A stretch of DNA of 64,000 nucleotides from Bradyrhizobium sp. NDS-1 (GTDB lineage Bacteria; Pseudomonadota; Alphaproteobacteria; Rhizobiales; Xanthobacteraceae). Below, piece after piece: positions 1-64,000 of this stretch. Positions within the stretch are counted from its first letter, which is position 1; the number at the start of each line of letters is the position of its first letter. The position numbers were made by a program, and so were the translations under genes. The notes beneath the pieces are model-generated. The model was given only the letters and a program-made list of their open reading frames with translations, had not been told where the DNA came from and searched no databases. The stretch is from positions 4,077,501 to 4,141,500 of the forward strand of contig NZ_CP136628.1 of assembly GCF_032918005.1 (NCBI RefSeq), read 5' to 3'.

Positions 1-190
1 GCCAGCCGAGCCCGGCCTGGTTGGCCATCACCGCGATGGTGACGGCGCCCACGGCCGCCACGCCCCACGAGCCCAGTCGCCACATCAGGCGGCGGTCGAG
101 CGCGCTCTCCTCGGCTATAAGTCCGGAGAACAGCCCGCCGGTCTCCTTGGTGCCGAAGGCATCCGCCAGTGGGTCGGAATCCTTTGCCAT
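1..190 (-). CDS. Hypothetical membrane protein, N-terminal part only
   Basis: The gene runs leftward off the window; only its first 63 codons are visible, starting at the ATG at 190. The protein begins MAKDSDPLADAFG, has an acidic soluble head of about 40 residues, and then a hydrophobic stretch (GVAAVGAVTIAVMANQAG) that reads as the first transmembrane helix or a signal anchor. No catalytic motif is visible in this part, so no function is given. It is divergent from glmU, with about 170 bases between the two starts. Confidence 0.7.
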   Translation of the reverse strand, partial: MAKDSDPLADAFGTKETGGLFSGLIAEESALDRRLMWRLGSWGVAAVGAVTIAVMANQAGLGW

Positions 191-361
191 GAACGTTAAG
201 TGCCCAACCCCGAAGGTTCCCCGAATCAATCAGGGAACATTAACAGGAAAACCCCGTCACACTTGAATTCCGGGCGTTTGCGGGGGTAGCAAGGCGAGAG
301 CTTTTCGGGATGACCCGCCGCCGTCGCGCCAATTGATTCGGCCGTATCTGACAGGATTTCG

Positions 362-1717
362 ATGACCGCCCGTTCCAGCCTCACGATCGTGCTCGCCGCC
401 GGCGAAGGCACGCGCATGCGATCGAGCCTGCCCAAAGTCCTGCATCCGGTCGCAAGCCAGACCTTGCTTGCCCACGTGCTCGCTGCGGCACCCAAGGGAA
501 CCGGCACCTCGCTCGCGGTCGTGATCGGTCCCGATCACCAGGCGGTCGCGGACGAAGCGAAGCGCAGCAGGCCCGACGCGCTCACCTTCGTGCAGGCCGA
601 GCGGCTCGGCACCGCGCATGCGGTGCTGGCGGCGCGCGAGGCGATCGAACGGGGCGTCGATGATCTCCTGATTGCCTTCGGCGACACGCCGCTGATCTCG
701 GCCGAGACTTTGGCGCGGCTGCGCGCGCCGCTCGCCAGGGGCGCTGCGATCGCCGCGCTCGGCTTCCGTGCCGCCGACCCCACCGGCTATGGCCGCTTCA
801 TCGTCGAGGGCGAACGTCTGGTCGCGATCCGCGAGCAGGCCGATGCGAGCGCTGACGAGCGCAAAATCGATCTGTGCAATGCCGGCGTGATGGCGATCGA
901 CGGGCGCCGGGCGCTTCAAATCCTCGGCCAAATCGGCAATGCCAATTCCAAGGGCGAATATTATCTGACGGACGCGGTCGAAATCGTCCGCAAGCAGGGA
1001 TGGGAGGCCGTGGTGATCGAGACCGGCGAGGACGAGGTGCGCGGCATCAACACCAAGGCACAGCTCGCCGAGGCAGAAGCCGTGATGCAGGCACGCTTGC
1101 GCAAAGCGGCGATGGAGGCCGGGGTCACGCTGATCGCTCCCGAGACGGTTTACCTCGCCGCCGACACCATGTTCGGCAAGGACGTGACCATCGAGCCGTT
1201 CGTGGTGATCGGCCCCGGCGTGTCGATCGCCGACGGCACCGTGATCCATTCCTTCTCCCACATCGTGCAGACGACGCTGGGCAAGAACGTTTCGATCGGC
1301 CCCTATGCGCGCTTAAGGCCCGGCACCTCGCTCGGCGACGGCGCGCGGATCGGCAATTTCGTGGAGACCAAGGCGGCGACGCTGGAGGCGGGCGTCAAGG
1401 TCAATCATCTCTCCTACATCGGCGATGCCACCGTCGGTGCCAACTCCAACATCGGCGCCGGCACCATCACCTGCAACTACGACGGCTTCAAGAAGCACAA
1501 GACGGTGATCGGGCAGGGTGCCTTCGTCGGCACCAACTCCTCGCTGGTTGCGCCGGTGAAAATCGGCAACGGCGCCTATATCGGCTCGGGCTCGGTGATT
1601 ACGCGCGACGTGCCCGACGATGCGATGGCGCTCGAGCGCAACCAGCAGACCATCCGGGAAGGCGGCGCGGCGCGCTACCGCGAGCTGAAGACGGGCGTCA
1701 AGAAGCCGGAGAAGTGA
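362..1717 (+). CDS. glmU: Bifunctional GlmU: GlcNAc-1-P uridyltransferase / GlcN-1-P acetyltransferase
   Basis: GlmU acetylates glucosamine-1-phosphate and then couples it to UTP to give UDP-GlcNAc, the precursor of peptidoglycan and lipid A. The 451-residue protein has the nucleotidyltransferase signature [10 protein letters not shown] at residues 11-20 with the conserved Lys at 25. The C-terminal half is a left-handed beta-helix of hexapeptide repeats, containing the acetyltransferase signature around [11 protein letters not shown]. Length and domain order are normal for the family. The ATG at 362 directly precedes the first beta-strand. glmS, the preceding step in the pathway, lies 0.5 kb downstream on the same strand but is separated by a reverse-strand gene. 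Confidence 0.97.
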
Positions 1718-1739
1718 GCGCCGCTTTAGGCTGTAGTTT

Positions 1740-1787
1740 GAGCATGATCTTTTTCGGAAAACCGCTGCACACTTTTCCCGATCATGC
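1740..1787. repeat. Interspersed palindromic repeat (GAGCATGATC family)
   Basis: The element starts GAGCATGATC and ends GATCATGC, with the internal text TTTTTCGGAAAACCGCTGCACACTT able to fold. It sits between the glmU stop and the stop of the reverse-strand gene. A second member with the same ends lies at 42976-43045. Both are in intergenic positions, as expected for a dispersed repeat rather than a gene-specific signal. Confidence 0.6.
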
Positions 1788-1788
1788 C

Positions 1789-2022
1789 CTAGTCGTCCTC
1801 GTCGAGTTTCGAAAACATCGCCCGCTGCAGACGCCATCCGCGCGGCCCGGCGCGTTTTGCCGGTTCGGCGGCGGCGGCCTGGCTGACGAGGGCAGGCTTG
1901 GATTCCTTGCCCCGCTCCTTGGCACGCAGGGGCGGCGGCCAGTGCGAAAGGTGCGTGCCCGTCGTCTCGCTGGCGCGCAGGTGGATCGGTGGCAGCCCTT
2001 TGCGGTCGGACGAGTCCTTCAT
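1789..2022 (-). CDS. Small hypothetical protein, basic and proline-rich
   Basis: This encodes a 77-residue protein starting MKDSSDRKGLPPIHLRAS. The start at 2022 was preferred over an in-frame ATG at 2043 because AGGAGTGAGG lies just upstream of it at good spacing. The protein is hydrophilic, rich in Lys, Arg, Pro and Ser, and has no membrane segment or recognisable domain. It ends in an acidic KLDEDD tail. It is convergent with glmU and divergent from glmS. The function is unknown. Confidence 0.6.
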   Translation of the reverse strand: MKDSSDRKGLPPIHLRASETTGTHLSHWPPPLRAKERGKESKPALVSQAAAAEPAKRAGPRGWRLQRAMFSKLDEDD

Positions 2023-2059
2023 GACCTCACTCCTAAACGGCAAGCGTTGGTCAGACTTG

Positions 2060-2089
2060 TTGACAACAGGTTAATGCGCGCGGTTTAAG
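2060..2089 (+). promoter_or_regulatory. Candidate sigma-70 promoter upstream of glmS
   Basis: TTGACA at 2060-2065 is followed after 18 bases by TTTAAG at 2084-2089, a reasonable housekeeping promoter shape. If used, glmS would have a leader of roughly 150 bases that includes an AT-rich segment (AATAATTATTGAG). This is inferred from pattern only. Confidence 0.25.
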
Positions 2090-2241
2090 GCCGGCCAATT
2101 CGACGCAGGTGAAGCAGGGTGACGGGTCCATGCTGTCTCAATCAGCAATAATTATTGAGTATCTGCTTCCTTGCGAACTTCGCTAAAAACCGAGTGCGTC
2201 GTTTAGGCGATTTTTCGACGATTTGGGGGATAGTGATCCGC

Positions 2242-4068
2242 ATGTGCGGAATTGTCGGCATTCTCGGGCGCGAGCCGGTTGCAGAGCAATTGGTCGATTC
2301 GCTCAAACGTCTCGAATATCGCGGCTATGATTCCGCGGGGGTCGCCACACTCGAAGGCAAGCACCTGGAGCGCCGCCGCGCCGAGGGCAAGCTGAAGAAT
2401 TTGGAGAAGCGGCTCGAAGCTGAGCCTCTGAAGGGCACCACCGGCATCGGCCACACCCGGTGGGCCACCCACGGCAAGCCGACCGTCAACAACGCCCATC
2501 CGCATGCGACCGAACGCGTCGCCGTGGTCCACAACGGCATCATCGAGAATTTCCGCGAGCTGCGCGGGGAGCTCGAGAAGAAGGGCGCGGTGTTCCACAC
2601 CGAGACCGACACCGAGATCGTGCTGCATCTCGTCGACGATCTGCTCTCGCGCGGCAACAAGCCGGTCGAGGCCGTCAAGCTGGCGCTGGGGCGCCTGCGC
2701 GGCGCCTTCGCGCTCGGCTTCATCTTCGCCGGCAACAACGATCTCATGATCGGCGCCCGCAATGGCCCGCCGCTGGCGATCGGCTATGGCGAGGGCGAGA
2801 TGTATCTCGGCTCGGACGCCATCGCGCTCGGCCCGTTCACCGACACGATCAGCTATCTCGAGGACGGCGACTGGGTCGTGCTGAGGCGCAAGAGCGCAAC
2901 GATCTTCGACAAGGACGGCCACGCTGTCCAGCGCGACAAGATCAGGCACGCCGCCTCGACCTCGCTGGTCGACAAGGCCAACTACCGCCACTTCATGGCC
3001 AAGGAGATCCACGAGCAGCCGGAAGTGGTCGGCCACACGCTGGCGCGGTACGTCGACATGGCGACCGAGCGCGTCTCGCTGCCGGTCAAGCTGCCCTTCG
3101 ACTTCAAGAATATCCAGCGCATCAACATCACCGCCTGCGGCACCGCGAGCTATGCCGGCTTCGTCGCAAAATACTGGTTCGAGCGCTTTGCGCGTCTTCC
3201 GGTCGAGGTCGATGTCGCCTCCGAGTTCCGTTACCGCGAGGCGCCCTTGCGCAAGGGCGATCTCGCCATCTTCATCTCGCAGTCCGGCGAGACCGCCGAC
3301 ACGTTGGCGGCACTGCGCTATGCCAAGGCCGAGGGCGTGCACACGGTCGCCGTCGTCAACGTGCCGACCTCGACGATCGCGCGTGAGAGCGAGACCGTGC
3401 TGCAAACGCTGGCCGGCCCCGAGATCGGCGTCGCCTCGACCAAGGCCTTCACGTGTCAGCTCATGGTGCTGGCGAATCTTGCAATTGCGGCCGGCAAGGC
3501 TCGCGGCGAATTGTCCGACGAGGACGAGACCAAGCTGGTTCACGGCCTGGTCGAGATCCCGCGCCTGATGGCGGATGCGCTCACCACCGAGAACCAGATC
3601 GAAAAGCTCGCGCACCGGATCGCCAAGTCCCGCGACGTGCTCTACCTCGGCCGCGGCACCAGCTTTCCGCTCGCGCTCGAAGGCGCGCTCAAGCTGAAGG
3701 AGATCTCCTATATCCACGCCGAGGGCTATGCCGCCGGCGAGCTCAAGCACGGGCCGATCGCGCTGATCGACGAGACCATGCCGGTGGTCGTCATCGCCCC
3801 TTACGACCGGGTGTTCGAGAAGACGGTCTCCAACATGCAGGAGGTCGCCGCCCGCGGCGGCAACATCATCCTGATGACGGACGCGAAGGGCGCGGAGGAG
3901 GCGACGGTGGAGTCCCTCGTCACCATCGTCATGCCCGACATGGCGGCCGCCTTCACGCCGATGGTCTATGCCATCCCCGTGCAGCTGCTCGCCTATCACA
4001 CGGCTGTCGTGATGGGCACCGACGTCGACCAGCCGCGCAACCTCGCGAAATCGGTGACTGTGGAATAG
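2242..4068 (+). CDS. glmS: Glutamine-fructose-6-phosphate aminotransferase (isomerizing)
   Basis: GlmS makes glucosamine-6-phosphate from fructose-6-phosphate and glutamine, the first committed step to UDP-GlcNAc. The start at 2242 puts Cys at position 2 (MCGIVGILG), which becomes the N-terminal nucleophile of the class II glutaminase domain after Met removal; a longer reading from 2155 would destroy this. The glutaminase motifs (GHTRWATHG, HNGIIEN, ETDTE) are present. Two SIS sugar-isomerase domains follow, with CGTASYAG and SQSGETADT in the first, and the protein ends in the usual PRNLAKSVTVE. Its 608 residues match the family. Confidence 0.97.
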   Translation: MCGIVGILGREPVAEQLVDSLKRLEYRGYDSAGVATLEGKHLERRRAEGKLKNLEKRLEAEPLKGTTGIGHTRWATHGKPTVNNAHPHATERVAVVHNGIIENFRELRGELEKKGAVFHTETDTEIVLHLVDDLLSRGNKPVEAVKLALGRLRGAFALGFIFAGNNDLMIGARNGPPLAIGYGEGEMYLGSDAIALGPFTDTISYLEDGDWVVLRRKSATIFDKDGHAVQRDKIRHAASTSLVDKANYRHFMAKEIHEQPEVVGHTLARYVDMATERVSLPVKLPFDFKNIQRINITACGTASYAGFVAKYWFERFARLPVEVDVASEFRYREAPLRKGDLAIFISQSGETADTLAALRYAKAEGVHTVAVVNVPTSTIARESETVLQTLAGPEIGVASTKAFTCQLMVLANLAIAAGKARGELSDEDETKLVHGLVEIPRLMADALTTENQIEKLAHRIAKSRDVLYLGRGTSFPLALEGALKLKEISYIHAEGYAAGELKHGPIALIDETMPVVVIAPYDRVFEKTVSNMQEVAARGGNIILMTDAKGAEEATVESLVTIVMPDMAAAFTPMVYAIPVQLLAYHTAVVMGTDVDQPRNLAKSVTVE

Positions 4069-4152
4069 GCAGAAGGGATATCAACCGGTCGCGGTCTTCC
4101 AAAACCTGCTAGAAGACCCTAGCTTGTGTGCTGCGACCGACTTGGAACCCGA

Positions 4153-4923
4153 ATGACCCCCCGCGACGACGCGCCTGCGCCTCTAGATCCCCTTCCGGAA
4201 CCGCATACCGGCCTGATGGGCCGCTTCCGCAATTATTTCCTGACCGGTCTCATCGTCACAGGACCGATCGCCATCACGCTGTATCTGGTCTGGTGGTTCG
4301 TCACCTGGGTCGATGGCGTGGTGCGGCCGTTCGTGCCGCTGGCCTACCGGCCGGAAACCTATCTGCCGTACGTCATTCCCGGCTGGGGACTGGTTGTCGC
4401 ATTCTTCACGCTGACGCTGGTCGGCTTCCTCGCGGCCAACCTGATCGGCCGGACGCTGGTCGATGTCGGCGAAACGTTCCTCGGCCGGATCCCGGCCGTG
4501 CGCGCCATCTACCGCGGCCTGAAGCAGGTGTTCGAGACGCTGTTCTCGGGCAAGGGCTCGAGCTTCCGGAAAGTGGGCCTGGTCGAGTTTCCCTCGCCGG
4601 GCATGTGGTCGATCGTGCTGATCTCGCAATCGCCGAATGAAGAGGTCGCGCGCAGCCTGCCGGGGCAGGAGGAGCACGTCTCGGTGTTCCTGCCGTGCTC
4701 GCCGAACCCGACCACCGGGTTCTTCTTCTACGTGCCCAAGAGCAAGATCGTCGAAGTCGATATGAGCACGGAGGATGCCGCGACCCTGATCATGTCGGCC
4801 GGCGTGGTGCAGCCGGGTTCGGCGCCCGATTCGAAGAAGGCGGCGGCGCTTGCCGGCGTGGCGAATGCCGCGCGTATCGCCAATGCGTCGGCACGTCAGC
4901 CCGAGCCTGCGAAGGTGGAGTAG
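4153..4923 (+). CDS. DUF502 family membrane protein
   Basis: This is a 256-residue protein with two predicted transmembrane helices in the first third (LTGLIVTGPIAITLYLVWWFV and the segment around GLVVAFFTLTLVGFLAANLIG). A conserved soluble domain follows (FRKVGLVEFPSPGMWSIVLIS, SVFLPCSPNPTTGFFFYVP), which is the DUF502 signature. DUF502 proteins have no established biochemical role. The start at 4153 (MTPRDDAP) is preferred over 4126 because the extra residues look non-conserved. The C-terminal tail is Ala-rich. It lies 84 bases downstream of glmS and may be co-transcribed with it. Confidence 0.85.
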   Translation: MTPRDDAPAPLDPLPEPHTGLMGRFRNYFLTGLIVTGPIAITLYLVWWFVTWVDGVVRPFVPLAYRPETYLPYVIPGWGLVVAFFTLTLVGFLAANLIGRTLVDVGETFLGRIPAVRAIYRGLKQVFETLFSGKGSSFRKVGLVEFPSPGMWSIVLISQSPNEEVARSLPGQEEHVSVFLPCSPNPTTGFFFYVPKSKIVEVDMSTEDAATLIMSAGVVQPGSAPDSKKAAALAGVANAARIANASARQPEPAKVE

Positions 4924-5024
4924 GGCCATTCCCTTGCGGGATGGCGCCGGTCACGCGCGCGCGGGCATCCTCTGCTAGTCTCCTGTCGAGCCGAGCGCCT
5001 CGCCCGGCGTTCGACCTGGAGTGC

Positions 5025-5885
5025 ATGATGTCCAAAACCATTGCGATCCTCGCGCCAGGCGCCATGGGCAGCGCCGTCGCCCGCCGCCTCAGCGAGCATG
5101 GCGCGCGCGTGCTGACGTCCCTGGCGGGGCGGAGCGAGGCGACGCGCAAGCGCGCAGCAGACGCCGGCATGATCGGCGCCGATGACGACGCGATCGCAGG
5201 TGCCGACATCATTCTTTCGATCGTGCCGCCGGGCGAAGCCGTCGCACTGGCTGAACGGCTGGCGTCGCTGATCGTCAGACGCGAGAAGAAGCCGGTCGTG
5301 GTCGATTGCAACGCGGTCAACGTCGACACCGTATTGCGGATCGAGGAGATCATCGGCTCGGCGCAGGCCCCATTCATCGACGGCGGCATCATCGGATTTC
5401 CGCCGCAGCCCGGCGGCAAGAGCCCGGCCTTCTACATGTCCGGCGAATACGCCAAGGATGTCGTCGTGCTGAAGGATCTCGGCCTCGACGTGCGGATCGT
5501 CGAAGGCCCGGTCGGCGCGGCGTCCGCGCTGAAAATGTCCTACGCCGGGATCGTCAAGGGCCTCGCCGGCATCGGATCGGCCATGGTGATCGCGGCAACG
5601 AAAGCGGGCGCGGCCGACGCGCTGCGCGACGAACTGGCGCTGAGCCAACCCGCGATCCTGGCCCGGCTCGAAGTCGCGCTGCCGGACATGATTCCGAAAG
5701 CCTATCGCTGGGTCGCGGAGATGCGGGAGATCTCCGGTTTCCTCGGGCCCGACCATCCGGCCAGCCAGATCTACGAGGGCTTCGCGCGCTGGTTCGAGCA
5801 TCTGGCGGAAGATGCGAAGGGCAACGCGGTGGATGCGGAGCTGATGAAGGCGTTCGCGGCGGGGATCGCGCGGAAGAAGGCCTGA
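5025..5885 (+). CDS. NAD(P)-dependent oxidoreductase with 6PGDH-like fold (DUF1932 C-terminus)
   Basis: The 286-residue protein opens with a Rossmann nucleotide-binding motif, IAILAPGAMGSAVARRL. It shows the beta-hydroxyacid dehydrogenase pattern through DIILSIVPPGEA and DGGIIGFPPQPGGKSP. The C-terminal half (PVGAASALKMSYAGIVKGLAGIG) resembles the DUF1932 domain, where the Lys in KMSYAGIVK fits the catalytic lysine position. The substrate cannot be told from sequence. Two adjacent ATG codons at 5025 and 5028 are both possible. A palindromic repeat follows the stop. Confidence 0.8.
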   Translation: MMSKTIAILAPGAMGSAVARRLSEHGARVLTSLAGRSEATRKRAADAGMIGADDDAIAGADIILSIVPPGEAVALAERLASLIVRREKKPVVVDCNAVNVDTVLRIEEIIGSAQAPFIDGGIIGFPPQPGGKSPAFYMSGEYAKDVVVLKDLGLDVRIVEGPVGAASALKMSYAGIVKGLAGIGSAMVIAATKAGAADALRDELALSQPAILARLEVALPDMIPKAYRWVAEMREISGFLGPDHPASQIYEGFARWFEHLAEDAKGNAVDAELMKAFAAGIARKKA

Positions 5886-5912
5886 TCGCTTTGGGCTCAC
5901 TCGCCGTTCGCT

Positions 5913-5975
5913 GAAGCAATCCAGACTGTCGCCGCGGAAGGATTCTGGATTGCTTCACTGCGCTCGCAATGACGG
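5913..5975. repeat. Interspersed palindromic repeat (GAAGCAATCCAGA family)
   Basis: A perfect 13-base inverted repeat, GAAGCAATCCAGA at 5913-5925 and TCTGGATTGCTTC at 5944-5956, is separated by 18 bases and followed by the tail ACTGCGCTCGCAATGACG. Repeats of this text are familiar from between genes in Bradyrhizobium. This copy lies just after the oxidoreductase stop and may also stabilise or end its transcript. Confidence 0.7.
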
Positions 5976-6044
5976 GGAGGAGACGCCGCGGAGCCCATCT
6001 GTTATTGTCTCTGCGGCAGCTGTTCGTGTGCAATGGGAGTTCGA

Positions 6045-6974
6045 ATGAGAGTGCTCGTCATCGGCGCAGGGGCGCTTGGCGGCTATTACGGAGCTTGTCT
6101 CGCCCGTGCAGGCCGCGACGTGACCTTTTTCGTGCGCGAGACGCGGGCCGAGCAATTGCGGCAGAACGAATTGCAGGTCGTGAGCCCGCACGGCGATTTT
6201 GCCGTGCATCCGACGATCCTGCTGGCAAGCGATCTCAAGGAGCCATTCGATCTCGTGCTCGTCGGCGTCAAGGCCTACTCGCTCGATGACGCGATGAGCC
6301 AGTTTGCGCCCGCCGTCGGCACGAGCACGATGATCCTTCCGATCCTGAACGGGCTGAAGCATGTCGACGCTCTCACCACAAGGTTCGGCGCCGCTCGTGT
6401 CCTCGGCGGTCTCGCGAATGTCAGTGCCGGGCTGGATGCCGATGGCCGGGTCGTTCAGTTCATGGCCAACCAGACCATCATCTTCGGCGAGATCGAGGGC
6501 GCATTAAGTGAACGCGCGCTCGCGCTGGAGACGCTGCTCGGTGTTCCCGGTATCGACGTGCGCGCCAGCGAAGCGATCATGCAGGACATGTGGGAGAAGT
6601 TCGTGCAGCTCTCGACGCTCGCCGGCATCACCTGCCTGATGCGTGCAAGCATCGGAGACATCCTGGCCGTGCCCAACGGCGAGCAGTCCATCTTCCGCCT
6701 GTTCGCCGAATGCTGCGCCGTTGCGACGGCCTCGGGATACGAGCCGCGCGCGCCGTTCATCGAGTTCGACCGCAAGCTCTTCACGACGCTGGATTCGCCG
6801 CTGAAGGCCTCGATGCTGCGCGACATCGAGCGCGGTTCGGTCACCGAGTCCGAGCACATCCTTGGCGATATGGCCAATCGCGCCCGCGCGCTCGGCATCG
6901 AGACGCCGCTGCTGGATCTGGCCCGCGCGCATGTGGCGGCCTATGAAGTGGGGCGCCGAAGAGCCGCGAGCTAA
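6045..6974 (+). CDS. Ketopantoate reductase family protein (PanE-like)
   Basis: The 309-residue protein starts MRVLVIGAGALGGYYGACLARAG, the NADPH-binding GxGxxG motif of the ApbA/PanE family. The family signatures VKAYSLDDA and ILNGLKHVD follow, and a C-terminal all-alpha domain has the conserved WEKFVQLSTLAGITCL with the Lys expected for catalysis. Family members reduce 2-dehydropantoate for pantothenate and CoA synthesis, but many rhizobial paralogues act on other substrates, so panE is not assigned. The start at 6045 has GGGAG at suitable spacing and was preferred to 6033. Its stop overlaps the recG stop by 4 bases from the opposite strand. Confidence 0.85.
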   Translation: MRVLVIGAGALGGYYGACLARAGRDVTFFVRETRAEQLRQNELQVVSPHGDFAVHPTILLASDLKEPFDLVLVGVKAYSLDDAMSQFAPAVGTSTMILPILNGLKHVDALTTRFGAARVLGGLANVSAGLDADGRVVQFMANQTIIFGEIEGALSERALALETLLGVPGIDVRASEAIMQDMWEKFVQLSTLAGITCLMRASIGDILAVPNGEQSIFRLFAECCAVATASGYEPRAPFIEFDRKLFTTLDSPLKASMLRDIERGSVTESEHILGDMANRARALGIETPLLDLARAHVAAYEVGRRRAAS

Positions 6975-9079
6975 CCTGCTCCGATCAGCGGGATCGCCTC
7001 GTCGCGCTCGTAGAGATACAGCAGGCACCGCAGCGCCTCGCCGCGTTCGCCCTTCAGCTTCGGATCGTCCTTCAGGATCCGCAGCGCCTCGTCACGAGCC
7101 TGGGTAATGAGCTGGCCGTGAACTTCCGAGCGCGCGATGCGGTAGCCGGGCAGGCCGCTCTGGCGCACGCCGAGCACGTCGCCTTCGCCGCGCAGCTTCA
7201 AGTCCTCCTCGGCGATGCGAAAACCGTCGGTGGTCTCGCGGATCACCTTCAGCCGGGCCTTCGACATCTCGCCGAGCGGCTCCGAATAGAGCAGGATGCA
7301 GGTCGAGGCCTCCGAGCCGCGTCCGATGCGGCCACGGAGCTGGTGCAACTGGGCAAGTCCGAACCGCTCGGCGTTCTCGATCACCATGATCGTCGCGGCG
7401 GGCACGTCGACGCCGACCTCGACCACGGTGGTCGCGACCAGAAGGCCGATCTCGTGGGCGGCGAACTGGCCCATCACGCGGTCCTTCTCGATGCCCTTCA
7501 TCTGGCCGTGGACGAGGCCGACACGCTCGCCGAAACGCTTTTGCAGGCTCTCGAAACGCTTGGTCGCGTTGGTGAGATGCTCGGTGCCTTCAGCCTCGGA
7601 TTCCTCGACCAGAGGGCAGATCCAGTAGACCAGCTTGCCGGTTTCGAGGGCGCGCCCGACACCGTCCATCACCTCGCCGAGCCGGCTCATGGCGACGGCG
7701 CGGGTGTCGATGGGTTGCCGGCCGGCAGGCTTCTCGCGCAGCTCGCAGATGTCCATGTCGCCGAAATAGGTCAGCACCAGCGTGCGCGGGATCGGGGTCG
7801 CGCTCAGCACCAGCACGTCGACGGCTTCGCCCTTGGACGTCAGCGCAAGCCGTTCGCGCACGCCAAAGCGATGCTGCTCGTCGACGACGGCGAGCGCAAG
7901 ATCATGGAAGATCACATCGTCCTGGATCAGCGCATGGGTACCGACGAGCAGGTCGATCTCGCCTGCGGCGAGCCGGGCGACGATCTCGCGCCGCTCCTTG
8001 CCTTTTTCGCGGCCAGTGAGGATGGCGACGCGCATGCCGGCGCGCTCGGCGAGCGGGGCGATGGTCTTGATGTGCTGGCGCGCCAGGATCTCGGTCGGGG
8101 CCATCAGCGCGGCCTGCTTGCCGACTTCGGCGACGGCGGCGGCAGCGAGCAGCGCCACGACCGTTTTGCCCGAGCCAACGTCGCCCTGGAGGAGCCGCAG
8201 CATGCGCACAGGCTGTTGCAGGTCTTCAGCGATGGCGGCGGCGGCGCTGCGCTGCGAAGGCGTCAGTGCGTAGGGCAGGGCGTCGATGATCTTGCTGCGG
8301 AGGTGACCGTCGCCGGCATTGCGGACGCCGGCGGGACGGCGGAGTTGCGCGCGGATCAGGGCGAGCGCGAGCTGGCCGGCCAGAAGCTCGTCGAAGGCGA
8401 GGCGCGACCAGAACGGCTGGTCGGGCAGGATGTCCGTGAGCTCGACCGGCTGGTGCACGCGATTGAACGCTTCTGCGATCGGCGGAAAATGACACCTACG
8501 CATCACTTCCGGGCTGATCCATTCCGGCAGGGCCGGCAGCTTCTGCAAGGCCTGCGCGATCGCGCGGCGGAGCGAGCCGAGCGCGAGGCCCTCGGTCAAG
8601 GGATAGACCGGATCGATGCCGGAGAGTTTCGAGATCGCTTCCTCGTCGAGCACGCGGTCGGGATGCACGATCTGCGGAATACCGTCGTACATCTGAAGCG
8701 TGCCGGAGACGTAGCGCTTCTCGCCGACCGGCAGCAGCTTCTCGACATAGCCGGGCTTGGCGCGGAAGAAGGTCAGCACGACGTCGCCGGTGTCGTCGCT
8801 GGCGTAGACCAGATACGGCGCGCGTGCGTTGCGCGGCGGGGGTGGGCGGTGGCGGTCGACCGTCACCTCCAGCGTCACCATGGTTCCCTGCACGGCGTCG
8901 CTGATTTTTGGCCGCGCGCGGCGGTCTATCACCTGGGTCGGCAAATGCAGCAGCAGATCGACCAGCCGCGGCGTCTCGCTCCGGCTGAGCAAATATTGCA
9001 GCAGCTTGTCCTGCTTCGGACCGACGCCGGGCAGGCTGGTCACGGCAGCAAACAGCGGATTGAGCAGGCTGGGGCGCAT
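6971..9079 (-). CDS. recG: ATP-dependent DNA helicase RecG
   Basis: RecG reverses stalled replication forks and migrates branched DNA. The 702-residue protein has the N-terminal wedge/OB domain (from about residue 60, including VTLEVTVDRHRPPP), then the superfamily 2 helicase core with Walker A GDVGSGKTVVA, the DEQH box (VVDEQHRFGV), the SATPIPRTL motif and helicase C motifs (VATTVVEVGVDVP, QLRGRIGRG). Length and motif order are standard. It is encoded alone on the minus strand and converges on the ketopantoate-reductase-like gene with a 4-base overlap of stops. Confidence 0.97.
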   Translation of the reverse strand: MRPSLLNPLFAAVTSLPGVGPKQDKLLQYLLSRSETPRLVDLLLHLPTQVIDRRARPKISDAVQGTMVTLEVTVDRHRPPPPRNARAPYLVYASDDTGDVVLTFFRAKPGYVEKLLPVGEKRYVSGTLQMYDGIPQIVHPDRVLDEEAISKLSGIDPVYPLTEGLALGSLRRAIAQALQKLPALPEWISPEVMRRCHFPPIAEAFNRVHQPVELTDILPDQPFWSRLAFDELLAGQLALALIRAQLRRPAGVRNAGDGHLRSKIIDALPYALTPSQRSAAAAIAEDLQQPVRMLRLLQGDVGSGKTVVALLAAAAVAEVGKQAALMAPTEILARQHIKTIAPLAERAGMRVAILTGREKGKERREIVARLAAGEIDLLVGTHALIQDDVIFHDLALAVVDEQHRFGVRERLALTSKGEAVDVLVLSATPIPRTLVLTYFGDMDICELREKPAGRQPIDTRAVAMSRLGEVMDGVGRALETGKLVYWICPLVEESEAEGTEHLTNATKRFESLQKRFGERVGLVHGQMKGIEKDRVMGQFAAHEIGLLVATTVVEVGVDVPAATIMVIENAERFGLAQLHQLRGRIGRGSEASTCILLYSEPLGEMSKARLKVIRETTDGFRIAEEDLKLRGEGDVLGVRQSGLPGYRIARSEVHGQLITQARDEALRILKDDPKLKGERGEALRCLLYLYERDEAIPLIGAG

Positions 9080-9109
9080 CAGGCGAATCTAGGATCGTTT
9101 CGGCCCGTC

Positions 9110-9145
9110 ATGCCCGGCTTTATGCCGGGCATCCACGTCTTTTTT
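9110..9145. repeat. Interspersed palindromic repeat (ATGCCCGGC family)
   Basis: ATGCCCGGC at 9110-9118 and GCCGGGCAT at 9124-9132 form a 9-base stem with a 5-base loop, followed by CCACGTCTTTTTT. It lies between the divergent recG and sdhE starts, so it does not end either gene despite its terminator-like look. A related fragment (CCGGGCATCCGGTCATGCC) follows at about 9157-9174. The text is typical of a dispersed Bradyrhizobium repeat. Confidence 0.55.
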
Positions 9146-9262
9146 CAGCCTTCGTCCGGGCATCCGGTCATGCCAAATCGAGGGCTGACAGGGCCATCCC
9201 GAGTGGCTATATCAACCCCGCCCGGCACGTCCGGGCTTTCTGCGTTTGACTGGATTTGAGAC

Positions 9263-9553
9263 ATGACGGGAACGACACGATCGAGCAGCGGGCTGGACGA
9301 CCGCCGCAAGCGGCTGCTGTTCCGCTGCTGGCACCGCGGCACGCGCGAGATGGACCTGATTCTCGGCCGCTTCGCGGATGCCGAGATCGGCAATTTGTCC
9401 GATGCCGAGCTCGCCGAGCTCGAGACGCTGCTCGAGGTCAACGATCCCGATCTCTATGCCGCCATCACCGGCGACAAGGTGCTGCCGGCTGATGTCACCG
9501 GCGCGCTGTTTGCCCGCATCAAGGCCTATCCGATCGCGGACGGCAGCGTATGA
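9263..9553 (+). CDS. sdhE: Succinate dehydrogenase assembly factor SdhE (FAD assembly factor)
   Basis: SdhE promotes covalent attachment of FAD to the succinate dehydrogenase flavoprotein. The 96-residue protein contains the family core RRKRLLFRCWHRGTREMDLILGRFAD in register (residues about 14-39), with the RGxxE motif read as RGTRE, followed by the helical LSDAELAELETLLEVNDPDLY. Its stop overlaps the mfd start by 4 bases (ATGA), so the two are almost certainly translated together. Confidence 0.93.
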   Translation: MTGTTRSSSGLDDRRKRLLFRCWHRGTREMDLILGRFADAEIGNLSDAELAELETLLEVNDPDLYAAITGDKVLPADVTGALFARIKAYPIADGSV

Positions 9554-12500
9554 AACAGGGAATGAAGTCTCCGGCCGAGCTGCTTGCGCCCGGCCGTGCG
9601 CTGACGCTTGCCAATGTCGCGGAAGGTGCCGAAGGCCTCGTCGTCTCCGATCTCGCCCGGGCCATCGCGGCGCGGCCGAAGAAGCCGGCCGTCAGCCTTG
9701 CAGTGGTCTGCCGCGACGGTCCCCGCATGCAGCAGCTCGAACGCGCGCTGCAGTTCTTCGCCCCCGATCTGCCGGTGCTGACCTTCCCGGCCTGGGATTG
9801 CCAGCCTTATGACCGCGTCTCGCCGCATGGCGGCATCCTGGCGCAACGCCTGACGACGCTGGCGCGGCTTGCGTCCCTGACGGGCAGCGACAAGCCGCTG
9901 ATCGTGCTGACAACGGTGAACGCGGTCGTGCAGCGCGTGCCCGCGCGCGAGCTCGTCGCGGCGCAGGCGCTGTCGGTCGCGCCCGGCAACGTCGTGCCGA
10001 TGGACACCATCATCGCCTGGCTCGAGCATAACGGCTACAATCGCTCCTCGACCGTGCGCGAGCCCGGCGAATATGCCGTGCGCGGCGGCATCCTGGATTT
10101 GTTCCCGGCCGGCCTCGATCAGCCCGTGCGGTTCGACTTCTTCGGCGACAGCCTGGAATCGATCCGCACCTTCGACGCCGAGACCCAGCGTACGCTGCTC
10201 GACATGCGCGCGCTCGACCTGGTGCCGATCTCGGAATTCCAGCTCGTCACCGACACTATCCGCCGTTTCCGCATGGGCTATGTCGCCGAGTTCGGCGCGC
10301 CCGAGCGCGACGATGCGCTGTATGAGGCCGTCAGCGAAGGCCGCCGCCATCCCGGCATGGAGCACTGGCTGCCGCTGTTCCAGGACCGGATGGACACGCT
10401 GTTCGACTATCTGCAAGGCGCTCCGATCGCGATCGAGCCACAGGCAGAGGACGCGATCCGCGAACGCTTCAAGCAGATTCTGGACTATTACAAAGCCCGC
10501 CGCGACGCCATGGAGCATCCGGGCGGCGGCGCCATCTACAAGCCGCTGCCGCCGGATCGGCTGTATCTCACCGGCGAGGAGTGGACCAGGCGCGAGAGCG
10601 ACATGCCGCTGGTGCGGCTGACGCAATTTTCGGTTCCCGCCGACGGGACGAGTGTCGTCGACGCAGGTGCGCGCAAGGGGCGCGACTTCGCGCCGGAGCG
10701 CAACGACACCACGGTCAACGTATTCGAGTCCGTGGTGAGCCATGTGATGGCGCTGCACGCCCAGCGCAAGAAGGTCGTGATCGCGCTCTGGAGCGAAGGC
10801 TCGCGCGACCGCATGACTTCGATGCTGCGCGACCACAAGCTGACCCACACCACCAGCGTGAACAGCTGGCGCACGGTGCAGGCCACCCCGCGCAATGAGA
10901 CCATGCTCGCCGTGCTCGGCCTCGAGAGCGGGTTCGAGACCGACGAGATCGCTGTGATCAGCGAGCAGGATATTTTGGGCGACCGCCTGGTGCGGCCGCG
11001 CAAGGCCAGCCGCAAGCTCGACAATTTCATCTCGGAGGTGACGAGCCTTGCCGCCGGCGACATCGTGGTCCACGTCGATCATGGCATCGGCCGCTTCGTC
11101 GGCCTGCAAACGCTTGATGTCGCCGGCGCGCCGCATGACTGTCTCGAGCTGCACTATGCCGCCGAGACAAAACTGTTCCTGCCGGTCGAGAACATCGAGC
11201 TCTTGTCGCGCTACGGCTCCGACCAGACCGATGTCGAGCTGGATCGCCTGGGGGGCGGCGGCTGGCAGACCCGCAAGGCCAAACTCAAGAACCGCATCCG
11301 TGAGATCGCGGGCGAATTGATCAAGATTGCCGCCGCGCGCCATCTGCACGAGGCGCCCAAGCTTCTGGTGCAGCCTGGCCTCTACGACGAGTTCTGTGCC
11401 CGCTTCCCCTATGACGAAACCGAGGACCAGCTCGGGGCCATCGAGTCCACACTGAAGGACCTCGAACTCGGCCGTCCGATGGACCGGCTGATCTGCGGCG
11501 ACGTCGGTTTTGGCAAGACCGAGGTGGCCTTGCGCGCCGCGTTTGCCGTGGCGCTCGAGGGCAAGCAGGTCGCGGTCGTGGTGCCGACCACGCTCCTGGC
11601 GCGCCAGCACGCAAGAACCTTCACGGAGCGCTTCAAGGGCTTTCCGGTGAACGTGGCGCAGGCTTCGCGCCTGGTTGCGGCCAAGGAGCTCAATCTGGTC
11701 AAGAAGGGCATTGCCGACGGCTCGGTCGACATCGTCGTCGGCACCCATGCGCTGCTCGGCAAGGCGATCAAATTCCGCGATCTCGGCCTCGTCATCGTCG
11801 ACGAGGAGCAGCACTTTGGCGTTACCCACAAGGAGCGGCTGAAGGCGCTTCGCGCCGAGGTGCACGTGCTGACGCTGTCGGCGACGCCGATCCCGCGCAC
11901 GTTGCAACTCGCGCTCACCGGCGTCCGCGAACTCTCGATCATTGCCTCGCCCCCGGTCGATCGCCTGGCGGTGCGCACCTTCGTCGCACCGCACGATCCC
12001 CTGATGATCCGCGAGGCGCTGCTGCGCGAGCGCTATCGCGGTGGGCAGGCGTTCTACGTGGTGCCGCGCATCGACGACCTCGCCGAGGTCAAGGACTTCC
12101 TCGACAAGAACGTGCCCGAGATGAAGGTCGCGGTCGCGCACGGCCAGATGCCGCCCGCCGTGATCGAGGACATCATGACCGCGTTCTACGACGGCAAGTT
12201 CGACATCCTGCTGTCGACCACGATCGTGGAATCCGGCCTCGACATTCCCAACGCCAACACGCTGATCGTGCATCGCGCCGACATGTTCGGCCTGGCCCAG
12301 CTCTATCAGCTCCGCGGCCGCGTCGGCCGTGCCAAGCTGCGCGCCTATGCGCTGTTCACGCTGCCGGCGCAGCAGAAGATCACGGCGCAGGCCGAGCGCC
12401 GGCTTACCGTGCTGCAATCGCTGGAGACGCTGGGCGCGGGCTTCCAGCTCGCCTCGCACGACCTCGACATCCGCGGCGCCGGCAATCTGCTCGGCGAGGA

Positions 12501-13068
12501 GCAGTCCGGCCATATCAAGGAGGTCGGCTTCGAGCTGTACCAGTCGATGCTGGAGGAGGCGATCGTCAACCTCAAGGCCGGCGTCTCCGAGCCCGCCGCC
12601 GACCGCTGGTCGCCGTCGATCACGATCGGCATGCCCGTGCTCATTCCGGAGGACTATGTCAGCGACCTCTCGGTGCGGCTGTCGCTGTACCGGCGCCTTG
12701 CGGATCTCGAGACCGAGGAGGAGATCGAGAATTTTGGCGCCGAGATGCGCGACCGCTTCGGCGTGCTGCCGGACGAGGTGCGATACCTGTTCAAGGTCGC
12801 CGCCATCAAGGCGTTCTGCCGAAGGGCCAATGTCGGCAAGATCGATGCCGGCCCGAAGGGCGCCGTCATCGCCTTCCGCGACAATTCCTTTGCCTATCCC
12901 GACCGCCTGGTGTCATTCATCCGCAGCTACGGCCAGGCCGCCAAGGTGCGGCCCGACATGAAGGTGGTGTTCCTGCAGGACTGGGAGACGCCGGAAGAGC
13001 GCCTCGCCGGCACGACAGAGATCATGCGGCAATTGGCGCAGCTCGCGGAGAGCAAGAAGGCGGCGTAG
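9550..13068 (+). CDS. mfd: Transcription-repair coupling factor
   Basis: Mfd pushes stalled RNA polymerase off lesions and recruits UvrA. The 1172-residue protein shows the UvrB-like N-terminal module (VLTFPAWDCQPYDRVSP), the RNA polymerase interaction domain around residue 500 (GDIVVHVDHGIGRFVGL), and a RecG-like translocase with Walker A GDVGFGKTEVA near residue 650 and DEEQHFGV near residue 750. SATPIPRTLQLAL and the helicase C motif QLRGRVGRAK follow, then the C-terminal TRCF domain. Length is usual. It overlaps sdhE by 4 bases. Confidence 0.97.
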   Translation: MKQGMKSPAELLAPGRALTLANVAEGAEGLVVSDLARAIAARPKKPAVSLAVVCRDGPRMQQLERALQFFAPDLPVLTFPAWDCQPYDRVSPHGGILAQRLTTLARLASLTGSDKPLIVLTTVNAVVQRVPARELVAAQALSVAPGNVVPMDTIIAWLEHNGYNRSSTVREPGEYAVRGGILDLFPAGLDQPVRFDFFGDSLESIRTFDAETQRTLLDMRALDLVPISEFQLVTDTIRRFRMGYVAEFGAPERDDALYEAVSEGRRHPGMEHWLPLFQDRMDTLFDYLQGAPIAIEPQAEDAIRERFKQILDYYKARRDAMEHPGGGAIYKPLPPDRLYLTGEEWTRRESDMPLVRLTQFSVPADGTSVVDAGARKGRDFAPERNDTTVNVFESVVSHVMALHAQRKKVVIALWSEGSRDRMTSMLRDHKLTHTTSVNSWRTVQATPRNETMLAVLGLESGFETDEIAVISEQDILGDRLVRPRKASRKLDNFISEVTSLAAGDIVVHVDHGIGRFVGLQTLDVAGAPHDCLELHYAAETKLFLPVENIELLSRYGSDQTDVELDRLGGGGWQTRKAKLKNRIREIAGELIKIAAARHLHEAPKLLVQPGLYDEFCARFPYDETEDQLGAIESTLKDLELGRPMDRLICGDVGFGKTEVALRAAFAVALEGKQVAVVVPTTLLARQHARTFTERFKGFPVNVAQASRLVAAKELNLVKKGIADGSVDIVVGTHALLGKAIKFRDLGLVIVDEEQHFGVTHKERLKALRAEVHVLTLSATPIPRTLQLALTGVRELSIIASPPVDRLAVRTFVAPHDPLMIREALLRERYRGGQAFYVVPRIDDLAEVKDFLDKNVPEMKVAVAHGQMPPAVIEDIMTAFYDGKFDILLSTTIVESGLDIPNANTLIVHRADMFGLAQLYQLRGRVGRAKLRAYALFTLPAQQKITAQAERRLTVLQSLETLGAGFQLASHDLDIRGAGNLLGEEQSGHIKEVGFELYQSMLEEAIVNLKAGVSEPAADRWSPSITIGMPVLIPEDYVSDLSVRLSLYRRLADLETEEEIENFGAEMRDRFGVLPDEVRYLFKVAAIKAFCRRANVGKIDAGPKGAVIAFRDNSFAYPDRLVSFIRSYGQAAKVRPDMKVVFLQDWETPEERLAGTTEIMRQLAQLAESKKAA

Positions 13069-13075
13069 CCTGTAA

Positions 13076-14299
13076 CTACGACGCCGCCCGTGACGCGTCC
13101 GCCGATAGCCGGGCCAGCAGCGATCTTGCCGTATCCGATGGCGAGAGCGAGTCCACGCTGACGACCGGCTCGCTGCGCATCTCGTGCTTGCCGTTGGAGG
13201 TGTGGCGCATCACCGCGGAGAGGCGACGGGCGATCATGTGGGCGGTGCGGAAGTCGGTTTCCGCGAACACGACGATGACCGAACCGTCCTTCTGTGCCGC
13301 GCCGAAATCCATCTGCCGCATCAGGCGGCTGAGGATGCGGGCGGCATCGAGCTGGGCGCGGGAATTGCCAGGGTCGAAAGCGAAGCGTGCGACCGACAGG
13401 CCGCCGCCGCGGGCCAGCGTCTGCTCGACCGCCTTGGCGAAATCGCGCGCGAAAGCTTCGACCGTCAGCAGGCCGCTGCGCGGATCGAGCCAGCCGCCGG
13501 CATCGATCGAGCGCAGCGTGCGGCTCAATTGAGCTTCCATCGCGTGCTGGCGGATCAGGGGCAGCGCGTTGGCCGCGACCTTCGCCGGCTCGCCCGGGAT
13601 CAGCTCGAGATTGGGCAGGTCGTAAGTCTGCGTCAGCTGGTGCGCGGTGAGGACGACGGGCAGGCTGCGGAAGCGGGTGTCCTCGGCGAGCACGGTGAGG
13701 AAGGCGTCAGTGACACGCGCGGTAAAACCTTCGGCAAGCACGACGCCGTCGAGGTCGCGGGTGTTGAGATGTTTCGCGGCAGCCTCGATCGAGAGCGCGC
13801 CGACCACGCCGACGCGTTCACCGAACGCGACGGAGAGCGCGGGATAGGCCGCGCCCCTGCCGATCAGGAGCACGGTCGCATCACGTGCGGGATCGCCCTG
13901 CGGCAGGACCACCTTCACTTCCGGCAACCGGCGCAGCACCGTGGCATGGAGCGTGCGCACGCGCAGCGCGGCGCGAAGCCGTGCGATCAGGCGGTCAGGA
14001 TTGCCGCCGCGCGAGGAGAAGGGAAGGGCGTTATGAGGCAGCATGCCCGCCGCATCCACGGCCACGAAGGGAAGGTAGGGCGATTGGTCGGCGATCTTCT
14101 TGGCGAGCGCGGCCATATGCGGCTCGTGTCCGCCATGCATCGCAGCGAGAATCGCGGCCGGCTGAACCTCTTCGACCGCGCGCGCCGCGCCGGCCCAGTC
14201 GATATCGACCACGGGAAACAGCCGGGCCTCGTCCAGCGCCCCGACGAAGGGCGGCCGTTCGGCATTGGACACAAACAGGATCGGGCCCGACTGGGACAT
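13076..14299 (-). CDS. Degenerate GGDEF-type protein
   Basis: The 407-residue protein starts MSQSGPILFVSNAERPP. The first part looks like one or two receiver-like alpha/beta modules without a clear phosphoacceptor. From about residue 265 (GGWLDPRSGLLTVEAFARDFAKA) it follows the start of a diguanylate cyclase domain (DxLTGLxxR), but the GGDEF signature is replaced by DGSVIVVF and the substrate-binding residues are absent. It is therefore probably not an active cyclase; a c-di-GMP or protein-interaction role is possible but unproven. It converges on mfd with 7 bases between stops. Confidence 0.7.
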   Translation of the reverse strand: MSQSGPILFVSNAERPPFVGALDEARLFPVVDIDWAGAARAVEEVQPAAILAAMHGGHEPHMAALAKKIADQSPYLPFVAVDAAGMLPHNALPFSSRGGNPDRLIARLRAALRVRTLHATVLRRLPEVKVVLPQGDPARDATVLLIGRGAAYPALSVAFGERVGVVGALSIEAAAKHLNTRDLDGVVLAEGFTARVTDAFLTVLAEDTRFRSLPVVLTAHQLTQTYDLPNLELIPGEPAKVAANALPLIRQHAMEAQLSRTLRSIDAGGWLDPRSGLLTVEAFARDFAKAVEQTLARGGGLSVARFAFDPGNSRAQLDAARILSRLMRQMDFGAAQKDGSVIVVFAETDFRTAHMIARRLSAVMRHTSNGKHEMRSEPVVSVDSLSPSDTARSLLARLSADASRAAS

Positions 14300-14385
14300 T
14301 CGTCAAACTCTGATCACGCGACAGTTGCCGCGCAATCTAGTTTGGCCGCATTAATGCGGCGTCAACATACCCGGCGAAACTGCGC

Positions 14386-15888
14386 CTAGACCGGGCCGGA
14401 GCGATCGCGAAAAGCCTCGACCATCAGGGGGTTAAGGCCGAGCTCGCTGAGAGCCTCGCGGGCGCGGGCGTTGTCCTGGGCGCGTCCGGCCAGCCGGTGG
14501 CCGGAAAGCCGGTCGGGCAGCGCGGTGAGCAGCGCGCCCTGGCCGAGCCGGCGTGCCCATTCCTGCAGGTCGTTGGAGAGGAAGCGGTAGCCGCCGACGG
14601 CCATGATGCCGGAGGGCGGCGCGGTGATGCAGATCGCGCCGCTCGGGCGGTCGAGCCGGGCGGCATAGCCGGTGTCGACATAGTCGCGCGGCGGCTGCGC
14701 GATCAGGGTGTCGCCGGCTGGCTGCGGCGGGACATAGGCCGCGATCGGCACCATCGCGCCGCGCAGGCCGAGCGTGCCCTTCGGCGTCAGCAGGATCTCG
14801 CCGGCGATGGACGAGCCGGCCTGCTCGCGCGGGGCGCCGTGCGGCCCCGGCATCACCGGCACCGGCATGCCGTCCTCGCCGCGGCGGGCGCCGAACAGGC
14901 CGGCCTCGCCGAACAGATAGACGTCGGTCAGCCGCGCGTGCGGCGCGATCCAGGCATCGCTCGCCGCCACCTGCTCGGGCGCGCGCCACAAGCCGATGAC
15001 GTTGCGCAAGGACGGCATCCGCGCCGCCAGATCGGCATCGCCGAGCCGCAAGGCAAGCTGCGCCGGCGCGATCAGCACCTCGCATTCGTGCTCGTTGATC
15101 TGTTGCTCCAGCACCTCGTTCTCGAAGGGATGATGCAGCGCAAGCGCGCCGCCGGAGAGCAGCCATACGGCGAGCGAGGAAGCAAGGCCGGCGAACGACA
15201 TCGGCGCGAACGCGGCCATCAATGTCGCGCCCTGCCTGATGTCGGCTTCCAGCGACATCGCGAGCCCGCCGGCGATCAGGCTGAAATGCGGCCGCGGCAC
15301 CGGGCGAAAGCCTTCCGCCGTAACGTCGAAAGAGATCATCGCCGCCTTGCGGCCGTCCTGGATCACGGCGCGTGTGGTGCCGGGCGGGCGGGCCAGCACC
15401 TCGTCGAGCGAAGCCATGCCTTCGGGCAGATCGGTGCCGAAGCCGCAGACGTGACGGATCGAGAAGGCTTCGGCGGCCGCGTGCATCGCGAGGTCGGCAT
15501 AGCTGACGCCGTCGACCGTGCTCATGGTGACGATGGCGCGCGCCGCGGTGCGATTGAGCGCAGCGGTCAGTTCCGCATGTCGCCACAGCAGCGGCAACAC
15601 CGCGACGACGAGGCCGGCGCGATGGGCGGCGAGCACGGTGAGCACGAACTCGACCGTCGCAGGCAACTGGATCGCAATGACGGAATTGGCCGGCAGGCCC
15701 GATTCGACGAAATAGGCCGACAGCGCCTCGATGGCGGTGTCGGCCTCGGCATAGGTCATCCGTCGCGGCTGGTGCCCGGTCACGCGGGCCTTGTTGAGGG
15801 GGTCGAGCAGTGCGGTCGCGTGCGGCTGCCGCATCAGCGTGCGCTGGAACAACGTGTCGAGCGTCGGCGATATGGCTGGCTGGTTCAC
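14386..15888 (-). CDS. AMP-binding (acyl-CoA synthetase-like) protein with a lost ATP loop
   Basis: The 500-residue protein has the overall plan of the adenylate-forming family: N-terminal MTYAEADTAIEALSAYF, NSVIAIQLPATVEFVLTVLAAHRAG, an A5-like YLFGEAG at 324-330 and a DTGYAARLD segment at about 405-413 followed by GGYRF. However, the phosphate-binding loop (normally S/T-SGTTGxPK) is replaced near residues 184-200 by AMISFDVTAEGFRPVPR, with no glycine-rich loop or lysine. Canonical ATP-dependent adenylation is thus doubtful. It ends 4 bases after the next gene's stop region would begin and is probably co-transcribed with no partner on its 5' side. Confidence 0.75.
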   Translation of the reverse strand: MNQPAISPTLDTLFQRTLMRQPHATALLDPLNKARVTGHQPRRMTYAEADTAIEALSAYFVESGLPANSVIAIQLPATVEFVLTVLAAHRAGLVVAVLPLLWRHAELTAALNRTAARAIVTMSTVDGVSYADLAMHAAAEAFSIRHVCGFGTDLPEGMASLDEVLARPPGTTRAVIQDGRKAAMISFDVTAEGFRPVPRPHFSLIAGGLAMSLEADIRQGATLMAAFAPMSFAGLASSLAVWLLSGGALALHHPFENEVLEQQINEHECEVLIAPAQLALRLGDADLAARMPSLRNVIGLWRAPEQVAASDAWIAPHARLTDVYLFGEAGLFGARRGEDGMPVPVMPGPHGAPREQAGSSIAGEILLTPKGTLGLRGAMVPIAAYVPPQPAGDTLIAQPPRDYVDTGYAARLDRPSGAICITAPPSGIMAVGGYRFLSNDLQEWARRLGQGALLTALPDRLSGHRLAGRAQDNARAREALSELGLNPLMVEAFRDRSGPV

Positions 15889-15892
15889 GACG

Positions 15893-17749
15893 TCACTTTG
15901 CTTGATGAGCGGGAGGCTGCCCCTTCGACCACCAGGTCTCCGGCAAATAGCCTGAGAGCGAGGTGGCCTTGGGCCGTTCTATCCGATTCCAGCGCGCGAT
16001 CCATTGCTCGGATACGTTAAACAGGGGGATTGTGTAGACGCCCGCGATCAAGGCGCGATCGAGCGCCCGCACCGTCGCGACGAAGTCCGTATGTTCACGG
16101 GCCTCGAGCAGGGCGGCGATCATGGCATCGACCGCAGGATCCCTGGCGCCCATGTAGTTGCGGGTCCCCGGATTGTCCGCGGCGGCGCTGCCCCAGTAGA
16201 AAGATTGCTCGTTGCCGGGTGATAGCGACTGATCCCAGCGGTTCTGGATCATGTCGAACTCGAATGCGAGCCGGCGCTGGTCGAACTGCACAGGATCGAC
16301 CGATCGCACGCTCGGCTCGATGCCGGCGCGCTTGAGGTCGCGCTGGAACGCGAGCGCGATCCGCTCCTGGTCGCGGGTCGTGACCAGGATCTCGAATGTG
16401 AAGGGCGCCCTGGTCGCACGGTTGCGCAGCACCGTGCCGTCGAGATCGTAGCCGGCATCCGACAACAGTTTCAGCGCGGCGCGCAGCGTGGTGCGGTCCC
16501 GCCCCGAGCCGTCGGTGGCCGGCAGGCGGTAGCTGCCGTCCATGATGTCGGGTGGAATTCGAGCAGCGAACGGCTTGAGCAGTTCGCGCTCGCGCGCGTC
16601 CGCGGGGCGGCCATAGGCCGACAGGTCGGAGCCGGCGAAATAGCCGGCAACACGCGCATAGAGGCCGAAGAAATAGTTGCGGTTGACCAGCTCGAAATCG
16701 AACAGCAGCGTCAGCGCCTGGCGCACGCGGATGTCGGCGAAGAGCGGCCGGCGCGTGTTGAACACCAGGAATTCGGATGGCTGCGGCACGCCCGGCCTGA
16801 CGGTGTCGCGGATCACCTCGCCGCTTTTCGCGGCCGGAAAATCGTAGCCGTCGTGCCAGCGCAACGGCTCGTGCTCGACGCGGAAATCGTAGAGGCCGCG
16901 CTTGAAAGCTTCGAACTGTCCGTTGGCCTCGCGAAAATAGTCGAGCCTGATCTCGTCGAAATTGTAGAGCCCGCGGTTGATGGCGAGGTCGCGGCCCCAA
17001 TAGTCGGGATTGCGGGTGAGGGTCACGCTGGCGCCGGGCTTCACCGCCGTGACCCGATAGGGACCGGAGCCAATCGGGCTCGTCAGCGTCGTCTCCTCGA
17101 AGGTCGCGACGTCGACCGCATGCTTCGGCAGGATCGGCATCAGGCCGAGGATCAGCGGCAGCTCGCGGTCGTTGGCCCCTGCGAGGTCGAAGCGGACGGT
17201 GAGGGGGGCGGTCGCCTCGGCCTTGGTGACTTTGGCGTAGTACTGCCGGTGGTTCGGCCGGCCGTGGTCGCGCAGGAGCTGCCAGGAGAACAGCACGTCC
17301 TCGGCGGTGACCTGCTTGCCATCGGAGAAACGGGCGCGGGGATCGAGGCGGAACGTGACGAAGCTTCGCTCGTCGTCGGTCTCGACGCTCCTGGCGAGCA
17401 GGCCGTAGAGCGTGAACGGCTCGTCATTGCCCCGCGCGAGCAGGCTCTCGATCACGTAGCTCCGCATCTGCTGCACGGCCAATCCCCTCACGATGAAGGG
17501 ATTGAGACTGTCGAAGGTTCCGAGAACACCCCAGGTCAACCGGCCGCCCTTGGGGGCATCGGGATTGGCGTAGGGCATGTGGGTGAAATCGGCCGGCATC
17601 GCCGGCTTGCCGTGCATGGCGATGGCATGCGTCTCCTCGGCCGAGGCGGCGCCAGTCGAGTGTCCCCCGCCGAGGGCCAAGACGAGGGTTGAGGCCAAGA
17701 CGCAAAAGCGGACACCGGGGCCCTCGAAAAGGCGTTGGAACATGAACAT
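15893..17749 (-). CDS. Extracellular solute-binding protein, family 5 (oligopeptide type)
   Basis: This is a periplasmic substrate-binding protein for a peptide/nickel-type ABC transporter. From the ATG at 17749 the 618-residue protein has a signal peptide (hydrophobic FCVLASTLVLALGGG, cleavage near AASA-EETHA). The family 5 features follow: PNPDAPKGGRLTWGVLGTFDSLNPF in register, RARFSDGKQVTAEDVLFSW, and a late YTIPLFN segment. It resembles the YejA subgroup, which is larger than OppA. A GTG at 17806 would add 19 residues. No permease or ATPase is adjacent, so its transporter partner is not known from this window. Confidence 0.85.
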   Translation of the reverse strand: MFMFQRLFEGPGVRFCVLASTLVLALGGGHSTGAASAEETHAIAMHGKPAMPADFTHMPYANPDAPKGGRLTWGVLGTFDSLNPFIVRGLAVQQMRSYVIESLLARGNDEPFTLYGLLARSVETDDERSFVTFRLDPRARFSDGKQVTAEDVLFSWQLLRDHGRPNHRQYYAKVTKAEATAPLTVRFDLAGANDRELPLILGLMPILPKHAVDVATFEETTLTSPIGSGPYRVTAVKPGASVTLTRNPDYWGRDLAINRGLYNFDEIRLDYFREANGQFEAFKRGLYDFRVEHEPLRWHDGYDFPAAKSGEVIRDTVRPGVPQPSEFLVFNTRRPLFADIRVRQALTLLFDFELVNRNYFFGLYARVAGYFAGSDLSAYGRPADARERELLKPFAARIPPDIMDGSYRLPATDGSGRDRTTLRAALKLLSDAGYDLDGTVLRNRATRAPFTFEILVTTRDQERIALAFQRDLKRAGIEPSVRSVDPVQFDQRRLAFEFDMIQNRWDQSLSPGNEQSFYWGSAAADNPGTRNYMGARDPAVDAMIAALLEAREHTDFVATVRALDRALIAGVYTIPLFNVSEQWIARWNRIERPKATSLSGYLPETWWSKGQPPAHQAK

Positions 17750-18010
17750 CAGCACACGTTGATTCGAGGGCCGGGCAGGCTTGAATCCTATCACAGGGAA
17801 TTTCACCGGACGCAGCCGCGGATGTGGTCAAAGGCGCTTGTCGGCATTGATCTTTTCGCCGGCCACGTTAAGAAGGCACCCAATCGCGCAAGAGCGCCGA
17901 GCCCGTCACTTATCCGCCTCATTTGACGGGGAGAGAGCCGCGCCCAAGGCGGCTAGGTTCGGCGCTTAGGAGCGGTTCGGGCACTTCCCGTTCAGAAAGG
18001 GTTTTCCGCA

Positions 18011-18829
18011 ATGAATTTCCGTTACTTGGCCGCGTCCGTCCGGCCGCGCGGGCGACTTCTCGCCCTGTTGACGGCGACGGCGTTGGCCGTTCCGTTTGCC
18101 GCCGAGGCTCAGACCCCGGCGCCGGCTCCGGGTGCGCCCGCACCCAAAGCGACTCCAGCCCCGAAGGCTCCTCCGAAGGCCGCCCCCAAGGCTCCGGCGC
18201 CCGCGGCATCTCCGCAGGCCCAGCCGGCTCCTGCCCAAGGCGGCCAGCAGGGCGCGGCCCAGCCCGCTGACCAGCAGATCCAGCTGATCTACGCCCCCTG
18301 GACCAAGTTCTGCCTCAAGGGCCAGGACGCCAATGCCAAGCAGGTCTGCTTCACCGGCAAGGACGGCCGCATCGAATCGGGCCAGCCTGTCATCGCCGCC
18401 GTGATCATCGAGCCCGAAGGCGAGCCCAAGAAGATCCTGCGCGTGACGCTCCCGCTCGGCATGCAGCTCGTCCACGGCACCCGGATCATCGTCGACAGCA
18501 ACCCGCCGCTGCAGCAACCCTATGTCATCTGCTTCCAGAACGGCTGCATGTCTGACTACGAGGCGACGCCTGAGCTCATCAACAACATGAAGAAGGGCCA
18601 GAATCTCGTTGTCCAGGCGATCAATGCCAACGGCGCGCCGCTGACCCTGCCGCTGCCGCTCACCGGTGAATTCCAGAAGGCCTATGACGGTCCGCCGACC
18701 GATCCGAAGGTGTTCGAGGAAACCCAGAAGAAGCTCCAGGAAGAGCTTCAGAAGAAGGCCGACGAGCAGCGCAAGAAGCTCGAGCAGCAGGGCACGCCTC
18801 CCGGCACACCTCCGGCTGGGCAGAAGTAA
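18011..18829 (+). CDS. Invasion-associated locus B (IalB) family protein
   Basis: The 272-residue protein has a signal peptide (LLALLTATALAVPFAAEAQ) and an extended Ala/Pro/Lys-rich linker to about residue 85. The IalB domain follows (IYAPWTKFCLKGQDANAKQVCFTGK, RVTLPLGMQLVHG, CFQNGCMSDYEA), with paired cysteines suited to periplasmic disulfides. The C-terminus is a charged Glu/Lys/Gln-rich helix (FEETQKKLQEELQKKADEQ) and a Pro/Gly tail. IalB proteins are periplasmic or envelope-associated; the molecular function is not established. A strong terminator follows. Confidence 0.88.
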   Translation: MNFRYLAASVRPRGRLLALLTATALAVPFAAEAQTPAPAPGAPAPKATPAPKAPPKAAPKAPAPAASPQAQPAPAQGGQQGAAQPADQQIQLIYAPWTKFCLKGQDANAKQVCFTGKDGRIESGQPVIAAVIIEPEGEPKKILRVTLPLGMQLVHGTRIIVDSNPPLQQPYVICFQNGCMSDYEATPELINNMKKGQNLVVQAINANGAPLTLPLPLTGEFQKAYDGPPTDPKVFEETQKKLQEELQKKADEQRKKLEQQGTPPGTPPAGQK

Positions 18830-18851
18830 TCGGGACCCGATCCCGGACATG

Positions 18852-18881
18852 AAAAAGGCGCTCACCTCGAGCGCCTTTTTT
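18852..18881. terminator. Bidirectional intrinsic terminator between ialB-like gene and hspQ
   Basis: GGCGCTC at 18857-18863 pairs with GAGCGCC at 18869-18875 around a 5-base loop. The stem is followed by six T (18876-18881) and preceded by five A (18852-18856), so it can stop both convergent transcripts. Confidence 0.9.
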
Positions 18882-18903
18882 GTTGAGCGATTGTCGGAAC
18901 GAC

Positions 18904-19236
18904 TCAGTTCAGGGAGGGATTGCGCGGCCGGTAGCCGCCATCCTTGCTCTTGACGAAGATCTCGGCGACCTGGGAATGCCGGACCGGCTCGCCGGAATCG
19001 TCTGGCAACAGATTCTGCTCGGAGACATAGGCGACGTATTCGGACTCCGCGTTCTCCGCGAGCAGGTGGTAGAACGGCTGGTCCTTGTGGGGCCGCACCT
19101 CCTCGGGGATCGACAGCCACCACTCCTCGGTGTTGTTGAATTCCGGATCGATGTCGAAGATCACGCCCCGGAACGAGAAGATCCGGTGGCGCACGACCTG
19201 TCCGATCTGGAATTTGGCGGTCCGCGCTTTAATCAT
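18904..19236 (-). CDS. hspQ: Heat shock protein HspQ
   Basis: The 110-residue protein starts MIKARTAKFQIGQVVRHR and carries the HspQ/YccV core (FRGVIFDIDPEFNNTEEWW, PFYHLLAE, YVAYVSEQNLL). In E. coli HspQ binds hemimethylated oriC and acts as a specificity factor and substrate of Lon; the role here is inferred from the family. The start at 19236 sits immediately behind a GACGGGGG ribosome-binding stretch and matches the family N-terminus, so the longer reading from 19281 was not used. It is convergent with the IalB-family gene across a shared terminator. Confidence 0.93.
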   Translation of the reverse strand: MIKARTAKFQIGQVVRHRIFSFRGVIFDIDPEFNNTEEWWLSIPEEVRPHKDQPFYHLLAENAESEYVAYVSEQNLLPDDSGEPVRHSQVAEIFVKSKDGGYRPRNPSLN

Positions 19237-19342
19237 CCCCCGTCGATAGACCAGGATTGTGGCCGATGCTAGTGGCCTCATCCGGAATTAGCGTTCACTT
19301 AAGGGGCGCATAGCCCCCAACTCTTCAGAAAACACTTCATCA

Positions 19343-20296
19343 ATGGTCGATATCCTCAATCTGGCGTTACCTTATTTCGGGCTGATCTTCGTCGGTTTCG
19401 CGTGCGGGAAGGCCAAGTCGCTGCCGGAATCAGGCCTCGCCTGGATGAACTTCTTCCTGCTCTACGTGTCGCTGCCGGCACTGCTGTTTGCGATCATGTC
19501 GAAGACGCCGTTCTCGGAATTGAACAACCCGCCGTTCCTCATCGCAACCACGCTCGCGACCGTCGCTGCGTTCAGCCTGGCGCTGGTCGTGGGCAAGGTG
19601 TTTGGCCGGCTGACATTGCGCGAGGCGACGCTCGCCGGTCTCTCCGGCGGTTACGGCAATATCGGCTACATGGGGCCTGGGCTGGCGCTCGCCGTGCTCG
19701 GGACCAAGGCTGCCGCGCCGACCGCGCTGATCTTCTGCTGCGACAGCATCTTCCTGTTCACCATCGTGCCGCTGCTGATCGAACTCTCCGACCGGGACCA
19801 TCCCTCGATCGTGCACGCCTTCGGCGTCGTGCTGAAGCAGATCGTGCTCAACCCGCTGATCATGTCGGCCTGTTTCGGAGCGGCGGTCGCGGCGCTGCAT
19901 ATCGAGATGCCCGTCGCGATCGATCGTACCATCACCTTTCTGCAGAACGCCGCCGCGCCGACGGCGCTGTTCGTGCTCGGCGTCACCGTGGCGCTGCGGC
20001 CGTTCGACCGCGTCCCTTGGGAGGTGCCCGGCGTGATCGCAATCAAGCTTCTGTTTCATCCGCTCGCGGCGTTCGGCCTGATGCTCGCGTTCGGGCCGTT
20101 CGCGCAGCCCTGGGCCGCGACCGCCGTGCTGATGGCCTCGCTGCCGCCGGCACTGAACGTGTTCGTGATCGCCCGGCAGAACGATGCCTGGATCGAACCC
20201 GCCTCCGTCGCGGTGCTGCTCGGGACGTTTGCGTCCGTGGTCACGCTGACCACCGTGATGTGGGCGATCCAGACCGGACGTCTGGCGTTTCCGTGA
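19343..20296 (+). CDS. AEC family transporter (auxin efflux carrier type permease)
   Basis: The 317-residue protein is almost entirely hydrophobic with about ten membrane segments. It begins MVDILNLALPYFGLIFVGFACGK and contains the family features GGYGNIGYMGPGLAL and, near the end, LPPALNVFVIARQN. AEC members export or import small carboxylates or related anions; the substrate cannot be read from sequence. The gene stands alone and converges on the UbiH-like gene with 6 bases between stops. Confidence 0.85.
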   Translation: MVDILNLALPYFGLIFVGFACGKAKSLPESGLAWMNFFLLYVSLPALLFAIMSKTPFSELNNPPFLIATTLATVAAFSLALVVGKVFGRLTLREATLAGLSGGYGNIGYMGPGLALAVLGTKAAAPTALIFCCDSIFLFTIVPLLIELSDRDHPSIVHAFGVVLKQIVLNPLIMSACFGAAVAALHIEMPVAIDRTITFLQNAAAPTALFVLGVTVALRPFDRVPWEVPGVIAIKLLFHPLAAFGLMLAFGPFAQPWAATAVLMASLPPALNVFVIARQNDAWIEPASVAVLLGTFASVVTLTTVMWAIQTGRLAFP

Positions 20297-20302
20297 GAAG
20301 CC

Positions 20303-21487
20303 CTACCGTCGCCAGGTCGGTGTCAGGCCTTCGCGCATGGCAAACCGGCGAAGCGGGCCGACGGCCCGGAGCAGGTGCATGCCGACGGCCCGGACCGGCT
20401 GCAGCGGCAGGAAGTCGTTCAGCAGAGAGCGATTGGCCATGTCGATCGCAAACGTGCGGCTCAGGATGTCCGGGCGCCGGGCACGGTCGTAGCGCTTGAT
20501 CACCTCATCCGCGCCCGGATCCTGGCCAGCAGTGACAGCTTCGCCAGCTAGCCGCGCAATGTCGGCGGCATCGCGGAGGCCGAGATTGAGACCCTGGGCG
20601 CCGATCGGGGGAACGACATGGGCGGCTTCGCCGACTAGCGCGATGCGATCGCTGCCGAAGGATTTTGGACGCTCGATCGCCAGCGGGAACAGGTTGCGGC
20701 CGGGCTCCACACTCATCCGTCCGAGGATCGAGTGCGACTGCTTCTCGATCGCGGCAGAGAGGTCCTCATCGCTGAGGCCGCGCAGGCGATCCGCTTCCGC
20801 GGGTGCCGAAACCCAGACGATGCTGGATCGGTCGCCGGGCAGGGGCACGAACACGCAGGGGCCATGCGGCGTGTGGAACTCGGTGGAGACATTGCGATGC
20901 GGCCGTGCATGGCCGACGTTGAAGGTCAGCGCGGTCTGGTTCAGCTCCCGCCTTGTCACCGCAATGCCGGCCGCCTCGCGGCACAGCGAATGCCGACCGT
21001 CGGCGCCGACCACAAGCCGGGCCGACAGGAATTGCGCGGAGGCCGTGCGGATGGCGACATCGCCGGCCTCGATGACGACGCTTTCGGCCTCGTCGTCGAA
21101 ACGGGCGAGATTGGGCAGCTCGGCCGCACGCTGTTCCAGCGCCAGCATCAGCGAGCGGTTGTCGATGTTGTAGCCGAAGGCGTCGAGCGCGATTTCGTGA
21201 CAGGAGAACCGGACTTCCGGTGCGCGAAACAGCCGGCCGGTATCGTCGACGAGGCGCATGACCTCGAGCGCAGCCGCCTTGTCCCTGCAGCGCGGCCAGA
21301 CGTCGAGCGTCTCCAGCAGATCGATGGAGGCTCCCAACAGCGCGGTGGTGCGATTGTCGGCATAGGGTAGGTGCCGCGCCACCAGCGCGGTCCGCGCACC
21401 CGCCTGCGCCAGCGCGATGGCCGCCGCAAGTCCGGCCGGTCCGCCACCGATCACGGCGGCGTCATGGAGTGTCGATGCGTCTGTCAT
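20303..21487 (-). CDS. UbiH/UbiF family FAD-dependent monooxygenase
   Basis: The 394-residue protein begins with the FAD-binding Rossmann motif AAVIGGGPAGLAAAIALAQAGA. It has the second family signature (LVVGADGRHSLCREAAGI) and the FAD ribityl motif (IALVGEAAHVVPPIGAQGLNLGLRDA), which together define the UbiH/UbiF/COQ6 group that hydroxylates the ubiquinone ring. Which ring position it acts on cannot be decided here. The start at 21487 (MTDAST) is taken in preference to 21499. It is transcribed divergently from pcs. Confidence 0.85.
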   Translation of the reverse strand: MTDASTLHDAAVIGGGPAGLAAAIALAQAGARTALVARHLPYADNRTTALLGASIDLLETLDVWPRCRDKAAALEVMRLVDDTGRLFRAPEVRFSCHEIALDAFGYNIDNRSLMLALEQRAAELPNLARFDDEAESVVIEAGDVAIRTASAQFLSARLVVGADGRHSLCREAAGIAVTRRELNQTALTFNVGHARPHRNVSTEFHTPHGPCVFVPLPGDRSSIVWVSAPAEADRLRGLSDEDLSAAIEKQSHSILGRMSVEPGRNLFPLAIERPKSFGSDRIALVGEAAHVVPPIGAQGLNLGLRDAADIARLAGEAVTAGQDPGADEVIKRYDRARRPDILSRTFAIDMANRSLLNDFLPLQPVRAVGMHLLRAVGPLRRFAMREGLTPTWRR

Positions 21488-21615
21488 GGAACGACACATG
21501 ACACGCCCGGCGGCAAATTCAAGTCCACTGATTTTGCCTGATTTTTCGACGAATTGTGCAACCTGGCGACGCCATGGCGGATGTGCAAACCGGCCTCGTT
21601 CTGATAGCAGAAACC

Positions 21616-22341
21616 ATGGACAGCCAAGAGGATTCCCTGAAGCCCACGCCCGCGATCCGCGTCGCGGCCTTCTCGGTGCACATCTTCACCGCGTTCGGCG
21701 CGGCGCTCGCGCTGCTCGCGATGCTGGAAGCCGTGCGCGAGCACTGGGCGGCGATGTTTCAATGGCTGGGCGTCGCCCTGATCATCGACGCCATCGACGG
21801 GCCGATCGCGCGCCGGCTCAACGTCAAGAACGTGCAGCCGAACTGGTCGGGCGACGTGCTCGATCTCGTGGTCGACTTCGTGACCTACGTCTTCGTGCCG
21901 GCCTACGCGATCGTGGCCAGCGGGCTGCTGCTGCCGGTCGCAGCGCCCTTGCTCGGCATCGCCATCATCGTCACCAGCGCGTTGTATTTCGCCGATCTGC
22001 GCATGAAGGCGGACGACAATCATTTCCGCGGCTTTCCGGCGCTGTGGAATGCGGCGGCGTTCTATCTGTTCCTGCTGCACTGGCCGCCGCTGTGGTCGAC
22101 GCTGCTGGTGGCGGCACTCGTCGTGCTGACCTTCGTACCGTTCCACGTGCTGCATCCGGTTCGCGTCGTGCGGCTGCGCTGGCTGACGATGTCGCTGATC
22201 GCACTCTGGGCGGTGCTCGCTCTCTACGTGCTGGAAATGGATTTCCGCGTCGGCACCGGCGTCACCCTCGTGCTTTGCGCCATCGCGCTCTGGATCAGCT
22301 TCAGTGATGCCCTGATCCGTCTGGGAAAATCGTTTGGATGA
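21616..22341 (+). CDS. pcs: Phosphatidylcholine synthase (CDP-alcohol phosphatidyltransferase)
   Basis: Pcs condenses choline with CDP-diacylglycerol to give phosphatidylcholine, a membrane lipid needed by rhizobia for efficient symbiosis. The 241-residue protein has the CDP-alcohol transferase motif split as DAIDGPIARRLN and GDVLDLVVDFVTY (residues about 55-92) and about eight membrane segments. The start at 21616 gives the length usual for Pcs; earlier in-frame ATGs at 21556 and 21574 cannot be excluded since no clear ribosome-binding site decides it. Its stop overlaps the next start by 4 bases. Confidence 0.9.
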   Translation: MDSQEDSLKPTPAIRVAAFSVHIFTAFGAALALLAMLEAVREHWAAMFQWLGVALIIDAIDGPIARRLNVKNVQPNWSGDVLDLVVDFVTYVFVPAYAIVASGLLLPVAAPLLGIAIIVTSALYFADLRMKADDNHFRGFPALWNAAAFYLFLLHWPPLWSTLLVAALVVLTFVPFHVLHPVRVVRLRWLTMSLIALWAVLALYVLEMDFRVGTGVTLVLCAIALWISFSDALIRLGKSFG

Positions 22342-23060
22342 TGGACCTCCTCGTTAGCCCCGAAGCCTGGGCCGCGCTGCTCACTTTGACGGCGCTCGAG
22401 ATCGTGCTCGGCATCGACAACGTCATCTTCATCTCGGTGCTTGTCTCGCGCCTTCCCGAGAAGCAGGCGCACCGTGCCCGGCAAATCGGGCTCTCGCTGG
22501 CCCTGGTCTTCCGCCTCATCCTGCTCAGCCTCCTGGTCTGGCTGATCGGCCTCACCGCGCCGGTGCTCTCGGTTGCGGGGCAGGATTTCTCCTGGCGCGA
22601 CCTCATCCTGATCGGCGGCGGCCTGTTCCTGATCGCCAAGGCGACGCATGAGATTCACGGCGAGGTCGAATCCGATCACGGCCAGGGCGAGAAGCAAACC
22701 ACGGGCAACGCCTTCTTCTGGGTGATCGTCCAGATCATCGTCGTTGACCTCGTGTTTTCTCTGGATTCGATCATCACCGCCATCGGCATGGCGGAGGACA
22801 TCAAGATCATGGTCGCGGCGGTCGTGATCGCCTGCGCGGTCATGTATGTTTCGGCCGGGCCAGTCTCGCGCTTCGTCGCGGAACATCCGACCACGAAGAT
22901 GCTGGCCTTGGCATTCCTCGTGCTGATCGGCGTCGCGCTGGTCGCGGACGGATTCCAGTTCCACATTCCCCGCGGCTATATCTACTTCGCGATTGCGTTC
23001 TCGGCGGCGGTCGAGTTGTTCAACGTGCTGGCCAGGCGCAACCGCAAGAAGTCGGGCTAG
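22338..23060 (+). CDS. TerC family integral membrane protein
   Basis: The 240-residue protein has about seven membrane helices and the TerC hallmark motifs with membrane-embedded acidic residues: ALEIVLGIDNVIFISVL near the start and DLVFSLDSIITAIGMAED around residue 138. TerC proteins have been linked to tellurite resistance and, in other bacteria, to manganese export; the metal role here is inference. The ATG overlaps the pcs stop (ATGA), so both are likely made from one mRNA. Confidence 0.88.
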   Translation: MMDLLVSPEAWAALLTLTALEIVLGIDNVIFISVLVSRLPEKQAHRARQIGLSLALVFRLILLSLLVWLIGLTAPVLSVAGQDFSWRDLILIGGGLFLIAKATHEIHGEVESDHGQGEKQTTGNAFFWVIVQIIVVDLVFSLDSIITAIGMAEDIKIMVAAVVIACAVMYVSAGPVSRFVAEHPTTKMLALAFLVLIGVALVADGFQFHIPRGYIYFAIAFSAAVELFNVLARRNRKKSG

Positions 23061-23152
23061 CCGTCGGTTTAGGCGTTCCGATGCCGTCGAGTTGACAAGG
23101 CAGGCGTGATGTCTTTCGCTTGTCCACGAGAAGAAAAAGAGGAGGTCAGGTG

Positions 23153-24127
23153 ATGACCAAAGCCGTCCGTGTGCACAAGGTCGGAGGCCCCGAGGCCCTG
23201 GTCTATGAGAGCGTCGACGTGCCGGCGCCCGGGCCCGGCGAGGTGCGCATCCGCCAGCACGCGGTCGGCCTGAACTTCATCGACGTCTATTACCGCACCG
23301 GTCTCTACAAGGCGCCGGGGCTGCCCTTCATCGCCGGCAACGAGGCCTCCGGCGAGGTGGTCGCGGTCGGTCCGGGCGTGACGAATTTCCATCCGGGCGA
23401 CCGCGTCGCCTACTACCACAATCTCGGCGCCTACACCGGCGAGCGCAACATCCCCTGGGAGAAGCTGGTCAAGCTGCCCGATCACATCACCCACGAGCAG
23501 GGCGCCGTGCTGATGCTGAAGGGACTGACCGTCTGGTATCTCCTGCACAAGACCTTCAAGGTCGAGCCGCATCACCGCGTGCTGATCCATGCCGCAGCCG
23601 GCGGCATCGGCCTGCTCGCCTGCCAGTGGGCGAGGGCGCTCGGCGCCCATGTCATCGGCACGGTCGGCTCACGCGAGAAGGCGGAGCTCGCGGAGGCCAA
23701 TGGTTGCGACCACGTCATCCTCTACAACGAGGAGGATTTCGTCGCACGCGTCAAGCAGATCAGCCGCAACGAGGGCTGCGACGTCGTCTATGACGGCGTC
23801 GGCAAGGCGACCTTCCCGGGCTCGCTGTCGTGCCTGAAGCCGCGCGGCATGTTCGTCTCCTTCGGTAACGCTTCAGGTCCAGTGCCGCCGTTCTCGATCG
23901 CCGAGCTCAACAATCACGGCTCGTTGTTCGCGACCCGGCCGAAGCTCAACGATTATGTCGGCACGCGCAAGGAGCTGCTGGAAGGCGCCGACACGCTGTT
24001 TGCCGCCGTCATCAACGGCAAGCTGCACGTGCCGATCAACCACGCCTACGCGCTCAAGGACGCGGCCAAGGCGCATATCGACCTCGAGAGCCGCAAGACC
24101 ACGGGCGCGTCGATCTTGAAGCCGTAG
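23153..24127 (+). CDS. Quinone oxidoreductase (zeta-crystallin type, NADPH)
   Basis: The 324-residue protein belongs to the zinc-free medium-chain dehydrogenase group. The N-terminal GroES-like part includes GLNFIDVYYRTGLY and the Rossmann motif is HAAAGGIGLLACQWA. The conserved LVKLPDHITHEQGA and the C-terminal INHAYALKDAAKAHIDLESRKTTGASILKP in register are typical of QOR. It reduces quinones by one-electron transfer from NADPH in characterised relatives. The start at 23153 is supported by GAGGAGGTCAGG just upstream. It is convergent with the argD-type gene across a palindromic repeat. Confidence 0.9.
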   Translation: MTKAVRVHKVGGPEALVYESVDVPAPGPGEVRIRQHAVGLNFIDVYYRTGLYKAPGLPFIAGNEASGEVVAVGPGVTNFHPGDRVAYYHNLGAYTGERNIPWEKLVKLPDHITHEQGAVLMLKGLTVWYLLHKTFKVEPHHRVLIHAAAGGIGLLACQWARALGAHVIGTVGSREKAELAEANGCDHVILYNEEDFVARVKQISRNEGCDVVYDGVGKATFPGSLSCLKPRGMFVSFGNASGPVPPFSIAELNNHGSLFATRPKLNDYVGTRKELLEGADTLFAAVINGKLHVPINHAYALKDAAKAHIDLESRKTTGASILKP

Positions 24128-24130
24128 TAT

Positions 24131-24267
24131 CGTGTCCCGGACAAGCTGCAACGCGCAAGCATTGCAGCGCAGAGCCGGGACCCAGGGGCGACACGGTACT
24201 CGCAGAGAGATGGGCCCCCGGCTCAGCAGCGCACCGCCGAAGAGGCGCTGCGCTGCGTCCGGGGCAC
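24131..24267. repeat. Nested palindromic repeat between qor-like gene and argD
   Basis: The ends GTGTCCCGGAC (from 24132) and GTCCGGGGCAC (24257-24267) are inverted with one mismatch. Inside lie a second inverted pair, GAGCCGGGACCCA and TGGGCCCCCGGCTC, and the text ACGCGCAAGCATTGCAGCGC. A shorter relative sharing the TCCCGGA...TTGCAGCGC text is at 39429-39484. It fills the gap between two convergent genes. Confidence 0.55.
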
Positions 24268-24275
24268 AAGCGGCT

Positions 24276-25472
24276 CTATGCCACCCGCCTTGCTGCGCCG
24301 GCCCTGGTCAGGATCCCGTCGAGACAATCGATCATCTCGGCGATCTCTGCCTTCCCGACGTTCAGCGCCGGCATGAAACGCAGGGTGTCGACCTGCGGGG
24401 CGTTGAGCAGCACGCCTTGCTCGAACGCCTGCGCGACGATGCCGGGCGCGATCGGCAGCTTGAGGTCCAGCGCGAGCAGAAGGCCGCGTCCCCGCACGCC
24501 GCCGAGGCCGTGCCGGGCCGAGACCTTCTGCAACTCGCTTTCGAGCAGCAGGCCGGTCTCGGTGACCTGCTTCAGGAAGTCCGGCTTGCCGACCTCCTCG
24601 AGCACCGCCAGCCCCGCCGCACACACGATCGGGTTGCCGTTGAACGTGCCGCCCTGATCGCCATGCTCGAAGCACGAGGCACGTTCGGTCGCGAGCAGGG
24701 CGGCGAGCGGCACGCCGCCGCCGATGCCCTTGCCGAGCGTCATGACGTCGGGCGAAATCCCGGTGTGCTCGTAGTGGAAGAGCTTGCCGGTCCGGCCTAT
24801 GCCGGTCTGGATCTCGTCGAAGATCAGCAGGAGGCCGTGCGCCTCAGTGAGTGCGCGCAGCTCCTGCAGGAACTGATCGCTCGCGGGCCACACGCCGGAC
24901 TCGCCCTGGATCGGTTCGAGCATCACGGCAACCGTGTTGTCGTTGATCAGATTCTTCACCGAGGCGATGTCGTTGAGCTTCGCCTTCTTGAAGCCGGCGA
25001 CCTTCGGCTCGAACAGCGGCTCGAACGCCTTCTTGCCCGAGGCCGACATCGTCGCCAGCGTCCGTCCGTGGAAGCCGCCCTCGAAGCTGATGATCTCGAA
25101 CGCGCCGCCCTTGTGCAGGCTGCCATATTTCCGCGCGAGCTTGATCGCGCCTTCGTTGGCTTCCGCGCCGGAATTGGCGAAGAACACCTGGTCGAAGGCA
25201 CTGTTCTCGACCAGTGCCTGCGCCAGCTTGAGGCTCGGCTCGTTGTAGAAGGCCGGGCTCGGCGTCAGCAGCCGCTTGGCCTGCGCGGTGAGCGCCTCGG
25301 CAATCGCCGGCGGCGAGTGGCCGAGACAATTCACGGCCCAGCCCTGCACGAAATCGAGATAGCGCTTGCGCCCGTCGTCCCAGAGGTAGGAGCCGGCGCC
25401 GCGGACGAACACGGCCTTTGGCCGTGCGGTGATGTCCATCAGCGCATCATACGGATGGGTGGCGGTGGTCAT
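24276..25472 (-). CDS. argD: Acetylornithine aminotransferase-type class III transaminase
   Basis: This PLP enzyme transfers an amino group from glutamate in the arginine pathway (N-acetylornithine step). The 398-residue protein has the class III fold signatures: [33 protein letters not shown], the PLP aspartate in [18 protein letters not shown], and the Schiff-base lysine in [22 protein letters not shown] lies 7 bases before the ATG at 25472. Aminotransferase paralogues are hard to separate by eye, but the arginine-rich leader peptide and attenuator just upstream independently tie this gene to arginine supply. It appears to be transcribed alone. Confidence 0.85.
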
Positions 25473-25508
25473 GTCGAACTCCTCTGGAGGCGGGTGGAAA
25501 GCGGGCGC

Positions 25509-25544
25509 AAAAGCAGAAAGGCCGCACCTTGCGGGTGCGGCCTT
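25509..25544 (-). terminator. Attenuator terminator in the argD leader
   Basis: On the minus strand AAGGCCGCACC (25534-25544 complement, upstream arm) and GGTGCGGCCTT (25518-25528 complement) form an 11-base-pair stem with a 5-base loop, followed by TCTGCTTTT. It lies after the stop of the arginine-rich leader peptide and before the argD ribosome-binding site, where an attenuator is expected. The upstream arm also carries CGCACCC, which can pair with GGGTGCG inside the leader coding region (25596-25602). Confidence 0.75.
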
Positions 25545-25573
25545 CTCGAAGACTTCAGCTGAATTTTAGTGGT

Positions 25574-25666
25574 TCAGCGGCGTCGTCGGACATGGCGCAC
25601 CCTCTCATCGTCGCGGGAGCGACGACGGAGCATTTCGGTGCGCTGATGGGTCCGAGCGTTGAACAT
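25574..25666 (-). CDS. Arginine-rich leader peptide of the argD attenuator
   Basis: A 30-residue peptide, MFNARTHQRTEMLRRRSRDD then ERVRHVRRRR, holds 12 arginines, including runs RRR at 14-16 and RRRR at 27-30 just before the TGA. The last run uses CGA CGA CGC CGC. It is followed at 30 bases by the attenuator hairpin and at about 100 bases by the argD start. A promoter-like sequence ends only a few bases before the ATG, so the ORF would be leaderless, as is the trp leader peptide of Sinorhizobium. Its likely role is to make translation rate report charged tRNA-Arg. Known: ribosome attenuation in general. Inferred: that it works here. Confidence 0.75.
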   Translation of the reverse strand: MFNARTHQRTEMLRRRSRDDERVRHVRRRR

Positions 25667-25674
25667 GGGGCGCG

Positions 25675-25704
25675 TCCCTACAGCCGAATGGCAGGGCTTG
25701 TCAA
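25675..25704 (-). promoter_or_regulatory. Promoter of the argD leader
   Basis: On the minus strand TTGACA (25704-25699) is followed after 18 bases by TAGGGA (25680-25675). Transcription starting 6-8 bases further would begin at or next to the leader ATG at 25666. The -35 is a perfect match; the -10 is weak. A tandem repeat containing CACGTG lies just upstream. Confidence 0.5.
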
Positions 25705-25733
25705 GCGGACTGTTCCGAACCACCCGTGCGTCG

Positions 25734-25760
25734 CGTGCCGTCACGTGCCGTCACGTGCGG
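25734..25760. repeat. 10-base tandem repeat containing CACGTG, upstream of the argD promoter
   Basis: The unit CGTGCCGTCA occurs at 25734-25743 and 25744-25753, followed by CGTGCGG. Each junction makes the palindrome CACGTG. The repeat sits 30-55 bases upstream of the argD -35 and about 155 bases before the divergent gene at 25915. It may be a binding site for a regulator of either gene. Confidence 0.5.
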
Positions 25761-25914
25761 TACCATGAGCCGGATGTCGCTCGTATTTCATCCTGGTCCG
25801 GCTAGAACCATCGCGCCTCTGGCGCGTTTGTGATCGAAGGGCGCGACTTGGTTCGAACCGGACGAACGGCGGCTCAGACCAAAGAGTCGCGGGACCAACG
25901 AGACAGTTTCAGCC

Positions 25915-26856
25915 TTGTCCGATACGCCTTATCCGATCGACCTCGACAGCATTCGCGGCGCGTTTCCGCCCGGCATCGAAGCGCCTCCGCTGCTGGTCGA
26001 CTTTGCGGGTTGGCTCAAGGGGCGCCCGTGGGGCAGTGTCGGCTGTTTCTCTTTGCAGGGACAATTCTCCGATCACGCCCCGATTGTCGACGGCAGTTCC
26101 TTGCGCGACAGGTTTTCTCTGTTCATGCGGCTGCCGGACGGCTCCGCCATCGGCGGCTGGTACGGCGCAGGTCTCGACCGCGACAATCCGCCGATCGTGG
26201 GACTGGGGTCGGAAGGCGACTATGAATTGCTGGCGCCGAGCCTTGATGGTCTGCTCGCCAAACTGACCTCGCAACAATTCGACAATGCCTGGAGCGATCT
26301 CAATCCGCACGACGAGGTCGAGTGCCAGACGATCGAGCTCGCACAATGGCTTGCCGGACGGCCGCAGGGCGAGCCGACGACTCCGGACGAAGCTTCGTCG
26401 GAGCTGCCCGACTTCCGAGGCTTCGTGGAGAAATGGAGTCGGGATCGCGAGGACTATTGGGCCAATCACCGGCTGATGGCGGAGCTCGGCTGGCGGCTGG
26501 CCACGCATTTGCCCAAGGGCAAGAAGCCCTGGGACCGGACGCGCTTCGAGGTCGCGATCGTCGGCAAGCAATACGAGGCGCGCGTGCTCTCGCGCGGGCC
26601 CCAGCCGTTCGAGGAAGCTGGGTCAATCGAATCCCTGCTGCGCGATCTGCGCGAGGAGATGCGTCGTGCGCAGCCCGAGCTTGGGTTGTGGTACGCGATG
26701 AATTTTGGGCTCTATGCGGACGGTCGCGTCATGCCCAATTTCGAATACGATGTACGCCCGAACATTGACGGCGAGCCGGCAAAACTGTCCGAGGCGCAAG
26801 CCGATCTTGCGCGCGCCCCGCGCCCGGAGCGCTGGGTGCCGAAATGGCTGGCGTGA
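25915..26856 (+). CDS. Hypothetical protein, two-part soluble domain
   Basis: A soluble, acidic 313-residue protein with a TTG start (LSDTPYPIDLDSI). No signal peptide or membrane segment is present. The first half (DFAGWLKGRPWGSVGCFSL, LLAPSLDGLLAKLTS) has the look of an SMI1/KNR4-like fold, often seen in immunity proteins, but this is only a resemblance. The second half (WYAMNFGLYADGRVMPNFEYD) resembles the conserved end of some immunity-type domains. No toxin gene is adjacent. The start codon is uncertain because no strong ribosome-binding site is seen. Confidence 0.6.
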   Translation: MSDTPYPIDLDSIRGAFPPGIEAPPLLVDFAGWLKGRPWGSVGCFSLQGQFSDHAPIVDGSSLRDRFSLFMRLPDGSAIGGWYGAGLDRDNPPIVGLGSEGDYELLAPSLDGLLAKLTSQQFDNAWSDLNPHDEVECQTIELAQWLAGRPQGEPTTPDEASSELPDFRGFVEKWSRDREDYWANHRLMAELGWRLATHLPKGKKPWDRTRFEVAIVGKQYEARVLSRGPQPFEEAGSIESLLRDLREEMRRAQPELGLWYAMNFGLYADGRVMPNFEYDVRPNIDGEPAKLSEAQADLARAPRPERWVPKWLA

Positions 26857-26949
26857 CGAGCCGTATTCCTCATTGTCGCATTTGCCAGGGTTGGCGCTGC
26901 ACCAGCGACTTACCGCAGCACTATCCCAACCAGGCAGAAGGACCGGGGT

Positions 26950-28269
26950 CTAAAACCCCGCGACGCTGCCGTGCAGATCGTACGCATCCGCGCGCTCGAT
27001 CTTCGCGGTGACGATCTCGCCGACGCGCAAGGGGCGGCGGCTGGTGAGATACACCGCGCCGTCGATCTCCGGTGCATCGGCCTTGGAGCGGCCTTTCGCT
27101 ACCGTCGGGCCGACCTCGTCGATGATGACCTGCTGGCGGGTGCCGACCTTGCGCTTGAGCCTGCGCGCGGAAATCTTCTGCTGTCGCGCCATCAGCGCGT
27201 TGTAGCGCTCCTGCTTGACTTCTTCCGGCACGGGGTTCTCGATCGCATTGGACGTGGCGCCGGCCACCGGCTCGTATTTGAAACAGCCGAGACGGTCGAT
27301 CTCGGCTTCATCGAGCCAGTCGAGCAGATAGGCGAAATCGGCATCGGTCTCGCCGGGGAAGCCGACGATGAAGGTGGAGCGCAGAGCGAGATCGGGGCAT
27401 TCCTCGCGCCAGCGCTTGATCCGCGCCAGCGTCTTGTCCTGCGCCGCCGGGCGCTTCATCGCCTTCAGCACCTCGGGGCTCGCATGCTGGAACGGGATGT
27501 CGAGATAGGGCAGCACCGTGCCTTGCGTCATCAGCGCGATGACCTCGTCGACATGCGGGTATGGGTAGACATATTGCAGCCGGACCCAGGCGCCGAGATC
27601 GCCGAGTTCGCGCGCGAGGTCGAGGAATCTGGCGCGGACCTGGCGGTCCTTCCACGGGCTCTCGGCATATTTGAGATCGACGCCGTAGGCCGAGGTGTCC
27701 TGCGAGATCACCAGCAGCTCTTTCACGCCGGCCCCGACCAGGCGCTCGGCCTCGCGCAGCACGTCGTTGGCGGGGCGCGAGACCAGGTCGCCGCGCAGCT
27801 TCGGAATGATGCAGAAGGTGCAGCGGTTGTTGCAACCCTCGGAGATCTTCAAATAGGCGTAGTGCCGCGGCGTCAGCTTGATGCCTTGCGGCGGCACCAG
27901 GTCGTGATGCGGATTGTGGGCGGGCGGCAGTGCGCGGTGCACGGCGTCGAGGACGCTTTCATATTGCTGCGGGCCGGTGATGGAGAGCACGCCGGGATAG
28001 GCCTGCTCGATCTGCTCGGGTTCCGCGCCCATACAGCCTGTGACGATCACCTTGCCGTTCTCGGCCATAGCCTCGCCGATCGCCGAGAGCGATTCCTGCT
28101 TGGCGCTGTCGAGGAAGCCGCAGGTGTTGACGATGACGATATCAGCCCCGTCATGCTTGCGGGCGAGCTCATAGCCCTCGGCGCGCAGGCGCGTGATGAT
28201 GCGCTCGGAATCCACCAAGGCCTTGGGACAACCCAAGCTGTGGAAGCTAATGCGCGGCGCTCTTTCCAT
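26950..28269 (-). CDS. rimO: Ribosomal protein S12 methylthiotransferase RimO
   Basis: RimO adds a methylthio group to an aspartate of ribosomal protein S12 using radical SAM chemistry. From the ATG at 28269 the 439-residue protein shows the MTTase domain with its three cysteines ([36 protein letters not shown]), the radical SAM motif CNNRCTFC, and a C-terminal TRAM domain. [12 protein letters not shown] and the QDTSAYG text favour RimO over MiaB. A longer reading to 28413 adds unrelated residues and was not used. Confidence 0.95.
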
Positions 28270-28637
28270 GAAACTTGCTTCTAGATCGTTGAGATTTGCG
28301 ATCCAAGTAATTGATCTGACAGAAAAATTCAACCGTTTAGAATGCTTCCGTGATGATAAAGCGGTGCTCGTCCGTGACGGCTGGAGCTCATCGGTGCCCT
28401 GGACACAAGTCAACGCGACAGCGCACGTTCAACACACCCGACAGGTGGTCCCCGATGACGCGGACTTGTTGGTGGCGGGTCGCGTTGTGCTCCTTGAACG
28501 GGATAGAGCAATCAGACGACCAAGGCTTAGCGGGAGCCGCGAGTTTCCGCCTGACATGGACTTCTCGCCCTTTTTGAGAGTGAACCAACCGTCCTCACTC
28601 CCGACGAACTTGCTTGATTCCACGGAGCGTAACTGCG
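28270..28637. other. Gene-free stretch between rimO and a secreted-protein gene
   Basis: This 368-base stretch holds the promoters of the two divergent genes. The part next to rimO is relatively AT-rich (GACAGAAAAATTCAACCG around 28318-28335). Short open frames occur on both strands, but none has a ribosome-binding site or a recognisable protein, so I call no gene here. Confidence 0.5.
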
Positions 28638-29201
28638 ATGCGCCGTTTCATCTTCGGCATGGCTTTGATTATCGTTTCCTATGGAGCGATGTTTCCGGCG
28701 CGAGCTGAAGTCGACAAGATCGCCCATGTCTGCGGCCGGCAAGAAGGATTATGTCCGGAATTCAGGCCACGCGTGAAAGCACCTGATCGGTGGACGAGGG
28801 ACGAGGCGGCTAGTCTGAAATACGGCGCCTCGATGTTCGTGCCTAACGGGAAGAGCTTCGGTAAAGCAGAGGCAATCATCTATGCCGAAGGCCGCTACAA
28901 CAAGGACCGGACCGAATTGGTTCAATGGGTCGCAGCCAGCGATCGGGATTGGGCGACGACGTCCGGCAAGAATGCCAAGATCACCACGCTTCCTTCGGTC
29001 GACCCCAAGGTCATTATCAATCGTTACGACAATCCGTCCCTGAAGGACCAACCGGTCGAAGTGATCGCGCATTACGCCGATCTCGACAAGGACGGCAATT
29101 CCTACGTCGTGCGGCTAGTGGTCTCCGGCCTCAGCGAGGCAGCGGTGCTGGCTGCCGTACCACTTCTCGACAAGATGATCGCTGGCGCGAAGATTCCGTG
29201 A
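28638..29201 (+). CDS. Secreted hypothetical protein
   Basis: The 187-residue protein starts MRRFIFGMALIIVSYGAM with a signal peptide cut near FPARA-EVDKI. The mature part begins with two cysteines (HVCGRQEGLC) that could form a disulfide and continues as a mixed alpha/beta domain (WTRDEAASLKYGASMFVPNG, EAIIYAEGRYNKD). It has no motif I can name. GGAG lies 10 bases before the ATG at 28638. It is upstream of the nitrate genes but separated by over 300 bases, so probably unrelated to them. Confidence 0.7.
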   Translation: MRRFIFGMALIIVSYGAMFPARAEVDKIAHVCGRQEGLCPEFRPRVKAPDRWTRDEAASLKYGASMFVPNGKSFGKAEAIIYAEGRYNKDRTELVQWVAASDRDWATTSGKNAKITTLPSVDPKVIINRYDNPSLKDQPVEVIAHYADLDKDGNSYVVRLVVSGLSEAAVLAAVPLLDKMIAGAKIP

Positions 29202-29527
29202 GAGCATGAGCCAGATGCTCGGTCCGGCTAGCGACCGATCGGGCTCCGATAGACCACATCGCTCTGCTTCGCGTCCGAAAGCCCAAATCTCGCCTGAGCG
29301 AGTGCGAGCCCGCCTGCGCGGTACGCTTTTTGGGAGCTGCAGCTCAAGCTTACATCCGTTCGTTCAGGCGCACCCGAGCGACACGAAGCTGACCTCGGGC
29401 GCAGCCGTCTGATCCATATCTGAACCGCCTGATTGAGGGGCCTGAGCTAGTTCCAATCGCTCACAATTACAACCCTTTGCAGGGCGTTCGGGCGTGCTAT
29501 GGATGAATCACCTGCCGCGAGTGAGCC
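29202..29527. other. Gene-free stretch upstream of nasT
   Basis: This 326-base gap should hold the promoter of nasT-nasS. I see no open frame with a ribosome-binding site and no good sigma-54 element. A short inverted pair GAGCATGAGCCAGATGCTC occurs right after the upstream stop (29203-29221) and may act as a transcript end. Confidence 0.4.
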
Positions 29528-30118
29528 ATGAGCGCCGAACAGTCGCCCAAAATCGTGATCGTCGACGAAAGCCCGATCCGGGCCGCGATCCTGGAGGAGG
29601 GGTTGCGGGAGGCCGGATTCACGCAGGTCGCCCATATCCGCGAGATGCAGAGCCTGCTTGCCCGTATTTATGCGGTGGACCCCGACATCATCCTGATCGA
29701 TCTGGAGAACCCCAGCCGCGACGTGCTGGAGGCGATGTTCCAGGTCAGCCGCGCCGTGAAACGGCCGATTGCCATGTTCGTCGACCAGAGCGATTCCGCC
29801 TCGATCCAGGCCTCGGTCGAGGCGGGGGTCTCGGCCTATATCGTCGACGGGTTGAAGAAGGAGCGCATCAAGCCGATCCTCGACCTCTGCGTGTCCCGCT
29901 TCAACGCCTTCTCCAAGCTCCAGGAGGAACTGGAGCGCACCAAGTCGCAGCTCGAGGACCGCAAGATCATCGAACGCGCCAAGGGCATTCTGATGAAGGT
30001 GAAGGGCCTCACCGAGGACGAGGCCTATGTGCTGCTGCGCTCCACGGCGATGCGCGAGAAGAAGAAAATCGGCGAGATCGCGCAGTCGATCATCACCGCG
30101 TCGGAGATGCTGAAATGA
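29528..30118 (+). CDS. nasT: Nitrate-responsive ANTAR antiterminator NasT
   Basis: NasT binds a double hairpin in the leader of nitrate-assimilation mRNAs and lets polymerase read through; NasS holds it inactive without nitrate. The 196-residue protein has a receiver-like N-terminus (KIVIVDESPIRAAILEEGL, DPDIILIDLENPSRD) in which the usual phosphoacceptor context is altered, then a coiled linker (FSKLQEELERTKSQLEDRKIIERAKG). The C-terminal ANTAR domain reads IIERAKGILMKVKGLTEDEAYVLLRSTAM in register. Its stop overlaps the nasS start by 4 bases. A matching RNA target is seen ahead of nirA at 31452-31510. Confidence 0.92.
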   Translation: MSAEQSPKIVIVDESPIRAAILEEGLREAGFTQVAHIREMQSLLARIYAVDPDIILIDLENPSRDVLEAMFQVSRAVKRPIAMFVDQSDSASIQASVEAGVSAYIVDGLKKERIKPILDLCVSRFNAFSKLQEELERTKSQLEDRKIIERAKGILMKVKGLTEDEAYVLLRSTAMREKKKIGEIAQSIITASEMLK

Positions 30119-31278
30119 CTGCTCCCCTCCGTATCGGGTTCATTCCGCTGGTCGATGCCGCAGCCCTGATCGTTGCCGTCGACAAGGGGTTCACCGCCGC
30201 CGAGGGACTCGAAGTCGAACTGGTGCGCGAAGTCTCCTGGTCCAACGTCCGCGACAAGCTCAATATCGGCCTGTTCGACGCCGCGCATCTGCTCGCGCCC
30301 GTGGCGATCGCGTCCTCGCTCGGGCTCGGCCACGTCAAGGTGCCGATCGCCGCGCCTTTCAATCTGGGCGTCAACGGCAATGCAATCACGGTGTCGCCGG
30401 CGCTCCATGCTGCCCTGATGGAGGAGGTCGAGGGCGACCGTTTCGACCCGCTCGCCACCGCGAAAGCGCTGGCACGGGTGGTTGCCAAGCGCCGCAAGGC
30501 AGGGGCTGAGCCGCTGACCTTCGGCATGACCTTCCCGTTCTCGACCCACAATTACCAGCTACGGTTCTGGATGGCCGCGGCCGGCGTCGATCCCGACGAG
30601 GACGTGCGCCTCGTGGTGCTGCCGCCGCCTTACATGGTCGACAGCCTCGCCAATGGCCATGTCGACGCATTCTGCGTCGGTGCGCCCTGGAACTCGATTG
30701 CAGTCGATCTCGGCATTGGTCATATCCTGCACTTCGTCTCGGACATCCTGGACCGCGCAGCGGAGAAGGTGCTGGCGGTCCGCCAGGTCTGGGCCGACAA
30801 GAATCCGGATGTGGTCGCTCGCCTCGTGCGCGCGGCAGTGAAGGCCGGCGAGTTCATCGAGCATCCGGACAACCGGACCGAGGCGGCGCGCATCCTGGCG
30901 CAGCCCGAGCGGATCGGCGTCGACGCCGAAGTCATCCAGCGCACTCTGACAGGACGCCTGAAGATTTCCCCGGATGGCACCTTCCGCGAAAGCGGCCGCT
31001 ACCTTCTGGTGGGGCGGGAAGGGGCAGGGCGCCCCGATCCGGTCCAGGCCGCCTGGCTCTATGCGCAGATGGTGCGTTGGGGGCAGACCGCGCTCAGCCC
31101 GGAGGGCGTCAAGACGGCGATGGCGGTGTTCAGGCCCGACCTTTACGATGCGGCTCTCGGCCGTCGGCCGCCCGAGCAGGCTCCGGCAGCGTTCGGTGCA
31201 TTCGCCGGCCCGGTTTTTGATCCCGACAACATCCCCGGGCATCTTGAGGCCTTCGAGGTTGGGCGCTGGAAGGCCTGA
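30115..31278 (+). CDS. nasS: Cytoplasmic nitrate/nitrite sensor NasS (NrtA/CmpA-like)
   Basis: The 387-residue protein has the fold of the nitrate-binding proteins NrtA/CmpA (LRIGFIPLVDAAALIVAVDKGF, VSWSNVRDKLNIGLFDAAHLLAPVA, GMTFPFSTHNYQLRFW). It starts directly with the first beta-strand and has no signal peptide or lipobox. That is the mark of NasS, the cytoplasmic partner that sequesters NasT until nitrate or nitrite binds, rather than of a transporter component. The start at 30115 is fixed by the ATGA overlap with nasT; an in-frame opening from 29494 is not coding. Confidence 0.92.
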   Translation: MTAPLRIGFIPLVDAAALIVAVDKGFTAAEGLEVELVREVSWSNVRDKLNIGLFDAAHLLAPVAIASSLGLGHVKVPIAAPFNLGVNGNAITVSPALHAALMEEVEGDRFDPLATAKALARVVAKRRKAGAEPLTFGMTFPFSTHNYQLRFWMAAAGVDPDEDVRLVVLPPPYMVDSLANGHVDAFCVGAPWNSIAVDLGIGHILHFVSDILDRAAEKVLAVRQVWADKNPDVVARLVRAAVKAGEFIEHPDNRTEAARILAQPERIGVDAEVIQRTLTGRLKISPDGTFRESGRYLLVGREGAGRPDPVQAAWLYAQMVRWGQTALSPEGVKTAMAVFRPDLYDAALGRRPPEQAPAAFGAFAGPVFDPDNIPGHLEAFEVGRWKA

Positions 31279-31424
31279 TTCGGGTTTGCATCGTTTTTGA
31301 GCGGTCGATTTGATCGCCCAAACATTGATCAGAGTGCCCGAATTTCGTGAACGTGCACACCCCGAGATTTTCCGGGTGGGCGCCTAATTAACTGAAAAGA
31401 CAAAGCTTTCCATTTTCACCAAGC

Positions 31425-31440
31425 TGGCACGCAACTTGAA
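31425..31440 (+). promoter_or_regulatory. Sigma-54-like promoter of nirA
   Basis: TGGCACGCAACTTGAA matches the -24/-12 consensus TGGCACG-N4-TTGCW except that the -12 dinucleotide is GA in place of GC. A start about 12 bases downstream would put the 5' end at about 31450, directly before the first leader hairpin. Nitrogen control by NtrC with sigma-54 is common for nitrate assimilation genes. Confidence 0.55.
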
Positions 31441-31451
31441 TGTTGCAGTGC

Positions 31452-31510
31452 GGCCAGCTTGTCACAGGTGCCTGCTGAGCCGAGTCCTACAGCAACGAAG
31501 CTGATCGGAC
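31452..31510 (+). promoter_or_regulatory. Tandem ANTAR-target hairpins in the nirA leader
   Basis: Hairpin P1 (31452-31481) pairs GGCCAGC with GCTG-A-GCC and carries the hexaloop ACAGGT (31464-31469) on a weak inner stem. Hairpin P2 (31484-31510) pairs GTCC with GGAC and CAGC with GCTG around the hexaloop AACGAA (31494-31499). Both loops have A at position 1 and G at position 4, the pattern known for RNAs bound by ANTAR proteins, and they are two bases apart. NasT encoded just upstream is the obvious ligand. Confidence 0.7.
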
Positions 31511-31576
31511 CGTTGGTGGCCAAGCGGGCTCTCGAGCCGGCAAGGTTGCTCGCGGGTCGCACAAATTTCCGTCGAA

Positions 31577-31590
31577 GCCACCGAGGTGGC
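31577..31590 (+). promoter_or_regulatory. Hairpin at the nirA translation start region
   Basis: GCCAC (31577-31581) pairs with GTGGC (31586-31590) around CGAG. It would bury a possible GTG start at 31586 and lies just before AGGAG at 31594. GGTGGC at 31515-31520, just after P2, can pair with GCCACC at 31577-31582 instead, giving two exclusive folds. There is no U-tract, so if this is the controlled element it may act on translation or through another termination route. Confidence 0.35.
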
Positions 31591-31612
31591 CGCAGGAGCT
31601 TCGTTACCGACC

Positions 31613-33394
31613 ATGAAAATCGATACGCTCGCAGTCGACTTTACCGACGAGCAGAAACGCTATCTCGAAGGCTTCACGACCGGTCTGCAGATCAGCCGGG
31701 TCGGACGCGGTCTTGGCGGCGGCGCCGGCAAGGCAAACGCGGAGCCGACCGGTCCCGATGCCGTGCATATCAAGGCACAGGACAAGGTCATCGCGTCAGG
31801 AAAGAAGCTCGCCGACCAGGAGAAGTTCAAGCGCGACGAGCACCCCTTCGACGCCTATCCGCGACTGCGCCAGCAAGCGCTCGACAACGCGCCGCCGAGC
31901 CCGGCGGACAATTTTCGCTGGCGCTATTACGGCATCTTCTATGTCGCGCCGACGCAGGACTCCTACATGAGCCGCCTGCGGATTCCGAACGGCATCATGA
32001 AGCACTGGCAGATGTCAGGGCTTGCCGATCTCGCCGAAGAGCTCTGCGGCCCCTACAGCCACGTCACGACGCGCGCCAACCTGCAGCTCCGCGAGATTCC
32101 GCCGAAGCACGCGATCAAGCTGCTCGAAGGCATTCAGGAACTCGGCCTGTGCTCGCGCGGCTCCGGCGCCGACAACATCCGCAACGTCACGGGCACGCCG
32201 ACGGCGGGCATCGATCCGCAGGAAATCATCGACACGCGGCCCTATGCGCGCGAGTGGCATTACCACATCCTCAACGACCGCTCGCTCTACGGCCTGCCGC
32301 GCAAGTTCAACGTTGCCTTCGACGGCGCCGGCAGGATCGCCGTGCTGGAGGAGACCAACGACATCGCGTTTACGGCCTATGAGGTGAAGGACGGTTTCGG
32401 CGTCGAGCCCGGAATCTGGTTCCGGCTCGGCCTCGGCGGCATCACCGGCCACAAGGATTTTGCAAAGTATTCCGGCATCATCGTCAAGCCGGAGCAGGCG
32501 ACCGCTGTTGCCGATGCCATCGTGCGCGTGTTCATCGACCATGGCGACCGCACCAACCGCAACAAGGCGCGGCTGAAATACGTGCTCGACGCGATGGGCC
32601 ACGACGGCTTCCTCAAACTGGTCGAGGAACGGCTGAAGACGCCATTCGTGCGCGTGCCCGAAGAGGCGTTTCTCCCGCGCGCCGCAGCGGACCGCATGGC
32701 GCATGTCGGCGTGCACAAGCAGAAGCAGGACGGTCTCAACTGGCTCGGCGTGTCGCTGACGCTCGGCAAGCTCACCTGCGAGCAGATGCGGGGCCTTGCC
32801 AAGGTTTCGCGCGACCTCGGCGACGGCGAGATTCGGCTGACGGTCTGGCAGAACCTGCTGATTTCAGGAGTGCGCGACGAGAACGTCGAACTCGCCATCG
32901 CGGCCATCAAGCAGATCGGGCTCGCGGTCGAGGCCTCGCAAATCCGCGCGGGCCTGATCGCCTGCACCGGCAATGCCGGCTGTCGTTTTGCCGCGTCCAA
33001 TACCAAGCGCCATGCCGCGGAGATCGGCGACTGGTGCGAACCGCGCGTTGCAATGGACAAGCCGGTCAACATCCACGTCACCGGCTGCCACCATTCCTGT
33101 GCGCAGCATTACATCAGCGACATCGGCCTGATCGGCGCGCGCGTGCCTGTCAACGAGGACGATACGGTCGAGGGTTATCACCTCTTCACCGGAGGCGGCT
33201 TCGGTCCCGACGCCGATGTCGGGCAGGAGGTCTATCACGACCTCAAGGCCGAGGACGCGCCGAAGACGGTCGAGGCACTGCTCAAGGCCTATATCGCCCA
33301 TCGCGCGTCTCCCGACGAAACCTTCCTCTCCTTCGCGCGCCGCCATGACGGCGAAGCGCTGCGCAAGCTTGCCGATGCACAGGTGTCCGCATGA
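31613..33394 (+). CDS. nirA: Assimilatory nitrite reductase, NirA/ferredoxin type (siroheme, 4Fe-4S)
   Basis: This enzyme reduces nitrite to ammonium with six electrons. The 593-residue protein has the duplicated ferredoxin-like domains and the siroheme and 4Fe-4S cysteines as CTGNAGCRFA and, 35-40 residues later, TGCHHSCAQHYISDIG. It belongs to the NirA/sulfite reductase beta family; the nasTS neighbours and ANTAR leader make nitrite the likely substrate. The start is taken as ATG 31613 (MKIDTLAVDF); GTG 31586 would add nine residues and cannot be excluded because AGGAG is 14 bases from the ATG. It overlaps the next gene by 4 bases. Confidence 0.88.
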   Translation: MKIDTLAVDFTDEQKRYLEGFTTGLQISRVGRGLGGGAGKANAEPTGPDAVHIKAQDKVIASGKKLADQEKFKRDEHPFDAYPRLRQQALDNAPPSPADNFRWRYYGIFYVAPTQDSYMSRLRIPNGIMKHWQMSGLADLAEELCGPYSHVTTRANLQLREIPPKHAIKLLEGIQELGLCSRGSGADNIRNVTGTPTAGIDPQEIIDTRPYAREWHYHILNDRSLYGLPRKFNVAFDGAGRIAVLEETNDIAFTAYEVKDGFGVEPGIWFRLGLGGITGHKDFAKYSGIIVKPEQATAVADAIVRVFIDHGDRTNRNKARLKYVLDAMGHDGFLKLVEERLKTPFVRVPEEAFLPRAAADRMAHVGVHKQKQDGLNWLGVSLTLGKLTCEQMRGLAKVSRDLGDGEIRLTVWQNLLISGVRDENVELAIAAIKQIGLAVEASQIRAGLIACTGNAGCRFAASNTKRHAAEIGDWCEPRVAMDKPVNIHVTGCHHSCAQHYISDIGLIGARVPVNEDDTVEGYHLFTGGGFGPDADVGQEVYHDLKAEDAPKTVEALLKAYIAHRASPDETFLSFARRHDGEALRKLADAQVSA

Positions 33395-35001
33395 ACCAGA
33401 TCACCCCTCCGCCCAAGCTCGACATCATTCCCGCCAGCGCCCCGTTCTCCGATGCGCAGCGCTCCTGGCTGAACGGTTTCTTCGCAGGGCTGCTGTCGCC
33501 TGACGTCGCCGCGCCGCTGTCGGCGGAGCAGGGCGCTGCCGTCATGCAAGGCGGAGCCGGTGACGGTGACGACGGCGAAGCGCCTTGGCACGACCAGACC
33601 ATGCCGATCACTGAGCGGATGAAGCTCGCCGAGGGCCGTCCCGTGCGCCGCAAGATGATGGCGGCGATGGCGCAGCAGGATTGCGGCCAGTGCGGCTACA
33701 ATTGCCACGACTATTCGGAGGCGATCGCAGGCCGCAGCGAAGCGCGGCTCAATCTCTGCGTTCCCGGCGGCAAGGAAACCGCGCGGATGCTGAAGTCGCT
33801 GTACGAGGAGCTCGACAAGGCCCCGGCGGCCAAGGCAGGTGACAAGCCGGACGCTCCAGCGCCGGCGGTGACCGTCACGATCGCAGAGCCCGGCCGCTCG
33901 CGCGACAACCCTGTTACCGCGACCTTCCTGTCGCGCCGCCTGCTCAACAAGGGCAAATCGGAGAAGGAAACCTATCACGTCGAGTTCGATCTTTCCGAGA
34001 GCAGGCTCGACTACGTCGTCGGCGACTCTTTTGGCGTGTTCGCGCGCAACGATGTCGGCCTCGTCGACCAGATCATCGCGCTGCTCGGCGCCTCCCACAC
34101 CACCAAGGTCAACGGCAAGACGCTGCGCGAGGTGCTGATCGACGACGTCTCGCTGTCGCCGGCACCCGACACGCTGTTCGAGTTGATCTCCTTCATCACC
34201 GGCGGCGGGGCGCGCGAGAAGGCGCGGGCGCTGGCACAGGGGGAGGATCCCGATGGCGATGCCGCAACTCTCGACGTGATGGCGGCGCTGCAGAAGTTTT
34301 CCGGCACGCGACCGCACCCGGAGGCCTTCGTCGAGGCGCTGGAGCCGCTCCAGCCGCGGCTCTATTCGATCTCCTCCTCGCACAATGCAACGCCCGGAAA
34401 GCTGTCGCTGACGGTCGATTCCGTGCGCTACGTCGTCGGCAAGCGCAGGCGTCTCGGCGTCGCCTCGACCTTCCTCGGCGAGCGCATCAATGAGGGCGAG
34501 AATCTCAAGGTCTATGTGCAGAAGGCGCACGCCTTCGGCCTGCCGCGAGACCCGAAGACGCCAATCATTATGATCGGTCCCGGCACCGGCATCGCGCCGT
34601 TCCGCGCCTTCCTGCTCGACCGCAAGGCGACCGGCGCACCCGGCAAGAACTGGCTGTTCTTTGGTCATCAGCGCAGCGATTGCGACTTCTTCTACCAGGA
34701 GGAGCTCAACGCGATGAAGACCTCGGGCCTGCTCACGCGCATGTCGCTGGCCTGGTCGCGCGACGGCGAGAAGAAGTTCTACGTACAGGACCGCATGCGT
34801 GAGGTCGGCCGCGAGGTCTGGACCTGGCTCGCCGAAGGCGCGCATCTCTACATCTGCGGCGATGCCAAGCGCATGGCCAAGGACGTCGAGCGCGCGCTGG
34901 TCGACATCGTCGCCCAGTTCGGCGCACGTTCGACCGATGAGGCCGTCAGTTTCGTCGCCGAACTCAAGAAGAGCGGCCGTTTCCAGGCTGACGTGTACTG
35001 A
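33391..35001 (+). CDS. CysJ-like flavin reductase with Fe-S motif, likely electron donor to NirA
   Basis: The 536-residue protein has a short N-terminal segment that ends in a cysteine cluster, QQDCGQCGYNCHDYSEA...LNLC at about residues 95-125, of the kind that binds a 4Fe-4S centre. A FAD/NADPH reductase module of the CPR/CysJ type follows: PRLYSISSSHNA, VASTFLGERI, GPGTGIAPFRAFL, FGHQRSDCDFFYQEEL, YICGDAKRMAKDVE, ending VY. The flavodoxin domain of CysJ is absent. The 4-base overlap with nirA suggests it passes NADPH electrons to NirA through its Fe-S centre. Confidence 0.82.
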   Translation: MNQITPPPKLDIIPASAPFSDAQRSWLNGFFAGLLSPDVAAPLSAEQGAAVMQGGAGDGDDGEAPWHDQTMPITERMKLAEGRPVRRKMMAAMAQQDCGQCGYNCHDYSEAIAGRSEARLNLCVPGGKETARMLKSLYEELDKAPAAKAGDKPDAPAPAVTVTIAEPGRSRDNPVTATFLSRRLLNKGKSEKETYHVEFDLSESRLDYVVGDSFGVFARNDVGLVDQIIALLGASHTTKVNGKTLREVLIDDVSLSPAPDTLFELISFITGGGAREKARALAQGEDPDGDAATLDVMAALQKFSGTRPHPEAFVEALEPLQPRLYSISSSHNATPGKLSLTVDSVRYVVGKRRRLGVASTFLGERINEGENLKVYVQKAHAFGLPRDPKTPIIMIGPGTGIAPFRAFLLDRKATGAPGKNWLFFGHQRSDCDFFYQEELNAMKTSGLLTRMSLAWSRDGEKKFYVQDRMREVGREVWTWLAEGAHLYICGDAKRMAKDVERALVDIVAQFGARSTDEAVSFVAELKKSGRFQADVY

Positions 35002-35032
35002 GGACTGTCACTCCACCATCATCCGAGCCGGT

Positions 35033-35060
35033 TCCAACTGGCTCGGATTTGAACGAATAA
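35033..35060 (+). terminator. Terminator after the nirA operon
   Basis: CCGAGCC (35033-35039) pairs with GGCTCGG (35050-35056), extendable inward by GG/CT, with a short loop and then ATTTG. The T-tract is short, so termination efficiency is uncertain, but the position 30 bases after the stop fits. Confidence 0.6.
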
Positions 35061-35204
35061 GATTCTCGGAACCCTCGTTTCGGAAGAATTTGGACCTGCA
35101 ATCGGGCCCTTCCGAAGAACCATTATCGCTATTTGCGCGACTGTCTTGCCTCCCGCCCTGGTTGATCCTTCATAATCGCGCAAATGGGGCGTTGGAGATC
35201 GACC

Positions 35205-35357
35205 ATGCGCGAACTATCGGCGGAAGCCAGACTGCACTTTTACGCGCGCTCGCTCTCGCGGCAGACCCGGGCGAACGCCCATCATCTGGCGCTCTACAGC
35301 GCGTTTGCGGTGATCGCGGCCATCGTGTTCGGCACGCTATCGGTGCATCCGTTCTGA
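35205..35357 (+). CDS. Small single-pass membrane protein
   Basis: A 50-residue protein, MRELSAEARLHFYARSLSRQ then TRANAHHLALY, with one C-terminal transmembrane helix (SAFAVIAAIVFGTLSVHPF). GGAG lies 7 bases before the ATG at 35205. The basic N-terminal half suggests it faces the cytoplasm. It sits between the nirA operon terminator and a dispersed repeat. The function is unknown. Confidence 0.6.
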   Translation: MRELSAEARLHFYARSLSRQTRANAHHLALYSAFAVIAAIVFGTLSVHPF

Positions 35358-35363
35358 CGGTCT

Positions 35364-35455
35364 CGTAGGGTGGGCAAAGCGAAGCGTGCCCACCGCTTGT
35401 CTCAATCATGCGAAGATGGTGGGCACGGCGCGCTGCGCCTTTGCCTACCCTACGG
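35364..35455. repeat. Interspersed palindromic repeat (CGTAGGGTGGGCAAAG family)
   Basis: The outer ends CGTAGGGTGGGCAAAG and CTTTGCCTACCCTACG are inverted with one mismatch, and an inner inverted pair GTGCCCACC / GGTGGGCAC lies within. The whole can fold into a long hairpin. This text is a familiar dispersed repeat of Bradyrhizobium. It lies between a small gene and the end of pxpA. Confidence 0.7.
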
Positions 35456-35468
35456 CACCTCTCGTGCC

Positions 35469-36239
35469 TCAAGCCCCGCGCTTGAACGGCGCGACCTCGA
35501 TCCCCGCAGCCTTCAACGCCTGACGCAAGCCGCGCGCTATGTCGACCGCGCCGGGCGTATCGCCGTGGATGCAGACCGTGTCGGTGCGCATCTTGATCAC
35601 CTTGCCGGTGACCGAGACCACCGCGCCGTCCTGCACCATGCGCACCACGCGGTCGGCGATCGCCTTGGCATCGTGCAGCACCGCGCCGGGCTTCTTGCGC
35701 GAGACGAGATTGCCGTCGTCCTCATAGGCGCGGTCGGCGAATACCTCGTGGACCATGGGCAGGTTGGCCGCTTCGCCCGCCTGCACCAGCTTCGAATTGG
35801 CGAGCACGACGAAGATCAGGCTGGGATCGACCGCCTTGATGCCGGCGGCGATCGCCTTTGCCGTCATGTCGTCCTCGCAGGCGACGTTGGAGAGCGCACC
35901 ATGCGCTTTCACATGGGTGACCTTGTGGCCGGCTGCGGTGGCGATCGCCTGAAGCGCGCCGATCTGGTAGGCGACGAGGTTCTCGATCTCGGAGGCTTTC
36001 AGCCCCGCGATCGGATGCCGGCCGAAGCCGTGCAGGTCGCGGTAGCCGGGATGTGCGCCGACCGAGACGCCGCGCGCCTTTGCAAGCTCCACCGTCCTTC
36101 GCATGATGTCGGGATCGCCGGCATGGAAGCCGCAGGCGACATTGACCGAGCTTGCGAGCTCAATCATTGCGGCGTCGTTGCCCATCTCCCACGCGCCAAA
36201 ACCTTCGCCGAGGTCGCAATTGAGGTCGACTGTCTTCAT
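35469..36239 (-). CDS. pxpA: 5-oxoprolinase subunit PxpA (LamB/YcsF family)
   Basis: PxpA works with PxpB and PxpC to split 5-oxoproline (pyroglutamate) to glutamate using ATP. The 256-residue protein has the LamB/YcsF signature [20 protein letters not shown] at the N-terminus, [14 protein letters not shown] and [14 protein letters not shown], which hold the conserved Asp/His residues of the barrel. It is the last gene of the pxpB-pxpC-pxpA group on the minus strand, 33 bases after pxpC. Confidence 0.95.
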
Positions 36240-36272
36240 GGGTGCTCTCCGCCTCTGGTCTTGTTGTTGCGT

Positions 36273-37310
36273 TTATGGCTCCGCGGTGACCTGCCAGGTC
36301 CCGGCGTCGACGGCGCTCACCGCATAGCCTGCAACGTTGGCATCGCTGAGCGCCTCGATGTTGAGCGCGACGGTGTCGGCAGAACGCAGCCGATCGGGCA
36401 GGGCCCGGATCAGTTGCGCGAATTTCTTTGCCTCGTCCTGCGCCTCGGCCATGCCGACCGCCTCGAAGCGAAACGCCGTTCCCGCCGAGGTCTGCGCGAG
36501 ACGGCCGACATCGGCCGTGATGACAGTTGCGATCTTGGGATAGCCCCCGGAGGTACCGCGATCCATCATTAGCGCGATCGGCGAACCGTTGCCGGGGACC
36601 TGGATGCTGCCGTTGACCGTGCCGTCGGAAACGATGTTGTGGCCGTGCAGATGCTTGATGGCGGGGCCCTCAAGCCGATAACCCATGCGGTCGGACGTTG
36701 CCGAGATCTTCCACTCGCTGTCCAGGAAGAGTGCCTTGTTGGCATCGTCGAACTCGTCGTCCTGCGGCCCCAGCAGCACACGGATCGGGCCGCTCGCGGG
36801 CTTCGGCAGCTCGATCCGCAGTTCCGGTGCGCCGCTCGCCGCATCAACGTTGAACTCGTCGCCGGCCTGGAGCGGGCGCGGGTAGGGGCTGCCGAGGCCC
36901 GCGCGCGCATTGACCGCGAGACTGCCGAATACCGGCTCGCCCTTGATGGCGCCTTCGATGGCGAGATAGGTGAAGGCGCCGCCGCGGGCAAAGCCCAGCG
37001 TCAGCGTCTCGCCGTCCTTCAGCGTCACTGACGTGTCCATGGCGAGGGGGCTTCCGGCAACGTCAGCGTTACGCGGCGCGCCCGAGATCGCGACGCGTAC
37101 GGCGCCGTCACGCGCGGTAAAGGAGGCGCCGAACGGCCCGATCTCGACGGCGGCCGCGAACGGCTCGTTGCCGACCAGCGTGTTCGCTGCAGCCAGCGAC
37201 AACCGGTCCATCGCCCCGCTCACGGTCAGGCCATAGCGCTGCGCGCCATGGCGGCCGCCGTCCTGGACGGAGCTGGCAGGGCCGATGCTGGCGACGACGA
37301 GCCGGCTCAT
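36273..37310 (-). CDS. pxpC: 5-oxoprolinase subunit PxpC (biotin-dependent carboxyltransferase-like)
   Basis: The 345-residue protein belongs to the KipA/AHS2 family (IGPASSVQDGGRHGAQRYGL near the start, AISGAPRNADVAG, GYRLEGPAIKHL, RGTSGGYPKIATVI). It forms the PxpBC heterodimer that phosphorylates or hydrolyses 5-oxoproline together with PxpA. Its start overlaps the pxpB stop by 4 bases, indicating coupled translation. Confidence 0.93.
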   Translation of the reverse strand: MSRLVVASIGPASSVQDGGRHGAQRYGLTVSGAMDRLSLAAANTLVGNEPFAAAVEIGPFGASFTARDGAVRVAISGAPRNADVAGSPLAMDTSVTLKDGETLTLGFARGGAFTYLAIEGAIKGEPVFGSLAVNARAGLGSPYPRPLQAGDEFNVDAASGAPELRIELPKPASGPIRVLLGPQDDEFDDANKALFLDSEWKISATSDRMGYRLEGPAIKHLHGHNIVSDGTVNGSIQVPGNGSPIALMMDRGTSGGYPKIATVITADVGRLAQTSAGTAFRFEAVGMAEAQDEAKKFAQLIRALPDRLRSADTVALNIEALSDANVAGYAVSAVDAGTWQVTAEP

Positions 37311-38038
37311 GCGTTCACCTGCTCGGCAACGATCTCGCCGGCTTCCGCCGCGCGGTCCAATTCGTCGAACCTCTTGTGGTCGATGGCGAAGAACGTCACG
37401 CGGTCACCGGGCTCGGTAAGGAAGGTCGGATTGCGGTGGAGCTGATAGGTTCGCACAGGCGTGCGGCCGAGCAGGTGCCAGCCGCTTGGCGCGGCCAGGC
37501 ATTGGATGCCCGCCTGGATGCCGCCGATCGAGATGGTGCCGGCGGGCGTCAGCAGCCGCGGATTTTGCCGCCGCGACATGTGCAGCGATTTGTCGAGACC
37601 GCTGAGATAGGACCAGCCCGGCGTGAAGCCGATCATGGCAACCTTGTAGTCGCCGCCGGCATGGCGGGCGACGATGTCGTCTGGCGTGGTGCCGAGTGCC
37701 TTGGCGACATCCTCGAGATCGATGCCGTGCTCGCCGCCATAGGCGACGGGAATGCGCCAGCGGCGAGCCTTGGTCACCGGCGGCAGCGGCCGGGTGGCGA
37801 GCGCGAGCAGCTTGTCGCCGAGCGCGTCGAAGCCGATCTTGCTGGGATCGTAGTGCACCAGCAGCGAGCGATAGGTCGGCACGGTCTCAGTGATGCCGTC
37901 GATGGGGCTCGCAGCGAGCGCCTTGTCGAGCGCCAGCACGCGCTGGTTGGCGACGTCATCGATCGTGCGGCTGAACTCGACAGTGACGGCGCTGTCGCCA
38001 CTGGGCAGAAGGCGGGGCGGGGGAAGCGTCGCGGCCAT
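37307..38038 (-). CDS. pxpB: 5-oxoprolinase subunit PxpB (KipI-like)
   Basis: The 243-residue protein belongs to the KipI/AHS1 family: LLPSGDSAVTVEFSR near the start, YRSLLVHYDPSKI, and the conserved MIGFTPGWSYLSGLDKSLHMSRR followed by GGIQAGIQCLAAPSGWHLLGRTP. It pairs with PxpC in 5-oxoprolinase. The start at 38038 matches the family N-terminus; the in-frame opening to 38140 is not conserved-looking. It is the first gene of its operon. Confidence 0.92.
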   Translation of the reverse strand: MAATLPPPRLLPSGDSAVTVEFSRTIDDVANQRVLALDKALAASPIDGITETVPTYRSLLVHYDPSKIGFDALGDKLLALATRPLPPVTKARRWRIPVAYGGEHGIDLEDVAKALGTTPDDIVARHAGGDYKVAMIGFTPGWSYLSGLDKSLHMSRRQNPRLLTPAGTISIGGIQAGIQCLAAPSGWHLLGRTPVRTYQLHRNPTFLTEPGDRVTFFAIDHKRFDELDRAAEAGEIVAEQVNA

Positions 38039-38296
38039 GAGCTGTCGAAGAGCTGTCGAAATCGGGCTTCTGAGGAATGCGGCCCCCGACGTGAGGGTTC
38101 CGCTTCGTCCTGCTTCGCGTAAATGCGGCCGCAAGTCCAATAAATTAATGCAAGTGGGCGCGATAAGACCTTGTTATCGCGTCGCATAACGGCTCAGCCG
38201 CCCTGCGTTATTGATGGCCTCTTGGCCCTTGACGCAAGAGCTGCGGCTCGCAAGATGCGCGCGTTCTTTCCCGCACCTCGGAGCTCGTTGTCGTCC

Positions 38297-38995
38297 ATGT
38301 CGCTGTCCCCCGAAGCCCGCAAGACCCTCGCCGGCATCACCACCGCCACCATCACCACGGTCCTGCTGAAGAAGGGCCTGCGCAATGTGTGGATGCGGGG
38401 CGCGCGGCCGCTGCGCCCGGGCCTGCCGCGCCTGGTGGGACCGGCCTTCACGCTGCGCTTCGTGCCGGCGCGCGAGGATCTGGCGACGCCGGAATCCTGG
38501 TCGTCGCCGATCTCGACCCGTACCGCGATCGAGGCGATGCCGGAGGGATGCATCGCCGTGGTCGATGCCATGGGCATCACCGACGCCGGCATCTTCGGCG
38601 ACATTCTCTGCGCCCGCATGATGAAGCGCGGCGTCACCGCGCTCGTCACTGACGGTGTCGTGCGTGACGTCGAGGGCGTGCTCGGCACCAATTTGCCGGT
38701 GTGGTGCGACGGCTATGCCGCGCCGCCCTCCGTGGCCGGCCTGACCTTCGTTGGCTGGGGCGAGCCGATCGGCTGCGGCGGGGTCGCTGTTTTCCCGAAC
38801 GACATCGTGGTCGCCGACCAGGACGGCTGCGTGCTGATCCCGCAGGCGATGCTCGATCACGTCCTCAACGAGGGCGTCGAGCAGGAGCGGATGGAAGCCT
38901 GGATCGTCAACGAGGTGAACAACGGCGCGGTCTTGCCGGGGCTCTATCCCATGAACGCCGAGACCAAGGCGCGCTACGCCGCCAGCAAGAAGTAA
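38297..38995 (+). CDS. RraA-like family protein
   Basis: The 232-residue protein has the RraA/DlpA core: TTATITTVLLKKGLRN, GPAFTLRFVPA, CIAVVDAMGITDAGIFGDILCARM, TDGVVRDVEGV and CGGVAVFPNDIVVADQDGCVLIP. Family members include inhibitors of RNase E and divalent-metal aldolases of the HMG/CHA aldolase type. The Gly/Asp pattern GDILCARM...GVVRD fits the aldolase-like active site, so an enzyme role on a keto acid is at least as likely as RNase control. The next gene, a cupin, starts 17 bases after its stop. Confidence 0.82.
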   Translation: MSLSPEARKTLAGITTATITTVLLKKGLRNVWMRGARPLRPGLPRLVGPAFTLRFVPAREDLATPESWSSPISTRTAIEAMPEGCIAVVDAMGITDAGIFGDILCARMMKRGVTALVTDGVVRDVEGVLGTNLPVWCDGYAAPPSVAGLTFVGWGEPIGCGGVAVFPNDIVVADQDGCVLIPQAMLDHVLNEGVEQERMEAWIVNEVNNGAVLPGLYPMNAETKARYAASKK

Positions 38996-39011
38996 CAGGA
39001 GCGAGGACCCC

Positions 39012-39416
39012 ATGGAGATCACTGTTGCAGGCACGCGGCCGACCCGCCGCGCGCCCAAGGAAAACTTCACCGGCACCGTGTGGCAGGACCCGGTCATCAT
39101 GGCGCCCGCGCCGGCGCGGCTGAACTGCTCGCGCGTTGCCTTCGAGCCGGGCGCGCGCACCAACTGGCATCACCATCCGCTCGGGCAGACGCTCTACGTC
39201 ATCTCCGGCGTCGGGCGGGTGCAGACCAAGGGCGGCCCCGTCAGGGACATCCGTCCCGGGGACACCGTCTGGATTCCGCCGGGCGAATTGCACTGGCACG
39301 GGGCCTCGCCGACCAACGGCATGTGCCACATCGCCATGCAGGAAGCGCTCGACGGCGTCTACTCGACCTGGCTGGAGCCGGTGACGGACGCGGAGTATGG
39401 GGCGGCGTTGGGCTAA
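39012..39416 (+). CDS. Cupin-domain protein
   Basis: A single-domain cupin of 134 residues. The metal-binding motif is present: motif 1 as GARTNWHHHPLGQTLYVISG and motif 2 as RPGDTVWIPPGELHWHG, giving three His and one Glu/Gln-type ligand position. The N-terminal FTGTVWQDPVI is typical of the small cupins often found beside carboxymuconolactone decarboxylases. GCGAGGACCCC precedes the ATG at 39012. It is probably co-transcribed with the RraA-like gene; the substrate is unknown. Confidence 0.8.
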   Translation: MEITVAGTRPTRRAPKENFTGTVWQDPVIMAPAPARLNCSRVAFEPGARTNWHHHPLGQTLYVISGVGRVQTKGGPVRDIRPGDTVWIPPGELHWHGASPTNGMCHIAMQEALDGVYSTWLEPVTDAEYGAALG

Positions 39417-39428
39417 GAAAGCCTTGTG

Positions 39429-39484
39429 CGTGTATCCCGGATTTGCGCAGCAACGCTGGCGCGTTGCAGCGCGTCCGGGACACG
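39429..39484. repeat. Interspersed palindromic repeat (TCCCGGA...TTGCAGCGC family)
   Basis: TGTATCCCGGA and TCCGGGACACG are inverted ends (one mismatch), with the inner inverted pair GCGCAGCAACGC / GCGCGTTGCAGCGC. It shares its text with the larger element at 24131-24267. It lies between convergent genes and may also act as a transcript end. Confidence 0.6.
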
Positions 39485-39490
39485 GCAAAC

Positions 39491-39847
39491 CTACATCCGC
39501 TCCGCCGTCCAGGTGCCCTTGCACAGCGCGCCGCGCCAGGTGCCGGAGCCCGAGGTGCCGCTGAGCCGGCCGAAGCCTACGGCACGCTTGATACCGGTGC
39601 TCAGGGTGACGTTGATGCTGCCGGCATCGGCCACGCGGCCCGACGCCGACACGGCCGCGCTGCTCGAGGCGATCTGGCCGTTGTTGATGCCGATCGCAAC
39701 GTTCGCGCCGTTGCCGCAGGTCTCGCTCGCTGACGAGATGCGAACATTCCAGGTGCCGTCGAAAGTGCTTGTCGCCGCATCAGCCTGTGCGAGCGGGAAG
39801 GCGATGGCGACGATGGTGGCGAAGAGACCCTTGCGAAATCCGTTCAT
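39491..39847 (-). CDS. Small secreted hypothetical protein
   Basis: The 118-residue protein has a signal peptide (GLFATIVAIAFPLAQADA, cut before ATSTFDG) and a mature beta-rich domain beginning FDGTWNVRISSASETCGNG, with two cysteines (SETCGNG and GALCKGTW) likely to form a disulfide. The start at 39847 follows AGGGGCG. The FDGTWNV opening is like that of small lipocalin-type or heat-shock-like envelope proteins, but I cannot name a family. Confidence 0.65.
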   Translation of the reverse strand: MNGFRKGLFATIVAIAFPLAQADAATSTFDGTWNVRISSASETCGNGANVAIGINNGQIASSSAAVSASGRVADAGSINVTLSTGIKRAVGFGRLSGTSGSGTWRGALCKGTWTAERM

Positions 39848-40025
39848 GACACGCCCCTGTGGGTTGACCATGCGGGGACGGTGACATGCCTGTGGAACCG
39901 GCGATGTGAGGGCTGTCACGTGCGCGCGAGGCTGTGTGACGTTGCGCACCTCGCCACGGCACGCGCACAAAAGCAAAGGGGCCCGCATGACGGGCCCCTT
40001 GTCTCTCCCGGAACGACAGCCGGCC

Positions 40026-40883
40026 TCAGTTCACCCGCGTCCAGGTCTGGCCGCCGCAGAACATGCCGCCGAAGGCGCAGCCCTGCACGCGCAGCCGGTC
40101 CGTGCCCTTCATCGCGATGGTCGAATCGTAGGTCGAGCCCGAGTTGGGGTCGAGGATACGGCCTGACCATTTCTGGTCCTTGCCGGGCTTCATGTTGATC
40201 AGCACCTGCTCGCCGTTCTGGTTCGATTTGGAATCGACCGAATAGCCGCAGAGATTGCTGCCACATTGCTCGATGCGGACCTTGCCCTCCTTCTCCTCGG
40301 TGAGCCAGACGCCGAGTGGCGAGCTGAGATCGCGAGTGGCTGCGGCCGGAGCCGACGTGGCTGCGGCAGCCTGAACGGGAGCGGGAGCGGGCGCCGCGGC
40401 AGGTGGTGGAGGCGGTGCCGGTGGCGCTGCAGCCACGGTCGGCGCGGGCGGAGGCGCCACGGCGGGGGCTGCCTGCTGCTGCGGCGCAGGGGCGGATGGC
40501 GGCGCAGGCGGCGGCAGCACGGCCGTATCGGCCGGTGCGGTGGCGGCAGTAGTTGCCGGCGGCGCCGGCGGTGGCGGTGGCGGTGCAGGAGCCGGTGCTA
40601 CGGCCGCAGCTGCAGGCGTCTGCGCGGTGGCGGGCGGCGCGGCAGGAGCTGGAGCTGGTGCCGCCAGCGCTTGCGGATCGACCGTCGCCTGCTGCGGCGC
40701 TTGCTCATTCTTCTTGGCTTTCTTGGCCTTGCCCTGGCCGGTGTTGTCGTACACGCCGGGAATCTGCACCGTGCCGCGGTCCGGATCGATCCGGATGGTG
40801 CGCCCGCCATATTCGAACGTGTACTGTGCTTGAGCAGCTGTACTCGCCAAAAGGAATGCGGCCGCGGCCAACAGCTTCCTCAT
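40026..40883 (-). CDS. Secreted Pro/Ala-rich protein with DUF2147-like C-terminus
   Basis: The 285-residue protein has a signal peptide (LLAAAAFLLASTAAQAQ), a short folded start (YTFEYGGRTIRIDPDRG), and then about 110 residues almost wholly Ala and Pro with proline runs. It ends in a DUF2147-type domain (GVWLTEEKEGKVRIEQCGSNLCGY, GRILDPNSGSTYDSTIAM, LRVQGCAFGGMFCGGQTW). The Pro/Ala region probably spans the periplasm or wall. AGGAG sits 6 bases before the ATG at 40883, which decides the start. The biochemical role is unknown. Confidence 0.78.
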   Translation of the reverse strand: MRKLLAAAAFLLASTAAQAQYTFEYGGRTIRIDPDRGTVQIPGVYDNTGQGKAKKAKKNEQAPQQATVDPQALAAPAPAPAAPPATAQTPAAAAVAPAPAPPPPPPAPPATTAATAPADTAVLPPPAPPSAPAPQQQAAPAVAPPPAPTVAAAPPAPPPPPAAAPAPAPVQAAAATSAPAAATRDLSSPLGVWLTEEKEGKVRIEQCGSNLCGYSVDSKSNQNGEQVLINMKPGKDQKWSGRILDPNSGSTYDSTIAMKGTDRLRVQGCAFGGMFCGGQTWTRVN

Positions 40884-41078
40884 TTCCATCTCCTGAGCAG
40901 ATAGTCCCCGGACCGACGCTTACGCCCCGGCTTGATCCTCAAACGTGATCTAGATCACTGTTCTCGGTATGAGTCGTGCTCACGCCGGCCTTGGTTCAAT
41001 AACGCCGAACTCTGCCTGGAGTTGGGCGGGCGATGCCCCCCGTCCGCGCCTGATCCGCGAGAATTCAGCGCGCCCCGC

Positions 41079-41579
41079 CTATTTCCGCGGACAACCCGCA
41101 TTGGCCGCCTGTTGGGCGCGGGCAAGCGCTACGTCGTTCGCCTTGTCGGCATGAACATCGACGGAACCGACGAGGCAGGCCTTTGCGCCGCTGATCGCGA
41201 ACACGGAGAGCTCCTGCAGCTCCTTTTCATCCTCGCCGACCCGTCGCCACGTGCGGATTACCGCGGCCCTCGGTACGCCGGCACGCATGATCCACTGCAC
41301 CTTATCGCCAAACGATTTGCGGGCACCGCGCCATTGCGCAGTCGGCCCGGACACTTTCTCGATTGCGCTCCGAGGCGCAATCGTGACCGATACGATGTTG
41401 CCTTCGTCGGCAAAGCTCACCACGTAACCGGCCGGCCCAGGGCAGGTCCACACACCAAGCTCGTCTGTCGACTCGTCCTTGCAGGCCGGCCCGGTCGCCG
41501 GTGTGAACTTCGACTGTGCGAGCGCACCGTGGACGCCGCTGATCCCGAGCACAATTGCGACCACCAGTTCCCTTCGCAT
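41079..41579 (-). CDS. Secreted hypothetical protein
   Basis: The 166-residue protein starts MRRELVVAIVLGISGVHGALAQ, a signal peptide. The mature domain begins FTPATGPACKDES and has two more cysteines (VWTCPGP and AKACLVG), with alternating beta strands (GYVVSFADEGNIVSVTIAP, AAVIRTWRRVGEDEKEL). It follows the PheC-like gene with a single base between stop and start, so it belongs to that operon. It has no recognised domain. Confidence 0.7.
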   Translation of the reverse strand: MRRELVVAIVLGISGVHGALAQSKFTPATGPACKDESTDELGVWTCPGPAGYVVSFADEGNIVSVTIAPRSAIEKVSGPTAQWRGARKSFGDKVQWIMRAGVPRAAVIRTWRRVGEDEKELQELSVFAISGAKACLVGSVDVHADKANDVALARAQQAANAGCPRK

Positions 41580-41580
41580 G

Positions 41581-42360
41581 TCAGTCGAACCACGTTGCGT
41601 AGATCTTCTTGTAGCTACCATCTTCCATGGAAATGTGCAGCCATTGGTCGACGAAGGCCTTCAGCGCCATGTCGCGCTGGAGCCAATAGGCCTTCTCCGA
41701 GAAGTCGAACGGCTTTTCGGGATGCACCGCGCAGAGCACGCCTGCGTGCTGCTTCTGCTGGTAGCGTGTCTCGGAAGCGTCCGTCATCATCAAATCGGCA
41801 TTGCCCTTGGCGATCTCGTCGAAGATCATCGTGTTGTCGGGAAAGACGGTGATCTCGGCATCGCGGATGTTGGCGCGCGCGAAGCGCTCGTTGGTGCCGC
41901 CGGGATTGACGATCACGCGGGTGCCCTTCTTATCGATGTCGGCGATGCTCTGGTACTTGCCGACGTCGGCGCAGCGGGCGATCGGCGTCTTGCCCTCGCG
42001 CATGATCGGCGTGGAGAAGAAGCCCTTCTTCTGCCGGTCGAGCGTGACCGAGACGCCGCCCATCGCGATGTCGAACTGGTCGGCCTCGAAATCCTGCATC
42101 AGCTTCGGCCAGCCCGTCGGGACGAATTCGACCTTGACCCCGAGCGCCTTGCCGAGCGCCTGCGCCATGTCGACATCGAATCCGCTGAACTGCTGCGTCG
42201 GCTTGTCCAGATAGGTGAACGGCTTGTAGTCGCCGGTCATACCGACGCGCAACGTGCCGCGCTTGACGATCTCGTCGAGGCGTGAGGGCGTCTGCTGCGC
42301 CTGCGCCGAAAGGCTTGCCAACAGCGCCATGGCCAAAGCGGTTACGATTCGAACGATCAT
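41581..42360 (-). CDS. Periplasmic cyclohexadienyl dehydratase-like protein (PheC type, SBP family 3)
   Basis: The 259-residue protein has a signal peptide (IVTALAMALLASLSAQAQ) and the solute-binding fold. Beyond the general fold it matches PheC of Pseudomonas along its length as I recall it: TGDYKPFTY, AGFDVDMAQ-type text (SGFDVDMAQAL), PTGWPKLMQDF, VNPGGTNERFARAN, ADLMMTDASETRYQ and CAVHPEKPFDFSEKAYWLQRD, ending DQWLHI. PheC converts prephenate or arogenate toward phenylalanine in the periplasm; the Glu in the ASETR text falls at the catalytic position. An amino-acid-binding role is the alternative. Confidence 0.7.
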   Translation of the reverse strand: MIVRIVTALAMALLASLSAQAQQTPSRLDEIVKRGTLRVGMTGDYKPFTYLDKPTQQFSGFDVDMAQALGKALGVKVEFVPTGWPKLMQDFEADQFDIAMGGVSVTLDRQKKGFFSTPIMREGKTPIARCADVGKYQSIADIDKKGTRVIVNPGGTNERFARANIRDAEITVFPDNTMIFDEIAKGNADLMMTDASETRYQQKQHAGVLCAVHPEKPFDFSEKAYWLQRDMALKAFVDQWLHISMEDGSYKKIYATWFD

Positions 42361-42460
42361 CTTCTCCACCCCTGCGCGAGCTGTCATTGTGCGGCTCTTG
42401 AGGTTGGGTTTAGATCAGATGCCCGTCGCTGACGAGGCGGAAATCGAAGGGAAATTTGAA

Positions 42461-42976
42461 ATGACGATCTCGATGCACGAGGCCTCGGTCGGCCTGTTCG
42501 TGCCTTACCTGCGCAACTTGTCTGTCCTGCTCGACAAAGGTGTGGCCTATGCCGAGACCCGCAAGTTCAATCCGACGGTTTTGCTCGGTATGCGCATTGC
42601 GCCGGACATGTACGATCTGGCGCAGCAGGTCGGTGAGGCCTGCCGCCACGCCACCGTTGCGGCGGCCTTGCTGGCGCAGCGCGAGCCGGTGGCGATGCCG
42701 GTGCTCGAGCACGACATGGCCGGGCTTCAGGCCCGCATCGCGACGTCGATCGAGTTCATCGAGAGCTTGTCGCGCGCAGAGATCGACGCGGCGGCGGAGC
42801 GGAATGTCTTCTTCAAGCTGAAGAACGGGACCGAGCTGCCCTTCACCGGGCGGACGCTGCTGCTGACGTTCAGCGTCCCGCAGTTCTTCTTTCACGTGAC
42901 GACGGCCTACGACCTGTTGCGGCACGCCGGCGTCGAGCTGGTGAAGCGGGACTTTCTCGGCCCGCGCGAGCGCTAG
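42461..42976 (+). CDS. DUF1993 family protein
   Basis: The 171-residue soluble protein is all-helical, starting MTISMHEASVGLFVPYLRNLS. It has the DUF1993 features RIAPDMYDLAQQVGEACRHA, FLxLLDKGVAYAE-type text (LSVLLDKGVAYAETR), and PQFFFHVTTAYDLLRHAGVELVKRDFLG at the end. The fold is of the DinB/YfiT four-helix type, whose members bind metals or thiols, but no activity is known. GAAGGGAA lies 8 bases before the ATG at 42461; an in-frame opening from 42254 is not used. Confidence 0.85.
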   Translation: MTISMHEASVGLFVPYLRNLSVLLDKGVAYAETRKFNPTVLLGMRIAPDMYDLAQQVGEACRHATVAAALLAQREPVAMPVLEHDMAGLQARIATSIEFIESLSRAEIDAAAERNVFFKLKNGTELPFTGRTLLLTFSVPQFFFHVTTAYDLLRHAGVELVKRDFLGPRER

Positions 42977-43045
42977 AGCATGATCCGGACCCGAAAGGCC
43001 GCGTTAGCGCAAGGTGCGAAGCGGCTTTTCGGGGAGATCATGCTC
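42976..43045. repeat. Interspersed palindromic repeat (GAGCATGATC family, second copy)
   Basis: The ends GAGCATGATC (42976-42985) and GATCATGCTC (43036-43045) are perfectly inverted. The inner text CCGAAAGGCCGC...GCGGCTTTTCGG can also pair. It shares its ends with the copy at 1740-1787. It starts at the last base of the DUF1993 stop codon. Confidence 0.65.
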
Positions 43046-43065
43046 AGACGATATCTGATCGCGCT

Positions 43066-43593
43066 TTAGGCTTCGCCCTTGCGCTCGTAATCGGCGAGCG
43101 AGCTGCGGCCGGCGATCTCGCTGCGCAGCTCTTCGAAGCGGCGCTGGGCCTCGTCCTCCTGCTCGTCGACGAAGCGCACGGCGGCCTCGCTCGTCATCGG
43201 GCCGTTGACCACGGGCGCGGACTGCTCGCCGATGGTCTCGTGGACGTAGAATTGGCCGTCATCGCCGCGATGCACCGTCCATTTGAGGCGGATCGCGACC
43301 ATCGGGCCGGGGCCGACCTTGCTGTAGCCGTCGGCATCGGTGTGCTCCGGCACCAGCGGTTGCTCTTCGACGACCGGATGCTCTTCGACTGACGGATGCT
43401 CCTCGATCGACGGATGCTCGTCGAGCACTGGATGTTCGTCGACGATCTGCTGCTCGTGGGAGTCCTTGTGATCGCGCTCGCCGGCGACCACGATTTCGGT
43501 CTCGGTCTTGCGAATGACGAGAACGGGCTCGGGATTCTCCAGGATGCTGGCAATGGTCGCCAGCGTTTGGTCGGTCGGATCGATCTCTGACAA
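43066..43593 (-). CDS. Hypothetical protein with EHP tandem repeats
   Basis: A 175-residue acidic soluble protein starting MSEIDPTDQTLATIAS. Residues about 49-84 are a tandem hexapeptide repeat, (D/E)EHPx(V/I/L), read as VDEHPV, LDEHPS, IEEHPS, VEEHPV and a drifting EEQPL copy, rich in His, Glu and Pro. A C-terminal folded part follows (MVAIRLKWTVHRGDDGQFYVHETIG), then a charged helix. The repeat could bind metal through its histidines; that is only inference. It is separate from the ABC operon. Confidence 0.7.
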   Translation of the reverse strand: MSEIDPTDQTLATIASILENPEPVLVIRKTETEIVVAGERDHKDSHEQQIVDEHPVLDEHPSIEEHPSVEEHPVVEEQPLVPEHTDADGYSKVGPGPMVAIRLKWTVHRGDDGQFYVHETIGEQSAPVVNGPMTSEAAVRFVDEQEDEAQRRFEELRSEIAGRSSLADYERKGEA

Positions 43594-43761
43594 GGGGCAT
43601 CCTCCAGCTCGACACGGGCGGCCAGTCTGTCCCGCTACCGCCGTGCTTCCGCCTCCATTACGCGCGTTTGATTAAGGCTGAGTTGGGGCCCGATCTGCAC
43701 CAAAATGGGACGCTTTCTGGCGTCCCGAAGGCGGGTGGACCGGACGGGCGCGTGATTTCGC

Positions 43762-44751
43762 TCAGCCCAGCACATCTTGATTGATGACGTTCTGCCTGAT
43801 CGGATCGCCGTCGAGCACACTCAGGATGTTGCGCGCGGTCTGCTCGCTCATGCGCTGGACCGCCTCGACCGTGACGCCGGCGACATGCGGGGCAATGATG
43901 ACGTTGGGCAGCGCGAACAGCGCGTTGCTGACCGGCGGCGGCTCCACCTCGAACACGTCGATCCCGGCGCCGGCCAGCTTGCCGGAGACCAGGGCGTCGT
44001 AAAGCGCGGCTTCCTTCACGATGCCGCCGCGCGCCGTGTTGATGAGATAGGATTTCGGCTTCATCCGACCGATCCGCGCCGCATCGAACAGGCCCACGGT
44101 TTGGGGCGTCTTCGGGCAGTGGATGGTGACGAAATCGGCCTGGGGCAGTGCGGCGTCGAGGTCGGCGACCGGCTCGCAACCGGCTGCCTTGATCTCGGAG
44201 GCAGGCTTGTAGGGATCGTAGACCTGCACGTTCATTTCCATCGCGAGGCACCGCTTGGCGGTACGGCTGCCGATGCGGCCGAAGCCGATGACCAGCACGG
44301 TCTTGCCGTAGAGATCGAACGGCAGCATGCCGAGCCGGTCGGCCCATTTGCCGTCCCTGACGCAGGCGTGCAGCTCCTGCGCGCGCTTGGCGAGCGTCAG
44401 CATCATGAACAGCGCCGCTTCTGCGACCGAAGGAGAGTTTGCACTGCCGGCCACCATCAGCGGCACCTTGCGGCGGGAGAGGGCGGGCACGTCGACGGCG
44501 TCATAGCCGACGCCGATGCGGGTCACCACCTGCATGCCGCGGGACGCCTCGAGCTCGGTCTCGCCGAAGGCGGTGGCGCCAAGTGCCACGCCGTGGACCG
44601 GCGCATGGCTCTTCAGCAACGCCTCGAAATCCCCGGCCGAGATCAGGTTCGGAAACTCGACGAGTTCGATATCATCGCGCTGGGTGAGGAGGGCGCGTGC
44701 CCCTTGCGACAAAGTTTGCGTAACGAAAATCTTCTTCTTGTTGGTCGCCAT
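43762..44751 (-). CDS. D-2-hydroxyacid dehydrogenase (NAD-dependent)
   Basis: The 329-residue protein shows the D-2-hydroxyacid dehydrogenase pattern: VVTRIGVGYDAVDVPAL, the NAD motif VLVIGFGRIGSRTAKR, the catalytic Arg in INTARGGIVKEAALYDAL, Glu in GIDVFEVEPP and His in IIAPHVAGVTVEA. Members reduce 2-keto acids such as hydroxypyruvate, glyoxylate or phosphoglycerate-like compounds. It is the last gene of the ABC operon, 34 bases after the ATPase gene, which suggests that it processes the imported sugar acid or a product of it. Confidence 0.88.
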   Translation of the reverse strand: MATNKKKIFVTQTLSQGARALLTQRDDIELVEFPNLISAGDFEALLKSHAPVHGVALGATAFGETELEASRGMQVVTRIGVGYDAVDVPALSRRKVPLMVAGSANSPSVAEAALFMMLTLAKRAQELHACVRDGKWADRLGMLPFDLYGKTVLVIGFGRIGSRTAKRCLAMEMNVQVYDPYKPASEIKAAGCEPVADLDAALPQADFVTIHCPKTPQTVGLFDAARIGRMKPKSYLINTARGGIVKEAALYDALVSGKLAGAGIDVFEVEPPPVSNALFALPNVIIAPHVAGVTVEAVQRMSEQTARNILSVLDGDPIRQNVINQDVLG

Positions 44752-44785
44752 CGTCCCCTGCCTGCGCGAGTTTCTTGTCCGGTCG

Positions 44786-45886
<1,101 letters not shown>

Positions 45887-45892
45887 GAGACA

Positions 45893-46804
45893 TCAACCCT
45901 TTGTCGCACCGGCGGTCAGGCCGGCAATGTAGTAGTCCATCAGGAACGCGTAGATGATCAGCGGCGGCGCGGCGCCGAGCAGCGCGCCGGTCATGATCTG
46001 CCCCCAGTTGAAGACGTCGCCCTTGATCAGCGTGGTGGTGATACCGACCGGCAGGACGAGCTGATCCACCGACGTCGTGAACACCAGGGGATAGAGGAAC
46101 TGGGCCCAGGAGACGGTGAAGGCGAAGATGGTCGCCGCGATCAGCCCGGGCAGCGCCACGGGAATGAAGATTCGCGTCAGCGTCTGCAGCCAGGAGGCGC
46201 CGTCGATGAGGGCGGCCTCATCGAGCTCCTTGGGGATCGAGGCGAAATAGCCGATCATGATCCAGGTGCAGAACGGCACGGTCAGCGTCGGATAGATGAA
46301 CAGCAGAACGTACCATCTGTTCAGCAGCGTGATGCCGGTCAGGTCCTGGACCATGGCCAGCATCTTGAACAGCGGAATGAACAACAGGCTGTCGGGAACC
46401 AGGTAGGTGAGGAATACGCCGGTCGCGAGCGTGGTGGAGCCCCAGAACTTCATCCTGGCCAGCGCGAACGCCGCGGGAATGCTGATCAGCATCGTGACCA
46501 TCACGACCACGATGGAGACGATGGCGGAGTTCCAGAAGAAGCGCAAGAACTGGTTCGAGGTCAAAAGCTCGACGTAGTTCGACAGGGTAGGGTGAAACAC
46601 CCACCACGGATTGGTCGCCGCCGAGATCTCCGCGCTGCTCTTCAGCGAGGTGATCAGCATGTAGATCGGCGGGGTGAGCGAGAAGATCGCAAACAGCACC
46701 AGGAAGAAGTAGGACCAGCGTAGCGCCCAGGTGCGATCCCGGCTCATGCTGCGGTACTTGACCTTGCGCGTGGGACCGCCCTTGTCGATTGCAATCGTGC
46801 TCAT
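45893..46804 (-). CDS. Carbohydrate ABC transporter permease (MalG/UgpE type)
   Basis: The 303-residue protein has six membrane helices beginning WSYFFLVLFAIFSLTPPIYM and the EAA loop (ELDEAALIDGASWLQTLTRIFIPVALPG) that contacts the ATPase. Its ATG shares one base with the stop of the preceding permease gene (TGATG). It is the second permease subunit of the importer. The in-frame opening upstream to 47095 overlaps the other permease and is not coding. Confidence 0.92.
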   Translation of the reverse strand: MSTIAIDKGGPTRKVKYRSMSRDRTWALRWSYFFLVLFAIFSLTPPIYMLITSLKSSAEISAATNPWWVFHPTLSNYVELLTSNQFLRFFWNSAIVSIVVVMVTMLISIPAAFALARMKFWGSTTLATGVFLTYLVPDSLLFIPLFKMLAMVQDLTGITLLNRWYVLLFIYPTLTVPFCTWIMIGYFASIPKELDEAALIDGASWLQTLTRIFIPVALPGLIAATIFAFTVSWAQFLYPLVFTTSVDQLVLPVGITTTLIKGDVFNWGQIMTGALLGAAPPLIIYAFLMDYYIAGLTAGATKG

Positions 46805-47742
46805 CAGGCTTCGTTCCCACGTTTGTTGACATCGCGCAGAATGAAGATCGCCGCGACGGCGAGGATCGGCACCATGAACAGCGAGACGCAGGCGCCGAGC
46901 GGAATGTCGCTGCTCTGGATTCCGACCTGGAACGCCCAGGTGGCGAAGATATGCGTGGAGTCCAGTGGGCCGCCCGAGGTCAGGATGCGCACGATGTCGA
47001 AATTGGCGAAGGTCACGATCAGCGAGAACAGCGTCGTGATGGCGATGATGTTGCGCATCATCGGCAGGGTCACGTACCAGATCCGCTGCCACCAATTGGC
47101 GCCGTCGATGGCGGCCGCCTCGTAGAGCTGGTCCGGCACCGATTTCAACGCTGCCAGGTACATGATCATGAAGAAGGGTGCGCCGTACCAGACGTTGACG
47201 AGGATGACGGAAAAGCGTGCCCAGAAGGTGTCGCCGAGCCAGGGGATCGGGCCGATGCCGAAGAACGAGAGCGTGTAGTTGAAGGCGCTATAGGACGGGT
47301 CGAACAGCCACAGCCAGGCCAGCGTGCTCATTGCGGGAGGGATCACCCACGGCACCAGCAGCATGCCGCGCCATTTGCGCTGGCCCTTGGCCGGAAGGTT
47401 GTGGACGAAATGAGCGACGATGAAGCCGAGCAGCGCCTTGAAGAACACGGCGGTGATGGCGAAGATGCAGGACTGCCTCACCACCATCCAGAACGTGTCA
47501 CGCTTGAACAGGAACGTGAAGTTGGCGAAGCCGACGAACTTTTGCATCGACTTGTTCAGCGTCGCCAGATGCACTGAGTAGAAGGCGGGATACAGCACCA
47601 ATAGCGCGATCAGGAGAATCAGGGGCAGCGTCAGGAAGAACGCCACCGTCGACTTCCGTCTGAGCGCATTGTGCAAGCTGGTGCGTTTGCGCGGGCTCGC
47701 GGCGCGTACGGAGCGAGCTTGCTCAACGACGACATCGGCCAT
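46804..47742 (-). CDS. Sugar ABC transporter permease (MalF/UgpA type)
   Basis: The 312-residue protein has an N-terminal basic tail (SPRKRTSLHNALRRKST), six membrane segments and the EAA loop (QLYEAAAIDGANWWQRIWYVTLPMM). It is the first permease subunit of the operon. It starts 132 bases after the binding-protein gene, a gap that holds two strong hairpins which may lower permease expression relative to the binding protein. Confidence 0.92.
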   Translation of the reverse strand: MADVVVEQARSVRAASPRKRTSLHNALRRKSTVAFFLTLPLILLIALLVLYPAFYSVHLATLNKSMQKFVGFANFTFLFKRDTFWMVVRQSCIFAITAVFFKALLGFIVAHFVHNLPAKGQRKWRGMLLVPWVIPPAMSTLAWLWLFDPSYSAFNYTLSFFGIGPIPWLGDTFWARFSVILVNVWYGAPFFMIMYLAALKSVPDQLYEAAAIDGANWWQRIWYVTLPMMRNIIAITTLFSLIVTFANFDIVRILTSGGPLDSTHIFATWAFQVGIQSSDIPLGACVSLFMVPILAVAAIFILRDVNKRGNEA

Positions 47743-47774
47743 GCTTGGACTTTCCTACGGAAGGTTCAATGGAA

Positions 47775-47793
47775 GCCGGCCATGACGGCCGGC
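47775..47793 (-). other. Hairpin in the ABC operon intergenic region (proximal to the permease)
   Basis: GCCGGCC (47775-47781) and GGCCGGC (47787-47793) form a 7-base-pair stem with a 5-base loop, between the binding-protein and permease genes. No T-tract follows on the operon strand. Confidence 0.5.
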
Positions 47794-47829
47794 CCCCTCT
47801 CGAAAGAGAATGGAACGATCGGACACAGT

Positions 47830-47861
47830 CGGCGGCTCACGTGCAAGCAGGTGAGCCGCCG
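47830..47861 (-). other. Stable hairpin just after the binding-protein gene
   Basis: CGGCGGCTCAC (47830-47840) pairs perfectly with GTGAGCCGCCG (47851-47861), 11 base pairs around a 10-base loop. It begins 14 bases after the stop of the binding-protein gene and lacks a U-tract. In other importers such elements shield the upstream mRNA from 3' decay, giving more binding protein than permease. Confidence 0.65.
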
Positions 47862-47874
47862 TGGCGCACGGGCG

Positions 47875-49215
47875 TCAGCTCCGCATGAAGCCTTCGCACT
47901 CGCCCTCGGCCCAGGCGAGCGCCTGCTCCATCGTCTCGCCCCTCGCATAGCGCAGCGCCAGCTTGGTCAGCGTCGCCTGGCTGTAGATCTGCTGCGCGAT
48001 CTTCGGCGGAGCCGGCGATGCTGCGATCGACATCGTCTGCCGGCCATGCGGGTCGGGATAGCTGTAAAGCGTGCCCTTCGGCGGCCCTTCCTCGGCCCAC
48101 GTCTTCAGCTTCGTCATGTTCGCGAAAGCCGGGAGGTCGTAGCCGCCGCTCGCCGCAACGAATTTTTCGATCGACGACGGCTGCGACAGATGGGTCAGTA
48201 GGCTCTTGGCGGCTTCCTTGTTCTTGCCGAAGGCCCAGACGCCCCAGAAATAGGGCAGGAAGGGCGCGAAGCGGCCCTTTGGACCGGCCGGCATGCCGTG
48301 CGTCCAGCACTGCTCGGCGACCTGTGGCGCGTCGCGTTTGGCAACGGCCCATGAGCTCGGCGGATTCAGGATCAGTGCGCCGCGCCCCGAGATCAGCCAT
48401 TTGTTGTTGGATGCGTCATCCCAGGAGGCCGCGTCCGCCGGCAGCACCGCTATCAGCCTCTTGTAGAACTCGAGAGCTTGACGCACGGCGTCGGTCTTCA
48501 CGGTGACGTCGCCCTTGGCGTTCACGAGCTCGGCGCCGAATGACTGGAAGATCGCGCCGGCGGTGTCGACGCTGTCGGTGGTCTCGCCGAGGCCGATGCC
48601 GAACGGGAAGCCGGCCTTGCTGCAGGCTTCGGCGGCCTTGAGGAAGACGTCGGTCGTCCAGTTCTCGTCCTTGGGCGTGCTGCCTGCCGGATACATCTCC
48701 TGAACGTCGATGCCGGCATGCTTCTTCATCAGGTCGATGCGGGAGCAAGGGCCCTTGATCTGGCTGCCGACGGTCGCGGGGACGGCGAGCCATTTGCCGC
48801 CGGCCTGGCCGAGATATTTGGTCGTGCCGTTGACCTCGCCGTTCTGCTTGATGATCGGCCCCATGATGTCGGTGACCGGCTCGAGCTGGTCAGCATAGGC
48901 GTGCGGCCACCAGGTCGGCATCTGGAGAATGTCGTGACCGGATTTCGCCTGCGCCTCGGCGGCGACCGTCAGCTCGAGCTTCTTGTTGTTGCTGGTGATG
49001 TAGTCGATGGAGACTTCGACCTTCTCCTTCGCCGCCCATTCGTTGACGAGATCGGTAGAGGCCTTGTTGGCGCCTGGCACCCAATGGTCCCAGAAACCGA
49101 TCGAAAGCTTGCCGGCGGCGTAAGCGCCCCGGACGTAGGGCGCCGTGATAAGCGCCGCGGAGGACATTGCAGTGGCAGCCACAAATTGACGTCGCGTCAG
49201 TGTCTTGCGTGACAT
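47875..49215 (-). CDS. Extracellular sugar-type solute-binding protein, Tat-exported
   Basis: The 446-residue protein starts MSRKTLTRRQFVAATAMSS, a twin-arginine signal (TRRQFVA) with an AYAAGK cleavage region. The mature protein has the family 1 solute-binding fold (IGFWDHWVPGANKASTDLVNEWAAK, ILQMPTWWPHAYADQL, YFWGVWAFGKNKEAA). It is the first gene of a five-gene operon with two permeases, an ATPase and a 2-hydroxyacid dehydrogenase. Sugar or sugar-acid uptake is inferred from the family. GAGGAAACGAG precedes the ATG. Confidence 0.9.
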   Translation of the reverse strand: MSRKTLTRRQFVAATAMSSAALITAPYVRGAYAAGKLSIGFWDHWVPGANKASTDLVNEWAAKEKVEVSIDYITSNNKKLELTVAAEAQAKSGHDILQMPTWWPHAYADQLEPVTDIMGPIIKQNGEVNGTTKYLGQAGGKWLAVPATVGSQIKGPCSRIDLMKKHAGIDVQEMYPAGSTPKDENWTTDVFLKAAEACSKAGFPFGIGLGETTDSVDTAGAIFQSFGAELVNAKGDVTVKTDAVRQALEFYKRLIAVLPADAASWDDASNNKWLISGRGALILNPPSSWAVAKRDAPQVAEQCWTHGMPAGPKGRFAPFLPYFWGVWAFGKNKEAAKSLLTHLSQPSSIEKFVAASGGYDLPAFANMTKLKTWAEEGPPKGTLYSYPDPHGRQTMSIAASPAPPKIAQQIYSQATLTKLALRYARGETMEQALAWAEGECEGFMRS

Positions 49216-49669
49216 CTCGTTTCCTCGCCTGGGTGTTGTTGTTGGAGTTTCCTCTGGGAGACTTTCTTATCGAGTTCTTGTTGTTGGATCTTCTTATTGG
49301 TGCTGTCGCCTGACGTGAGCATTCAGGCCACAGCAAATTGGTAGCGCGATCAGATCATGATTGATCGCGTCTGTCGAGAAAGCCGAACGGCTCCTCGTCT
49401 AGAACTAATGGTGTGCCCGCCACCCGCGTCGTCCGTCGACGCAGCCGTTCATTTTGCGACGCACACGTCGTGCAAGCGAGCCCGCGGACGATCCGTGCGC
49501 AATTACGCCGCAGTTTCGAATGAGCCTGCATAACCGCTTCGCGCGAAAGAGTTTTCGGGCGTGGACAGCAATCGGTTGCGTCTGGACCGCAAAGCGGGGG
49601 AAACGATAGAGTTGCGGTTTGTCGGGGCTCCGCCCCAACAGGCCAGTCAGATCGACGATGGAGACGAGA
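49216..49669. other. Divergent intergenic region of the ABC operon and LTXXQ gene
   Basis: This 454-base stretch holds the promoters of two divergent genes and an operator-like palindrome at 49345-49369. Next to the binding-protein start the mRNA leader would be A-rich and unstructured (repeats of CAACAACAAGAAC-like text on the minus strand). Short frames on either strand have no ribosome-binding site and are not called. Confidence 0.5.
49345..49369. promoter_or_regulatory. Operator-like palindrome upstream of the ABC operon
   Basis: CGCGATCA (49345-49352) and TGATCGCG (49362-49369) are perfect inverted 8-mers spaced by 9 bases, about 130 bases before the binding-protein start. The 25-base size and spacing suit a dimeric regulator. 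No regulator gene is adjacent. Confidence 0.4.
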
Positions 49670-50455
49670 ATGATCAACCCGGCGCCGTCAGCGCGGCTTC
49701 ACATGCGGCGATGGTGCGTGCTGGGGGCCGTGCTCGCGCTGCTCTGCAACCCCGCGGCGGCCAATGCTCAAGGTCTGGTCAAAGGCGTTCAGGATGGTGC
49801 GGCGGCGGGGAACAAGGCGGCCGGTCCGGTCGGTGGCGTCCTTGGCGGCGCAATCGGCGGTGTGGTCGGCGTCTTCACCGGTGTGCTCGGCGTCGGCAAC
49901 AACAATGGCAATCAGGCGCCACCCGCAAAGGACGCCGGCAAGGACACCGGGAAGGATGCCAAGCAGCAGGGCTCGGCCAAGGACAAGGATGCCAAGAACG
50001 CCAAAGGCAAGGGCGCCAAGGCGACCAAGGAGGCGAAGAACGCACCGCAGGGCAAGGATAAGGATGTCACCGTCCTCACCCAGCCCGGCGCGCCGCAGCA
50101 GACCGCCGAACAGATCGTCGCCAACAGCGATGCCTATATCGAGCGGATCAAGACCCAACTGAATCTCACGCCCGACCAGGAGAAGCACTGGTACGGCTTC
50201 TCAAGCGCCATGCACTACCTGGGGCATAATGGTGCGGAGCGGCTCAACTTGCGGGTTGCGCGCGCCAAGCGGGATCCGCCCGACGACATCATCGAGCAGA
50301 TGCGCAACGAGTCGCAGTTCCTGATCGACCGGGCCGCCGACCAGCGCAATGTCGCAGACGCGGCGGAGCCGCTCTTTTCGAGCCTCGATGACAAGCAGAA
50401 GCAAGTCTTCATTCAGGAGATGGTGCGCCTGAGCCACGAGCGCGGACTGGATTGA
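49670..50455 (+). CDS. Secreted LTXXQ-motif (Spy/CpxP-like) protein
   Basis: The 261-residue protein has a signal peptide (WCVLGAVLALLCNPAAANAQ), a glycine-zipper-like hydrophobic stretch (AGPVGGVLGGAIGGVVGVFTGVLGVG), and a lysine-rich low-complexity segment (GKDAKQQGSAKDKDAKNAKG). The folded C-terminal domain has the LTXXQ text LNLTPDQEKHWYGF. Spy-like proteins are periplasmic chaperones. The glycine zipper suggests membrane contact, an unusual addition to the Spy domain. GGAG lies 6 bases before the ATG at 49670. Confidence 0.78.
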   Translation: MINPAPSARLHMRRWCVLGAVLALLCNPAAANAQGLVKGVQDGAAAGNKAAGPVGGVLGGAIGGVVGVFTGVLGVGNNNGNQAPPAKDAGKDTGKDAKQQGSAKDKDAKNAKGKGAKATKEAKNAPQGKDKDVTVLTQPGAPQQTAEQIVANSDAYIERIKTQLNLTPDQEKHWYGFSSAMHYLGHNGAERLNLRVARAKRDPPDDIIEQMRNESQFLIDRAADQRNVADAAEPLFSSLDDKQKQVFIQEMVRLSHERGLD

Positions 50456-50567
50456 TCAAGTTGAATCGGATCGTGCGCGTCTGAATTAACGGCGCTGGCC
50501 ACGAATTCGTGTATCCTCTCCGCAATTCGGTTATGGTTAGCTTCTTAAGGCTGACTGCGGGGTTGAT

Positions 50568-50945
50568 ATGGCGGACGGACTCTCCGTTTTCCTGGTCGAA
50601 GACGAGGCGTTGATCCGGATGATGATCGCCGACATGGTGGTGGAACTCGGCCACCACGTCGTCGCTGAAGCGGACAATGTCCGGGACGCCAGCGCGTTCG
50701 CCATGACCGCGCAATACGATCTGGCCATCCTCGACATCAATCTCATGGGCGTCTACGTCGATCCCGTCGCCGACTTGATCGAACGTCGCGGAAAGCCGTT
50801 TCTGTTCGCCACTGGTTACGGCCCCGAGCTGCTGCCGTCCTTGCTCCGGCGCAGGCCGATCCTGCGCAAGCCGATCGCTATGGATCAGCTCAAGGCGATG
50901 ATCGATTCGATGTTTCCGGGAACTCCCGTTAAAGCGCAGCACTGA
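50568..50945 (+). CDS. Single-domain response regulator (receiver only)
   Basis: The 125-residue protein is one receiver domain: acidic pair in VFLVEDEALIRMMI, phosphoacceptor Asp in YDLAILDINLMG (about residue 56), Thr in PFLFATGYGPELL and Lys in RPILRKPIAMDQLKAM. No output domain is attached, so it works by protein contact, for instance in a phosphorelay. No histidine kinase is adjacent. Confidence 0.9.
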   Translation: MADGLSVFLVEDEALIRMMIADMVVELGHHVVAEADNVRDASAFAMTAQYDLAILDINLMGVYVDPVADLIERRGKPFLFATGYGPELLPSLLRRRPILRKPIAMDQLKAMIDSMFPGTPVKAQH

Positions 50946-51024
50946 GAGCCGACTGGCGACGGCGAAGATGCCGCGTGCAACGGCGATGCGGCGTTAGCGT
51001 CACGACGAGATGAGATCGAGCGCC

Positions 51025-51228
51025 TCAGCTACGACCGTTCTTCAGCACCGTGGCAATGGTGTGGGCCGTCATGGCCGCACGGTCCGAAGCGCGCTGCGCG
51101 GCGAGCCGGTCTCGCGCCTTCTCCTCGATCAAGAGATCGATCAGCGCCTGCCGCTTGTCCTCGTCATCCGCCTCGCTCAGCAGGCGGTGATAGCGGTGAT
51201 AGTCGAAACCCAGATCCTGCTTACGCAT
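51025..51228 (-). CDS. Small charged helical protein
   Basis: A 67-residue protein, MRKQDLGFDYHRYHRLLSEA then DDEDKRQALIDLLIEEKAR, with mostly helical, highly charged sequence and no membrane segment. The start at 51228 follows GGGGGCG. It resembles small conserved rhizobial proteins of unknown role; I know no function. Confidence 0.6.
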   Translation of the reverse strand: MRKQDLGFDYHRYHRLLSEADDEDKRQALIDLLIEEKARDRLAAQRASDRAAMTAHTIATVLKNGRS

Positions 51229-51365
51229 GTTACGCCCCCGCAACTACGCCACACACACCTTGATTGTTTCTCATTGGGAACATGCAGGCAAGCATGTTCG
51301 TGCGTGGAACCGCACGTGCGCTGAATCATCTGTGAATATTGGAACCCGCAAATAGCGAGAGTGCC

Positions 51366-52358
51366 TCAATCCACGTTGTGGTCCGCGAACATCTTCAGGC
51401 CCACGAAGCTCGCGTCGGGCTTGATCACGAGGCTGGTCGGAATGTTGCGCAGATAATCCTGGAACCGGCCCTTGGCTTCGAAGCGCGCCCGGAAGGCGGA
51501 GGCCATCAGGAATTCAGGAAAACGCGGCACGATTCCGCCGGCGATATAGACACCGCCGCGGGCGCCGAATGTCACCGCGAGATTGCCGGCGACGGAACCA
51601 AGGATGGCGCAGAACATCTCCAGCGTCGCGCGGCTGACGGGACAACTTCCCTCCAGGGCGGCCTTGGTGATGCCGGCAGCGTCGCGCTGGGGCACCTGCG
51701 CGCCGTCGACCTCCGCCAAGGCTCCGTAGAGATTTTGCAGCCCGGAACCCGAAAGCGCGCCACGCTCGATGGAGACGTGGCCAAGGCGTCGGCGCAAGCA
51801 CGTGATCACACGCTCCTCGCGTTCGTTCTCCGCCGGTAGGGTCGCGTGTCCGGCCTCGGTGACGACGGCCAGCCGCGCACCATGGCGGTCGATCAGACAG
51901 GAGACGCCAAAGCCGGTTCCGGGTCCGACCACCAGCAGCGGCTCACCGAGCAGGCCATTTTGTCCGCCGAGAGGGATCAGATCGGCAGGCTGCAAGGCGG
52001 GCAGGGACCAGGCGACCACCTCGAAATCGTTCAGCACATGGACGCTGTCGAAGCCGAGCGCCGGCTGTAGCTCGTTGCCGTCGATGACCCAGGGACTGTT
52101 GGTCATGACGCAGCGGTTGTTGGTGACGGGACCCGCGACGGCCAGCACGGCTCTCTGGGGCGGCTCGCCGCCGGACCGGCGTGCCAGGACGTCCGAAATG
52201 GCTTCCCGGACGGTCGGGAAGTCGGCGACCTTCACGTAATCGATCGGTCCGATCCGATCGAAATCCCCGCGGCCCAATTCGAGCTGGCTCAGCGCGAAGC
52301 GCGCATTGGTGCCGCCGATATCGGCGAGAAGAATTTGTCCTGTCTTGCCGATATTCAT
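51366..52358 (-). CDS. glk: Glucokinase
   Basis: Glucokinase phosphorylates glucose to glucose-6-phosphate with ATP. The 330-residue protein has the phosphate motif ILLADIGGTNARFALSQ, the catalytic Asp in VHVLNDFEVVAWSLPAL, the LVVGPGTGFGVSCLI loop and the GVYIAGGIVPRF motif of the bacterial Glk (Pfam Glucokinase) group. GAGG precedes the start at 52358; 12 further residues to 52394 look non-conserved. It is divergent from pncA. Confidence 0.93.
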   Translation of the reverse strand: MNIGKTGQILLADIGGTNARFALSQLELGRGDFDRIGPIDYVKVADFPTVREAISDVLARRSGGEPPQRAVLAVAGPVTNNRCVMTNSPWVIDGNELQPALGFDSVHVLNDFEVVAWSLPALQPADLIPLGGQNGLLGEPLLVVGPGTGFGVSCLIDRHGARLAVVTEAGHATLPAENEREERVITCLRRRLGHVSIERGALSGSGLQNLYGALAEVDGAQVPQRDAAGITKAALEGSCPVSRATLEMFCAILGSVAGNLAVTFGARGGVYIAGGIVPRFPEFLMASAFRARFEAKGRFQDYLRNIPTSLVIKPDASFVGLKMFADHNVD

Positions 52359-52626
52359 GACCTCGCGGCTGCCACCGCCTTCCGGCCGCGCCAACCCTGT
52401 CCTCCACGCCTTTGACCCGATCCGCCTGACGCGGACAGCGCGAGAATCCGCCCTTGGGTGCGGCTAGTCAACACGTTCGAAGCCAAACCGTTGCATCCTG
52501 CCACTGGTCGGTGACCAATTCGCGCAGGCCTTGCACGGTGCCGCCGGTTGCGAAGTCGCGCGGGAAGACCGACACTGGGGGACGGGTCTGGCGCCGGCGC
52601 GCCGGGCACATCGAACGAGACCGGTC

Positions 52627-53253
52627 ATGAAGATCTCCGACTGCGACGTGCTGCTGGCGATCGACGTGCAGAATGATTTCTGCACCGGCGGAGCGCTTGC
52701 CGTTCCCGGCGGCGAGAAGGTCGTGCCTGCGATCAATCGAATCGCCAAAAAATTCGCCAACGTGGTCCTGACCCAGGACTGGCATCCGCGTGACCACGTC
52801 TCGTTCGCGACGAACCATGCGGGCAAGCAGCCGTTCCAGACCATCGAGCTCGATTACGGCACCCAGGTGCTCTGGCCGGCGCATTGCGTGCAGGGCACGT
52901 CGGGCGCCGAATTCCATCGCGATCTCGACGTCGCCAAAGCGAGTCTCGTCGTGCGCAAGGGGTTTCGCCGCGGCATCGATTCCTATTCGGCCTTGTTCGA
53001 GAACGACCATCGGACGGCGACAGGGCTGCTCGGGTATTTGCGCGAACGTGAGCTGAAGACCGTTTTTTTCGCCGGTCTCGCGCTGGACTTCTGCGTCCGC
53101 TTCTCGGCGGAGGATGCGCGCAAGGCCGGGTTGGAAGTGGCCGTCATCGAGGACGCCTGCCGCGGCATCGATCTCGACGGCTCGGTGGCCGCGGCTCATC
53201 GAAGCTTGCGGGACCTCGGCATCTCCGTCGTCAGCCTCGAGGCGTTTCTGTAA
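52627..53253 (+). CDS. pncA: Nicotinamidase
   Basis: PncA hydrolyses nicotinamide to nicotinate for NAD salvage. The 208-residue protein shows the cysteine hydrolase triad and metal site: Asp in LLAIDVQNDFCTGGAL, metal ligands in LTQDWHPRDHVSFA, and the nucleophile Cys in FFAGLALDFCVRFSAEDA. VLWPAHCVQGTSGAEFH is also typical. The next gene starts 17 bases after its stop, and nadE follows, so NAD supply genes cluster here. Confidence 0.93.
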   Translation: MKISDCDVLLAIDVQNDFCTGGALAVPGGEKVVPAINRIAKKFANVVLTQDWHPRDHVSFATNHAGKQPFQTIELDYGTQVLWPAHCVQGTSGAEFHRDLDVAKASLVVRKGFRRGIDSYSALFENDHRTATGLLGYLRERELKTVFFAGLALDFCVRFSAEDARKAGLEVAVIEDACRGIDLDGSVAAAHRSLRDLGISVVSLEAFL

Positions 53254-53270
53254 GGACCTTGAGAAGAGTC

Positions 53271-54386
53271 ATGGTGGAAAAGATCGGCAAACAGCCGGGC
53301 GGATCGGATCATGCCACTGATGAGCCGCTGCTGTGGCCGTTTGCGGCGGCCCGGCTCGCGATGGACGCTTGCTTCTGGTGGGTCGAGCGCGGCCGGGCAG
53401 AGCAGGAAGAGAGCAACCTGCCGTGGACGACGCCCAACAGCGTCGCGCTGGAACTCGCGACGATGCGTCTGCGTGATTGCACGCGGACGCGGTCCGGCCA
53501 GCCCGTGCTGGTCTGTGCGCCCTATGCGCTGCATCGGGCCCTGATCGCCGATTTCGCGCCCGGCCACAGCGTGGTGGGGTCCCTGCGAGACGGCGGGATT
53601 GACCGGATCTATCTCACCGATTGGCGGTCAGCGACGCCGGACATGCGCTATCTCTCGATCGACAGCTATCTCGGCGATCTCAACGTCGCCATCGACGAGA
53701 TCGGCGCGCCGGTCGATCTGGTCGGCTTGTGCCAGGGCGGTTGGCTGTCGCTGCTCTATGCGGCACGCTTTCCCGCCAAGGTCCGGCGGCTGGTGCTGGT
53801 CGGTGCTCCCGTGGACCTGTCGATCGATTCCTCGTTGTGCCGGGTCACCCGCAACGCACCCGAGATGGTCTACGACCAGCTCGTCGCCCGCGGCGGCGGC
53901 AATGTCAGTGGCGGGGAGATGCTCCGCTTGTGGTCCAAGGCGCCAAGCCGCGACGATATCGCAGCGGCGTTGCAGAGAGACCTGTCGGACGAGGAGGGCG
54001 CGGCGCTGCTCGCGCGCTTCGACCGCTGGAACGCGGAGACGCTCGATCTGCCGGGCAGATATTACCTGGAGACCGTCAACCGGATCTTCCGGGAAAACCA
54101 GATCGCCGGCGGCAGTTTCACCGCTCTCGGCCGCAAAGTCGATCTGAAGGACGTCAAGGCGCCGGTCTTCCTGCTTGCCGGGCTCGACGACGACGTCGTG
54201 CCGGCCGCGCAGGCTCTCGCGACCGCCGCTCTCCTCGGCACGCCGCCCGCCTTCATTGCGGCGGCTTCCGAGCCGAGCAACCACCTTGGTCTGTTCATGG
54301 GCGCGCGCACTCACGCGCATGCCTGGCCACGGATCGCCGACTGGCTGCGCGACGACCTGTCCGGCGTGTTGGCCCGCAGCGCCTAA
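53271..54386 (+). CDS. PhaC-like alpha/beta hydrolase with Cys nucleophile
   Basis: The 371-residue protein has an alpha/beta hydrolase fold with the lipase-like box VGLCQGGWLSLLYA (GxCxG), as in polyhydroxyalkanoate synthases, an acid in LLAGLDDDVVPAAQAL and a His in EPSNHLGLFMG. It thus has a Cys-Asp-His triad. It resembles the PhaC/PhaB-depolymerase group but lacks the long N-terminal part of class I PhaC. Making or trimming PHB-like polymers is an inference. It lies between pncA and nadE and is probably co-transcribed with pncA. Confidence 0.75.
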   Translation: MVEKIGKQPGGSDHATDEPLLWPFAAARLAMDACFWWVERGRAEQEESNLPWTTPNSVALELATMRLRDCTRTRSGQPVLVCAPYALHRALIADFAPGHSVVGSLRDGGIDRIYLTDWRSATPDMRYLSIDSYLGDLNVAIDEIGAPVDLVGLCQGGWLSLLYAARFPAKVRRLVLVGAPVDLSIDSSLCRVTRNAPEMVYDQLVARGGGNVSGGEMLRLWSKAPSRDDIAAALQRDLSDEEGAALLARFDRWNAETLDLPGRYYLETVNRIFRENQIAGGSFTALGRKVDLKDVKAPVFLLAGLDDDVVPAAQALATAALLGTPPAFIAAASEPSNHLGLFMGARTHAHAWPRIADWLRDDLSGVLARSA

Positions 54387-54523
54387 CTCGCCGGGCGCAG
54401 CGGGCTATTCTGCAAATCCGTTATGCATGACGGCGGATGGCCTGCACGTGCCCCGGTCGATGGGCTACATATGGTCCGGAGCTGACGGCTTCGGCAGCGA
54501 AGAGATCAAGGGTACTGCGCTCG

Positions 54524-56557
54524 ATGACTTTCCACTCGATCTACGCCCACGGATTTGCGCGCGTGGCGGCCTGTGTCACCACGTCCCATGTCGCCGATCC
54601 CTCGGCCAACGCGAAGGCGGTGCTGGCGGCGGCCGATGCCTGCCACGAGCAGTCGGTGGCGGTCGCCGTGTTTCCCGAGCTGTGCCTGTCCGGCTATGCG
54701 ATCGAGGATCTGGTCAAGCAGGATCCGCTGCTCGATGCGGTCGAGCGCGGCCTTCTGGGCATCGTCGAGGCCTCGGCGGGATTGATGACCGTCCTGGTCG
54801 TCGGCGCGCCGCTGCGCTTCGGTCATCGCATCTACAACTGCGCCGTGGTCATTCATCGCGGCAACATTCTCGGCGTGGTGCCCAAAAGCTACCTGCCGAC
54901 CTACCGCGAATTCTACGAAGGGCGGCATTTCGCTTCCGGCGCCGGCATTGCCGGAGAGACGATCTCCTTTGGTGGGGCGCATGCGCCGTTCGGCGTCGAC
55001 CTCCTGTTTTCGGCCGAGGACGTCCCAGGCCTCACCATCGGCGTCGAAATCTGCGAGGACATGTGGATTCCGGTGACGCCAGCCTCGGAGCTCGCGCTCG
55101 CCGGCGCCAGCGTGCTGATCAATCTCTCAGGCAGTCCGATCACGATCGGCCGGGCCCGCTCACGCGCGCTGCTGTGTCAATCGACGTCGGCGCGCTGCCT
55201 TGCGGCCTACGTTTACTCCGCCGCAGGGGCAGGGGAATCGACTACCGATCTCTCCTGGGATGGCCAGACCTCGATCTACGAGAACGGCGTGCTGTTGGCC
55301 GAGGGCGAGCGGTTCCGCCAGGGCGGCCAGATCACCACGGCCGACATCGATCTCGACCTGCTCAGGCAGGAACGCGCGCTGATGGGCACCTTCGACGACA
55401 ACCGCCGCCAGCGCGAGGCGTTTTTCCGCAAGGTGACATTTGCCCTGAAGCCGCCGGCCGCCGACATCGGCTTCCTGCGCAGGGTCGAGCGCTTCCCATT
55501 CGTGCCGAGCGACGAAAGCCTGCTCGAGCAGGATTGCTACGAGGCCTACAACATCCAGGTCGCAGGCCTCGTGCAGCGCATGCGCGCGACCGGCACCAAG
55601 CGCGTCGTGATCGGCGTCTCGGGCGGGCTCGATTCTACCCACGCATTGATCGTCGCCGCCAAAGCGGTCGATCTGCTCGGTCTGCCTCGCGAAAACATTC
55701 TGGCCTACACCATGCCGGGCTTTGCCACCGGCAGCGAGAGCAAGACGCATGCGCTGGCGCTGATGCAGGCGTTGCACACGAGCTGGCAGGAGCTCGACAT
55801 CCGCACCACGGCGACGCAGATGCTGAAGGACATCGGCCATCCTTTCGGCCAGGGCCAGAAGGTCTACGACGTCACCTTCGAGAACGTGCAGGCGGGCCTG
55901 CGCACGGACTATTTGTTCCGGCTCGCCAACCATCATGGCGGCATCGTCATCGGAACCGGCGATCTCTCCGAGCTCGCGCTCGGCTGGTGTACCTATGGCG
56001 TCGGCGACCAGATGGCGCATTACAACGTCAATTCCGGCGTGCCGAAAACGCTGATTCAGCATCTGATCCGCTGGGTGATTTCCTCCAAGCAGTTCAGCGA
56101 CGACGTCAACCGGACGCTTGGCTCGATCCTGGTGGCCGAAATCTCGCCCGAGCTCGTGCCGGTTGAGGCCGGCGAGAAGCCGCAGAGCACGGAAGCGGCC
56201 GTCGGGCCCTACGAGCTGCAGGATTTCAACCTGTTCTACACGCTGCGCTTCGGCATGCGTCCGTCCAAGATCGCCTTCATGGCGCAGCACGCCTGGAAGG
56301 ACGTCGCCAAAGGCGAATGGCCGCCGGCGTTCCCGAGCGACCGGCGCAAGGCCTACGAGCTTCCCGAGATCCGGCGCTGGCTCGAAGTGTTCCTGCGCCG
56401 CTTCTTTGCCTTTAGCCAATTCAAGCGCTCGGCGATGCCGAACGGGCCGAAGGTCTCGGCCGGTGGGTCGCTGTCACCGCGCGGTGACTGGCGTGCGCCG
56501 TCGGATGCGAGCGCGGCGGCGTGGCTCGAGGATCTCGAACGGAACGTGCCCAGCTGA
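54524..56557 (+). CDS. nadE: Glutamine-dependent NAD(+) synthase
   Basis: NadE makes NAD from nicotinate adenine dinucleotide, ATP and glutamine. The 677-residue protein has an N-terminal nitrilase-type glutaminase (Glu in VAVFPELCLSGYAIEDL, Lys in VVPKSYLPTYREFYE, Cys in TIGVEICEDMWIP) and a C-terminal synthetase with the PP-loop VIGVSGGLDSTHALIV. The long two-domain form is the glutamine-using one. The start at 54524 begins MTFHSIYAHGFARVA, the family N-terminus. It completes the salvage path begun by pncA nearby. Confidence 0.95.
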   Translation: MTFHSIYAHGFARVAACVTTSHVADPSANAKAVLAAADACHEQSVAVAVFPELCLSGYAIEDLVKQDPLLDAVERGLLGIVEASAGLMTVLVVGAPLRFGHRIYNCAVVIHRGNILGVVPKSYLPTYREFYEGRHFASGAGIAGETISFGGAHAPFGVDLLFSAEDVPGLTIGVEICEDMWIPVTPASELALAGASVLINLSGSPITIGRARSRALLCQSTSARCLAAYVYSAAGAGESTTDLSWDGQTSIYENGVLLAEGERFRQGGQITTADIDLDLLRQERALMGTFDDNRRQREAFFRKVTFALKPPAADIGFLRRVERFPFVPSDESLLEQDCYEAYNIQVAGLVQRMRATGTKRVVIGVSGGLDSTHALIVAAKAVDLLGLPRENILAYTMPGFATGSESKTHALALMQALHTSWQELDIRTTATQMLKDIGHPFGQGQKVYDVTFENVQAGLRTDYLFRLANHHGGIVIGTGDLSELALGWCTYGVGDQMAHYNVNSGVPKTLIQHLIRWVISSKQFSDDVNRTLGSILVAEISPELVPVEAGEKPQSTEAAVGPYELQDFNLFYTLRFGMRPSKIAFMAQHAWKDVAKGEWPPAFPSDRRKAYELPEIRRWLEVFLRRFFAFSQFKRSAMPNGPKVSAGGSLSPRGDWRAPSDASAAAWLEDLERNVPS

Positions 56558-56590
56558 TCGGGGCGCGGATCGACATGGGGAGATGATCGG

Positions 56591-56974
56591 ATGTCGGCCG
56601 GGGATGGGGCAGAAGCGGGCGGAGAGGCCGGGGTCGTCAACGGCCTCTACATCTTCGACATCGAGATGCGTGACGGCAAGCGCGGGCAGGCCAGAGGCGT
56701 GGTCGTGCTCAGCGATGGCCACATCATGGGCGGCGACAGCTTCTTCTACTACACGGGGAGCTACACGTTCCGGAACGGCAAGTGGCGGGGCGACATGATC
56801 GTCAATCAGCACACCGAAGCCGTCGGCAGGACGCTCGCATTCGGCGGCCGGGAGGTCACCTGCGGTTTCTCGGGTGACTATTCCGCCGGTGGCGCCGAAG
56901 TCGAAGGCATGGCGCTGGTCGGCAAAACCACCGTGACATTCACGGCCCGCCTCACACTCAAGGACGCGATGTAA
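56591..56974 (+). CDS. GrlR-family protein
   Basis: The 127-residue protein has a short Gly/Ala lead and then NGLYIFDIEMRDGKRGQARG, VVVLSDGHIMGGDSFFYYTGSY and GDMIVNQHTEAVG, matching the GrlR family, a small beta-barrel related to lipocalins. GrlR is known as a negative regulator of the LEE type III secretion genes in enteric pathogens, but rhizobial homologues lie outside such clusters, so that role should not be transferred. GGGGAG precedes the ATG. Confidence 0.75.
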   Translation: MSAGDGAEAGGEAGVVNGLYIFDIEMRDGKRGQARGVVVLSDGHIMGGDSFFYYTGSYTFRNGKWRGDMIVNQHTEAVGRTLAFGGREVTCGFSGDYSAGGAEVEGMALVGKTTVTFTARLTLKDAM

Positions 56975-57066
56975 GTCCCGCGTGATCGGCCCTCGTTCCT
57001 GCTCAGGAACCTTCGCACCCACAGAACGTTCGCGTCTGTTGTTGCGAATTGTCGAGGAGAGGGACC

Positions 57067-58329
57067 ATGCGTCAACACTTGATGTTATCGACCGCGGCCA
57101 TCGGGCTCATGCTTGCGTCCGGCATTGCCTATGCCCAAGGGCCCGGTGAGCGCAGAGACGAGCCGAGACGGACCGAGGAGCCGGCGAAAGGCGCTGCGCC
57201 GCAGCGTGGCGGCGCCCAAGAACGGGTTCAAGAGCGTACACAAGGTGCCCAGGAGCGACTGCAGGGCGCGGGCCGCGAGGACAAGGGCGGCGGCGCGGCC
57301 AAGCAGCAGGCGAATGACGACAAGCGTCAGCCTGCCAGTTCTGCCGAGCGTAACCAGCCGAAGGCCGGGGATCAGGCACAAGAATCCCGTGAGCCTGCGC
57401 GCGATCGCAACCGTGAGGCGGAGAGCGCGAAACCGGGACGCGACAGCAAGAGCAGCGCTGACACGAAGCAGGACAAGTCAGCCCCGCAAAAATCGACGGC
57501 CGAGTCCGAGAAGTCCAAGGCGGGCCCGGCTGGCCAGCAGAACGAGCGGACCGGAGCTACGGCCAACCAGAACGGGCGTAACCAGGCCCAGCCGCCGCGC
57601 AATGCCGCCGAGCAGCAGCCGCCCGCGCAGCAAAACGACCGGCCGGCTACCGCGACGGACACTAACCGGGCGGCTCCGACCAACAATGCGCAGACCGCTC
57701 CTGGCACCTCTACCACGCAGACCAATCAAGCCAATCAGACGACGCAGACCAACACGCAGGTCAATCAGCAGACCCAGGTGACGTCCGAGAAGCAGGTGCG
57801 GATCTCCGAAACGGTGAGCCGTGCACGCCTCGCTCAGCCGGAGCGAAATCTGAACATTTCGATCCGGGTCGGCGAGACGATTCCCCCGCGCGTGCGTCTC
57901 CATCGGCTTCCGCCCGAGATCGTCTCGATCGAGCCTGCCTATCGGGACTATGAATATTTCGCGACGGAGGACGAGGTCATCATCGTCGAGCCGCGCTCGC
58001 ATCGCATCGTCAGCCAGGTGCCTCGCGATCCGTCGCGGGCCCGCGCGCAGATGGGCGGTGGCGCCGGCCAGAGCCAGAGCATGGCGGCGACCGGGGCAAG
58101 CCCCGTTAACTGCCAGATCATGCGGCGAGATGCCTCCGGCAATGTCGCACAGGCGGAACCCTCAACCGTGGGCTCGACCGCACGCACGGATTCCCTCAGC
58201 GTGATCGTCCAGATGCCCGGCGGCGGCTCGTCCGCCCCGATCGCACTCGGCGCTCCCGCGGGCAATATCGTGGTCGCAACGCAAGGGCAGGCCGACTGCA
58301 CGGTGACGCTCGAGCCGCAGGCGCGCTAG
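57067..58329 (+). CDS. Secreted DUF1236 protein with long Gln/Asn-rich low-complexity region
   Basis: The 420-residue protein has a signal peptide (LMLSTAAIGLMLASGIAYAQ) and about 220 residues of charged then Gln/Asn/Thr-rich sequence without hydrophobic segments. A DUF1236 domain follows (RNLNISIRVGETIPPRVRLHRLPPEIVSI, YFATEDEVIIVEPRSHRIV), then a further cysteine-bearing tail (VNCQIMRRD, QADCTVTLEPQAR). GAGGAGAGGG before the ATG at 57067 decides the start. DUF1236 is common in Bradyrhizobium; no function is known. Confidence 0.82.
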   Translation: MRQHLMLSTAAIGLMLASGIAYAQGPGERRDEPRRTEEPAKGAAPQRGGAQERVQERTQGAQERLQGAGREDKGGGAAKQQANDDKRQPASSAERNQPKAGDQAQESREPARDRNREAESAKPGRDSKSSADTKQDKSAPQKSTAESEKSKAGPAGQQNERTGATANQNGRNQAQPPRNAAEQQPPAQQNDRPATATDTNRAAPTNNAQTAPGTSTTQTNQANQTTQTNTQVNQQTQVTSEKQVRISETVSRARLAQPERNLNISIRVGETIPPRVRLHRLPPEIVSIEPAYRDYEYFATEDEVIIVEPRSHRIVSQVPRDPSRARAQMGGGAGQSQSMAATGASPVNCQIMRRDASGNVAQAEPSTVGSTARTDSLSVIVQMPGGGSSAPIALGAPAGNIVVATQGQADCTVTLEPQAR

Positions 58330-58630
58330 CCGAAGGACCACGCCGAAACGACAGCGCACCGCCCGGATGCCCACACGCGGAAGGGCGGTGCTATGTTCAC
58401 GTCCAGGCCAACATCGTGGCCATCGACCCGTACGCCGAAGCCGCGACCGGCAACCGCAAGTACTTCCTGAACAGGTCTCGATTGGTGAGAGCGGGAAAGC
58501 CGGGGACAGTCCGTAAGCAGGGAGCGGGAGCTACTTAACGCGCCGGTGCCAACAACAACGGCGGCTCCAGCGCGGGACCAGCCACAGTCGCGGCGGTTGA
58601 ACCCCGTCGACGACGGCGCGACCAATCCTT
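58330..58630. other. Intergenic stretch with a possible gene remnant
   Basis: On the plus strand from about 58391 an open frame without a start reads CYVHVQANIVAIDPYAEAAT and on to GNRKYFLN, then drifts to a stop near 58537. The text looks protein-like but lacks an ATG or ribosome-binding site, so it may be a remnant. The rest holds no gene I can support. Confidence 0.25.
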
Positions 58631-58795
58631 ATGCGTCAAGTCTTGCTCAGCGAGATCGTGGATATTGTTCTGTCTGCCGCATGGAGCGCCGTCGTCAGGT
58701 TCTTGCGCCTGGAAGACGCCGTCGAAATCGCGACGGCAGTCTTTGGCCTCGGCTGTATCGTGATCGGCGCTGCCGTCCTATTGCTGGAGCACTGA
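58631..58795 (+). CDS. Small membrane protein
   Basis: A 54-residue protein, MRQVLLSEIVDIVLSAAWSA then VVRFLRLEDAVEIATAVFG, ending in a hydrophobic helix (LGCIVIGAAVLLLEH). No strong ribosome-binding site precedes the ATG. Its end carries GAGGAGGGAG, which serves the GTG start of the next membrane protein 12 bases on, so the pair may form an operon. The function is unknown. Confidence 0.45.
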   Translation: MRQVLLSEIVDIVLSAAWSAVVRFLRLEDAVEIATAVFGLGCIVIGAAVLLLEH

Positions 58796-58807
58796 GGAGG
58801 GAGCGTC

Positions 58808-59188
58808 GTGAAGACGATCACATTGCTTGCCGTAGCTGTGATGCTGCTGCTGGAGATCTTCGGCCCGACGTCGAGCGTCGGCGGCTCCATGACCTTCATG
58901 CTGGTCTTCGTCGTCGTGATACTGGCGGTCGCGATCTACGAGGCCTGGTTGAACAGGCGCGGGACGATCGGATGGATCGTCAATGTTCTTGTCTGCGCTT
59001 TTGGCGCTCTGGTTGCGATTGCCCTGGTCGGAATGGCGATGGACAGCGGGCTCCCGTACCTTCACCTCGAAGGATCGCTCGCCTCGTCGCAGCATCCCCT
59101 GAAGTATGCCGTGGTCGCAGCCGTTGCGCTTCTCATCGTGCTGGGATCCTGGATTCCGCTCCAGATCGTCAACCGGCTCCGGGACTAG
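58808..59188 (+). CDS. Integral membrane protein, four helices
   Basis: A 126-residue hydrophobic protein with a GTG start supported by GAGGAGGGAG at good spacing. It has about four membrane helices (ITLLAVAVMLLLEIFG, FMLVFVVVILAVAIYEAWL, WIVNVLVCAFGALVAIALVG, YAVVAAVALLIVLGSWIPL) with short loops. No family is recognised. Confidence 0.7.
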   Translation: MKTITLLAVAVMLLLEIFGPTSSVGGSMTFMLVFVVVILAVAIYEAWLNRRGTIGWIVNVLVCAFGALVAIALVGMAMDSGLPYLHLEGSLASSQHPLKYAVVAAVALLIVLGSWIPLQIVNRLRD

Positions 59189-59253
59189 AGCGGACACGTG
59201 CCGCGTCGTCGCGAGGAGAACCGCGGCGCACATTCTCTTGGAGCGCGTTGAGC

Positions 59254-59556
59254 TTACGCCGCAATCCGTTGTTCGACCGGGGCCGTCAGCAGCTTGAGCG
59301 CCTGGGCGTGCTGCAGGTCGGGGACCGCGATGGCGGTGTGGCTGTAGATCGCATGGCTGCGCGACTTTGCGATCGTGTCCAGGATCTGGCTGCCCTTGAT
59401 GACGTGAAGGCCCATGCCCTCATCGGCGGGGAAGATCGCCAGCACCACGTCATAGGCCGCGATCACGGCTCTGAGCGCTTCGGCCTTGTCCTCGGCGACG
59501 TCGACAAAAACGCGAACATCCGCCGCGAGTTCACGCAGTTCGTTAAAATCCAGCAC
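59254..59556 (-). CDS. Small soluble hypothetical protein
   Basis: A protein of about 100 residues with alternating helices and strands (LRELAADVRVFVDVAEDKAEALRA, YDVVLAIFPADEGMGLHVIKG, AVPDLQHAQALKLLTAPVE). The start is uncertain: GTG at 59556 has GGAG 10 bases upstream, while a TTG at 59577 would add seven residues. No domain is recognised. Confidence 0.5.
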   Translation of the reverse strand: MLDFNELRELAADVRVFVDVAEDKAEALRAVIAAYDVVLAIFPADEGMGLHVIKGSQILDTIAKSRSHAIYSHTAIAVPDLQHAQALKLLTAPVEQRIAA

Positions 59557-59668
59557 TGTCAGGATACTCCAACGCAACGATACTGAGCCGAGATTGGCGG
59601 CGTTAGGTTACTGAAGTGTCAACAATGCAAGCCGAGCCACAAGTTTCACGCCGAGGTGACGTCACGCG

Positions 59669-60157
59669 CTAGCGCTTTGGGGCCTCGTTGCGCCGGGCCT
59701 CTGCGGCCTCGTCCACGAGAGTCAAGGCAAGGCCGTCATAGCTCAGCTTGAGCCCGCGGCCGACGATCCATGTCCATCCCTCACGGTCCTTGATGGCTTG
59801 CGCGTTGAACTGGTCGGAGATCGATTTGACGGCAGCTTCCTGCGACCCCGGATTGTTCACCGTCGCATTGACGCGCCGGATCGGGTGCCTGGCGTCGGCC
59901 TCGTCGCTGTCGACCGTGACCTTGGCGCCGTTGATGTCGCATTCGAGGGTGTGGGAGCCGCGGCTCTGGCGGCAGAGATAGTGGCGTTGACTGACGAGCT
60001 TGCTGGTCTCCTCGAACGTCATCCCGGGCGAGAAGCCGAAGATATCGGACTTTTTCACGAGGGCGAGGGACGCAGGCTTCAGGAAGGCCGGCTGGATCGC
60101 GACGAGGGCTGCGACAACGACAACGATCAAACCTGCAACGACGATAGCGACCTTCAT
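59669..60157 (-). CDS. Membrane-anchored hypothetical protein
   Basis: The 162-residue protein has one N-terminal membrane helix (VAIVVAGLIVVVVAALVAI) and an outward domain with two cysteines (HYLCRQSRG, HTLECDING). The segment FGFSPGMTFEETSKLVSQRHYLC resembles the small repeat-like beta modules of bacterial envelope proteins. ATG 60157 follows GGGGTG; a GTG six bases upstream is possible. Unknown function. Confidence 0.65.
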   Translation of the reverse strand: MKVAIVVAGLIVVVVAALVAIQPAFLKPASLALVKKSDIFGFSPGMTFEETSKLVSQRHYLCRQSRGSHTLECDINGAKVTVDSDEADARHPIRRVNATVNNPGSQEAAVKSISDQFNAQAIKDREGWTWIVGRGLKLSYDGLALTLVDEAAEARRNEAPKR

Positions 60158-60163
60158 GAGCAC

Positions 60164-60508
60164 CCCGCGAGAGAACTTCAGACCATTATATCAGCCGGGG
60201 CGTTTGGCCATGCCCCAAAAGCGAAAACCCCGCCTGGGGGAAGCGGGGCCTTCTGGTGGGGTGAAGCTTGGGGACTTCAATGATAAGACGCGCCAGCCGC
60301 CGAATGGTTCAAAAAGGCAGGCAGTATGCCCTGCGGTATCTTGCACAGGAAGCAGGGAACTCCGCAGAACCCCTGCTTGCGTTTTCGGCCTCGATGGGGT
60401 CTAAGCCCCGTCACTTCATGACCTCTGGCATGAAATCAGCAGCGCGCCTCCCGCGCTTCGAGCCGCGTCCACAGCAGAGTTGCTCGCGCGCACAAAAGGA
60501 ATTCAGAC
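60164..60508. other. Stretch upstream of the HU-like gene with several hairpins
   Basis: This 345-base gap has no supported gene. It holds hairpins at 60197-60216 (GGGGC...GCCCC), 60228-60248 (CCCCGC...GCGGGG) and 60351-60379 (AAGCAGGG...CCCTGCTT). The second is followed by TTTTCGCTTTT on the minus strand and so looks like a terminator for an unannotated minus-strand RNA starting before 60508. Confidence 0.4.
60216..60248 (-). terminator. Intrinsic terminator on the minus strand, source RNA unknown
   Basis: On the minus strand GCCCCGC...GCGGGG forms a stem of 6 base pairs around a 9-base loop, followed by TTTTCGCTTTT. No minus-strand gene ends here; the minus-strand gene to the left begins at 60157. 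Confidence 0.5.
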
Positions 60509-60805
60509 ATGGCGAAGATGACGAAGACTCAATTGATTGATGCAATTGCCGAGGGCACGCAGCTTTCGAAGAACGACGTGAAGTCTGTGATCGAGTACAT
60601 GGCCACCGTCGGCTACAAGGAGCTCAACGAGTCCGGCGAGTTCGTCATTCCGGGCTTCGTGAAAATGTCCGTCGTGAACAAGCCGGCGACCGAAGCCCGC
60701 ATGGGCGTAAATCCCTTCACCAAGGAGCCGATGCAGTTTGCGGCCAAGCCCGCGAGCAAGTCGGTCAAGGCCTCGCCGCTGAAGGTGGCCAAGGACGCCG
60801 TCTGA
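60509..60805 (+). CDS. HU-like DNA-binding protein
   Basis: The 98-residue protein has the HU/IHF fold: MTKTQLIDAIAEGTQLSKNDVKSVIEYMATVG at the N-terminus and the DNA-arm region with VIPGFVKMSVVNKPATEARMGVNPFTKEP, where the intercalating Pro sits in NPF. The C-terminus is a short basic Lys/Ala tail (KPASKSVKASPLKVAKDAV), not found in classical HU. It probably compacts or bends DNA. An intrinsic terminator follows within 15 bases. Confidence 0.9.
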   Translation: MAKMTKTQLIDAIAEGTQLSKNDVKSVIEYMATVGYKELNESGEFVIPGFVKMSVVNKPATEARMGVNPFTKEPMQFAAKPASKSVKASPLKVAKDAV

Positions 60806-60810
60806 AAAGA

Positions 60811-60840
60811 AAAACCCCGCGCTTTCGCACGGGGCTCTTC
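60811..60840 (+). terminator. Terminator of the HU-like gene
   Basis: CCCCG (60815-60819) pairs with CGGGG (60830-60834), with an inner GC...GC extension, preceded by AAAAA and followed by CTCTTC. It lies 10 bases after the stop. The T-tract is imperfect. Confidence 0.6.
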
Positions 60841-60854
60841 TGGCTGACGGCGTT

Positions 60855-60982
60855 GGGATTTCAGCGCCTGGCCGCCAGCCGTAGGCCTAATTAAAGTTGA
60901 AAATACAAAAGGCAACAGCGCCGCGATGACGGAATATATTCGTCTACCGCGGCGCTGCCATAAGACTGGGCGCTGAAATCCC
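60855..60982. other. 128-base nested inverted repeat, candidate structured RNA or small mobile element
   Basis: Outer arms GGGATTTCAGCGCC (60855-60868) and GGCGCTGAAATCCC (60969-60982) are perfectly inverted. Inside, CAGCGCCGCG (60916-60925) and CGCGGCGCTG (60948-60957) are also perfect, capped by GACGGAATATATTCGTC. On the minus strand the inner hairpin is followed by TTGCCTTTTGTATTTTC, like a terminator. The stretch from 60841 to 61132 has no other gene. Confidence 0.5.
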
Positions 60983-61132
60983 CAGCTCCCATGGGTCCGC
61001 GCGGCGCCGAAAAGGTTCAATGCGCCATGCCCAAATGCTGCATGCCTGGGGGAAATCGCCAGTAAGGGGCTGGACTTTTTGTTCCTATTTTGTTCTAGTG
61101 GGCCGCCTTAGGTTAGACCTTGGAGGTGACTC

Positions 61133-61270
61133 ATGACCGTCGAAAAGCAGCGCGAAGTGATCAGACTCTGGAACGAGCTGAGGAAGCTCGAGGGTCCGGC
61201 TGCAGAAGAGCTCCGCATTCAAATCCTGGAATGCTTCTCGCAGAAGACTAACGCGAAGCGGGCGGCTTGA
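61133..61270 (+). CDS. Small helical protein
   Basis: A 45-residue protein, MTVEKQREVIRLWNELRKLE then GPAAEELRIQILECF, helical and charged with one Cys. GGAGG lies 6 bases before the ATG at 61133, strong support for translation. No homologous family is known to me. Confidence 0.65.
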   Translation: MTVEKQREVIRLWNELRKLEGPAAEELRIQILECFSQKTNAKRAA

Positions 61271-61370
61271 TCGGGCAGCTTTTGCAGCGGGGCGCGACCA
61301 CGCCCAGCTCGCCTTGGCAGGTTTCGCGGGTCGCCCGCGAACGTTCGCCTGTGATGGCTCAGGAACGAAC

Positions 61371-61568
61371 ATGTGCCAGCAGCGTTCGGCCTGCATGACA
61401 TGCCCGCGCTGCGCCCAGCCCATGATTGCGATCTCCGCCAAGAGCTTTCGATGCGAACCTTGCCGCGAGATCGTCATCGTTTTCGCGGTCGTCTCGAGAT
61501 TCCTCTCACCGGAGATCGCGCCGACGACCGCTGACGACGTTGCGCCGCGCGCCTTCATCGATCGTTAG
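61371..61568 (+). CDS. Small zinc-ribbon-like protein
   Basis: A 65-residue protein with two CxxC pairs (MTCPRCAQPM and FRCEPCREI) spaced by 13 residues, as in a small zinc ribbon, followed by a hydrophobic stretch (IVIVFAVVSRFL). The start at 61371 (MCQQRSAC) has AGGAACG upstream; an inner ATG at 61395 directly precedes the zinc motif. Similar small proteins are common in Bradyrhizobium; no role is known. Confidence 0.55.
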   Translation: MCQQRSACMTCPRCAQPMIAISAKSFRCEPCREIVIVFAVVSRFLSPEIAPTTADDVAPRAFIDR

Positions 61569-61875
61569 GAATCGCTCCGCGCCGTTTTCTCCGACTCCGA
61601 TTCGTTCTTCGAGAACGAAATGGAGTCGGATGCAGAACATGTTGCGCCTGCCGGCGCGATGCGGCGCTTCATCTCCTGACGTGACCGGGTCGTCACGGGC
61701 CTGGCCCGCCGCGATCGGACGCGCGTTCGGCAAACTCCTAACGAACGTTTGCGCGGAAGCAGATAACCCTATTCGGTTAGGTTAAAACCCCAATCGCGTT
61801 GCGCTTGCCGCTGCTTGGGATAGGTGTCTGGCAAAGACGAACAAGATACGACTTTGCCAAGAAGCCATTTTTGTC
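61569..61875. other. Gene-free stretch with a strong hairpin
   Basis: This 307-base gap holds a near-perfect hairpin at 61590-61630: TCCGACTCC with GGAGTCGGA (9 pairs), a 2x2 internal loop, and TTCGTTCT with AGAACGAA (8 pairs) around TCG. No T-tract follows. I see no open frame with a ribosome-binding site in the rest. Confidence 0.5.
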
Positions 61876-62073
61876 ATGACACCTTTTTCAGAGCCGTCCT
61901 TTTACCAAGGCGACCGGCACACCTACCGGCGTGTCGCCATCGTCGGCACGCTGTTCTGCCTCGCTTTCGTGGTGGTCAGCTTCTCGCTGCGGCCGCAGGT
62001 CGAGGACACGCGCGTTGCGGTCAAGGCCGACCGGCTGGTGCGCACGGCGGGCCAGCCGGCGCAAGCCAACTAG
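61876..62073 (+). CDS. Small single-pass membrane protein
   Basis: A 65-residue protein with a polar N-terminus (MTPFSEPSFYQGDRHTYRR), one membrane helix (VAIVGTLFCLAFVVVSFSL) and a short basic tail outside (RPQVEDTRVAVKADRLVRTA). No clear ribosome-binding site is seen. Unknown function. Confidence 0.6.
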   Translation: MTPFSEPSFYQGDRHTYRRVAIVGTLFCLAFVVVSFSLRPQVEDTRVAVKADRLVRTAGQPAQAN

Positions 62074-62085
62074 ACGGCGCGCCGA

Positions 62086-62211
62086 TCAGCGCTTGTCGCC
62101 GCAAATGCGATCGTCGGTCGGCACCTGCGAGAAAGTGGTGCCGCGCGAGGCAAGCGCCACGAAGCCGGCATAGCCGGACAGGTTGAGCAAGACTTCGAGC
62201 CACGCGGGCAT
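62086..62211 (-). CDS. Small single-pass membrane protein
   Basis: A 41-residue protein, MPAWLEVLLNLSGYAGFVAL then ASRGTTFSQVP, with one hydrophobic helix and a charged tail containing one Cys. GAAGAGG lies 6 bases before the ATG at 62211. It converges with the plus-strand membrane protein, 12 bases between stops. Unknown function. Confidence 0.5.
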   Translation of the reverse strand: MPAWLEVLLNLSGYAGFVALASRGTTFSQVPTDDRICGDKR

Positions 62212-62288
62212 ATCGGCCTCTTCCGGTCTGCCTGAGGAACAACTCAACGTCCGCGCGCAATCCTGGTTCCCTGCTCCCGCGAAGGAAC

Positions 62289-62537
62289 CTAGATCGGGGA
62301 GGAGGGATCGAGCCGGCGTCCGAGGGTCGCAACGGATTTGCTCGAGGGCTGCTCTTTGAGGAACTCGGCGATCGCCCGTGCCAGCTCGCGGTCGCTCATC
62401 GGCGTCGCCGGCGGGCGCAGTGCGCCCACCCCGAAGCTGCGAACGATCTCGTCGTAATGCTGATCGTCGGATCTGGGAACCAGCTTGCGTATACGGGCCA
62501 GCAATGCAGATAAGGGCAAACTTTCCTCCTCGGTCAT
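62289..62537 (-). CDS. Small hypothetical protein
   Basis: An 82-residue soluble protein starting MTEEESLPLSALLARIRKL, helical in the first half and with DRELARAIAEFLKEQPSS later. The start at 62537 is chosen over 62555 without a strong ribosome-binding site to decide. It has no known domain. Confidence 0.5.
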   Translation of the reverse strand: MTEEESLPLSALLARIRKLVPRSDDQHYDEIVRSFGVGALRPPATPMSDRELARAIAEFLKEQPSSKSVATLGRRLDPSSPI

Positions 62538-62587
62538 TCGCCCCGCTGGCAGCAATCGTCGTGTGCTGCCATCTGCTCCCGTGAAAC

Positions 62588-62628
62588 TTAAAACCCCGCC
62601 AGCATCGCCGAGATGCTGACGGGGCTTC
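62588..62628 (-). terminator. Intrinsic terminator on the minus strand, source RNA unknown
   Basis: On the minus strand GCCCCGTCAGCATC and GATGCTGGCGGGG form a long stem (one bulge) followed by TTTTAAG. No gene on the minus strand ends here; the next one begins at 62537. It may end a small RNA from 62630-62790 or belong to the plus-strand gene's upstream region. Confidence 0.45.
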
Positions 62629-62801
62629 GTGCTGTTGCCTCAACCCGGATGGCGGAGGCTCCCGCACTTGAAAAGGCAATGCGCTCCCGGCGATTTGGTT
62701 CCGGCTCTCAGCGCCCTTTTTTGCTGCGGCGGTTCCGCACTCCTGCGCGCAACCATCGCAGGCGCATCTAGTTATCTTTGCAAGACGCGAAGGAGGAGAG
62801 C

Positions 62802-63095
62802 ATGAAGAAGACACTGGCAGTCCTGGCCACCGTCGCAGCCGTCGGCGTTGCCGCGGTCGCAGCCCCGGCGCCTGCCGAGGCGCGCGGGCGCGGTGGTATC
62901 GGCCCGGGCCTCGCATTCGGCCTCGCCGCCGGCGCGATCACCGCGGGCGCGGTCGCAGCATCGCACCCGTACGGCTATTACGGTCCCCGCTACGGCTATT
63001 ATGACGGGCCGGGCTACTATTACGGGGCCGGCCCCGTCGCCTACTATGGCGGCGGACCCTACTACCGGCACCATCACCACTGGCGCCATTGGTAA
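62802..63095 (+). CDS. Small secreted Gly/Tyr/His-rich protein
   Basis: The 97-residue protein has a signal peptide (LAVLATVAAVGVAAVAAPAPAEA), a short hydrophobic glycine-rich part (GIGPGLAFGLAAGAITAGAVAA) and a Tyr/Gly/Pro-rich tail ending in HHHHWRHW. The histidine cluster could bind metals. GGAGGAG precedes the ATG at 62802. A perfect terminator follows. Proteins of this build are common in the Bradyrhizobium envelope; no function is known. Confidence 0.75.
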   Translation: MKKTLAVLATVAAVGVAAVAAPAPAEARGRGGIGPGLAFGLAAGAITAGAVAASHPYGYYGPRYGYYDGPGYYYGAGPVAYYGGGPYYRHHHHWRHW

Positions 63096-63110
63096 CGACT
63101 AACAAGCGAA

Positions 63111-63139
63111 AAGCCCGGAGCAATGCTCCGGGCTTTTTT
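63111..63139 (+). terminator. Terminator of the Gly/Tyr-rich protein gene
   Basis: GCCCGGAGC (63113-63121) pairs perfectly with GCTCCGGGC (63125-63133) around AAT, then six T. The A-run before it makes it usable in the other direction too. Confidence 0.92.
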
Positions 63140-63162
63140 CGTGCGCATTGATCAGACGTGAA

Positions 63163-63327
63163 TTACGGCCACAGCGAGGGCCGTTCGACCTTTCGGGCAT
63201 TCTCCAGCGTCGACACGAAATACTCTTCGCGCTCACGCTTGAATTTTTCCTGCGTGGCACGGAAGGCGGCAACACGGGCGGCGATCTCATCGCGCTCACG
63301 GGCTTTGCGTTCTTCGTCTTCGGTCAT
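63163..63327 (-). CDS. Small charged coiled-coil-like protein
   Basis: A 54-residue protein, MTEDEERKARERDEIAARVA then AFRATQEKFKREREEYF, almost all charged helix. GAGGGG lies 6 bases before the ATG at 63327, which decides the start over an ATG six bases earlier. Unknown function. It is divergent from the sirtuin gene. Confidence 0.6.
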   Translation of the reverse strand: MTEDEERKARERDEIAARVAAFRATQEKFKREREEYFVSTLENARKVERPSLWP

Positions 63328-63569
63328 GACCATCCCCTCGGGTTTACTACTGAGCTCAAGCACTGCCGCCGCATCATCTTGAGTCGCATTCACACATCCA
63401 TTGATGCTTCCGAATGGGGCGTCAATGGGGAGGAGGCATTGCAGGATTGTGATATGCGAAGGCCGGAAAAAATTGCCGAGTGCGTCGTGTTGGCGCTTGA
63501 TAAGAGCGTCAGCAATCTTGCCGCTTGCGCATGGTTGCTGCAGGACAAACCCGGATCGGGAGGCTGCGA

Positions 63570-64000
63570 TTGATCGCATCGGATCTTCAAAGTGGCGTTG
63601 AGCGCCTCGGCGGGATGATCGCGGAGGCCAGGACCATCGTGCCGTTCACCGGCGCCGGCATTTCGACGGAGTGCGGCATTCCCGACTTCCGCTCGCCGGG
63701 CGGAATTTGGACGCGCAACCGCCCGATCCCGTTCGACGAATTCGTCGCGAGCCAGTCAGCGCGGGACGAATCCTGGCGCCGGCGATTTGCGATGGAGGAG
63801 GTGTTCGCGGCGGCGAAGCCCGGCCGCGGCCATCGCGCGCTGGCATCGCTCTACCGCGCCGGCAAGGTTCCCGCCGTCATCACCCAGAACATCGACAATC
63901 TGCATCAGGCCTCGGGCTTCGCCGGCGAGCACGTGATCGAGCTTCACGGCAACACCACCTATGCGCGCTGCATCGGATGCGGACAGGCCTATCCGCTCGA
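63570..64000 (+). CDS. NAD-dependent protein deacetylase (sirtuin), N-terminal part
   Basis: The gene runs off the window; 143 codons are visible. The start is TTG at 63570, supported by GGGAGG at 7 bases. Sirtuin motifs are in order: TIVPFTGAGISTECGIPDFRS in register at residues 22-42, TQNIDNLH (about residue 106) and the catalytic His in VIELHG, followed by the first zinc pair CIGC. It removes acyl groups from lysines using NAD. The class cannot be settled from the visible part; CobB-like is the simplest reading. Confidence 0.92.
   Translation, partial: MIASDLQSGVERLGGMIAEARTIVPFTGAGISTECGIPDFRSPGGIWTRNRPIPFDEFVASQSARDESWRRRFAMEEVFAAAKPGRGHRALASLYRAGKVPAVITQNIDNLHQASGFAGEHVIELHGNTTYARCIGCGQAYPL

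Follow-up and report, generated by a model that had tools for sequence, protein, structure and literature searches.

Nucleotides 25704 to 25509 on the minus strand of the window, by which we mean the whole stretch of 64,000 nucleotides of Bradyrhizobium sp. NDS-1 that was analysed, very probably form a ribosome-mediated, arginine-specific transcription attenuator that controls argD. The observations behind this reading are the sequence, its conservation, the open frame, covariation, genomic association with the gene, and the recurrence of the architecture with unrelated leaders. From these we infer the start site, translation, stalling, termination and arginine response of the argD leader. The downstream gene was identified by a score of 644 bits against the NCBIfam equivalog NF002985 (cut-off 568), and further by Pfam Aminotran_3 and solved ArgD structures. 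The features, all on the minus strand, are as follows.

25678..25704, minus: promoter-like element, TTGACA (25704-25699), a 15-nt spacer and CTGTAG (25683-25678)
25574..25666, minus: leader ORF, MFNARTHQRTEMLRRRSRDDERVRHVRRRR followed by the stop, 30 codons, 12 of them Arg
25619..25627, minus: central Arg run CGT CGT CGC, codons 14-16, the proposed sensor
25577..25588, minus: terminal Arg run CGA CGA CGC CGC, codons 27-30, read from the sequence
25587..25654, minus: predicted 1:2 hairpin, from the minimum free energy (MFE) fold and the alignment
25596..25602, minus: segment 2, GGGTGCG, putative antiterminator 5′ strand, exact complement of segment 3
25558..25578, minus: small hairpin from the alignment, GCTGA (25578-25574, contains the stop codon) with TCAGC (25562-25558)
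25533..25539, minus: segment 3, CGCACCC, terminator 5′ arm and putative antiterminator 3′ strand
25509..25544, minus: intrinsic terminator AAGGCCGCACC-CGCAA-GGTGCGGCCTT with T-rich tail, from sequence, MFE fold and alignment
25479..25485, minus: argD ribosome-binding site AGAGGAG, read from the sequence
24276..25472, minus: argD, acetylornithine transaminase, 398 aa, from NCBIfam, Pfam and structures

The first-pass annotation had described the Arg-rich ORF, its Arg runs, the 11-bp hairpin, the two complementary heptamers and the ribosome-binding site, and every coordinate was exact when checked against the sequence. The promoter-like element, the 1:2 hairpin that sequesters GGGTGCG and the small hairpin at the stop codon were additions to that description. 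In the window the promoter-like element ends 11 nt before the leader ATG, the terminator arms of 11 bp span 25544-25534 and 25528-25518 with the T-rich tail reaching 25509, and the argD ATG lies 3′ of the ribosome-binding site at 25472. When the 300 nt preceding argD were shuffled with dinucleotides preserved, 3 of 5000 shuffles contained an ATG ORF no longer than 40 aa with at least 12 Arg, and the fold of the leader region (z = -3.88) was equalled in stability by 0 of 200 shuffles. In the MFE fold, the antiterminator strand GGGTGCGC (25602-25595) is held by the upstream GCGCACC (25643-25637) within the long 1:2 hairpin, the outer stem of which pairs CGGAC (25654-25650) with GTCCG (25591-25587) and the inner stem CCGTCGTCGC (25628-25619) with GCGACGATG (25614-25606), and the terminator folds separately. 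This predicted arrangement, a 1:2 hairpin sequestering segment 2 next to a separate terminator, is the logic of an attenuator. Directly 5′ of the terminator, GTCTTCGAGAAGG at 25541-25553 is nearly invariant, reading mostly GTTTTCGAGAAGG in relatives, and its AGAA part is able to lengthen the terminator in many members.

In the switch that we propose, transcription would begin at the leader AUG or a few nucleotides before it. With charged tRNA-Arg plentiful, the ribosome would cross CGU CGU CGC and cover or pass segment 2; once it is past, the 1:2 hairpin could re-form behind it and the 3:4 terminator would halt transcription before argD. With charged tRNA-Arg scarce, the ribosome would stall at the central run, occupy strand 1 and free segment 2 (GGGUGCG), which would pair with segment 3 (CGCACCC) ahead of the synthesis of arm 4 and so let polymerase continue into argD. 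A ribosome-position model was applied to five leaders (L001, L005, L029, L027 and L124). Before arm 4 is made, the modelled probability of 2:3 pairing, P(2:3), was at least 0.92 in 5/5 leaders at every A-site position within the central Arg run, dropped between codons 17 and 20, and was 0 from codon 21. Thus, in the model, a stall at the central run favours the antiterminator and further travel prevents it, which agrees in all five leaders with the earlier proposal that stalling at CGT CGT CGC would free segment 2. At full length, with arm 4 made, P(2:3) in the model never exceeded 0.11 wherever the ribosome stood, and the terminator beat the 7-bp antiterminator throughout. Since the terminator always wins at equilibrium, the switch would have to be kinetic, and classical attenuators are generally held to be kinetic switches. 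With no ribosome, P(2:3) before arm 4 ranged from 0.01 (L005) to 0.94 (L001), so that basal termination in the absence of translation is not uniformly explained.

The hypothesis survived comparison with relatives, in which the ORF, the central Arg run, the hairpin and the antiterminator are kept with compensatory changes. In a first set of 110 loci, made up of the best 80 of 264 candidates and 30 genus orthologues with partly overlapping strains, an Arg-rich leader ORF of 26-31 aa and a hairpin were found upstream of ArgD in 110/110, and the leader was likewise present in all 24 added family loci. The full set of 134 loci, from which L153-L157 of the genus were left out, comprises 115 distinct leaders; L066 has no exact AAGGCC arm and was excluded from the spacer and duplex tables. 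All 115 distinct leaders have an ATG, a TGA and a single open frame of 28-31 codons, with 8-13 Arg each. Arg is invariant at columns 5, 9, 14, 15 and 24 (115/115) and occupies column 16 of the central run in 111/115. In the terminal run, Arg was found at column 27 in 114, column 28 in 108, column 29 in 88 and column 30 in 105 of the 115. Of the two Arg runs pointed out at first pass, the central one is therefore conserved (columns 14 and 15 in every leader), and the terminal CGA CGA CGC CGC, which was considered as a sensor and rejected, probably does not serve as one, because in the model a ribosome there already blocks the antiterminator and because columns 28-30 are less conserved than 14-15. 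A permissive promoter pattern, TTGAC followed by TGTA, AGTA, TATA or CGTA, matched in 115/115 distinct leaders, with a spacer of 15 in 114. The box lies 8-12 nt from the ATG (11 nt in 97/115), which leaves almost no room for a 5′ UTR, as in rhizobial trpL, and implies one of a few nucleotides or none; the leader ORF is probably nearly leaderless.

Over the 115 distinct leaders, pN/pS of the leader peptide was 0.97 overall, and the peptide as a whole shows no purifying selection, in contrast to the Arg columns and the RNA. On this value we set aside a functional-peptide reading, in which the leader would encode an Arg-rich micropeptide acting in trans, as the part of PMC7298713 consulted describes for peTrpL of the rhizobial trp attenuator. 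Such a peptide is extremely unlikely here, given that the non-Arg columns drift, that the peptides before distant ArgD genes are unrelated in sequence, and that strong matches in the family sample are always attached to argD. The near-neutral ratio would also suit a conserved unit consisting of an RNA or a constitutive terminator, acting as an insulator or stable small RNA, with the Arg ORF arising incidentally from GC-rich CGN repeats of the stems. Since many of the conserved codons do lie in stems, constraint on the nucleotides could be enough to preserve them. We consider this very unlikely, since the ATG-TGA frame stays open in 115/115 while the spacer from stop to terminator, 25-33 nt long, varies by single bases; further evidence on both sides of it is given below.

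Covariation was analysed in an alignment of 47 leaders of the major subtype, which excludes the window's subtype, in which the heptamer is offset by one base. In the terminated structure 97.9% of cells are paired and three pairs are changed on both sides; its terminator helix is paired in 99.3% of cells, with compensatory changes at one pair. In the antiterminated structure 94.3% of cells are paired, and 96.0% in the 2:3 helix. The covariation scores of both structures were above 500/500 shuffles, which leave the relatedness of the leaders in place, and that of the terminated structure was also above all slid controls. The number of antiterminator pairs changed on both sides was 1, a value reached by 340/500 shuffles, because only one antiterminator column varies usefully. 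One column, 125, takes part in both helices: it covaries with column 143 on the terminator side (3:4) and column 55 on the antiterminator side (2:3). The 125-143 pairs are A-U in 38 leaders, G-C in 4, U-A in 2, G-U in 1 and other in 2, and the 125-55 pairs are U-A in 35, C-G in 3, G-U in 2, U-G in 2, G-C in 1 and other in 4. Seven leaders with G or U at column 125 and the standard hairpin (L027, L106, L110, L119, L128, L129 and L130) all pair on both sides, four of them via a G-U wobble. The hairpin of L107 is rearranged and does not fit at column 125, and L144, L026 and L023 are without the covarying pair. The column-125 changes sit in at least two branches of the ArgD tree.

The outer stem of the 1:2 hairpin is invariant; the inner stem shows compensation, as U-A in L107 and as G-C replaced by A-U in three leaders. 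The stop-codon hairpin GCTGA:TCAGC is kept in an otherwise variable spacer, with 91.9% of cells paired in an alignment where some rows are locally misaligned. As for the 7-bp antiterminator put forward in the first-pass annotation, its seven pairs form a continuous helix in the window's subtype, and the other main subtype needs a one-base bulge to form it. Swapping the arms of the 2:3 duplex gave mixed results. L027, L106, L110, L119 and L130 favour their own arm over the common one by 1.3-4.5 kcal/mol; L128 and L129 gain 1.6 with their own arm, yet two other arms are better; L107 gains 3.2, yet one other arm is better; and the own arm of L030 is 4.6 worse than the common arm. Native 2:3 energies run from -8.9 (L023, weak) and -10.2 (L030) to -17.6.

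A covariance-model search detected the leader above 90 bits in 36 of 296 family genomes, the next best match being 39.8 bits, and this ArgD was found at E <=1e-120 in 37 of the 296. The 36 leader genomes all fall within the 37 ArgD genomes, the leader adjoins the gene by coordinates in 36/36, and of the 296 genomes, none that lacks this ArgD has a leader match above 90 bits. The host genome, a single contig of 7.65 Mb, contains one strong leader match of 147 bits; the next, of 26.6 bits, was taken as chance rather than as a second copy, as were 17 weaker family matches (at most 39.8 bits), three of which were inspected and had no ArgD match in the 5-kb stretch. The order sample of 397 genomes gave no match above 32.8 bits beyond the family itself. 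The 37th ArgD genome (G095, locus L139; ArgD 63-64% identical) has an unrelated leader, MQYASTNARRRRRARRFSAGAWDMRTR followed by a stop, with five consecutive Arg, TTGACA just upstream and a GC-rich terminator differing from the family's. This locus was inspected after the attenuator hypothesis had been formed, and hence served as its test. Either the attenuator was replaced in G095, or gene and attenuator were transferred together.

A decayed copy of the leader was also observed on Bradyrhizobium plasmids, in AP014659.1 (L185:3924-4115) and NZ_CP086138.1 (L186:3924-4115), the two records inspected of five that matched. Both keep remnants of promoter and terminator, and by eye the ATG is gone and the Arg run broken; within about 4 kb on either record (8-kb stretches) there is no argD match. 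The decay fits selection only where argD is present, and the loss of ATG and Arg run from an argD-less relic speaks against the RNA or constitutive-terminator explanation.

The arginine-attenuator architecture noticed in the window was found to recur, with unrelated sequence, before distant ArgD relatives. In a class sample of 337 genomes, four more relatives of 61-70% identity all have an upstream ATG ORF with an Arg run, three of the four with a terminator by a simple rule, which is insensitive (it detects 5/9 terminators in family loci L119-L127). In a phylum sample of 329 genomes, 22 relatives outside the class (53-63%) include 8 with an Arg-run ORF and 7 with a terminator. Counting G095, an RRR run was found in 13/27 distant loci and a run with terminator in 11/27, where shuffles lead one to expect 0.49 and 0.01, related rows among these loci not being independent. 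Control genes, after removal of overlapping ORFs and of 45 upstream regions holding known argD leaders, gave 3/174 and 1/174 (Fisher vs distant loci, 1e-10 and 3.5e-10); the uncleaned control, with overlapping ORFs and argD's own leader still in, gave 26/276 and 8/276. This recurrence of RRR runs with unrelated RNA likewise argues against an RNA or constitutive terminator as the conserved unit. No match to the family covariance model exceeded 15.1 bits in the 31 loci covered, which contain the distant relatives of ArgD as well as other arg genes; the support for the distant cases is therefore architectural and not one of homology. Their 2:3 antiterminators, 12 of which were tested, were not individually better than shuffles at 0.01 (p 0.02 to 0.59), and gave a combined p of 0.01 with related rows included.

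This ArgD type is rare in the class sample (5/337 genomes at E <=1e-105, host included) and common in a family outside the class, f250 (175/200 genomes). From the 175 f250 genomes with a match, 48 new loci were taken, 28 as best matches and 20 chosen to spread over genera, and an RRR leader was present in 22 of the 48, all 22 with a terminator. Outside the class, both samples together have unrelated Arg-run leaders in 30/70 ArgD relatives. No RRR-run leader was found in 14/27 distant loci and 26/48 f250 loci; 11 of these 26 belong to one genus, g517, with genomes near 2 Mb, and several of the 26 keep RR and the same hairpin by eye (e.g. L203, L204 and L207). In f250 a GCCGCTGGCT-like segment recurs after the run and can pair with the AGCCACGGC arm in most of 19 leaders, a count made without a shuffle control. 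Of the f222 loci L163, L164, L168 and L176, an RRRR run is confined to L176. The remaining three show MRRA close to the corresponding position and retain a TCTGTG segment repeating part of the terminator 3′ arm.

In the ArgD tree, the family copies and L149 (70% identical, from another family of the class) form one group, which adjoins the outside-class copies together with L151; the G095 copy lies elsewhere. Leader presence is clustered on this tree, with seven changes needed and at least four of them forced by well-supported branches, a pattern suggesting that attenuator and gene may have moved together.

The 13 distant runs hold 49 Arg codons (24 CGC, 14 CGA, 10 CGT and 1 CGG), and CGA opens 12 of the 13. 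For comparison, in 41 long frames of the window, not of the distant genomes, CGG makes up 23% and CGA 8% of Arg codons. A single tRNA-Arg isoacceptor reads CGA, CGC and CGT, and translation of CGA is slow in some bacteria. The frequent opening CGA could thus also indicate a ribosome-mediated device that senses something other than arginine supply, such as slow poly-Arg translation, antibiotics, ornithine or polyamines. We regard this as highly unlikely: the downstream gene is always of the ArgD type, which makes an arginine precursor, in loci that were fetched through ArgD, and amino-acid attenuators are characterised by runs of codons for the end product. A precedent in its favour is the speF leader orf34 of Salmonella, where, in the text of PMC6386406 that was consulted, consecutive Arg codons and ribosome pausing set downstream expression and control polyamine synthesis. 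orf34 resembles the argD leader in the consecutive Arg codons and differs in acting via Rho and RNase G, not an intrinsic terminator, as far as that text goes.

The leader before argD may already have been catalogued elsewhere. Of 20 loci searched, three have a match to Rfam RF02884 (BcKCsr7) that covers the argD leader (L175:1270-1423, L177:2751-2902 and L178:1281-1447; 93-164 bits), the only three above gathering, and an Rfam scan of the whole window gave no match, BcKCsr7 included. Because these three f250 loci match a Burkholderia Rfam family, we take f250 to be Burkholderiaceae. BcKCsr7 is catalogued as a Burkholderia cenocepacia small RNA, and in a review Bc_KC_sr7 shares a row with nc5U30 and RIT34 and is marked as expressed, the searched text making no link to argD or attenuation (PMC10987360). 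It is thus probable that the terminated leader was observed earlier, as an RNA, in Burkholderia. A catalogued small RNA is also what one would expect if the unit were conserved merely as an RNA; if the ribosome-mediated attenuator is correct, this orphan Rfam small RNA gains a likely function.

Amino-acid attenuators are textbook examples of control for trp, his, leu, ilv, phe and thr, and arginine biosynthesis is taught as being repressor-controlled by ArgR. Like those systems, the argD leader combines end-product codons in a leader ORF, mutually exclusive predicted hairpins and an intrinsic terminator before the gene; it differs in that arginine is the amino acid it would sense. The proposed argD attenuator would be a known mechanism with a new specificity and target. 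No report of attenuation of arginine biosynthesis in bacteria was found in the passages of open full-text papers that the searches covered. An alphaproteobacterial comparison is rnTrpL/trpL of Sinorhizobium meliloti, for which the consulted part of PMC10117765 describes a leaderless leader ORF and an attenuator that yields a small RNA. Both are alphaproteobacterial leader ORFs, that of argD probably nearly leaderless, and rnTrpL differs in that it senses Trp and lies upstream of trpE (PMC10117765, same part). In Pseudomonas, too, a leader peptide precedes carA(B), which serves arginine and pyrimidine synthesis; the text seen of PMC4997734 ties possible attenuation there to pyrimidines, has arginine acting at the transcriptional level and, in contrast to the argD leader, mentions no Arg-run leader. 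A wider reading, which we offer tentatively as a possibility that is rather less likely to hold than to fail, is that arginine attenuation is an old control which goes with this ArgD type in different classes of Pseudomonadota (presumably Beta- as well as Alphaproteobacteria), rewriting its leader and keeping CGA/CGC/CGT runs, and that its terminated product (BcKCsr7) could be a dual-function regulator like rnTrpL.

If the proposed attenuator is true, arginine joins the list of attenuated pathways, and does so in a genome without an ArgR above the Pfam cut-off (8/14 control genomes pass that cut-off). It would also be a compact, probably nearly leaderless system of a plant symbiont, whose sensor, antiterminator and terminator are testable by few mutations. 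Another ArgD about 43-44% identical is encoded elsewhere in the host genome, directly before an argF-like frame that we take to be argF from its sequence, and the argD behind the leader is thus the additional, second ArgD of this genome. Full-length orthologues of it (at least 78%) are present in 33/36 genus genomes, host included, with a fragment in one more. When argD1-argF, argG, argC and argJ of the host were inspected, no ATG ORF with an RRR run was found before argD1, argC or argJ. By the same rule an ORF with an RRR run, MPAYRLRRRLFGRKTDPEPSV, ends 94 nt 5′ of argG within a longer frame, and by eye is taken to be the end of a preceding gene rather than a leader. The sole argC match in the host genome (L183, G000:C1:4396631-4397458) is below the TIGR01850 cut-off, so the host may have a different argC subtype. 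L051 (JAUEPE010000026.1) has a Bradyrhizobium-like argD locus with 92% identity under the label Frankia sp. RB7; the assembly is probably misnamed.
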